33,174 bases of DNA, taken from the NCBI GenBank assembly GCA_016785955.1, contig JAEUWH010000105.1, forward strand, positions 1 through 33,174. The letters are read 5' to 3'. Below the pieces are notes generated by a model. The model made no database searches. It had not been told where the DNA came from and saw nothing but the letters and a program-made list of their open reading frames with translations. Of the stretch, positions 1 through 33,174 are shown piece after piece; positions within the stretch are counted from its first letter, which is position 1; each line of letters starts with the position of its first letter. Source of the stretch: Pseudobdellovibrionaceae bacterium. Its GTDB lineage: Bacteria; Bdellovibrionota; Bdellovibrionia; Bdellovibrionales; Bdellovibrionaceae. The translations under genes and the position numbers were made by a program.

Positions 1-121
1 CCCATCGGGTTTCCTTCGAACTGGACCTTTATTCTCGTTGAATCATATTATTCACACTGAAAATCTCTCAAATCCATTACGTCAAAGATACTTTCCCTAT
101 AGCGCACTCTTTCGGTGTCAT

Positions 122-613
122 TTAATTAGACTCAATTCGCTTGGTGCAGTTCCCAGCGCTGCCAATGATTGTCATTTCCTTTCTGTCGTATACATTTTCG
201 ATTAAACCGATAGCGGCATACATCAGAATTCGTCCCAGATTTAGACGCCTGACTCGATAGTCAATAAGTAGGCGGTTTATCTCGAGGACTTTATTCAAGC
301 TTGTACCCAAGCGTGCGATCAATTTCATATAATCGGCCTCGCCCAGGGTCGCAGCCGCAACGGTTTCGACGAAACCAGGCGTGACTCGCACGGAACCCAA
401 GATTTCGTCTTTGCGACATAAAACTATATGATAACTTTCAAAATCGGCGTATTGCATATCTCCAAAATTTTTGCCCAAATGACCAAAATTTTTTCGAGTA
501 CCGAAGTCACAAATGACGTGACTTCGGTAAAGGCAGAGATCTTGTAGTAACCGGCTTGGCATCTCGTTGCCTTTAAACCAGTACCAATTTAAATCATCAT
601 ATGAAATGTCCAT
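122..613 (-). CDS. FeeM/LuxI-like N-acyl transferase (GNAT fold)
   Basis: This 163-residue protein resembles the GNAT-fold family that includes N-acyl amino acid synthases (FeeM) and acyl-homoserine-lactone synthases. These enzymes transfer an acyl chain from an acyl-carrier protein to an amino acid or related amine. The sequence shows the family's typical pieces: a GSVR strand (residues 73-76, like the 'G..R' strand of autoinducer synthases), then EINRLLID (111-118) followed by the basic RVRR and a G-R-I-L turn (119-130), where the acyl-pantetheine site lies in GNATs. It is slightly shorter than typical FeeM proteins and may be a single compact domain. The ATG overlaps the upstream stop codon by one base (TAATG), and a GGAG lies just upstream, so it is translationally coupled to the diiron-protein gene. 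The acyl donor and acceptor cannot be read from the sequence. Family assignment is fair; a true signal-synthase role is inference. Confidence 0.72.
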   Translation of the reverse strand: MDISYDDLNWYWFKGNEMPSRLLQDLCLYRSHVICDFGTRKNFGHLGKNFGDMQYADFESYHIVLCRKDEILGSVRVTPGFVETVAAATLGEADYMKLIARLGTSLNKVLEINRLLIDYRVRRLNLGRILMYAAIGLIENVYDRKEMTIIGSAGNCTKRIESN

Positions 614-1293
614 TAGATTGCTTTCTCCACGGAACCAGTGCGTTGAGCCGTTGGATACTTCGTCTGATATTGTGTGATGTCGTCAAGAATACCCTTGTAG
701 ATCGCCGTGCATAGGCTGATCGATTTTGATACGCCGGGTAGCAATTCAGTTGGGCACGCTTGTAAGTAGGGGAGTGCATTTTGAAAATGGTCCACATCGA
801 GTTCACAGTGTAGTTTCAAGAATGTACTCGCTTTTTCACCATGCGCTTGCTTTACAATCGGATAAAACTCGTTCAGTTTGGTGGCTGCAAAGCCCTCTAA
901 GGTTAATGAAAAACCAATAAGTGAAATCGGATGCTCACGTTCGATCATATAGTTAAGAGATTGATAAAAAAATGCAGTATGTGGAAATTCAGGAAACATA
1001 GATACGTCGTAACCAAGTTGTTTAATGTCATGAAGACACAGAAGCTCGTGTTTTTTTTCTTCTCGAGCCTCATCAATAAAACGCCAATGGTAACTGTCTT
1101 CGGTACCTGGTTTTGTCATAGCCGATGCTAGAGCCAGCTGGCGGGTCGTCCAAGAGACATAATTAAAACTTTGAGCCAACCAATTTGCATAGGTCGCTTC
1201 ATCTTGCCATTGAAATGTTTTAGCACGACCATATAGTTCGTCGATCGCATTTAACATTTGTTTGTACACAGTTTGGGTATCTATAGTTTTCAT
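613..1293 (-). CDS. heme-oxygenase-like diiron oxidase (HDO superfamily)
   Basis: This is a 226-residue all-helical protein of the heme-oxygenase-like dimetal oxidase superfamily (CADD, UndA, SznF central domain, TenA/PqqC fold). The candidate metal ligands have the spacing known for CADD: E75 and H82 (seven apart), E133 in LEGFA, then H162, D166 and H169 (H-x3-D-x2-H). All six ligand positions are present, so a non-heme diiron or Fe/Mn centre is likely and heme binding is not expected. Members oxidise small amines, amino acids or fatty acids (UndA makes terminal alkenes). Substrate cannot be told here, but the partner acyl transferase suggests an acyl or amino-acid derivative. ATG with AAAGGAAA nine bases upstream supports the start. 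It is the first gene of a two-gene operon. Confidence 0.82.
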   Translation of the reverse strand: MKTIDTQTVYKQMLNAIDELYGRAKTFQWQDEATYANWLAQSFNYVSWTTRQLALASAMTKPGTEDSYHWRFIDEAREEKKHELLCLHDIKQLGYDVSMFPEFPHTAFFYQSLNYMIEREHPISLIGFSLTLEGFAATKLNEFYPIVKQAHGEKASTFLKLHCELDVDHFQNALPYLQACPTELLPGVSKSISLCTAIYKGILDDITQYQTKYPTAQRTGSVEKAI

Positions 1294-1399
1294 AAGATTT
1301 CCTTTCGAATTTTTTTATCTGGTAGCTACAATACCGGATGAGTACTAAATCAAGTCAATTCAATTAATTTTAAGGTCTAGCAAGGTGATGCCAACGTGT

Positions 1400-1413
1400 T
1401 CAAGATTTCTTGA
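1400..1413. promoter_or_regulatory. dyad upstream of the HDO/acyltransferase operon
   Basis: TCAAGA-TT-TCTTGA is a perfect 6-bp dyad with a 2-base centre, about 107 bases upstream of the diiron-protein start and 30 bases past the end of the gene at 1443-2039. The centre is too short for an RNA hairpin loop, so an operator for a dimeric regulator is more likely than a terminator. No strong -35/-10 pair could be placed with confidence between it and the start codon. Confidence 0.25.
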
Positions 1414-1442
1414 TAACTGAAAATTATGTTGTTTCGTGGGGG

Positions 1443-2039
1443 CTATTTTTTTAAATTAGCAGATCGTATCACGTGATCTACAGCAAAATGCTGAATGTCT
1501 TGAACATTTGATTCAAAGAAAATATTTTTTTCCAGTGCTTTTTTCTTGTTGGCGTATTCAAACGTCCAATCGCTGAACTCTGTTCGGGCAAGATCAATGT
1601 AACGATCGTATTGCTCTAGTGCGCGAATTTGAGAAATTTGACTGAATAACAGTGACTTCTTTGTTTCATTAAAGGCAATAATCTCTGCTACAACTTTTTG
1701 GTTGATGAGCGACGACAAGCTTTCAATTTTTGGGATATTAAGAGGTCGTTGGCGTACCACGACACTAAGTTCGTTCAGTTTTTCTGAAATTTCCTTAATG
1801 TCCTTATTTTTTTTTGAAGCTATCGCTAGCTTATTTAAAAAATCGTTTCGTGACACATAGGCATTAGATACCTTTTCGAATTTAGAACTGGCTAACGCCT
1901 GGTAGTTTTTTAGATTTTCAACATTAGATTGATACTTTGTCTTTATCGATTGGAAATACAGGGCTCCCGCGAGGCTGATGACCACAAAAACCGCGACGAT
2001 AGAGCCGTAGACATAGTTGGAATTATTTTTTACCACCAT
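1443..2039 (-). CDS. small membrane-anchored protein, coiled-coil rich, coupled to the giant lipoprotein
   Basis: I do not recognise this 198-residue protein firmly. It has a short polar N-terminus, one membrane helix (about residues 10-28, YGSIVAVFVVISLAGALYF) and a long, charged, mostly helical body, so it is probably a bitopic inner-membrane protein with a periplasmic coiled-coil domain. The arrangement (N-terminal helix, then antiparallel helices with a segment like 'ARTEFSDWTFEYANKK') faintly recalls LemA, but the conserved LemA stretch is not clear and I do not assign it. The first codons overlap the 3' end of the 2340-residue lipoprotein gene by 10 bases, so the two are translationally coupled and probably work together, for example in assembly or tethering of the large surface protein. 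That role is inference. Confidence 0.7.
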   Translation of the reverse strand: MVVKNNSNYVYGSIVAVFVVISLAGALYFQSIKTKYQSNVENLKNYQALASSKFEKVSNAYVSRNDFLNKLAIASKKNKDIKEISEKLNELSVVVRQRPLNIPKIESLSSLINQKVVAEIIAFNETKKSLLFSQISQIRALEQYDRYIDLARTEFSDWTFEYANKKKALEKNIFFESNVQDIQHFAVDHVIRSANLKK

Positions 2040-5000
2040 CGTTTTACCATTCTAACAACATGCGATCCCCGTTCGGCAATGTATAAGTTGCCGTCCGCAT
2101 CGAAGGCAATACCATGGGGCTGGTAAAGTTGGATTTGGGTACCAGCCTTAAGTTCAGATTCAGTGCCTATCTGTGATCCTCCACGAGTACTGCTGGTTGG
2201 ATTCGAGCCAATAACACGCTGTAAATTTCCGGCTGGATCCGTGCGATCAAAGCAGTACACTCCATGAGTGCCGGTGTTTACGTCAGTCCATAGCTGGGTA
2301 TTGCTGCCAGATCCACCTGTTGATACACAAACCCACTTGTTCTCAAATGCCGTAAGACCATTCAGTCGTGCCGTTGTATTGGTCGGAGCAAATGTCCACA
2401 GTGTTGTTGTTTTAACTTCAGCGACACCTTTTCCCGTGGCTTGTCCGCCGGCAATTGATGGAAATGCAACATTTCCTGAGCCGGTATTGGCGTAGCGAAT
2501 TTTCCCAGTCGATTGGTTATGACCTTCAATGAAGAAAAAATTTGATGTATTCATTGGGTCAATCACCATCTCTGTCGGAAAAGTGACTAGGGTTGGATTA
2601 GTATTGTTATCACCATTGCCGTAATCATCATTAGAACCCGATGTTCCACAGCGACCGATAAAATTTTTGAGGTCTCCGTTGGAATCTAATTTTAAAATAC
2701 AGTGATTGCGAACATCAGAGATATACAAATTTGTCATATCCGTGATGAGCCCCACTGGCTCTAGCAGACTGTTAAGTAAGCCGTTTTGTCCAAAACCAGT
2801 TGTACCAACACAACCAAGGGCATAGTCGCCAATAATATTATTTATTTTATCTGGTGACACGTCTTCTCCAAAAATAGTTCGTGTCTGTGAAAGATTTCTG
2901 TTGTGCGCACGAATCGCGCACGTCGTATTAGGTCCAGTAACTTGATTGTCACCTGTTAACGTTGAGTCTGCAAATAGTAAGAAATCTTTGGCATTAACTC
3001 CGCTTGTTTTGTACAACGCCATTTGCATTGGACCACCCAAAAACATACCGAACTTGTCTTCGGATGGAACTGTCACATGATTTGATCCAGGGTTCACACC
3101 TGTTGCGCGGCCACGACCTAGAAAGGTTTCAAATGATCCTTTGGTTAAATCGACTTTACGGATGCGACCATTTCGCATATCCGACACAAATAAATATTTA
3201 TTAGATGGATCGTAAATTAAACCGGTAGGTTGATCCATAACCGCATCTTCAGATTGCACAATGGCATCACCGTACCAACCATAACGGAAACGTCCTGAAC
3301 CTAAATCTGTGGAAACGACTCCGTTGGATAAATTCATTTTTCTTAGACGCCAATTGGTCGTATCCGCAATCATTAGATTGCTTCCTGAAGGATCGAAAGT
3401 TAGGCCAGTGACAACACAAACTCGGGATGTTGTTCCAACTTTAGTGTCGCCGTTAAAGGCACATGCGCCGCTTCCGGTGACCATTGTATACTGGTGATAA
3501 AGTCCCGTCGATGTGGCACTGGAACCGAAAGTAGTATTACCAATCGAAAGCGAAGAAGAGGTCGTGCCATTAGCGTCCAAGTTATTCAAGAAGCCAATAT
3601 GATAGTTGTCATAGTTCGAGATAAAAAATCCATGGATGCCATTCACAGTTTCATAGACAGAAAGGCCGAAACCCCATCGAAACGCAGCATTTGCCACTGG
3701 TCCGAAAGCGGTAGCACTTACGCTGGCTGCGGCTACAGGATTGCTTAGCAAAGTTCCTACTTTTCCGGCGGCGACTTTTGTGGTTCTTGCGTAGTAAATA
3801 AACCCTTCGGTGTACGAGGTTGCGTTACCAGAATATGTGATCGAGTTAATCGGAGTACCCGAGCAGGTAGGGTCATTGGATGCATAAAAATTTCCACCAT
3901 TACCAGCGTAGAAGCGAACTTTGACAGTGTTCGCTGGATTCACTGGGTTCGTGCTGTTCGATGGCTGTATCAATACGCGTTCGCAGTCTTGAAAATGCAT
4001 CGAGTTGGGAGCCGAAACAAACGCAATACTGTTCGCTGCCGAAGCACTTGTTGCGATCACTTGCACTGAGCCTAGGGCTCCCGTAGCAATCGTTGGATGT
4101 AAGTTTGATGTTGCGGTCACCGTAAGACCGGATGCATTGGCTGTGCCTTTGACCCAGAACTCGACATATCGCTGACCCGACACAATCGTGTAGTTGTTAT
4201 TTGTGGTATTAGAGATACAATTTGCCAAACTTGTATGGAACGTAATCGAACCACCAGAAGCGGACATGGTTAAATCGACGTTTTGATTGTGGATCGCTGT
4301 TAAGTTACTGGCGTCCTGCAGCTGAGCACGGAAAGGATAGCACATACCATTGCCAATGGCGGTTGTGCCACTTTGTGCTGTCGGCCCCATAAGAGTGACT
4401 TTATTTGCCGTATTCGCCGACGCATTGACGGCTTGCAGACGGGTTGTTCGCGTGCTGGTGCCGATACCGCCAGAGTTCAATGAATCGATAGCCACCAGTG
4501 ATGTCGCGGCGGCTAGCGTGCGTCCAGGAAAAAATTCAATGGTCGATGCTGTACGGTTCAGAACACGTAGTCGACCTTCTCGCTCTGTCCAATACAGATT
4601 GCCGGCCGAATCTTTTGCCAGTTGTACATTGTATTGTGTGCGCGCTTCTGTCAGCGGATCTCCATCTTCAAGACCGTCACTCATGACTCCGCTATTTAAA
4701 CGTCCGACCACAATTTGAGTGAAACCATATGTGGCAATATTTGAGGGATCCGTAATGTTGATTTTACGGATAGTATTGCGGCAAGCCGCATACAAGAATG
4801 TATTTGGACCTTCTGTGAATACAATTAATCCATTGGCATCATAACAGATTTGCGTGACTCCAGACGTAGGCGTTGTTGCATTAGCGGCCGTTACGTTACT
4901 TGGCCAAGCGTTGTCACTTACACGACCAACCAAACTTTCTGCAACACCATTTTCTTTTAGAACGACGATACGATGATTGCTCATGTCGCCAACATACAGG

Positions 5001-8000
5001 CGACCTCCATGATAGACCATCGAACGTGGGTTATTCAGTTTGAATGGATCAGCAGTCACGGATTTATTTGGTGTGATACCTCCGCCTCCAAGACCTAGTA
5101 TCGGAACAATTTGTCCATAAGGAATTGATTTTCCAAAACGAGTGACATCGTCCGCTGGTGACGTTCCTTTATTCCAATAAAACACGGAATGTGTATTGTT
5201 GTCGGAAAACATAATGTTGTTACCATCGTAAATGATACTCCAAGGCTGCATACGCATTTTAGTCATGTCGCTGGCTGGATAACGATCACCACCAACACCG
5301 GCTTGACCAACAAGCGTACAAACTTGGCCACCACGTTCGCCGATGGTGGCATTGTACAGTTTATTGCATTCTCTTGAGAACATATTCACTTCAAGATTCC
5401 AATCGAAAGACACAGTCTCGAATCCATCCGAGATAACCGCAGTGACCGACATGGCACCAAGTTTTTCAAGAACGTAATTTGGCGTGATGGTTGCTGTTGA
5501 ATAGGATTTATCACCGGCTGTTGTGTAAGCAAGAAACGAATCTCCTCCGGCCGGTAGTTGCTGGTTATTAATTTTCCAATAGTAGGTCAAATTGCCAGCG
5601 TCTTCGGTGTCCGCGTCAGTCCCATATATTCGAAGCTGTAGGGTAGATCCATAGTTCATACGAATTTTGCCTGTCGATGTCAGGGATTCAGAATCTAGTG
5701 TTCTGGTGAGGCCTGTCCCCGCAGTGCCAGCCGCGGCCGTATTGATTGTTGGAATGCGATTTCGTTTTAAATTCCACGTACAACTTTGGACATTATTGTA
5801 TTTGTCAACCACTTCTACCACGAGAGGTCGAGTCCCAACAGACCATACCTTATCCGGTGTTTGGCCTGTAGATGTGTCGGTTGAATTGGTGGCCACTTTT
5901 AATTGTGCTGTTGTTTGACCAGAAATTAAAGTGCCATTTTCCTTCCATCGATACGTGATATCCGGGCCAGTTGCCGAGACCGTAAATGTTTTAATGTCAT
6001 ATTTTACAGGAGAGTCTTGTACTTTTGATAACAGTGTTGTCGCTCCCTGAACCGGTGAGCAGGCTTGAATTTGTACTGCGGCCGGGTCTTTGATATTGAC
6101 AGCCCATTGACAGACACCTGTATCCCAACCATCGTAAAAACTGGACGTCACAGATTGCGTGGCCCCCAGTACGCCGACCGTAGGATTTAGAGTGGCCGAA
6201 GCATCATATGATACCGCTGAAATACTAGAAAACAATTCAGGGTAGGCATTGTTTAACTTCCAAGTGAAACTGACGGCATCGCCGTCGGTATCTCCAGCCT
6301 GACACGTAAAGTGCATTGTCGAATTGTAAAATAATTCATTTCCCGTGGCCGCTGGTGTCTGACCAATCAAACATGTTGGAACCGTATTTTTGACGATCGT
6401 CCACGATTGTGTTGTCGGTGTTCCAACGCCATTATCTAGACTGGCCGTTAAGGTGTTCGTAGCCATGAGCGAGCCGTTCAGTGAAGACAAATTGAACAAG
6501 TTTCCAGTGCTTACCGTATTGCCATTTAATTTCCATGTGATCACACAACTGGAATCATTTGGAATAATGCCGTATGTAGTGGTGATATTATTCTGAACGG
6601 AAACTCTTTGCGTGGCTCCCGAGGGAAATGATGACGTAACCAAACAATTGTTGTAGACCATTAAATCCCAATTCAAATCAACATCGTCAGTGCCATCATT
6701 TACAGTAATCGTCAGTGCGCGCGAGCCGGTATAACTTCCATTAAAGCTGAATCGACCTTGAAAGGGATTCGTTGCCGACAGACTAGTGAATGTGATAGGT
6801 GGATTCATTGATCCTACCGTAACACCATTGACTTTCCATGTTGCAGTCAAAGTATCACTGTCAACGTCCGCCATGTTGGCCATGAAATTATAAGCAGAAT
6901 TGATCGATAAATTGTGAACCGTAGATGCCGTGGGGGTTTGATTGGCTGTTGGCAAATTGTTTCTTTTCACAGTCCAAGTTGTTGTAACTGGTGTCACACC
7001 ATCTGTAACAACCGCTTGAAGAATGTTATTGCCCGGAGAAAAGTGAGATGAGTTAAACGTTTTGAATGAATCGTGTCCTGAAACGGGGGTGCCATTGATA
7101 GACCAAGTCACTGGGCAGCCAGCGGTGCTTGTGTTAATTGTGTAAATGCTGCCGACCACATCATTTGCTTTAATTTTAATAGGTGAAGAGTTACTTGGTG
7201 TAAATCCCGTTAACGAGCAACTTCCTTGAACCGCAATGTTCCAAAAACATTGAGTGGTATCGTAGCCATCGCTTACAGATAGAGAAGCAATGTTGTTTCC
7301 TACATTGGCAATTGTCGGACTGAATTGGGCCGAGCTTGAACTGGCCGTACTTCCCAGTGTGGCTAGAACGGCAGCCGTTGAACCATTTAATTTCCATGCA
7401 AAATTAAAATTGTCGCCATTTGAATCAGATACTGCGGCTTGAAGGACTTGCGTTGCACCTTGGGTCATTGTCAATGAAGTATTGGATGGAGTTAAGGTGT
7501 CACATGAGGGTGGGCTGTTTTTAACTAGATTCCAATTGCGCGTGACTGTACTGCCAGAACCATTGGTGACTGTGGCGGTCAAGGTATGATTTGTTCCTAC
7601 TGAAAGTAACGAATTAGTCGACACCAAGCTGTAGAGTGTTCCGGTACCGACATTGGTTCCATCAATAGCCCAAGTAACCGAGCAATAGCCTGGATTATTA
7701 GGAGTCACGTTAAATGCCGTGATGGTCGATGCACTGGCTGCGAATCTTTGATTGGGGATGTGATCCGGTGACGAGGACGCAATCTCACAACCTGGTAAAA
7801 CTTGAACAGGCCAACTACATGTCGTTGACTCATAACTATCGCTGACTACGACCGCAACGCTGTTGGCACCCACTTGGGCTATGGTTGGAATAAATGTCGC
7901 GCTTGAGGTTGCGCCCGTGCTGGATGAAGATAAAATCGCTGATGAAACCGTTTGGTTATTAAGCTGCCAATTGAAAGACAGTGTGTCGCTGTTAATATCT

Positions 8001-9052
8001 GAGGCCGTTAAGCTCAAGTTCAAATTTTGTGAAATTCCCGTTGTCTGGGTAGTCAGATTACTGGGGGTCATGCTGCCACAAGAAGGTGGCGAGTTTTTAA
8101 CGACGTTCCACGTTTGTGAACTTTGCCCTGTTGCACCGGTGACCGTGGCTGTCAGAATATTATTACCGACTGAAAATTGAGACGAATTAAGGAGCTTCGA
8201 TGAACCAGTGCCAGTAAGGGGAGCGCCATTCACCGCCCATTGCACTTCGCATCCGGCGGTCACCGTTGACACCGCAAAACTGTTTTGTGTCGATGCGGGC
8301 GATAAAATGCGAATCAAATTTCCGGTAACGTCGGGTGTTTTTGAAGTGATCGAGCAATCGCCTGTAACCCGCACGCTCCAAGTGCAGCTAACGGTGTCGT
8401 AGCCATCCGTAACGGCGGCAGAAATACTTTGAGTACCACCATTTTCTGGTTGCGGTTGAAAACTAATTTGCGAAGCCGTGGACGAAGAAATGATTGGTAC
8501 CAGAAGTGTAGAATTGGCCACTCCGTTATATTTCCAATTAAATTGCAGCGGATCGTTGTCCGCATCAGTAGATTGAACCGTCATTTGCAGCTGCGCACCG
8601 GCAGACATCGACGGAGTCAAGTTGGTTGGACTTTGAGAGTTACACGTTGGTGGATTGTTCTTAGTGATGGTCCATTCAAACGACTCGGCACCTGTAGAAT
8701 TAACTAGATTGACCTTAACTTTATTTTCGCCGGGTTTAAACACACTGGAGTCTAATTCCGCGATTAAGCCTTCTGCTTTTACCACAACATCGTTAACTAG
8801 ATATTCAGCCACACAACTTTCAGAGTTCGCTTGCACGATGAATTGATTTTTAACTCCCGAGGCTGCACCCACACGAAAGCTTTTGTTTTCTGGTTTAGTA
8901 GAAACGATTTTGCATGCGGGATTTCCTTTGCCACCGGACTCAAGAAGTGCGAAGTCGCCGCTGTCGCTGCTGCGATTGCAGGCCGTTAAGAACCCGATAA
9001 GAAATATTGATAATACGTAGCGCATATAAAATGAGATACTCATGTTTTTCAT
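2030..9052 (-). CDS. giant lipoprotein: six paired Ig-like repeats plus split NHL beta-propeller
   Basis: This 2340-residue protein begins with a lipoprotein signal ending FLTAC (Cys25 if the first ATG is used; ATGs at codons 4 and 10 are alternatives, and none has a clear ribosome site). Residues about 45-1222 hold roughly six tandem ~190-residue units, each made of two Ig-like sandwiches. One half has a '..C.v.W.vNG...G' core; the other ends '..VSDgYd.t.C.W.v.v'. The recurring Cys suggest a disulfide per domain. From about 1225 the sequence changes to NHL-type propeller blades (for example LYVGDMSNHRI, LFVSDMRNGRIRKVD, LYISDVRNHCILK and, at the C-terminus, LYIAERGSHVVRMVK). A Big-type Ig region at about 1510-1785 interrupts the propeller. 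The fold points to cell-surface adhesion or ligand binding. It overlaps the next gene by 10 bases. Function in prey contact is speculation. Confidence 0.85.
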   Translation of the reverse strand: MKNMSISFYMRYVLSIFLIGFLTACNRSSDSGDFALLESGGKGNPACKIVSTKPENKSFRVGAASGVKNQFIVQANSESCVAEYLVNDVVVKAEGLIAELDSSVFKPGENKVKVNLVNSTGAESFEWTITKNNPPTCNSQSPTNLTPSMSAGAQLQMTVQSTDADNDPLQFNWKYNGVANSTLLVPIISSSTASQISFQPQPENGGTQSISAAVTDGYDTVSCTWSVRVTGDCSITSKTPDVTGNLIRILSPASTQNSFAVSTVTAGCEVQWAVNGAPLTGTGSSKLLNSSQFSVGNNILTATVTGATGQSSQTWNVVKNSPPSCGSMTPSNLTTQTTGISQNLNLSLTASDINSDTLSFNWQLNNQTVSSAILSSSSTGATSSATFIPTIAQVGANSVAVVVSDSYESTTCSWPVQVLPGCEIASSSPDHIPNQRFAASASTITAFNVTPNNPGYCSVTWAIDGTNVGTGTLYSLVSTNSLLSVGTNHTLTATVTNGSGSTVTRNWNLVKNSPPSCDTLTPSNTSLTMTQGATQVLQAAVSDSNGDNFNFAWKLNGSTAAVLATLGSTASSSSAQFSPTIANVGNNIASLSVSDGYDTTQCFWNIAVQGSCSLTGFTPSNSSPIKIKANDVVGSIYTINTSTAGCPVTWSINGTPVSGHDSFKTFNSSHFSPGNNILQAVVTDGVTPVTTTWTVKRNNLPTANQTPTASTVHNLSINSAYNFMANMADVDSDTLTATWKVNGVTVGSMNPPITFTSLSATNPFQGRFSFNGSYTGSRALTITVNDGTDDVDLNWDLMVYNNCLVTSSFPSGATQRVSVQNNITTTYGIIPNDSSCVITWKLNGNTVSTGNLFNLSSLNGSLMATNTLTASLDNGVGTPTTQSWTIVKNTVPTCLIGQTPAATGNELFYNSTMHFTCQAGDTDGDAVSFTWKLNNAYPELFSSISAVSYDASATLNPTVGVLGATQSVTSSFYDGWDTGVCQWAVNIKDPAAVQIQACSPVQGATTLLSKVQDSPVKYDIKTFTVSATGPDITYRWKENGTLISGQTTAQLKVATNSTDTSTGQTPDKVWSVGTRPLVVEVVDKYNNVQSCTWNLKRNRIPTINTAAAGTAGTGLTRTLDSESLTSTGKIRMNYGSTLQLRIYGTDADTEDAGNLTYYWKINNQQLPAGGDSFLAYTTAGDKSYSTATITPNYVLEKLGAMSVTAVISDGFETVSFDWNLEVNMFSRECNKLYNATIGERGGQVCTLVGQAGVGGDRYPASDMTKMRMQPWSIIYDGNNIMFSDNNTHSVFYWNKGTSPADDVTRFGKSIPYGQIVPILGLGGGGITPNKSVTADPFKLNNPRSMVYHGGRLYVGDMSNHRIVVLKENGVAESLVGRVSDNAWPSNVTAANATTPTSGVTQICYDANGLIVFTEGPNTFLYAACRNTIRKINITDPSNIATYGFTQIVVGRLNSGVMSDGLEDGDPLTEARTQYNVQLAKDSAGNLYWTEREGRLRVLNRTASTIEFFPGRTLAAATSLVAIDSLNSGGIGTSTRTTRLQAVNASANTANKVTLMGPTAQSGTTAIGNGMCYPFRAQLQDASNLTAIHNQNVDLTMSASGGSITFHTSLANCISNTTNNNYTIVSGQRYVEFWVKGTANASGLTVTATSNLHPTIATGALGSVQVIATSASAANSIAFVSAPNSMHFQDCERVLIQPSNSTNPVNPANTVKVRFYAGNGGNFYASNDPTCSGTPINSITYSGNATSYTEGFIYYARTTKVAAGKVGTLLSNPVAAASVSATAFGPVANAAFRWGFGLSVYETVNGIHGFFISNYDNYHIGFLNNLDANGTTSSSLSIGNTTFGSSATSTGLYHQYTMVTGSGACAFNGDTKVGTTSRVCVVTGLTFDPSGSNLMIADTTNWRLRKMNLSNGVVSTDLGSGRFRYGWYGDAIVQSEDAVMDQPTGLIYDPSNKYLFVSDMRNGRIRKVDLTKGSFETFLGRGRATGVNPGSNHVTVPSEDKFGMFLGGPMQMALYKTSGVNAKDFLLFADSTLTGDNQVTGPNTTCAIRAHNRNLSQTRTIFGEDVSPDKINNIIGDYALGCVGTTGFGQNGLLNSLLEPVGLITDMTNLYISDVRNHCILKLDSNGDLKNFIGRCGTSGSNDDYGNGDNNTNPTLVTFPTEMVIDPMNTSNFFFIEGHNQSTGKIRYANTGSGNVAFPSIAGGQATGKGVAEVKTTTLWTFAPTNTTARLNGLTAFENKWVCVSTGGSGSNTQLWTDVNTGTHGVYCFDRTDPAGNLQRVIGSNPTSSTRGGSQIGTESELKAGTQIQLYQPHGIAFDADGNLYIAERGSHVVRMVKRWW

Positions 9053-9392
9053 GACAAGCTAATCGGTTAAACTACTAAATTTATTTAGGGTTTGATCCAT
9101 AGTTTCAAATTGGGACATTATCCAAAGGTCTGGGAGCTTGTCTCAATTGTCATTTTTTATGAAAAAAATTTTACAAAATTTAGCTAAAGCGTTTCATTGC
9201 GAGGCGGTTTTTGAGGTGATCACGCAATATAGTGCGAACGAGTGTTTCGCATAGGAAAAAATCGAAACTAGCAAAGGTAAATATCTTGGCACCTCTAGAT
9301 TTCTTGAGTTTGCAAAGAAACACGGGAACTAGGCCTTTGTGGAGTTTAGCCAGACTGATTTCTACCGAATGAGAAAGGGTTAAGGAAAAATT
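9053..9392. other. divergent intergenic region with nested inverted repeats
   Basis: These 340 bases separate the giant lipoprotein gene (leftward) from the MotAB operon (rightward) and must hold both promoters. No convincing ORF is present. Two inverted repeats stand out: ATTGCG (9196-9201) with CGCAAT (9223-9228), and TGCGAA (9233-9238) with TTCGCA (9246-9251). They share the GCG/CGC core and lie within 56 bases, and a GTGATCAC palindrome lies in the first loop. TTGGCAC at 9286 looks like a sigma-54 -24 element, but no GC follows at the required distance. I could not place a convincing sigma-70 promoter. Confidence 0.4.
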
Positions 9393-10013
9393 ATGAAAAA
9401 TATTTTTTATGTTTTAAGTGTGTTCTTACTGCAGATATCTTGTTCGACTTCTAACCTTCGTGTGGAAAGTCAACCCGATGGCGCGGATGTATATGTATCT
9501 GTGAATGCGCAGACAGCAAAAAAAATCGGAGTGACCCCACTTAATATACAAGAGAATCAAATTAGCTCGGGTAATGAGCCTTTTCAATTATCGATTATCA
9601 AAGAAGGTTTTGTGACGGAACATATTTTGTCTCCGGCCACAACTTTTTCAAGAAATTTAAGTGTTCAAGTAAAGCTGCGTGAGACGAGCAGCTCGAAGCA
9701 GTCGATTAACGACGAGGTATTGCAAAAAGTGAGTTCTCAAGTAGCCTACACTCAATCATTGATTCGATCTAAAGACTATGATGCTGCGGAACGAGCGATT
9801 CTGGGAATCTTACCTCAATTTCCTAATGTAGCCACGTTTCACGAGTTACTCGGGAATGTTTACTATTTAAAAAAAGATCTTCAGCGTGCGCACACATCAT
9901 ATAAACGGGCGTTGGATTTGAATCCGTCGAATACAGACACGGTCAGAATGATTCAGAGAATTGAAGGCGTTCGATCTGATTTACGTTCGCCATCCTCGTT
10001 CGGAGGTCGGTAA
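9393..10013 (+). CDS. PEGA-domain and TPR lipoprotein
   Basis: This is a 206-residue predicted lipoprotein (signal ending LQISC, Cys17). Residues about 22-100 form a PEGA-type domain: LRVESQPDGADVYV at its start and KEGF before the final strands are the usual PEGA signposts. Residues about 115-195 hold two TPR-like helix pairs (LLGNVYYLKKDLQRAHTSY, then ALDLNPSN). PEGA domains are small beta-rich domains found in envelope and surface-layer-associated proteins; TPRs bind protein partners. AAGGA sits five to eight bases before the ATG. It is the first gene of the stator/rotor operon and its stop overlaps the MotA-like start by one base, so it probably acts with the motor proteins in the periplasm, perhaps as an outer-membrane-linked bushing or pilotin. 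That role is inference. Confidence 0.8.
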   Translation: MKNIFYVLSVFLLQISCSTSNLRVESQPDGADVYVSVNAQTAKKIGVTPLNIQENQISSGNEPFQLSIIKEGFVTEHILSPATTFSRNLSVQVKLRETSSSKQSINDEVLQKVSSQVAYTQSLIRSKDYDAAERAILGILPQFPNVATFHELLGNVYYLKKDLQRAHTSYKRALDLNPSNTDTVRMIQRIEGVRSDLRSPSSFGGR

Positions 10014-10795
10014 TGAGTATCTTTCCAATTGGTATTTTAATAGCGTTAACATCATTCGTTGTCGCCATCTCACATTTAAATCAAAGCTTGATAAACTACT
10101 ACGATTTTGTCGCATTGTTTGTGGTGTTTGGTGGAACGATTGCCGTTGGGGTTGTGGTGATCCCTTGGGGAATGCGAAAAGATTTAATTCTCGGGATAAA
10201 GGATTTATTCAAAGGTCAGGGTGTTACATATAAGCAGGTTTTGTCTGATTGCCTCGGTGTTGTTAAAGAAAATCCAAGTAACTATGAAAAAGCTGGCGAA
10301 GGACTTCATACGCAAATTCTAAAAGATGGAATCGAGCTGATTCAATTGAATATGGATAAAAATAAAATTTTGGTGATCTTAGAAGAACGAGTTATTCATT
10401 ATGTAAAAAGAAGAAAAAAAATTGCTAACGCGATTAGAAGCCTAGCTAAATATCCACCGGCATTTGGATTGATGGGGACTGTTCTTGGCCTGGTCAACGT
10501 AATGCGGGGGGTATCAAGCGGTCTGGACGGTAAGCAAACGGCGTTGGAAATGGCGATTGCACTTGTCGCCACGATGTATGGTCTTATTGTAGCCAATTTA
10601 GTGCTGAATCCGGCCGGAGAGTTAATTACCAAGAGGATTGCCGAAGAAGAATCTTATGGCGAAATTGCGATTTCGGCTATTGATTTGCTTGCAGAAAAAA
10701 CGTCTCTTCTGGAGGCGCAAGAGTTGCTAAATTCATATGTGCCGGTAGAGCAAAGAATTAATATGATTGATAGCTATACTTCAGGGGCGGCTTGA
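10013..10795 (+). CDS. motA: MotA-like stator subunit
   Basis: This 260-residue protein has the four-helix layout of MotA/PomA proton- or sodium-driven stators: helices near residues 3-22 and 30-52, a long charged cytoplasmic loop, then helices near 148-168 and 180-202. The two functional prolines of MotA have counterparts: the first in YPPAFGLMGTVLGLV and the second in ANLVLNPAGEL. The basic stretch EERVIHYVKRRKK before helix 3 lies where MotA touches the rotor. Length is close to the PomA class (about 255) and shorter than E. coli MotA. The TAATG overlap with the lipoprotein gene and the TGATG junction with motB show coupled expression. In Bdellovibrio several MotAB pairs are known to feed one flagellum, so this pair could serve the flagellum, the FliFG-like rotor downstream, or both. 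Confidence 0.92.
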   Translation: MSIFPIGILIALTSFVVAISHLNQSLINYYDFVALFVVFGGTIAVGVVVIPWGMRKDLILGIKDLFKGQGVTYKQVLSDCLGVVKENPSNYEKAGEGLHTQILKDGIELIQLNMDKNKILVILEERVIHYVKRRKKIANAIRSLAKYPPAFGLMGTVLGLVNVMRGVSSGLDGKQTALEMAIALVATMYGLIVANLVLNPAGELITKRIAEEESYGEIAISAIDLLAEKTSLLEAQELLNSYVPVEQRINMIDSYTSGAA

Positions 10796-11520
10796 TGAAA
10801 GATCGTCGGTGGAAGAAAAGAGATCAAGAACATGAGGAAGTTGATAGCGAAGGTTCGTGGGCTGTCAGTTATGGTGATATGGTCACCTTGCTTCTGTCGT
10901 TTTTCATTATCTTCTTCACTACCGATCCGAAGCAGGGAACTAAACAGCGAGTGGAACTAAAAGTTTCACTTGTTGAAACTTTGAAAAATAAATCTTCGCA
11001 TAATTCTGAAACTGGCAATACGGAAATCGTCAATGCGGGTAACAACAAAGAAGAAGGCATCGATCGAAAAATATTAAAGGACTGGAATGGTGTTGCTCAC
11101 GAAAAGGGTAATCATATTATTATTGAATTTCCCTACACTTCATTTTTTAAATCGGCACAAACAGATTTAACCAAAGAAGGGCGTAAAGCCTTGTTTGATT
11201 TTGTGAAAGTCTATATGCCCTATGCCGGAAACTACAATATCGGTATTCGGGCGTATGCAGATAAAAGACGGGTTTTAAATAAAAAGAGGAAGTTTTCAGA
11301 TAATCTAGAGCTTTCTGCGCTTCGTTCAATCGCTACAATGCGCGTGCTGCAAGAGGCGGGCATTCCGTTGAACCGTATAAGAACGGGCGGTTATGGCGAG
11401 TTGATATTGACGGCTAATGAATTAATGGAAATTCCTGCAGAAAAACGAGTTCCAGCAAGTGAATACGAGTTTGCGAGAAAGATTGTCTTGGTTATTGAAC
11501 CGGATACGACGGAAATATAA
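10795..11520 (+). CDS. motB: MotB-like stator subunit
   Basis: This 241-residue protein pairs with the MotA-like subunit. The single membrane helix contains the ion-carrying aspartate, Asp28, in the classic motif SYGDMVTLLLSFF, preceded by a charged N-terminus. A plug/linker region follows, then an OmpA/MotB-type peptidoglycan-binding domain (residues about 105-235) with the family motif LELSALRSIATMRVL and RIRTGGYGE. It should anchor the stator to the cell wall and gate ion flow. I start it at the ATG at 10795, which shares its A with the upstream TGA stop; a TTG three bases earlier would add one Met. The absence of conspicuous polar Na+-type residues near Asp28 is not enough to decide between H+ and Na+. 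Confidence 0.93.
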   Translation: MKDRRWKKRDQEHEEVDSEGSWAVSYGDMVTLLLSFFIIFFTTDPKQGTKQRVELKVSLVETLKNKSSHNSETGNTEIVNAGNNKEEGIDRKILKDWNGVAHEKGNHIIIEFPYTSFFKSAQTDLTKEGRKALFDFVKVYMPYAGNYNIGIRAYADKRRVLNKKRKFSDNLELSALRSIATMRVLQEAGIPLNRIRTGGYGELILTANELMEIPAEKRVPASEYEFARKIVLVIEPDTTEI

Positions 11521-11530
11521 TGAGGTTTTT

Positions 11531-13228
11531 ATGAAAAACGGGATATTTTGGCTAGGCATGTTTGTTCTCTTTATGGGAAGTCTTGGCTTTGCTCAAAATG
11601 CAAAACATCCTCGAGTGGTTGAACTTGAAAAAACTCTTTCTAGAGAGGCGCTCGAAGTTTTAAAAGGCCGCTTTCCTGATAAACCATTTTTGGTAAATGT
11701 CAGAATTGATCCAATGATGAGGGATCGCAAATCATCATCTGGTGTTGGTGGCGAGCGCTTGCCGTACTACGAAATTTCAGAAGAAGAAGTCGTGGATGAA
11801 TGGGACGATCCGAATGTTCCCGTCTTGGCCTTAATTAATAGAGTACGAAAAATCCAAGTTAATATGTCCGTGCCGGCACAATTGTCTGATGAAGAAATTT
11901 CCGAATTGAAATCGTCGGTGATTTATAATTTGGGATTGGTCGAGGCTCGTGACTCTGTCGAGGTTAATAAAAGAAACTGGAATGCCTTTAACCTGCCTAA
12001 AGACAATTCTTTTGATTGGTCAATTTTAGGATATGGAATGGGGGCGTGGATCTTAATAATGGCAGGATTGTTGTTTATCACTTGGTTAGGAACCAATCGT
12101 CTGGCGCAATCAATTCAAGACTCGGCTATTAGCCAAAAAGGTAATGGTAATGGTGGGGGTGGTATTGTTAATGCCACGATTAATGCAACGGGTGGCAGTG
12201 GGGGCGATTCGGGAAAAGCTGCCAATTTTGGAAGTGCAGATCTGAAATTACAAGATCCTATCAAAAATCGTGAGATCATTGCGTCGGGTTTAAAGATATT
12301 AGACTCTCACCAAAATTTTCCTAACCTGGAAGATATGCTAATTTTGCAAAAAGCGGCAGAAGAGCGTCCCAATGATTTGGGAGCCTTGCTAAGTGAGTTT
12401 CCTTTTGAACTTAGACAAAGACTATTTAGTTATAGTTTTGGTGAAAAGTGGATGGAAGTGATGATTGATCCGTCGGATGTAACTTCATTTTCTTTGGAGA
12501 TTCTAAATCGCTGTCTTAAAATTCAGCGAAATGAAACGGATCGAGACTGGTTGAATTTGCTGATTTATGTTTGGCGGCTAAATAGTCATAAAAAAGAATT
12601 TTTCAATGGTATCCCGCAAGCGGATGCGTTTTCCATTCTTTTTTTTCTGCCGAAGTCCTTCGCGATAGAAGCCGCTCGCGAGTCTTTCCCTGGAGCTTGG
12701 GGGCAATTATTAGACCCTACGTTTACAGTAAAGAAATTGGGAAAAGAAAAGACGAAAGAGTATACTGAAAAAGCAATTAGAATTGCTCCTCTCCGAGACC
12801 TGGCCGTTCTAGAGAATTATAAGAACGAACGCGAACTTCTTGGTTTCTTGAAGGTGAGTGATCCGGTGGCAGAAAAGGAAATTTATTTAGCCTCAGGAGA
12901 CTCTTCAATTCTGTGGTCTATTAGGCCGCCGTTTTTTAAAGTATTTGAGCTGAACGGGGACGAGTATGATAAACTTGTCGGACGATTTAAAATCGAAGAA
13001 TGGGCCATGGCTATGTTTAACGTCGGTCGGGTTGAACGACGTGAAATCGAAAAGCGTATGAGTGATAAACAAAAATTTCGTTATTTTGAAATGTTAAAGA
13101 GCTATGACATGAAGAACCCTGCAAAATCTCGAGTGGGCGAAATTCGTGAATCTGTTGGGAAGATAATCGCCGAGATACAGGCTGAATCGGCCGGTGAATC
13201 AGCGTTAGAAACAAAGTCTGCAGCTTAG
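11531..13228 (+). CDS. FliF-C/FliG-like fusion: membrane-anchored rotor protein
   Basis: 565 residues from the ATG at 11531 (GAGG just upstream; an upstream in-frame start would overlap motB and spoil the signal peptide). In order: signal peptide ending FAQ (1-21); a periplasmic domain whose end (about 107-146) matches the last ring-building segment of FliF, e.g. NLGLVEARDSVEV against FliF AIGFNAARGDSVKI; one membrane helix (165-187); a Gly-rich linker (203-230); and a helical cytoplasmic body (258-550). Its last 80 residues align by eye with the FliG C-terminal domain of this window: VFELNGDEYDKLV with IIKIDDRGIQTLL, then AMAMFNV with LLALKTA, then KRMSDK with KNISAR. Of the FliG torque charges, K275 is Phe496, R292 is Lys513, E299 is Glu520, D300 is Met521 and R308 is probably Lys532. 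It follows motB by 10 bases. The role as rotor of the MotAB pair is inferred. Confidence 0.75.
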   Translation: MKNGIFWLGMFVLFMGSLGFAQNAKHPRVVELEKTLSREALEVLKGRFPDKPFLVNVRIDPMMRDRKSSSGVGGERLPYYEISEEEVVDEWDDPNVPVLALINRVRKIQVNMSVPAQLSDEEISELKSSVIYNLGLVEARDSVEVNKRNWNAFNLPKDNSFDWSILGYGMGAWILIMAGLLFITWLGTNRLAQSIQDSAISQKGNGNGGGGIVNATINATGGSGGDSGKAANFGSADLKLQDPIKNREIIASGLKILDSHQNFPNLEDMLILQKAAEERPNDLGALLSEFPFELRQRLFSYSFGEKWMEVMIDPSDVTSFSLEILNRCLKIQRNETDRDWLNLLIYVWRLNSHKKEFFNGIPQADAFSILFFLPKSFAIEAARESFPGAWGQLLDPTFTVKKLGKEKTKEYTEKAIRIAPLRDLAVLENYKNERELLGFLKVSDPVAEKEIYLASGDSSILWSIRPPFFKVFELNGDEYDKLVGRFKIEEWAMAMFNVGRVERREIEKRMSDKQKFRYFEMLKSYDMKNPAKSRVGEIRESVGKIIAEIQAESAGESALETKSAA

Positions 13229-13241
13229 TATTGGAAATATA

Positions 13242-13808
13242 ATGAAATCACAATTGAAATACTTAGTGAAAGTTTTCCTAATTTCGTTGGCCGTAATACC
13301 TTCTATCGGGCTGTCTAAAGCTAAGCTAGATGTACTTGGTGGTTACTTTTCACTCGAGGCAAAAACTAAAGAAAAAAGTGGCAAGGTCAACAATATAGGT
13401 TCTTACCAATTGAACTTTCGCTATGCGGTGACTCATTATTTAGAAATGGCTATTGGTTATTCACTTGTGGCTTCAAAAACATACAGTGGTGACTTTGGTT
13501 TTGGTCCGGACATTGGCTTGGTGTACTTTCCGTTTACATCGGCTAATCCAATTGAGGCCACAAGCGACAATGTTCACTTTCGCGGTTACGAGCTTTTTAA
13601 GCCGTATTTATCAGGCGCTTTTCATCAACGCCAATACCAATCCATTCAGTCGTCGTATGCTGGTTTTGGTTTTGGTGGCGGTGCTGAAATATACTGGAAG
13701 CAGAATATGTTTTTTAATACGGGAATTCGCTACTTACCACTAGGTGGCCCCGACAGTGCGATTTCAAATGAACTAGATTTGTACTTTGGAGTTACGTTCG
13801 CGTTTTAA
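13242..13808 (+). CDS. small outer-membrane beta-barrel protein
   Basis: This 188-residue protein has a signal peptide (about 1-26, ending GLSKA) followed by alternating amphipathic strands rich in Tyr, Phe and Gly (for example YAVTHYLEMAIGYSL, FGFGPDIGLVYFPF, YAGFGFGGGAEIYW), and it ends in phenylalanine, the usual BAM recognition residue. This fits an 8-stranded OmpA/OmpW-like barrel. It begins 13 bases after the FliFG-like gene and is the last gene of the operon, so the motor proteins are flanked by envelope proteins on both sides of the gene order. I cannot assign a specific pore or adhesion function. A link to the motor is inferred from the operon only. Confidence 0.78.
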   Translation: MKSQLKYLVKVFLISLAVIPSIGLSKAKLDVLGGYFSLEAKTKEKSGKVNNIGSYQLNFRYAVTHYLEMAIGYSLVASKTYSGDFGFGPDIGLVYFPFTSANPIEATSDNVHFRGYELFKPYLSGAFHQRQYQSIQSSYAGFGFGGGAEIYWKQNMFFNTGIRYLPLGGPDSAISNELDLYFGVTFAF

Positions 13809-13817
13809 TTCGCTATA

Positions 13818-13852
13818 AAGAAAAAATTGAAATTGTAGTGATTCTTTTTCTT
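13818..13852. terminator. possible bidirectional A/T-rich terminator
   Basis: AAGAAAAA (13818-13825) and TTTTTCTT (13845-13852) form an 8-bp inverted repeat between two convergent genes, with a 19-base loop. The stem is A/T-rich and weak, but the arms supply a T-run for transcripts from either side. It overlaps the last codon of the receiver gene. Confidence 0.3.
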
Positions 13853-14243
13853 AGCTGCTTTTCTTGAACAGAGACGAAAAAAAACCTGAATTGGTTGGGG
13901 CCTCTGACTTCTTGCCAAAACCTTTTTTGCTTTTCATCAAGGTATCTAAGATAATAGCTTGAAGATCCTCTATGGCAAAAGGTTTAATCAGCTGAGGTGA
14001 ATATTCAGTCTCGGCACCGGATATCGCAATCAATGGGATTCCTTTTTTGTCACATTCCATTTGTAGGGATTTGAAAGACACAATTTTGTTGCGGTAATCA
14101 CCCAGAATGATGTCACAGGAATGCCATCCATGATCTTTTAAATTGTAGTAGCTGGTGACTTGGAAATCTTTTGTTTCCATCATTTCCTTAAGTAGATCGG
14201 CTACATCCTTGTCATCTTCAAATATCGCAACTTTTAGGCTCAT
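13851..14243 (-). CDS. stand-alone CheY-like receiver protein
   Basis: This 130-residue protein has a receiver domain with all phosphorylation residues: acidic pair D10-D11 after FE, phospho-acceptor D49 in DIILGDYR, S75 in IAISG and K87 in LIKPF. The domain ends near residue 107 and a Lys/Ser/Phe-rich tail (KKGFGKKSE to FSSLFKKSS) follows with no output domain. Single-domain receivers act by protein contact, for example on flagellar switches or kinases. It lies alone and convergent to the MotAB operon, so no cognate kinase is evident. A GGGAG ribosome site precedes the ATG on the minus strand. Confidence 0.9.
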   Translation of the reverse strand: MSLKVAIFEDDKDVADLLKEMMETKDFQVTSYYNLKDHGWHSCDIILGDYRNKIVSFKSLQMECDKKGIPLIAISGAETEYSPQLIKPFAIEDLQAIILDTLMKSKKGFGKKSEAPTNSGFFSSLFKKSS

Positions 14244-14258
14244 GATAATCTCCCGTGC

Positions 14259-14264
14259 TATAAT
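14259..14264 (+). promoter_or_regulatory. extended -10 like element (TGnTATAAT)
   Basis: TGCTATAAT at 14256-14264 is a perfect extended -10 box pointing right. It lies just upstream of the receiver gene's start on the other strand and about 175 bases before the start of the Cys-rich lipoprotein. No good -35 is seen, which extended -10 promoters do not require. Transcription from it would give a long leader, or antisense-free upstream RNA, ahead of the lipoprotein gene. A closer alternative is TTGAGA (14391-14396), 16 bases, TATCCT (14413-14418). Confidence 0.3.
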
Positions 14265-14330
14265 GAAAGATCGGAGTATTTATTGAATCTCTAAATCAAA
14301 AATTTATGAGGTCTTGTGTGTCAAATTAAG

Positions 14331-14343
14331 ACATGCGACATGT
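14331..14343. promoter_or_regulatory. operator-like dyad ACATG-CGA-CATGT
   Basis: A perfect 5-bp dyad with a 3-base centre lies midway between two divergent genes (the receiver protein and the Cys-rich lipoprotein). A second weaker inverted pair, GTCTT (14311-14315) and AAGAC (14328-14332), overlaps its left side. These may be an operator for the divergent pair, but chance dyads of this size are common in A/T-rich DNA. Confidence 0.2.
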
Positions 14344-14438
14344 TTAGATATCTTCGATGTTCTGCTCTGAGACTGTCTCGGAAGTAAATTTTGAGATTGG
14401 TTAAAGATAGGCTATCCTAGACTATAGTGGAGTATGTG

Positions 14439-15053
14439 TTGAAACCTAATACCATTGCTAAAATCATTCTACTTTCCTTTTCTAGTATTATTTTAATAGG
14501 TACATTTCAAAATTGTGCTCAATCGTCAGGAGAAGTGGCCTTTACTCCGTCTGTTTCGGGATCATATGGCGGTGAGCCTTCTAGTTATATGGACAAGGTT
14601 GATAACGTCGATTTAAGTAAAGCAGACTATATAGATATCTCGCTAAGATCACTATATGCCGAATCGGATGCGGTTTATCGGTCGGTTAAGGAATATCAAA
14701 ATTTAAAAATTAATCTTGCGAATGGCGAGATGAGATACGTCGACCCGGAAGGCCATCCAATTAATTCAACTCGTCTATGTTTAAAGCCTCAAGAGCTTGG
14801 CGAATTAAAAGCTATTTTAGAAGGATCTCGAGTATGTCAGCCGAGTGTTCCTGGAGACCGAGAAGATGTGGTGTGTACTCAGGTTTACAAATTTCCATTT
14901 GCATGGCTACAATATGCCAATGGCGATAAAATTAAACTTGGCGAAGTCAATGGCTGCGCACGTAGTTTGGATTTATGTGAAGAGCACAAGCAAGTGTTCA
15001 ATGGATTTGTTGCCTATATTCGGAATCATATCGATAGCCGTAAATGTCTGTAG
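14439..15053 (+). CDS. Cys-rich lipoprotein with FQNC lipobox
   Basis: I do not recognise a functional family. I start it at TTG 14439 because a GGAG lies six bases upstream; GTG codons at 14427 and 14436 are in frame but badly spaced. The 204-residue product has a hydrophobic leader ending GTFQNC (Cys26), a lipobox variant I associate with Bdellovibrio lipoproteins but which does not fit the usual L-A/S-G/A-C rule. The mature part holds six more cysteines (LCLK, RVCQ, VVCT, NGCA, LCEE, KCL), which suggests three disulfides in a compact periplasmic or surface domain. It stands alone between convergent and divergent neighbours. A weak TTGAGA/TATCCT promoter just upstream fits the start choice. 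Confidence 0.68.
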   Translation: MKPNTIAKIILLSFSSIILIGTFQNCAQSSGEVAFTPSVSGSYGGEPSSYMDKVDNVDLSKADYIDISLRSLYAESDAVYRSVKEYQNLKINLANGEMRYVDPEGHPINSTRLCLKPQELGELKAILEGSRVCQPSVPGDREDVVCTQVYKFPFAWLQYANGDKIKLGEVNGCARSLDLCEEHKQVFNGFVAYIRNHIDSRKCL

Positions 15054-15121
15054 TCCGTTTTGCAACCATCTCTGATGCTTTTTCAACAGCACCAGAGGCG
15101 GGGGACTGACCGTGGACCGTT

Positions 15122-15931
15122 TTATTCTTTTTCAATGGACGTTCTGAGCAAGGATTTAACATGGTTTTTTCTTTGATTGCCGCCAACCATAGATTTTAGC
15201 TGGTCGTGCAGACTAGAATCATTGACCAAAGCACCGAGAGTGCCTTCGCCGCGATCAATTTTAGATAAAATGCTGTTCAACTTATCGATGGAGTTTTTCA
15301 TTTGCAGCGTAGGAGATTTTCCTTCCGAGAATTCAGATACTATTTTTAGAGATTTCTCGCTCATGAGTTTGAAGTCGTGGCTGGCTTTGCTCATATTGGC
15401 AAGTGTGGTGCCTAGATGGTTTTCATTATTTATTGTTTTTGTCAGCTTATAGATTTCGTTAATAATATCAAATATGCGCTCAGTTTCTTTGCCACGTTCC
15501 GCAATCACGTTAAATAGGTCCGTAGATTTAGCGATGGGTAAAATGTCCTTGTCGGCAATAGCACCGTCACGGGGGTTGCCCGGGATAATATAAATAAACT
15601 TATCACCAAGTGCTCCTTGCGTGCGGATTTCGACAGACGAACCTTTGAATACACGATTAAGATATTCACGTTCTATTTTCATATCGACGCGGAGTAGATT
15701 TTTTTCGGGAACAAACTCGATGGCCTCGATGTTTCCGATAACGACGCCGGAGAGCGATACAACACTTCCACGAGCTAGACCCTGTACATTTTCAAATTCT
15801 GCATATAGATGAGAAAAATTAGAAAATAAGGATTTATTAGCACCCAGCATAAAGATGCTTGTCATGGTTACCGCGATGCCCAGAACTAAAAATATTCCTA
15901 CTTTGATTTGATTCTTTAAGCTGGATTCCAT
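15122..15931 (-). CDS. mlaD: MlaD-like MCE-domain lipid-transport protein
   Basis: This 269-residue protein is anchored by one N-terminal helix (about 10-30) and carries a single MCE domain (about 36-118; landmarks GLARGSVVSLSGVVIGNI and GALGDKFIYIIPG). A helical C-terminal region (about 145-260) follows that is longer than in E. coli MlaD (183 residues), as is common outside the enterobacteria, where it can form a helical barrel or reach across the periplasm. MlaD hexamers bind phospholipid and couple to the MlaE/MlaF transporter. It begins three bases after the ATPase gene and is the last gene of the operon. A further minus-strand frame continues past its stop, but the SLLRTSIEKE ending is typical for the family, so I see no frameshift. 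Confidence 0.92.
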   Translation of the reverse strand: MESSLKNQIKVGIFLVLGIAVTMTSIFMLGANKSLFSNFSHLYAEFENVQGLARGSVVSLSGVVIGNIEAIEFVPEKNLLRVDMKIEREYLNRVFKGSSVEIRTQGALGDKFIYIIPGNPRDGAIADKDILPIAKSTDLFNVIAERGKETERIFDIINEIYKLTKTINNENHLGTTLANMSKASHDFKLMSEKSLKIVSEFSEGKSPTLQMKNSIDKLNSILSKIDRGEGTLGALVNDSSLHDQLKSMVGGNQRKNHVKSLLRTSIEKE

Positions 15932-15934
15932 TAT

Positions 15935-16657
15935 TTAGCCCTCTCCATCAATGAATTTTTTAACAATGCCGCTTTTGTCTTGATGAATTTCATTTAGTGA
16001 TCCTTCAAAAGCAATCCTACCATCTAGTATAAAAGACATCTTATCGCAAACGGCAAATGCCGTTGGCATATCATGCGTAACTAAAATTGAAGTAATACCC
16101 GTTGCTTTGAGTTTTAAAATATGTTCTTGAATTTTACGTGTGTTTGATGGATCTAGTCCCGCCGTGGGTTCGTCATACAAAATCCATTGCGGTTGCATCA
16201 TTAAAGCCCGTGCTAGACCAACGCGTTTCTGCATACCTCCCGATAGATTTGCAGGATACAGATTTTCCGCCATTGGTAGCCCAAATTCGTTCAGTTGCTC
16301 AGAAATCATTTTTTTTATTTCAGTTTCTGTTTTTTTTGTATGTTCTCGCAGCGGATAGGCCAAATTCTCATAGACTGTCATCGAATCAAAAAGTGCGCCG
16401 CCTTGGAAGACATAAGCCACTTTCTTTCGAATTTCGACGAGTTCATTTTCTTTGTAGCGAGTGATTTCTTCCCCATCGATATAAATTTCGCCACTATCGG
16501 GTTTTTCTAAGCCAATCAGGCTTCTCAGAATAACGCTTTTACCGACGCCTGATCCACCAATAAGCCCCATGCATTCGCCCTTACTGACAGAAAAAGTAAT
16601 ACCTTTATGTACTTCTTTTGAACCGAAAGATTTTCTAAAATTCTTTACTTCGATCAT
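15935..16657 (-). CDS. mlaF: MlaF-like ABC transporter ATPase
   Basis: This 240-residue ABC ATPase has a Walker A GGSGVGKS (residues 34-41), Q-loop in YVFQGGALFDSMTVYENL, signature LSGGMQKRVGLARAL, Walker B and catalytic Glu in ILYDEPTAGLDP, and the switch His in LVTHDM. The FQ-x-GALFDS-x-TV-x-EN segment is the usual mark of MlaF/Ttg2A enzymes. It powers movement of phospholipid between inner-membrane MlaE and periplasmic MCE protein. Its ATG overlaps the end of the permease gene by four bases (ATGA). Confidence 0.95.
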   Translation of the reverse strand: MIEVKNFRKSFGSKEVHKGITFSVSKGECMGLIGGSGVGKSVILRSLIGLEKPDSGEIYIDGEEITRYKENELVEIRKKVAYVFQGGALFDSMTVYENLAYPLREHTKKTETEIKKMISEQLNEFGLPMAENLYPANLSGGMQKRVGLARALMMQPQWILYDEPTAGLDPSNTRKIQEHILKLKATGITSILVTHDMPTAFAVCDKMSFILDGRIAFEGSLNEIHQDKSGIVKKFIDGEG

Positions 16658-17451
16658 GTGAGTCTCTCAACGATCCAAAAAAGTTTAGATAAAAAGAAGT
16701 TGCCAACCAGAACCAGAATCGAAGAAACCACAACTGCTTTTGTCGTTGCCATGCCGACTTCTTTAGTCCCATTTTTTACCGTAAGACCAAAATAACAAGA
16801 AGGGATGGCGATGCACAAAGCAAAAACAAAGCTTTTCAGGAAGCCAGAGAAATAATCCATTAACGTCACTGTTTGTAGAATTTTGAGGACATAAAAATTA
16901 GGATCCAGTTTCAATTCTGAAAAGCCCACAACGAGGGCTCCAAAATTACTGACGACGTTGGCGAGGGCTACCAATAAAGGTAATGATATGAATGTTGCGA
17001 TGACCCTAGGAACAACAATAGTTTTGATGGGTGACGTACCAAGGGCGCGAACGGCATCGATTTGCTGAGTGACAACCATACTGCCAATTTCAGAGGCGAA
17101 CCCGGCGCCGACACGGGCCGCTACCATCAATGAGGTGAAAACAGGCCCCATTTCACGAAGAACAATCAGGGAAACCAATTTAGGTACGTACAGCTTTCCA
17201 CCAAACTTTTCTAAGCCTAAACCAAACTGTAATGACATAACCATGCCGGTGCTAATCGCTGTGACAACGATCAGCGGCAACGAACGATTGCCTACTTGGA
17301 AAATTTGTTCCACAACCAGTTTCCAGTAGACCTGGCCTTTGAATGTATCTCGTAGAATTTGGTAAGAAAGTACTCCGACGCCACCAAAAAATCTAAAAAT
17401 TTCTATGACGAATAGGTACAACGGGGTAGAGGCGATAATGGCATGAATCAT
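16654..17451 (-). CDS. mlaE: MlaE-like permease
   Basis: This is a 265-residue integral membrane protein of the MlaE/Ttg2B family. The family signature is clear: MVAARVGAGFASEIGSM, then VTQQIDAVRALGTSP, followed by four hydrophobic spans. Two copies normally form the membrane core of the MCE transporter. It overlaps both neighbours by four bases (the ATPase gene downstream and the lipoprotein gene upstream), so the operon is tightly coupled in the order lipoprotein, permease, ATPase, MCE protein. Confidence 0.95.
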   Translation of the reverse strand: MIHAIIASTPLYLFVIEIFRFFGGVGVLSYQILRDTFKGQVYWKLVVEQIFQVGNRSLPLIVVTAISTGMVMSLQFGLGLEKFGGKLYVPKLVSLIVLREMGPVFTSLMVAARVGAGFASEIGSMVVTQQIDAVRALGTSPIKTIVVPRVIATFISLPLLVALANVVSNFGALVVGFSELKLDPNFYVLKILQTVTLMDYFSGFLKSFVFALCIAIPSCYFGLTVKNGTKEVGMATTKAVVVSSILVLVGNFFLSKLFWIVERLT

Positions 17452-17942
17452 GGCGCCCTAAAGCTCTCGGTGAATTGTTTGAATTCTTGATTTTCGCTGT
17501 CAAAACGCTCGGCTACGCCGCCGTAAATTAGATTATAGCTACATGAATTTTTTTTGAATGCGACGACGTTCAATTTAACTTTTACACCATCCAGGAACCC
17601 CTCACCAATAGTCGAACGAGCTGTTCGTTGATTGTAAGGAAGGTCTTCACGATATTTAATTTCAAGTTTGTCTAGGCCTGCAAGGGCATCTTGTTCTAGT
17701 TGATCTAGCGAAGGATCGTTGCTTGGAGAACAATCAGAAATATAAGAAATTATATTGTTAGTGCGGCTCGAAATCCAAGCCTTGTCGCCGGTCTTTGTTT
17801 TCAAGTCTGAAAATGGACTAGACGGGGCCTTAAAAGCTAGGTTTCTTGCCGGCTGGGGATCCTTTGAAACCCCAATGGTAATGCATGAATTTAAGAATAA
17901 TAAATATGGCAATAAAAGAAAAAGAGCGCGGATGGTTTTCAT
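17448..17942 (-). CDS. Mla-operon lipoprotein of unknown family
   Basis: This 164-residue lipoprotein (signal ending FLNSC, Cys20) heads the Mla operon. It is not similar by eye to MlaC (a soluble periplasmic carrier) or MlaA (an outer-membrane lipoprotein with several helices). It is closer in size and position to the auxiliary lipoproteins (YrbF/PqiC-like) that accompany some MCE transporters, but I see no diagnostic motif. The mature part is mixed alpha/beta with two cysteines (SDCSP and NSCSY) that could pair. It overlaps the permease gene by four bases. It could be the outer-membrane docking partner of the MCE protein, which is inference. Confidence 0.72.
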   Translation of the reverse strand: MKTIRALFLLLPYLLFLNSCITIGVSKDPQPARNLAFKAPSSPFSDLKTKTGDKAWISSRTNNIISYISDCSPSNDPSLDQLEQDALAGLDKLEIKYREDLPYNQRTARSTIGEGFLDGVKVKLNVVAFKKNSCSYNLIYGGVAERFDSENQEFKQFTESFRAP

Positions 17943-18003
17943 ACAAAATTCTTTTCGGTAACTTGTGTTAATATTTAAATGTCAAAAAGTAAAACTCGAC
18001 TGT

Positions 18004-18087
18004 CAGTAATCTGTCGGTCCAGTTTTATCAATTTCTATTTATTCTTTATAGGATATTTTTTCCTATACCTTGGCAGTAATGTCCAGT
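18004..18087 (+). repeat. duplicated motif CAGTAAT..GTCCAGT upstream of sigma-54 promoter
   Basis: CAGTAAT-CTGTCGG-TCCAGT (18004-18023) and CAGTAAT-GTCCAGT (18074-18087) are two imperfect copies of one motif, 70 bases apart in the same orientation. The second directly abuts and shares its last base with the predicted -24 element. A perfect TATAGGA/TCCTATA inverted repeat (18047-18053 and 18061-18067) lies between them. This arrangement could be regulator-binding sites for the flagellar promoter. Confidence 0.4.
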
Positions 18088-18101
18088 GGCATTCAATGTG
18101 C
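18087..18101 (+). promoter_or_regulatory. sigma-54 (RpoN) promoter of the flagellar operon
   Basis: TGGCATTCAATGTGC matches the -24/-12 consensus TGGCAC-N5-TTGC at the invariant GG and GC, which are separated by the required ten bases. A transcript would start near 18112, about 15 bases before the GTG at 18128, leaving the GAGGGGA ribosome site intact. This argues against the longer ORF start at 18086, which would lie inside the promoter. RpoN control is usual for middle flagellar genes. Confidence 0.65.
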
Positions 18102-18127
18102 AATCTCTTTATGAAGAGGGGAAAAGA

Positions 18128-20881
18128 GTGAAACTGAACTTAATAGCATACGTTATTGTTACTTTGCTTGCTTCTGTTGCTGCATTTTCAGATCAAAATA
18201 ACGCTACTGTAAATTCTAGAATTTCTTATCAAGACGAAACCCTGCATATCGAGTTCTCAGGCCGAAAGGATTGGGACTATAGTGTAGAAAAGAAAGAAAA
18301 TAAAGGTCAAACTTCTGTTGAAATATTTGTAGATGCCTTAGATCAAAAAAGTTTGGCAGATATCAAAAATTTTAAAACAGAATGGATAAAAAAAGTTTTT
18401 ATAGATTCTAAGGGTACGGATGGAAAGACTAAAATTGTTATTGATTTGGCAACGGATTTAGATGTTTTTGATTATTTGATGGAGTCACCTTCCAGGCTGG
18501 TTGTTGATTTGTTCCCAAACTCTAAAAAAGTCAAAACCAAAAGTGTGCCAAGTCAAAATACGGAAAAAAAGAATGTTGCCAAGGAAAAGAAAAACCCGGT
18601 AAGGACTCCGGCCACCGCAGATTTTTTAGAGATAGAAAAGTCTGGATTGATGTCGATTTCAGATAAAAAAACATTTGAAAACAAGCTGGCCGGAATTTTT
18701 GACGGTGCAGATCCGTTCTATGATCGATTTAGTTTGAAAGACTATGAGATCAAGGAATCTTCAATCATCAAAAGTAAAGAAAACTATTACATTCCATTTC
18801 CTAATCATATTTTACCAGTTTATGAGTGGAGCCGAATTGCCAATGCTGAAACTTTGTTTGAAATTCTTCCTACTATTGAAAAAGATAACAAACACGCCCG
18901 GTTGCTAGAGACACTGTTCAAAAATGAGCGGGACCAAGTATTTTTAAAAACCTATGAATGGTTTATGGATAAATACCCCGAGTCAGAATACAAAGACATA
19001 ATTCAAAATATGAGTATTCAAGTTCATTTAAGACTATGGCAAAAAGAGCAAAACGCTGTTCACTATGACCTTGCCACTCAAAAAATGAAGGATATCGTTC
19101 AAAAAAATCCAGAACACGCAATGGCCGAAAAATATTCTTTGTTGTTAGGTATTTTGGCATATGAAAAGAAAGACTTCTTTAACTCGTTACGTGCTTTTCA
19201 GAATCACACAAAGAAAGATTTGTGGAACAAGAAAGGTTCATTTTCAAATGATTTAGCAATGTTAGGAATAGCTCTTAGTTTGCAAAACATGAATCAGTTT
19301 GAAGACGCTTTGAAAACATATGAAGATCTTCAAAAAAATACTGTATATGAAGAAATGAAAGCAGAGGCCATGTATCGCAAAGGCGATGTCAAACTGGCCG
19401 AGCGCAGCTATGACAAAGCCGTAAAGTTGTATGATGAGTCTATTTCCAAGATGGCAAGTTTTCAGAATAACTTTCCCAATGCCTATTACAACAAAGCCCA
19501 ATCATTATTTTTGCAGGATAAATTTAAAGACAGTCTAGATTCTTACCGCGAGTTTATCAAAAAATTTCCACAAGATAAACTCACTCCATTTGCCATGACT
19601 CGAGTCGGTGAATTGTTAGACATATTAGGCGCGGATAAAAACAAAGTGTTAGGAGCATATCTTGAAACCTATTTTCGCAATGGCGATAATCCTTCGGCGA
19701 TTGTGGCGCGTCTTCGTATCTTGTCCTCGAAAATGAAGGGAATGAAAGCCAAAGAAGTATCGACAACGGTAAACGAAATTTTGGAACTTTCTAAGAAATC
19801 CGATTTGGCAGGGATCGAACCATTTTCTAAGGTTTTGATTTCCGAAGGCTATGGTGAAAGGCAAGACTATGATGAGGCTCTTAAACTTTTGATTGATCAT
19901 TATCGAAGTCATCCGACGGCTGTCGATAAAGATCTATTTTCAAAACGTATTTTTTCTAATATCTATTCGAAAATTTCTAAAAGTGTCGACGATAATAATT
20001 TTTTGGACGCGTTGAAAATATACAGTGACTATTTCGATACATGGTTAAAAAGCTCAAATCGCCTAGATATTAAATATAAGATAGGTCGAGCTTATGAGCA
20101 GGGGGGCGTTTATAAACCTGCCTTGAACTATTACACGGAAGTTTTAAATCGGTATTTAGCAGTGAAGGGAACTGCGGCCGGAAAAGAGATGGAAATTAAG
20201 GAAGATTTGCCATCGGAATCAGAGTTGTATCTTCGTTTGGCAAACGTTGAAAGCCAAAATAGAAATTTTGCTAAAGCCTTTGATTATTTGAAATTGATCA
20301 AGCCTGCTGACAAAATGACTGAAAAAGAGCAAATCGAAAGAATTGTTTTAGCGTCTGATTTACATGAAAAAAAGGGCGATATCGATCGTGCCATTTTGTA
20401 TTTAACAGAACTTCTGAAGTATTGGAAAGGACAGCCAGAACATGTCGCTGAACCCTATTTTATTTTGAGTCAGTATGAGCAGAAGAAAGGTCTTAAGAAG
20501 GATGCTATCGAATCGCTGAAGCGGGTTGATGTATTAATGAATGACACAGGTTTGGTAGACAAAAGTGTTCACAAAAAGGCTCTCGAGCAGCTAGCTAAAA
20601 TTTATGATGGTGAGCGTGACATTGATCAAGCTATTGGTTGGTATGACAAGCTTTTGAGTTCCTATGAAAATGTTTTCCCCCTGGATTCAATCAGGTTTCG
20701 CCTGGGAAAACTGTATTTTGATCGGGGACAAATTCAAAAAGCCCAAGATATTTGGAATCAGTTTAAAGGTAAAGAGTCGAACTCATGGAAGAAGATGGCT
20801 CAAGAACAAGTAATGTCTAACGAGTGGAAGTCGGACTATAAAAAATATATAGACCGAATTCCCGCAATGGAAAAGAACTAA
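18128..20881 (+). CDS. AMIN-domain and TPR-repeat protein heading the flagellar operon
   Basis: Starting at GTG 18128 (GAGGGGA upstream) the product is 917 residues. A signal peptide (about 1-20) is followed by an AMIN-like domain (about 27-128: ISYQDETLHIEFSG at the start, SPSRLVVDLFPN at the end), which in other proteins binds peptidoglycan or targets envelope sites. A Lys-rich linker follows. The rest (about 240-900) is a solenoid of TPR-like helix pairs, for example AEAMYRKGDVKLAERSYDKA and IRFRLGKLYFDRGQIQKAQ. It lies eight bases before the regulator and flgB, so it is probably a periplasmic scaffold linking the flagellum to the cell wall. Alternative in-frame starts up to 18086 are rejected because they fall within the sigma-54 promoter. 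Confidence 0.82.
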   Translation: MKLNLIAYVIVTLLASVAAFSDQNNATVNSRISYQDETLHIEFSGRKDWDYSVEKKENKGQTSVEIFVDALDQKSLADIKNFKTEWIKKVFIDSKGTDGKTKIVIDLATDLDVFDYLMESPSRLVVDLFPNSKKVKTKSVPSQNTEKKNVAKEKKNPVRTPATADFLEIEKSGLMSISDKKTFENKLAGIFDGADPFYDRFSLKDYEIKESSIIKSKENYYIPFPNHILPVYEWSRIANAETLFEILPTIEKDNKHARLLETLFKNERDQVFLKTYEWFMDKYPESEYKDIIQNMSIQVHLRLWQKEQNAVHYDLATQKMKDIVQKNPEHAMAEKYSLLLGILAYEKKDFFNSLRAFQNHTKKDLWNKKGSFSNDLAMLGIALSLQNMNQFEDALKTYEDLQKNTVYEEMKAEAMYRKGDVKLAERSYDKAVKLYDESISKMASFQNNFPNAYYNKAQSLFLQDKFKDSLDSYREFIKKFPQDKLTPFAMTRVGELLDILGADKNKVLGAYLETYFRNGDNPSAIVARLRILSSKMKGMKAKEVSTTVNEILELSKKSDLAGIEPFSKVLISEGYGERQDYDEALKLLIDHYRSHPTAVDKDLFSKRIFSNIYSKISKSVDDNNFLDALKIYSDYFDTWLKSSNRLDIKYKIGRAYEQGGVYKPALNYYTEVLNRYLAVKGTAAGKEMEIKEDLPSESELYLRLANVESQNRNFAKAFDYLKLIKPADKMTEKEQIERIVLASDLHEKKGDIDRAILYLTELLKYWKGQPEHVAEPYFILSQYEQKKGLKKDAIESLKRVDVLMNDTGLVDKSVHKKALEQLAKIYDGERDIDQAIGWYDKLLSSYENVFPLDSIRFRLGKLYFDRGQIQKAQDIWNQFKGKESNSWKKMAQEQVMSNEWKSDYKKYIDRIPAMEKN

Positions 20882-20891
20882 GGAGAGGTTG

Positions 20892-21752
20892 ATGAACACA
20901 GTAGATCTTTTTGGAATGAACTATAAATCGGAAATTTATCAAAGTTTGCAAAAACTGGTTCAGTCAATTTTGCCTTTAGAGTCCAATATCAATGTAAATG
21001 GGTCCCAGGGAACTGGAAAATCCACTTGGTCTCAGTTCATTTTAGATCAATCTGGTCTTAGTGAACATTATGGAAAGATCGATATCAAAGAAATGGACGA
21101 AGATAAATTTAAAGTCCAGCTAGAAGCGTGTAGGTACCGACATATACTTATCGAAAATATTGATTATCTTCATAAAGATAATCAGGCCATACTTGCCCAA
21201 TATATTCAGACCCGATCTTTGCAACAAAAGCCGGTTATCATTACAACCTCAAAGCGTAGTCTGAGTGATTTAGCGCGAGAAGGATTGTTGCGGCAGGACC
21301 TGTATTATAAGTTGTCAGTTTTCAATATTAATCTGCCAGATTTAAAACAAGCTAAAGCAGAAATCAAAACGTTTGCGGAATATTATCTTAAGGCATTTGC
21401 TACTAACTATAAACGCCCCTTAATGAGTCTTTCTAACGATGCTATGGTTAAGCTGGAATCGTTTTTTTGGGTGGGGAATATATTGGAGTTAGAAAACGTG
21501 GTCGAGCGAGCGGTTCTACTGTGCGAGGGTGAAGTCATCAATGATAAGCATATTCGATTTGACGAATTTCAAAAATACAATTCTCTTGATTTGAGCTTGG
21601 GGATGTCACTTTCGGAAGTAGAGCGACGATTGATTTTACAAACTTTAGAGCACACTCAAAATAATCGTACTAAGGCGGCTCATATCCTGGGTATTAGCAT
21701 TCGTACTTTGAGAAATAAAATCAATGAATATAAAGAGGCGGGTTTAATATGA
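20892..21752 (+). CDS. degenerate sigma-54 activator-like AAA+/Fis regulator (no GAFTGA)
   Basis: This 286-residue protein has the AAA+ and Fis-type helix-turn-helix (about 255-280, NRTKAAHILGISIRTLRNKI) layout of bacterial enhancer-binding proteins. Recognisable parts are Walker A GSQGTGKS (37-44), sensor I ITTSKR, the arginine-finger region LRQDLYYKLSVFNINLP and the GNILELENVVERAV block. However, the segment between Walker A and B is about 40 residues and has no ELFGHEKGAFTGA, the loop that contacts sigma-54. Walker B reads ILIENI instead of FLDEI, and the sensor II Arg of GNVREL is Leu. It cannot be a normal sigma-54 activator; a DNA-binding co-regulator is more likely. No receiver or GAF domain is present. 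GGAGAGG precedes the ATG at 20892 and its stop overlaps flgB (ATGA). Confidence 0.85.
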   Translation: MNTVDLFGMNYKSEIYQSLQKLVQSILPLESNINVNGSQGTGKSTWSQFILDQSGLSEHYGKIDIKEMDEDKFKVQLEACRYRHILIENIDYLHKDNQAILAQYIQTRSLQQKPVIITTSKRSLSDLAREGLLRQDLYYKLSVFNINLPDLKQAKAEIKTFAEYYLKAFATNYKRPLMSLSNDAMVKLESFFWVGNILELENVVERAVLLCEGEVINDKHIRFDEFQKYNSLDLSLGMSLSEVERRLILQTLEHTQNNRTKAAHILGISIRTLRNKINEYKEAGLI

Positions 21753-22153
21753 GTCTATTTGACAAAACAACGTCAGCCTTGCAGACGTCCCTGAATATGC
21801 GTCAGTTACGTCACAACCTGACGTCCTCTAACATAGCCAATGCCGAAACTCCGGGTTACAAAGCCCAGAAGTTAGATTTTGAAGAGGCTCTTGCCAGATC
21901 TATTGATTTAGATGGGCTACGAGGAATGAGTGTTTCGAATGAAAATCATTATTCTGTCGGTGGTAAGACGGCATCAGTGCGACCAGATATTTATGCTAAC
22001 CCGGAAGGGGCGGTCAACAATGATGGAAACAGTGTTGATCTTGAGCGCGAGATGTCGGCATTGTCCGAAAATGCCATTCTGTACAAAACGGCATTACAAT
22101 TGATAAACAAGAAAATGGCGGCATTAAAATATGCGGCATCTGAAGGGAGATAA
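21749..22153 (+). CDS. flgB: flagellar proximal-rod protein FlgB
   Basis: This 134-residue protein has the standard FlgB N-terminus, LRHNLTSSNIANAETPGYKA (residues about 20-40), shared by rod and hook proteins, and the C-terminal helix ending LINKKMAALKYAASEGR. It forms the proximal rod next to FliE. Length matches the family. It overlaps the regulator gene by four bases and flgC starts three bases later. There is no secretion signal peptide, as expected for type III export. Confidence 0.97.
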   Translation: MSLFDKTTSALQTSLNMRQLRHNLTSSNIANAETPGYKAQKLDFEEALARSIDLDGLRGMSVSNENHYSVGGKTASVRPDIYANPEGAVNNDGNSVDLEREMSALSENAILYKTALQLINKKMAALKYAASEGR

Positions 22154-22155
22154 TC

Positions 22156-22599
22156 GTGGCTGACTACATTTCAGGAATGAGAATTTCCAGTAGTGGGATG
22201 ACGGCCCAACGAGCTAGACTAAATGCTATCTCCAGCAATATTGCCAATATCAATACGACGCAAACGCCGGAAGGTGGTCCCTATCGCCGCAAAGACGTGG
22301 TCTTTGAAGCCATGCCCGATGCTCGTAATTTTGGAGAAATTTTAACTTCGACTAACCCTAAATCAAATATGCAAAGGGTCCAAGTTACAGATGTTGTTTC
22401 GGATAAAAAAGCACCTTTGTTGAAATACGATCCTGATCACCCCGATGCTAATCCAGAGGGATACGTGGCTTATCCAAATATAAATTTAATGGAAGAGATG
22501 ACCAATATGATACAAGCGACCCGCGCATACGAGGCCAATGTTTCAGCTTTGCAAGCTTCTAAAGACATGGCTTTAAGCGCTCTTGAATTGGGACGTTAA
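22156..22599 (+). CDS. flgC: flagellar proximal-rod protein FlgC
   Basis: This 147-residue rod protein begins at GTG (GGGAG upstream, inside flgB). It has the N-terminal motif NAISSNIANINTTQTPEGGPYRRK (given only in part: NAISSNIAN at 24-32) and the C-terminal MTNMIQATRAYEANVSAL that is typical of FlgC/FlgG-family rod proteins. Length agrees with FlgC. The following 90-base gap contains a possible secondary promoter before fliE. Confidence 0.97.
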   Translation: MADYISGMRISSSGMTAQRARLNAISSNIANINTTQTPEGGPYRRKDVVFEAMPDARNFGEILTSTNPKSNMQRVQVTDVVSDKKAPLLKYDPDHPDANPEGYVAYPNINLMEEMTNMIQATRAYEANVSALQASKDMALSALELGR

Positions 22600-22622
22600 A
22601 GGCTAGTTTAAGATAAGATACT

Positions 22623-22650
22623 TTGTACAGATAAGGAATTGAGCTAAAAT
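22623..22650 (+). promoter_or_regulatory. possible internal promoter before fliE
   Basis: TTGTAC (22623-22628), 16 bases, TAAAAT (22645-22650) resembles a sigma-70 promoter in the 90-base gap between flgC and fliE. It is the only sizeable gap within this part of the operon. A/T-rich DNA gives such matches often. Confidence 0.3.
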
Positions 22651-22689
22651 AAACCAAAGGCTTAAAGGATTTAGGCCAGGAGTCAGACC

Positions 22690-23061
22690 ATGGACGGCGG
22701 ATTTACGATTAAAAATTCGAATCAGTTTTTGAATAATTCGAATTATCTTGATCAGAGGTCAATGAATGTCACACCTCCAACAGCAGAAAAAATCTCGGGT
22801 ATTAATGGAACTGTTTCGCCTACACAAACAAGCGAGCCTGGGAAATCATTTGCGGCGACCCTTAGTGAAGCCATCAAAGGTGTCAATGAATTGCAGAAAT
22901 CCAGTGATAAGGCGGCACAAGATTTAGCCACTGGTCGTACGGATAATGTCGCTGAAGTTATGTTGGCGGCAGAGAAAGCGGATGTTGCCTTGAAGGTAAT
23001 GGTGCAAGTGCGCAACAAGATTATTGATGCCTACAACGAAATTATGAAAATGCAAGTGTAA
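22690..23061 (+). CDS. fliE: MS ring-rod junction protein FliE
   Basis: This 123-residue protein ends in the diagnostic FliE tail: AAEKADVALKVMVQVRNK followed by IIDAYNEIMKMQV. The N-terminal third is variable and disordered. FliE joins the FliF ring to the FlgB rod and is needed early for export. ATG with CAGGAG upstream. It is followed by fliF after 31 bases. Confidence 0.97.
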   Translation: MDGGFTIKNSNQFLNNSNYLDQRSMNVTPPTAEKISGINGTVSPTQTSEPGKSFAATLSEAIKGVNELQKSSDKAAQDLATGRTDNVAEVMLAAEKADVALKVMVQVRNKIIDAYNEIMKMQV

Positions 23062-23092
23062 CTGGGACGTAGCTTACTGAGGGGTAGTTAAA

Positions 23093-24748
23093 GTGAGTAA
23101 ATTATTTGCTGGCTTAATTGTACAATTTAGAGAATTCTTCAAAAACTTGGGACCGACCAAACGGTTTTCCGTTGTTATCGTGGGTCTGATTGCTGCTCTG
23201 TCTTTTGTTTCCATTTTCTTTATGCTGTCTGGAAATGAATATGTTCCACTATTGACAAATGTACCTACGGACCAAATGCCATCCATCGTGCAAAAATTAA
23301 CTGAAAAGAATATTCCATTTCAGTTAAAAGATAATGGTAAGATTGTGGCGATCCCAAAAGAATTACTGCATTCAACCCAAATGACATTAATGGCCGAAAT
23401 TGGCTCTTCAAAAATGGGATCTATTGGCTTAGAGATTTTTGACAAGCAGGATTTTGGAGTTAATTCGTACGCACAAAAAATTAACTACCAAAGAGCTTTG
23501 CAAGGCGAGCTTATTCGTGCCATCAATACATTAACGGCCGTGAAACAGTCTAAAGTTATTTTGGCCTTACCAAATAAAAAGACATTTTTAGAAGAGGGAG
23601 GGAAACCCTCGGCTTCGGTGGTGATTGAGTTGCATCAGGGTAAAGAATTATCTACGGATCAAATTCGTGGAATTCGTTATTTAGTCGCTAACGCTGTAGA
23701 GGGCATGGATCCAGAAAGTGTGGCAGTTCTAGATGAACGAGGAAAAGTTCTTACTCAACATAGTGATGGATCGACAGCGGGATCTTCAGAGATTTTGGAC
23801 CTTAAAAGGAAAATTGAAAGAGAGTATGAAACACGAATTGAAAGTATTCTTTCCAAAGCAGTCGGGCAAACCAAAGTTGTAGCCAAAGTTGATGCCACTC
23901 TGAATAACAAAGTGGTTTCTAGTGTTGAAGAAATTGTAGATCCTGAAAAAACTGCGGTTCGTGCTATGCAGAGCGAAGAAGAGTCTTTAGATGGTTCTCG
24001 TGTGAATCCTGCGGGAGTGCCTGGGTCTCGTAGTAACTTGCCAGGTGCTGAAGATGCGGGGCAAGTGGGATTCAAGCAAGATGTAAAGAAAGAAATCAAA
24101 ACAACCAATTATGAAGTCCCTAAAACGGTGAGAAACGTAAAAGAGGCCGCGGGAAACTTGGAAAAAATTTCGGTGGCCGTTGTCGTTGATGGCGTATTTC
24201 AAGTCGTGAAGAGCGATCAGGGCGTAGAGGAATCCAAGTGGGTGGCGCGGTCACCAGAGGACTTGAAAAAGTTCGAAGAGATCGTAAAAAATGCGATTGG
24301 TTTCAATGCGGCCCGTGGAGACTCGGTCAAAATCGAGAACGTTCAATTCCAGCCAGAGGACTTTTCTGAGGCCGAAAAACTGCTCACAAATTTAGAGCGT
24401 AGAAAGTTGTTACAGGCTTTATTTAAGTGGGCCTTACTTGCGTTTTCTTTGGCATTATTGTTTATCCTAATCATCAGACCATTCATGCAATGGATTACAG
24501 ATTCATTCCAGGATACGGTGGACGAGATGTTACCTCGTACGATTGAAGAGCTTGAAGAGTTACAGTCGGTCGACAACACGTTGCCGGGAATGTCCGGTGC
24601 GTTGCCGGTATTGCAGGAGTCTATTGATCCTGATAAGGCCGAGTCCGAATTACTCAAAGATCGTATCATGACTTTAATGCAGAAAGATCAAGAGAAAGCC
24701 GCTAATGCATTCGGCATGTGGTTGGTCAGAAAGGATGAAAAGGCGTGA
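23093..24748 (+). CDS. fliF: flagellar MS-ring protein FliF
   Basis: This 551-residue protein starts at GTG (AGTTAAA upstream, GGGGTAG further back). It has the first membrane helix at about 24-46, the YscJ/FliF ring-building domain (EYVPLLTNV and onward), the long second periplasmic region, the conserved segment AAGNLEKISVAVVVDGVF, and the last ring-building motif NAIGFNAARGDSVKIENV at about 398-415, then the second membrane helix (about 440-460). The cytoplasmic tail (to 551) carries the FliG-binding end, WLVRKDEKA. Length is typical. It overlaps fliG by four bases (GTGA). It serves as a direct comparator for the FliF/FliG-like protein at 11531. Confidence 0.97.
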   Translation: MSKLFAGLIVQFREFFKNLGPTKRFSVVIVGLIAALSFVSIFFMLSGNEYVPLLTNVPTDQMPSIVQKLTEKNIPFQLKDNGKIVAIPKELLHSTQMTLMAEIGSSKMGSIGLEIFDKQDFGVNSYAQKINYQRALQGELIRAINTLTAVKQSKVILALPNKKTFLEEGGKPSASVVIELHQGKELSTDQIRGIRYLVANAVEGMDPESVAVLDERGKVLTQHSDGSTAGSSEILDLKRKIEREYETRIESILSKAVGQTKVVAKVDATLNNKVVSSVEEIVDPEKTAVRAMQSEEESLDGSRVNPAGVPGSRSNLPGAEDAGQVGFKQDVKKEIKTTNYEVPKTVRNVKEAAGNLEKISVAVVVDGVFQVVKSDQGVEESKWVARSPEDLKKFEEIVKNAIGFNAARGDSVKIENVQFQPEDFSEAEKLLTNLERRKLLQALFKWALLAFSLALLFILIIRPFMQWITDSFQDTVDEMLPRTIEELEELQSVDNTLPGMSGALPVLQESIDPDKAESELLKDRIMTLMQKDQEKAANAFGMWLVRKDEKA

Positions 24749-25779
24749 AGGTAGTTAAGGCAGAAAATATAGAATTTGAAGTTCTCAAAGGCTTTGATAA
24801 GGCGGCTATCCTTCTTAACTATTTAGGAAAAGACGCCGTAAAAATTCTATTAGGTAGAATGGAAGATGCAGATATCCGTAAATTAATTAATGTCATGAAC
24901 AAGTTTCGCGTTGTTCCTGTTCATGTTACGAAGAAAGTTTTAGAAGAGTTTTACGAGATGGTCAGCGAGACGGATGATTATATTTTTTCGGATCAAATTT
25001 CAAATAAGGACAGCATCGTCGATGCGGTTGGAGAAGACCGTGCTCGCGGAATTTTGGGCGGTTTGAATATTGGTTCCGCGAATGCTCGTTCTTTAGAGTC
25101 TTTGGAGATGGTCGATGCCAAATCTTTGGCAAATTTCTTAGTCAACGAACATCCACAAACGGTGGCAGTCATCCTGGCTCATCTTGAGCCCGAGAAAAAA
25201 GGCGAGGTTTTAAAGCGTCTGCCAGATACATTACAAGCTGAAGTGGTATTGAGAATGGCAAACCTGGAGCATGTTGATCCTGAACTTATTTTGGAAATTG
25301 ATAAAGTTTTGAAAAACCAGTTGGCGAATACTGCCAGTGTTGAACAATCAACGTTGGGTGGGGTACAACCAGTAGCCGAAATGTTGAATGTTATGGATAA
25401 AAATACTGAAACCTCGATCATGTCTCGTTTAGAAGAAAAGGATCCATTGTTGGCCGAAGAGATTCGCAAATTGATGTTCGTCTTTGATGACATCATCAAG
25501 ATCGATGATCGTGGTATTCAAACACTTCTTAAGGAAGTTCCCAATGACAAGCTTCTTTTGGCTCTTAAGACGGCTAGTGAAGACATCAAAGCAAAAGTTT
25601 TCAAAAATATTTCTGCTCGTGCGGCCGACATGTTACGTGAAGATTTGAATAATATGGGACCTTCGCGTTTGTCCGACGTTGAGGGCGCGCAACAGGAAAT
25701 TGTCAATGTAGCGAGACGTTTAGAGGCGGAAGGTAAGATACTAATTGCTAGAGGTGGTTCAGAAGATGCCATGGTATAG
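24745..25779 (+). CDS. fliG: flagellar rotor switch protein FliG
   Basis: This 344-residue protein begins at GTG inside the fliF end. It has the FliF-binding N-terminal domain (GFDKAAILLNYLGKDAV), the middle domain with the EHPQT motif (135-139) and the torque-generating C-terminal domain. The charged positions that meet the MotA loop are in place: K275, R292, E299, D300 and R308, corresponding to K264, R281, D288, D289 and R297 of E. coli. It sits under the MS ring and carries FliM. FliM and FliN are not in this window. Confidence 0.97.
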   Translation: MKVVKAENIEFEVLKGFDKAAILLNYLGKDAVKILLGRMEDADIRKLINVMNKFRVVPVHVTKKVLEEFYEMVSETDDYIFSDQISNKDSIVDAVGEDRARGILGGLNIGSANARSLESLEMVDAKSLANFLVNEHPQTVAVILAHLEPEKKGEVLKRLPDTLQAEVVLRMANLEHVDPELILEIDKVLKNQLANTASVEQSTLGGVQPVAEMLNVMDKNTETSIMSRLEEKDPLLAEEIRKLMFVFDDIIKIDDRGIQTLLKEVPNDKLLLALKTASEDIKAKVFKNISARAADMLREDLNNMGPSRLSDVEGAQQEIVNVARRLEAEGKILIARGGSEDAMV

Positions 25780-26548
25780 TCGTTCTATTTTAAAGGAAGA
25801 AAGAGCGCGTGAAGTGGTGGTGGAATACACGCCTACGCAATTTAACCTGGGCACGCCGATTCAGGCGTTAGAGTATTTGGATGCGGTAAAACGTGGTTCT
25901 GATTTTGTAATGAATCCAGTGATTCGCGAACAAACGGGTGTCGAGGATATTCAAAAAGAAGATTTGGATTCGAAAGCGGAAGAGATTGCTATTCACAAGA
26001 TGAAAGATATTCAAGAAACGGCCTACAAAGAGGGTTATGACTTGGGTCTCGGCGAAGGTACGAAGCGAGCCTACGAAGAAAAGACAAAAGAGATCAAATC
26101 TAAGTTGGAGGAACTTGATCGGTTGCTGATGAATATTGGCAAACTTAAGGTGGATCTGGAAACTCAGAACGAGAGTCATTTAATTCAACTTGTTTTTCAT
26201 ATGGCTTCACGAGTTTCGTTACGTCAAATCGAAATGGATAACAACATTGTGTTGGACGTCATGAAACAAGCGATGAGCTTGGCGCAGGATGAGGAAAACA
26301 TCACGGTTCAAGTGTCGGACAAGCAGCTTGAATTTATCGAAGATATTAAAAAGAATTCCCATTCCCGTGAATTTGAATTTTTGAAAAAAATTAAAATCGA
26401 AGGCAACCCCGGTATTCAGCCAGGGGGCTGCATTGTGGAAACAAATTACGGTGAAGTTGATTCACGGATCGAACAACGGTTGAGTAAGCTTTGGGAACAT
26501 CTAAGTGAAGCCATACCGCGCGTGAAAACTCCGGTGGTATTCGAGTAA
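25766..26548 (+). CDS. fliH: flagellar export regulator FliH
   Basis: This 260-residue protein starts at ATG 25766, using GAGGTGG upstream and overlapping fliG by 14 bases (an upstream in-frame start has no ribosome site). It has the extended charged N-terminus, a long coiled coil (about 75-140, including the Gly-spaced YKEGYDLGLGEGTKRAYEE) and the HrpE/YscL-like C-terminal domain (KIEGNPGIQPGGCIVETNYGE is the diagnostic end; first part KIEGNPGIQPGGC). FliH holds FliI as a peripheral stalk and links it to the C ring. Confidence 0.93.
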   Translation: MPWYSRSILKEERAREVVVEYTPTQFNLGTPIQALEYLDAVKRGSDFVMNPVIREQTGVEDIQKEDLDSKAEEIAIHKMKDIQETAYKEGYDLGLGEGTKRAYEEKTKEIKSKLEELDRLLMNIGKLKVDLETQNESHLIQLVFHMASRVSLRQIEMDNNIVLDVMKQAMSLAQDEENITVQVSDKQLEFIEDIKKNSHSREFEFLKKIKIEGNPGIQPGGCIVETNYGEVDSRIEQRLSKLWEHLSEAIPRVKTPVVFE

Positions 26549-26550
26549 AT

Positions 26551-27882
26551 ATGAATTTGAATTCAAAAATTAACTTTGAAAAATATGATCAAATTATCTC
26601 CAACATTCACTTGTCGAAAGATAGTGGAAAAGTAAAAGAGGTCGTTGGACTGATCATCAAAGGCTATCTCCCGGGCGCGGCCGTGGGGGCAGTTGTTCAA
26701 GTTTTTCCTAACGGTTTAGAAAAATCTTTTTTGGCCGAGATTGTAGGATTCAAAGATAAAGATGTCTTGATGATGCCACTAAATGAAATGCGTGGTGTAG
26801 GACTAGGATCTAAAATTATTTTAGCAAAACAAAATGCTTCTGTCCGTGTGAGTGATGAGTTGGTTGGTCGGGTGGTCGATGGTTTAGGACTGCCGATTGA
26901 TGGTAAGCCTGAAATTGAGGAGTTTGTTGAGCGTCCTTTGTATGCCGAGGTTGTGAATCCAATGCACCGTGAACCTATTCGCTCGCCTTTGGATTTAGGG
27001 ATTCGAGCCATTAACTCTTGTCTAACGGTGGGACTTGGTCAACGTGTCTCGATCATGGCGGGGTCCGGGGTGGGTAAGTCGGTCTTACTGGGTATGATGG
27101 CGAGAAATACGAATGCGGACATCAACGTCATTGCGCTTATCGGCGAGCGTGGTCGTGAGGTGCGGGAATTTATCGAGAATGACTTAGGCTCTGAGGGCAT
27201 GAAAAAATCGGTCGTGGTGTGTGTGACCAGTGATCAAAGTCCTTTGCTGCGAATGCGGGGGGCTTATGTAGCCACGGCAATTGCAGAGTACTTTAGTAAC
27301 AAAGGTCAAAATGTCCTTTTGATGATGGATTCTATCACCCGGTTTTCGATGGCTCAACGTGAGATTGGCTTAAGTGCCGGTGAACCACCGTCATCTCGAG
27401 GATACACCCCGTCGGTATTTGCACAGCTTCCTAAACTGCTCGAGCGTGCTGGAAATTTCGAGGGCAAGGGCAGTATCACGGGGCTATATACAACACTCGT
27501 CGAAGGCGACGATATGAATGACCCCATCGGGGATTCTGTACGTTCGATTGTTGATGGGCATATTGTATTGTCGAGAGCGCTGGCTCAAAAAGGGCATTTT
27601 CCATCGATTGATGTGTTAGCCTCTGCAAGCCGAGTTATGAAAGGGGTGACTAAGCCCGATCATCAAAAGTTAGCACAAAAGCTACGTGAAAACTTGGCCG
27701 TGTATAAAGAGGCCGAGGATCTAATTAATATTGGCGCTTACAAACCGGGAGCAAATCCCAAGATTGATAAAGCAGTTAAACTTATTGATGGGATTAATGA
27801 TTTTTTAAGGCAGCGTGTGGAAGAAGGAACAAGCTTTGCGCAAACGCTTAAACTTTTGCAGCAAATTTTTTTAGGAAGCTAA
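26551..27882 (+). CDS. fliI: flagellar type III export ATPase FliI
   Basis: This 443-residue F1-beta-like ATPase has Walker A GSGVGKSV, the RGREVREF motif, Walker B LLMMDSITRF, and GEPPSSRGYTPSVF, all standard for FliI/SctN. Length matches. It supplies energy for substrate unloading in flagellar protein export, with FliH and FliJ. It starts two bases after fliH. The 264-base gap that follows holds one small ORF before fliJ, which breaks the usual tight fliI-fliJ junction. Confidence 0.98.
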   Translation: MNLNSKINFEKYDQIISNIHLSKDSGKVKEVVGLIIKGYLPGAAVGAVVQVFPNGLEKSFLAEIVGFKDKDVLMMPLNEMRGVGLGSKIILAKQNASVRVSDELVGRVVDGLGLPIDGKPEIEEFVERPLYAEVVNPMHREPIRSPLDLGIRAINSCLTVGLGQRVSIMAGSGVGKSVLLGMMARNTNADINVIALIGERGREVREFIENDLGSEGMKKSVVVCVTSDQSPLLRMRGAYVATAIAEYFSNKGQNVLLMMDSITRFSMAQREIGLSAGEPPSSRGYTPSVFAQLPKLLERAGNFEGKGSITGLYTTLVEGDDMNDPIGDSVRSIVDGHIVLSRALAQKGHFPSIDVLASASRVMKGVTKPDHQKLAQKLRENLAVYKEAEDLINIGAYKPGANPKIDKAVKLIDGINDFLRQRVEEGTSFAQTLKLLQQIFLGS

Positions 27883-27913
27883 GTGAAAACCGCTGGAAAA
27901 AAATTGAATTGTC

Positions 27914-28132
27914 ATGAAATTCAATGACTCTGCAAGTGATCGACTGTTCTTGCATACCGTACTTGCCAATACCATTACCAACCTATCTAGTCTGGTCGAG
28001 AACGCAAATCTATATAATGAAACAAACGGCCTTGAAATAGGACTTTCCTCTGATGGCATTCTTGAAGCCATCGGCAGAAGGTATAGAGAAAGCGATCATA
28101 AAGGCTTTTTTCACAACTCTGCAAAAAAATAA
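27914..28132 (+). CDS. small hypothetical protein between fliI and fliJ
   Basis: I do not recognise this 72-residue protein. It is not an obvious shadow of another gene because nothing is coded on the other frames here. Its composition is protein-like: a helical N-terminal half (SDRLFLHTVLANTITNLSSL) and a Gly-rich turn then basic helix (DGILEAIGRRYRESDHK). The ribosome site is weak (TGGAA, about 15 bases upstream). It lies 31 bases after fliI and 14 before fliJ. It may be a small flagellar export accessory protein, or a chance ORF. Its conservation in related genomes would decide. Confidence 0.5.
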   Translation: MKFNDSASDRLFLHTVLANTITNLSSLVENANLYNETNGLEIGLSSDGILEAIGRRYRESDHKGFFHNSAKK

Positions 28133-28146
28133 TGTAAACTTGAAAT

Positions 28147-28608
28147 ATGAAGTTTAATTTCCGTATGCAGAAGGTTCTTGAACATCGTAAAGTGCAAGAG
28201 GATCTTGCGAAAACTGATTTTCAGTTGGCCCTTGTTCGCTTGAATGCTGAAATCGAAATTCTACAGTCTATGGTAGATCAAAAAAAGAAGGCTCGAGTAA
28301 AAAGTTTTGAGGTAGAAACAAACCCTTTGGTGACGAGTACGCTTCAGAACGCCATCCTGGAAGAATCTTCCCGATTTCAAGTTCTTCAGGACGTACGCAT
28401 TGAAAAGCAAAAAGCAGTCATTGCAGAATGGGAAAAAGAAGTCGAGTCTAAACGAGAAATTTTGAAATCAAAAGCCATCGATTATAAAATAATAGAAAAG
28501 GTTAAAGACAAGAAAAAGCAGCAATTTTTAGAAGAAGAAAGTAAAAAAGAACAAAAAGAAAACGATGAAATTTCAATATTACGACATGCTAGTAGGAATA
28601 AAAAATGA
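28147..28608 (+). CDS. fliJ: flagellar export protein FliJ
   Basis: This is a 153-residue, almost wholly helical coiled-coil protein. The start KFNFRMQKVLEHRKVQEDLA is typical of FliJ (the usual 'f.f.LqkvL..r...ee' pattern), and the C-terminus is Lys/Glu rich. FliJ is the central stalk of the export ATPase and a chaperone-escort factor. The sequence is low in specific motifs, so the call also uses the position after fliI and the length (about 145-150). Its stop overlaps the next start by four bases (ATGA). Confidence 0.9.
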   Translation: MKFNFRMQKVLEHRKVQEDLAKTDFQLALVRLNAEIEILQSMVDQKKKARVKSFEVETNPLVTSTLQNAILEESSRFQVLQDVRIEKQKAVIAEWEKEVESKREILKSKAIDYKIIEKVKDKKKQQFLEEESKKEQKENDEISILRHASRNKK

Positions 28609-29441
28609 GAGTACATGAACGCTATTTAGACCAGATGGTTAAAAAATCTACGGATGGCGATTCTTTGCGATTAAAGAAAGCGAAATCTCAATTTCCTATA
28701 AAGGAACACACTCCCCAGATAAAAATTGCAAAAAAAAATCGGCGACAAAATAGTTTTTCTCCAATGGCTATCGTTATAACAATGTTTGGAATTTGTATCG
28801 CTTATTTTGGTTATGAGAATATTGAATCGATAGAAAAATGGCTCGGTTCCGTACAATTTTCGTTTATGACGATGTCATCAGCTGAAGAAAAATCGGCAAC
28901 ACCGGCGCCTTTGGCAGCGCAGGCTAAACATGACTCCGTAGATGCAAAATCAAAGTCTGAAGAGTCTCGGGATGTCGAGAGTTCTAGAATTGATTTTGAT
29001 TTTGTGAAAGATTTTAAGGAAAGAAAAAAGGCTTTGGATCAGAAAGAAGAAGATTTGAAAAACTGGGAAGCGGAAATTCAAAACCAAAAGACAGAGTTAG
29101 ACAGTAAGATAGTTGAAATTCAAAAAATTCGTAAGGACATATCGGCACAGCTTGACGATCGGGTAAAAGCCGATCAAGCCAAGTTGGATACACTCGTTCA
29201 GGTGTATAGTCAGATGAAGGCTACACAAGCGGCTAAAGTCTTTGAAACTTTAGACGAGGACTTGGCTGTTGATATATTAACGAAAATGAAAAAGAAAAAT
29301 GCGGCGGATATTCTGAACTTGTTGAAGGCTGACAAAGCGCAAATTTTGTCGGAAAAGTTTGCAGGTTACAGTAGAAAGCCGGCACAAATAAAAAATGAGC
29401 ATAAAACGGAAGGGGCACCAGTCGAAGCGACTAAACCCTAA
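28605..29441 (+). CDS. MotE-like membrane protein with coiled coil and MgtE_N-like domain
   Basis: This 278-residue protein has a basic N-terminus, one membrane helix (about 53-69, PMAIVITMFGICIAYF), a low-complexity linker, a coiled coil (about 133-195) and a helical C-terminal domain (about 197-255, ATQAAKVFETLDEDLAVDIL) resembling the MgtE N-terminal domain. Proteins of this layout (MotE in some alphaproteobacteria and firmicutes) sit between fliJ and fliK and help MotC or the stator/ export assembly in the periplasm. The gene overlaps fliJ by four bases and fliK follows after 14. The topology puts the coiled coil and MgtE_N-like part in the periplasm if MotE-like. Function here is inferred from layout and position. 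Confidence 0.8.
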   Translation: MRVHERYLDQMVKKSTDGDSLRLKKAKSQFPIKEHTPQIKIAKKNRRQNSFSPMAIVITMFGICIAYFGYENIESIEKWLGSVQFSFMTMSSAEEKSATPAPLAAQAKHDSVDAKSKSEESRDVESSRIDFDFVKDFKERKKALDQKEEDLKNWEAEIQNQKTELDSKIVEIQKIRKDISAQLDDRVKADQAKLDTLVQVYSQMKATQAAKVFETLDEDLAVDILTKMKKKNAADILNLLKADKAQILSEKFAGYSRKPAQIKNEHKTEGAPVEATKP

Positions 29442-29455
29442 GGAAAGGAGGATAA

Positions 29456-31300
29456 TTGAACGTTCAAACGGTTTCGTTCATGCCTGCATCGAGCAGCATG
29501 GACTTAAAGGAAAACCGTGCCGATGCAGAGGCGTTCAGCAAAGAACTTGAGCGAAAAATTGATGCACCGAAAGCGAGCTCTCCATTGGGAAGAGATCGAA
29601 GTGAGGTTCAATCAGCAAAGAATGAGGTCAAAAATGAAAAGACCTCTTCAGTAGAGAGAAAGGAAATTAAAGATTCAGAAAAAAAATCTGAGTCTGGCGA
29701 AGCAAGACTTTCAAAGAAACAAACGCCCAAGCAAGAGCGTTTAAAGAAATTCATGGACTCGTTAGAGAGTGAGTTTCAAATACCTCCTACTCGAATAGTA
29801 GAGGCATTCAGTCAGCTAAGCCCACAAGAACTTTCTCTTCCGGCTGATCAATCAATTGATCGTATTGTCGAAAAATTGGATTTAGATTCTGGTGAGGCCG
29901 CCAAGGTAAAAGACCTATATGGCGATTTAGTTCAGGATCTCGATCAAATCGACTCAAGGAAACAGCAGACGTCCTTCAACCCGGCACCGAGTGCATTGAC
30001 TCTGGGGATGGAGCAAACGCGTGCGCGATTTGATAAGGCCAAGTCTCAAAAGCTGGCCGTGCAAAAAACTTTGGATCAAATGAACCAAAGTTTTTGGCAG
30101 CCTCAAGTGCTAGCGCCAGGACCTCAAGTTCCGCAGAGTGAGATATTAACTAAACCTCAAACGATGGGTCGTGATCGTGGTACCCTGGGCGGTGGTTTGG
30201 AATCTTATCGGGATATTTCTATGGCGGGAACAATGATGGCGCTGCCAATTGATGAAGTGGGTTTTCAAGGGGATCAAGATTTAACTTTTGATAGTCCTCC
30301 AACTGGTGATCAAATAAATATGCAGACACAAAATCAGCGAGACCAGTCAAAAGCAGCAATGTTTGCTGGCGCAGGCCTGATGGGAAGGCAAACGCTTGAA
30401 GGTGAAAGTGACCAGGCGATGACCATGGCGGCCATGGATACTAGTCGATATGGTATGAATAAGTCGTCAGAGATTTCATTGCCGTCCAAGTCTGGTCAAG
30501 CGAATAAAGCATTAGAGGAATGGTCCATAAACCCTATGGATCATTCAACGAATGTGCTTTCTAAGCTTGCTGATTCATCAGGTTCTGCTCGTGGTTCTGC
30601 CGATTTTTTCAGTCAGGGGGAAAAGCATTCCAGTTCTTCCAAGTCTGACTTGAACTTGAAGAAAGCCAGCGGTGATGAAATGAAAGCGATGATGGCCTCA
30701 TTGGGTATGAGTTCTGAATTAAAAGATGCTCCAGTCGCGGCACCTACTCAAAGTGTGCCGATGGCGCCGGACGTGGTGGATCGAAATATCCAGAACGTTA
30801 TGCAGCAGGCGCAGTACCTGATAAAGAACGGCGGTGGAGAAATGAAGGTCAAGATGACGCCGGAAGGTCTTGGCGAAATCCAACTTCATGTCGAGTTGAA
30901 AGCCGGTCGTGTGCAAGTGCATATGCTCGCTGAGAACAAAGAGACTAGGAAAATGTTAGAGTCTGGATTGTCTGATTTGAAGGATAGTTTGACTCAGCAG
31001 AACATTGCTCTGGATTCGGTGAAAATTGATTCGGTAGTGAAAACAAATGTCGAGAACCAAGCTCACAACAACAATCACTTTAATCAGAATCAAAATCAAA
31101 ACCAAGATCCTCGTGAACAGAGGCAGTTTTGGAATCAATTTCAAGAGCAATTTGGTGGTCGGCCTCAGCGTGAGGCGTTGTTTGAACCACCTAAAGTCAG
31201 AGGCTATGCAGCGAAGAAAACAGATGCGATTGGGCCCGCAGAGAACAGTTCGTCGACTCGTTCTGCCGGTAAATCTTCGAGTCTGAATCTGGTGGCTTAG
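29456..31300 (+). CDS. fliK: flagellar hook-length control protein FliK
   Basis: This 614-residue protein starts at TTG with a very strong AAAGGAGG four bases upstream; there is no better ATG near. The long variable N-terminal region is disordered and Met/Gln/Ser rich, as expected for a molecular ruler. The C-terminal Flg_hook domain (about 455-535) is recognised by MTPEGLGEIQLHVELKAGRV and the following ENKETRKMLESGLSDLK. It switches export from hook to filament. An Asn/Gln-rich run (about 538-565) follows the domain. It is longer than the ~400 residues of Salmonella FliK, which would suggest a longer hook if it works as a ruler (inference). Confidence 0.93.
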   Translation: MNVQTVSFMPASSSMDLKENRADAEAFSKELERKIDAPKASSPLGRDRSEVQSAKNEVKNEKTSSVERKEIKDSEKKSESGEARLSKKQTPKQERLKKFMDSLESEFQIPPTRIVEAFSQLSPQELSLPADQSIDRIVEKLDLDSGEAAKVKDLYGDLVQDLDQIDSRKQQTSFNPAPSALTLGMEQTRARFDKAKSQKLAVQKTLDQMNQSFWQPQVLAPGPQVPQSEILTKPQTMGRDRGTLGGGLESYRDISMAGTMMALPIDEVGFQGDQDLTFDSPPTGDQINMQTQNQRDQSKAAMFAGAGLMGRQTLEGESDQAMTMAAMDTSRYGMNKSSEISLPSKSGQANKALEEWSINPMDHSTNVLSKLADSSGSARGSADFFSQGEKHSSSSKSDLNLKKASGDEMKAMMASLGMSSELKDAPVAAPTQSVPMAPDVVDRNIQNVMQQAQYLIKNGGGEMKVKMTPEGLGEIQLHVELKAGRVQVHMLAENKETRKMLESGLSDLKDSLTQQNIALDSVKIDSVVKTNVENQAHNNNHFNQNQNQNQDPREQRQFWNQFQEQFGGRPQREALFEPPKVRGYAAKKTDAIGPAENSSSTRSAGKSSSLNLVA

Positions 31301-31327
31301 CCGCTTTAGAGCATTGTTAAATGTTTG

Positions 31328-31353
31328 GGCGAGTACGAAGTGTCGTACTCGCC
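31328..31353. terminator. strong 11-bp hairpin after fliK
   Basis: GGCGAGTACGA (31328-31338), loop AGTG, TCGTACTCGCC (31343-31353) is a perfect 11-bp stem; adjacent TTT and AAA can add pairs across a bulged G. There is no T-run on either side, so it is not a standard intrinsic terminator. It may be an RNA-processing or transcript-stability hairpin between fliK and flgD. Confidence 0.55.
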
Positions 31354-31375
31354 AAAGGGTTGTAAAACTTAGGAC

Positions 31376-31397
31376 CTAAATAACTTCTAAATAACTT
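31376..31397 (+). repeat. perfect 11-bp tandem repeat upstream of flgD
   Basis: CTAAATAACTT occurs twice head-to-tail (31376-31386 and 31387-31397). The pair is flanked by an inverted GGACC (31372-31376) and GGTCC (31399-31403). It is 11 bases per copy, one DNA turn, placed about 54-75 bases before flgD, so it could be a two-site operator for a regulator. Its reason is unknown. Confidence 0.5.
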
Positions 31398-31422
31398 GGG
31401 TCCAGATCTTATTTTCTCGAAA

Positions 31423-31436
31423 CTACTGTAAAGTAG
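31423..31436 (+). promoter_or_regulatory. small hairpin adjacent to the flgD ribosome site
   Basis: CTACT (31423-31427), GTAA, AGTAG (31432-31436) can form a 5-bp hairpin whose right arm touches the flgD ribosome site AGGAAGGAGA. It could affect translation of flgD. It is short and may be chance. Confidence 0.2.
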
Positions 31437-31450
31437 AGGAAGGAGAGTCT

Positions 31451-32515
31451 ATGGCAGTGATGAGTTCAAAATTAGGTGTGAATGCGTTTGGTGCGACTCA
31501 AACTAAACCGATGTCTTCGAATGCGACACAAGCGCAGTTGACGGACGGTGATTTAAAAAAATTAGGCGCTGAAAATGTGGGTGATTTACTGAATAAAGTA
31601 AGTGACCCAAACTGGGTAGACCCTTCAAAGAAAATGCGGACGGTGGGCAATGACAAGTTAGATAAGGATGCATTTTTTAAACTGATGCTAGCACAGATGA
31701 AGAATCAAGATCCCACAAATCCACTTAAGTCTCATGAGATGGCTGCGCAATTGGCGAGCTTTTCGTCTCTTGAGCAGATGCAAAATATGAATACGACATT
31801 AACGGATTTAAAAAATGGTCAAAAGCCAACCGAGCAATTCCAGGTTCTAAACTTATTGGGAAAAGCGGTAGCAGGAGATTCATCGCGTGTGCATCGTGCG
31901 CAAGGTGATAAGAATCATGAGTTTGTTTTCAATTTGCCGGCAAAAGCAAAAGAGGCCGAGATTCGTGTACGTAATGCCGACGGTGAAGAAATTAAGACAT
32001 ACAAATTAGCAAACCTAAAAGAGGGTGAGAATCGATTGCCTTGGAATGGTCAAGATGAGAAGGGTAACACGGTACCGGCCGGAGAGTATCAATTTTTTAT
32101 CGAAGCTAAAAATGAACAAGGTACTAAGATGGCGATCAAGACTGAATTTGAGGGAATGATTTCCGGGGTTAATTATACTCCAGAAGGACCAGTTCTGTTG
32201 ATTGGAAATCAGGCTATTCGCCTTAAAGATGTGAAGAAAATTGTGGATCCTTCATTATTGTCGGCGCCAACGGGCGCTAAAGAAATTGATGTTGCAGCAT
32301 CAACTGCGGAAGCCTTGGATGAAAAAATGAAAGCGGCGGGATTGCCGTCAACGAAGGCGACAGATGTAGGTACCGCGAATAAGGTGACGACTAAAGCTGC
32401 TGATCAAAACAAGGATGTTCAAGGAGCGCCGGCGGCTCCACCAAAGAGTAAAATTTTAGATCAAGTCGGACTATCAAATGAAATGATGGCAAAACTAGCG
32501 AAAGAAACTAATTAA
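31451..32515 (+). CDS. flgD: flagellar hook cap protein FlgD
   Basis: This 354-residue protein has the FlgD N-terminal motif (about 70-115: FFKLMLAQMKNQDPTNPL then QLASFSSLEQMQNMN), followed by the Ig-like/Tudor module (about 140-270) with the LPWNGQDEKGNTVPAGEY landmark. It is longer than E. coli FlgD (about 231 residues) owing to an N-terminal ~60-residue extension and a low-complexity Ala/Lys/Thr tail. It caps the growing hook and is lost when the hook is complete. ATG with AGGAAGGAGA upstream. FlgE, which usually follows, is not in this window; a zinc-finger histone gene comes next after eight bases. Confidence 0.96.
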   Translation: MAVMSSKLGVNAFGATQTKPMSSNATQAQLTDGDLKKLGAENVGDLLNKVSDPNWVDPSKKMRTVGNDKLDKDAFFKLMLAQMKNQDPTNPLKSHEMAAQLASFSSLEQMQNMNTTLTDLKNGQKPTEQFQVLNLLGKAVAGDSSRVHRAQGDKNHEFVFNLPAKAKEAEIRVRNADGEEIKTYKLANLKEGENRLPWNGQDEKGNTVPAGEYQFFIEAKNEQGTKMAIKTEFEGMISGVNYTPEGPVLLIGNQAIRLKDVKKIVDPSLLSAPTGAKEIDVAASTAEALDEKMKAAGLPSTKATDVGTANKVTTKAADQNKDVQGAPAAPPKSKILDQVGLSNEMMAKLAKETN

Positions 32516-32523
32516 GGGATGTC

Positions 32524-33024
32524 ATGACCACTTCGTCAAGTTTTTGGAAAATTTGCAGCAGTTGTAAAAAGGAAATTGGTTTTAGTGTAAAGTACTACGA
32601 ATGCAGTGTTTCGACCTGCACCGGGTTACGAACGGGCTATGTTTTTTGTTCAGTGCCGTGTTGGGAAAGGCATGTGCCTGGGGCAAAACACCGAGACGCT
32701 GCTGCTATTGAAAAAAAATCTCCATCGCAAGCAGAGGCGCAGAAAATTCAAGACAATGCATCGGTGGCATCTGTCGGGCAACGTCGAATTGTTTCCTCGG
32801 TATCGTCTGTGAATGGCGCGATGTCGCCTAGAAAAGATGAAAACGAAATCTTAGTCGTTGTATCCAAAGTGAAAGCCTATATTAAATCACAAGCGGACAT
32901 GAATGTTTCTGACGAGATTATGGATATTCTTTCTCATCGCATTCGATATTTTTGTGACCAAGCTATTAAAAGCGCGCAGGCTGATGGACGAAAAACTGTT
33001 CTTGACCGAGATATGAAGCCATAA
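32524..33024 (+). CDS. zinc-finger plus histone-fold protein (ZZ-histone-like)
   Basis: This 166-residue protein has two parts. Residues 11-56 hold eight likely zinc ligands: C11, C14, C27, C32, C42, C46, H50 and H56, spaced like a two-site cross-brace (ZZ-type) finger. After a Lys/Ser linker, residues about 105-166 look like a histone fold: VSDEIMDILSHRIRYFCDQA, then IKSAQADGRKTVLDRD, close by eye to archaeal HMfB 'VSDDARITLAKIL..' and 'EAIKLARHAGRKTIKAEDI'. The last helix is cut short (ends DRDMKP). Bacterial histones exist in Bdellovibrio, and a class with an N-terminal ZZ-type finger has been described in surveys of prokaryotic histones; I recall that class and do not have a citation. GGGA precedes the ATG; it is eight bases after flgD, so it is probably co-transcribed. 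Confidence 0.85.
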   Translation: MTTSSSFWKICSSCKKEIGFSVKYYECSVSTCTGLRTGYVFCSVPCWERHVPGAKHRDAAAIEKKSPSQAEAQKIQDNASVASVGQRRIVSSVSSVNGAMSPRKDENEILVVVSKVKAYIKSQADMNVSDEIMDILSHRIRYFCDQAIKSAQADGRKTVLDRDMKP

Positions 33025-33046
33025 TTGTCTTTGAAACTGCGACAAT
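33024..33046 (+). terminator. weak inverted repeat just after the histone gene
   Basis: ATTGTC (33024-33029) and GACAAT (33041-33046) form a 6-bp inverted repeat with an 11-base loop directly after the stop codon. No T-run follows (GGGGGCATG does), so it is at best a transcript-end stabiliser. Confidence 0.2.
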
Positions 33047-33131
33047 GGGGGCATGAATAGTGACGCTTAGGTTTTAAATTAATCATACGACGGCCATGTT
33101 ACAAGCCTAGGACTAGTTTTAAATTGAGTTT

Positions 33132-33174
33132 GCACCTGAAACGCAAGAGCGAGATTCGGTGCCTCTAAAGGCAC
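33132..33174 (+). promoter_or_regulatory. two overlapping, mutually exclusive stem-loops at window end
   Basis: GCACC-t-GAA (33132-33140) pairs with TTC-GGTGC (33155-33162), and GTGCCT (33159-33164) pairs with AGGCAC (33169-33174) around a CTAA loop. The two stems share GGTGC, so both cannot form. This resembles an anti-terminator/terminator pair or a structured leader ahead of the next gene. The window stops exactly at the end of the second stem, so any T-run cannot be seen. Confidence 0.35.

Follow-up and report, generated by a model that had tools for sequence, protein, structure and literature searches.

The flagellar rotor is built from two chains, FliF (with its ring-building motif 3, RBM3) and FliG, and works with MotAB stators. 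A natural fusion of the two has been described for Chlamydiaceae, namely, a protein of ∼330 amino acids (aa) with two transmembrane (TM) helices and an RBM2-like sequence, which has no RBM3/SpoIIIAG-like domain, carries only the M domain of FliG, and may interact with the injectisome; a MotAB partner was not reported (PMC4768692). FliF-FliG fusions have also been engineered, in Vibrio, where the product forms rings (PMC11481574), and in Salmonella (as cited in PMC4768692). The Agl-Glt gliding motor of Myxococcus pairs an ion motor resembling a stator with partners in the envelope (PMC13104615), its AglRQS proteins belonging to a generic (TolQR/ExbB-like) group (PMC12505986), and in the GldLM/T9SS of Bacteroidota a 5:2 stator, described as non-homologous to MotAB, drives a trans-envelope load (PMC13104615) with a rotor that is not FliG based. 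For Bdellovibrionota, a review of April 2026 states that the gliding machinery "remains unidentified" and names this a major open challenge (PMC13104615).

We analyzed a stretch of 33,174 nucleotides from a Pseudobdellovibrionaceae bacterium (referred to herein as the window), in which a natural fusion between the C-terminal part of FliF and a FliG-like body had been predicted from the sequence alone. The protein consists, in this order, of a signal peptide, a FliF-RBM3-like domain, one TM helix, a disordered Gly-rich linker, and a FliG-like body; since signal peptide, RBM3, and TM helix precede the FliG part, it is not a separate soluble FliG of ∼340 aa. Hydropathy agrees with the predicted N-terminal signal stretch and single TM helix (by this measure, about residues 165 to 183), between which only ∼130 to 140 residues are left, so that most of FliF (TM1, RBM1, and RBM2) is missing, as had been proposed. 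Pfam and NCBIfam searches with the window protein alone gave no useful match, and YscJ_FliF of Pfam was not matched; FliG became visible only with the family, and the prediction was therefore tested through relatives. We refer to the clade of the window's RBM3-TM-FliG fusion protein as X and to its sister clades as X2a, X2b, and X5. When 60 related genomes were searched at the protein level, matches were obtained in 20 genomes besides that of the window, and 18 complete or near-complete X sequences were aligned (alignment A1). The aligned proteins start, where the sequence is complete, with a hydrophobic N terminus; then come a domain bearing conserved LPY and DEWDD-like motifs, a single TM helix, a low-complexity linker, and a helical body with an invariant PG.W, conserved RPPF blocks, and a C terminus that usually reads AA.

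Profile comparisons related the two halves of the protein to FliF and FliG, respectively. The periplasmic part alone matched the FliF profile with an E value of 3.5e-6, and hhalign placed fusion residues 104 to 186 on FliF residues 358 to 473, with RBM3 and TM2 in a single register (E = 3.5e-5). The pairing of NLGLVEARDSVEV with AIGFNAARGDSVKI, on which the original prediction had based the RBM3 assignment, emerged unprompted from the profile alignment of the 18 X sequences against 30 FliFs (E = 3.5e-5). For the cytoplasmic part, hhalign matched residues 350 to 548 with FliG residues 123 to 325 (domains M to C, E = 0.0015), and in a comparison of the A1 profile with all PDB sequences FliG was the sole significant match (residues 468 to 549, E = 1.7e-4); this alignment is ungapped over ∼57 columns, which bears out the gapless C-domain alignment predicted earlier. 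The FliG_C model of Pfam was matched individually by 9 of the 18 family members (best E value, 1.3e-5), the window protein not being among them, so that this search upheld the family and not the single sequence. Reversed or column-shuffled FliF and FliG profiles, used as controls for chance similarity, gave E values no better than 0.1, and nothing was matched when the pairing was crossed, with the periplasmic part compared with FliG and the cytoplasmic part with FliF.

An AlphaFold2 model computed on A1 (mean pLDDT of 78) showed a helix-strand-(insert)-strand-helix-strand arrangement for residues 27 to 148, a long helix (residues 163 to 201), disorder over residues 200 to 239 (pLDDT of <50, in agreement with the predicted Gly-rich linker), and a helical body (residues 243 to 564). 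Compared with the PDB, residues 22 to 151 of the model resembled RBM3 of FliF in 6sd1_A (Z = 11.6, 95 residues aligned, 2.6 Å) and 8z5v_A (Z = 12.1, 2.5 Å), versus Z values near 8 for the next unrelated entries. Residues 465 to 554 resembled the isolated FliG torque domain 1qc7_B (Z = 12.0, 88 residues aligned, 2.3 Å), and the torque region likewise matched 8ucs_H, FliG bound to a MotAB stator (Z = 11.9, 2.1 Å). Both conditions attached to the original prediction, a FliG torque fold in residues 465 to 550 and an RBM3 fold at the periplasmic end, are thus fulfilled. A VIA structural alignment extended the match to fusion residues 336 to 554 on FliG residues 99 to 320, and the families of FliF RBM3 (residues 22 to 151) and FliG (residues 336 to 554) were the only ones above the PDB background. 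Foldseek alone was weaker for the X model (best E value, 2e-3; none below 0.001), its first 30 places being held mostly by FliG and FliF. The M-C order of FliG is matched in X, and the N part is unresolved. From the model, we infer that the β-collar of FliF is replaced by a short disordered insert with the conserved LPY...DEWDD, and that this insert, between strands 1 and 2 of RBM3, occupies the site of the large insertion of FliF.

X shares with the flagellar rotor the RBM3 fold, the position of TM2, the folds of the FliG M and C domains, and the type of MotA and MotB, but it is one chain, without TM1, RBM1, RBM2, or, according to the model, the β-collar. Like the chlamydial protein, it is a reduced FliF naturally joined to a FliG-like sequence; in contrast to that protein, it has RBM3, a single TM helix after a signal peptide, and the FliG C domain, and it is encoded together with stators, which have not been reported for the chlamydial protein. 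The covalent order RBM3-TM2-FliG is also that of the engineered Salmonella and Vibrio fusions, which are unlike X in being laboratory-made, in containing full-length FliF, and in forming part of a flagellum. The statement that no family of this architecture had been described hence needs correction, because a natural FliF-FliG fusion is already known from Chlamydia, although its domain content differs; it is the combination of RBM3, torque domain, and dedicated stators that sets X apart. To our knowledge, no FliG or FliF domain occurs in the Agl-Glt system of Myxococcus. No description of the X module was found in the open-access literature searched, subscription papers being mostly outside the scope of our search.

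Besides the chlamydial precedent, the original prediction had missed the operon context and the wider superfamily. The fusion gene lies in a conserved operon with the order PEGA/TPR lipoprotein, MotA, MotB, fusion, and outer-membrane barrel (Table 1), in which adjacent genes either share a few bases or are at most 13 bp apart and which, among 20 neighborhoods, was intact wherever the contig extended far enough. A lipobox-like Cys of the lipoprotein is found among the homologue matches listed, and relatives keep its position in the operon. The barrel is co-located in relatives, and its counterpart at the X5 cluster of a complete genome (G189) matched OMP_b-brl with an E value of 4.2e-4. Near the operons, no riboswitch scored above the cutoff. 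The divergent neighbor of the operon encodes a giant lipoprotein, a possible surface partner; 16 of the 20 fetched neighborhoods have a relative close to the X operon, and the core region of the lipoprotein is single-copy in the window's genome. Fusion-rotor genes of different clades also tend to be adjoined by genes for giant lipoproteins or for surface-type proteins, with repeats of the Ig, NHL, or FG-GAP kind, although these proteins are not obviously homologous to one another (L221:3580-8247 onward, L194:11953-15591, and the window's own at 2030-9052 on the minus strand).

Table 1. Genes of the operon and its divergent neighbor and parts of the fusion protein (positions in the window)
Feature	Position	Strand	Evidence or remark
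Giant lipoprotein, 2340 aa, Ig-like repeats and NHL beta-propeller, lipobox LTAC	2030..9052	-	Pfam NHL 2e-13
PEGA/TPR lipoprotein, 206 aa, lipobox ...LLQISC	9393..10013	+	Pfam TPR_2 5.8e-08, PEGA 0.0023
MotA-type stator subunit, 260 aa	10013..10795	+	Pfam MotA_ExbB 3.4e-19
MotB-type stator subunit, 242 aa	10792..11520	+	Pfam MotB_plug 2e-10, OmpA 9.9e-08
RBM3-TM-FliG fusion protein, 565 aa, proposed rotor	11531..13228	+	ATG to stop; gene 4 of 5
Signal peptide, residues 1-21	11531..11593	+	Hydropathy peak 3-21; aligned hydrophobic N termini of relatives
Periplasmic RBM3-like domain, residues 22-151	11594..11983	+	Structural alignment; profile against FliF
Single TM helix, about residues 164-186, at the position equivalent to FliF TM2	12020..12088	+	Hydropathy; hhalign
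Gly/Asn/Ser-rich disordered linker, residues 197-240	12119..12250	+	pLDDT <50 over 200-239
All-helical armadillo-type body, FliG N/M-like, residues 243-464	12257..12922	+	hhalign; VIA; clade X5 alignment
FliG C-terminal torque-domain-like fold, residues 465-554	12923..13192	+	Structural alignment; PDB sequence profile
Small outer-membrane beta-barrel-like protein, 188 aa	13242..13808	+	Pfam Opacity porin-like 0.058 (weak)

A survey of orthologs in Bdellovibrionota, suggested along with the original prediction, located clade X in 69 of 369 genomes (at an E value of 1e-20 or better) and clade X2a in 61 genomes (at 1e-15 or better). When the window's own genome was searched for FliG_C, two more fusions, X2b (631 aa) and X5 (589 aa), came to light on one of its contigs (C98). 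Counting strong matches only, at least one of the four fusion clades occurs in ∼147 of roughly 360 Bdellovibrionota genomes, 39 of which have more than one. The partner genes recur in reshuffled order across the other clades: X2b is accompanied by a PEGA lipoprotein, an outer-membrane barrel, MotA, and MotB, and X5 in complete genomes by MotA, MotB, a PEGA/TPR lipoprotein, and an OMP_b-brl protein. X5 provides a bridge at the sequence level, with Pfam FliG_C, FliG_M, and FliG_N all above their cutoffs, E values of 5.2e-15 against FliG and 2.3e-5 against FliF, and a model that matches full FliG (residues 4 to 331, Z = 14.2) and RBM3 (Z = 10 to 12, ∼2 Å). Since X can be aligned with X5 from end to end (E = 1.2e-13), the relation of X to FliG does not rest on weak matches alone. 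Weak matches in two genomes of the phylum (G187 and G082) had been considered as possible FliF; this was rejected, as they represent the second fusion clade. In an unrooted tree, FliG falls among the fusion clades, and whether a single fusion event gave rise to all of them is unresolved. A search of public contigs with the closer X subset returned only Bdellovibrionota-type metagenome-assembled genomes (MAGs); this search relied on two peptide patterns and hence does not establish that the fusion is missing from other organisms. No relative of the fusion was found among the viral contigs searched.

Several further observations were made during the survey. One public contig carrying this Bdellovibrionota operon (CALQIT020000096.1, 9815 bases, L061) is titled as a Streptomyces griseus MAG; its base count is the same as that of a contig from a same-family genome (G024 C96), and the organism label looks wrong. 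Two more divergent FliG-like fusion candidates (L193:5934-7727, 597 aa, and L194:8000-9676, 558 aa) have MotA and MotB adjacent and lie outside the four clades analyzed. Stand-alone FliG_C-domain proteins of ∼130 to 250 aa, distinct from both fliG and the fusions, are present in many Bdellovibrionota, including the window's genome (L224:2595-3341 on the minus strand, L199:2917-3357, L200:6305-6730, L201:2946-3425, and L202:6331-6726). X5-type clusters also occur near genes for a von Willebrand A-domain protein and a HAMP-SpoIIE phosphatase (L222:3124-4503 and L252:5673-7424), a hint that the stator-rotor set may be regulated.

The reading that we consider most likely, though not with certainty, is that the fusion and its operon form a compact rotary motor that is independent of the flagellum and passes force to the outer envelope. 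The original prediction had called the protein a compact membrane-anchored rotor; its architecture holds, and the proposal can build on observed domain folds and domain order, on the operon and its recurrence, and on the stator type, while ring assembly, stator contact, rotation, envelope coupling, and gliding are inferred, with neither an oligomer prediction nor an experiment behind them. The signal peptide and the single helix would insert the fusion into the inner membrane, where the periplasmic RBM3 domains might build a ring, as in FliF, and the cytoplasmic FliG-like bodies, held to that ring by the same chain, would form a torque ring. Co-encoded MotA5B2 stators, anchored to peptidoglycan via MotB, would use ion flow to turn the ring through the FliG-C-like domain; the PEGA/TPR lipoprotein and the barrel may take up the output of the ring in the periplasm and pass it to the envelope or surface, and the load may be the giant beta-propeller/Ig lipoproteins whose genes are often neighbors. 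Unlike the flagellar system, the operon has no genes for FliM/FliN, rod, hook, or export gate and comes with its own stators and outer-membrane partners; the absence of FliM/FliN from it suggests that there is no chemotactic switching. Opposite NEHPQT of FliG (an EHPQR-type FliM-binding motif), X5 has EGESTS, and the site is variable among X members.

One feature of the torque domain weighs against a rotary motor. Of the E. coli FliG charges K264, R281, D288, D289, and R297, X keeps only R281 and D288: Lys513, at the Arg281 site, is K or R in 18 of 18 members, and Glu520, at the Asp288 site, is E or D in 16 of 18, whereas Phe496, at the Lys264 site, is non-basic in all 18. With the sites of Lys264 and Asp289, two classic torque charges are gone, and a stator contact unlike the flagellar one is to be expected. 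The corresponding MotA partners, Arg90 and Glu98, could not be mapped with confidence, the region being too divergent in the operon MotA.

True fliF (23093-24748) and fliG (24745-25779) genes lie within the window, as noted at the outset, and a true fliF was found in 66 of 67 other X-positive genomes tested, which identifies the fusion as a paralogue rather than the flagellar MS ring, as had been predicted. As FliF is present in nearly all X-positive genomes, some connection with the flagellum remains possible, and the fusion and its MotAB could instead form an additional ring or set of stators on the flagellum, which is single and sheathed, and provide added torque or surface sensing. The window operon is indeed located only ∼10 kb from flagellar genes. 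In the complete genome G189, moreover, an X5 cluster lies beside MotAB near 2.92 Mb, where we presume locus tags near Bd3020 to fall. From this position, the adjoining stators are probably MotA2-Bd3021/MotB2-Bd3020 of B. bacteriovorus, a sister system to X. MotA2/MotB2 (Bd3021-Bd3020) have been treated as flagellar stators in a study that does not mention FliG (PMC11323537). However, operon and fliF are on different contigs in most relatives (for example, C13 and C3 of G003 and C1 and C7 of G023), the excess of FliF-positive genomes may only mirror lineages, given that the genomes without FliF fall together in families with small genomes, and an accessory would bring an RBM3 ring domain that duplicates the MS ring, together with an outer-membrane barrel and a lipoprotein. 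We therefore regard a flagellar accessory as unlikely.

The nature of the stators bears on a second alternative, in which a Tol-Pal/ExbBD-like, non-rotary energizer pulls or pushes the outer-membrane partners and the RBM3-FliG protein is a static scaffold. The barrel, the lipoprotein, and a MotB of OmpA type would suit such a device. This MotB has a plug, an OmpA-like peptidoglycan-binding domain, and a SYGDM ion-site motif with its TM aspartate, which is present in 18 of 18 rows of the MotB family alignment. The best NCBIfam models for the operon MotA were flagellar MotA/MotP/PomA, with no equivalog cutoff reached, and in a tree the MotAs of the X operons formed one clade (98/99) that belongs to the MotA-type set and does not include the ExbB/TolQ-like copies. 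Judged by their sequences, the co-encoded MotA and MotB are of the flagellar stator type and not of the ExbB/TolQ type, in contrast to AglRQS of Myxococcus. Because of this stator type, and because the fusion keeps the flagellar MotA-contact domain, including K/R513 and E/D520, we find a non-rotary energizer improbable. The suggestion that the FliG-like protein is a regulatory decoy, capturing or braking flagellar stators at the membrane, can draw on the retained FliG-C fold and on flagellated hosts, yet it leaves the RBM3 ring domain superfluous and does not fit stator genes of its own that co-diverge with it (Mantel r = 0.89, 0 of 999 permutations, although joint inheritance alone would give the same), a barrel, and a lipoprotein, and we give it hardly any credence. 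Altogether, 16 MotA_ExbB matches were found in the window's genome (L204 to L213; G000 contigs C30, C46, and C98). Five of its MotAs are flagellar-type, one in the window operon, one beside X2b, one X5-type without an adjacent rotor gene, and two others; those of L210 and L213 remain as candidates for the flagellum.

If the fusion and its operon do form a rotary motor outside the flagellum, our best guess for its output is surface gliding or the movement of adhesins; this guess is made because the gliding machinery of Bdellovibrionota is unidentified, and only context ties the system to gliding. It is conceivable, if at present doubtful, that Bdellovibrionota possess several parallel motors of this kind, each consisting of a one-gene RBM3-FliG rotor with dedicated MotAB and envelope partners, and that these supply the force, hitherto unaccounted for, behind gliding or prey-surface movement. 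Should the reading as a separate rotary motor be right, a flagellar-type stator-rotor pair would work outside the flagellum with no more than two stator proteins and a single gene for the fused rotor. This would show how few parts suffice to convert ion flow into torque and would bear on the evolution of the flagellar motor, and in B. bacteriovorus one or more of the stator pairs at present assigned to the flagellum would have to be relabeled. For the gliding motor of Bdellovibrionota, an open challenge in the field (PMC13104615), the operon provides a concrete candidate.
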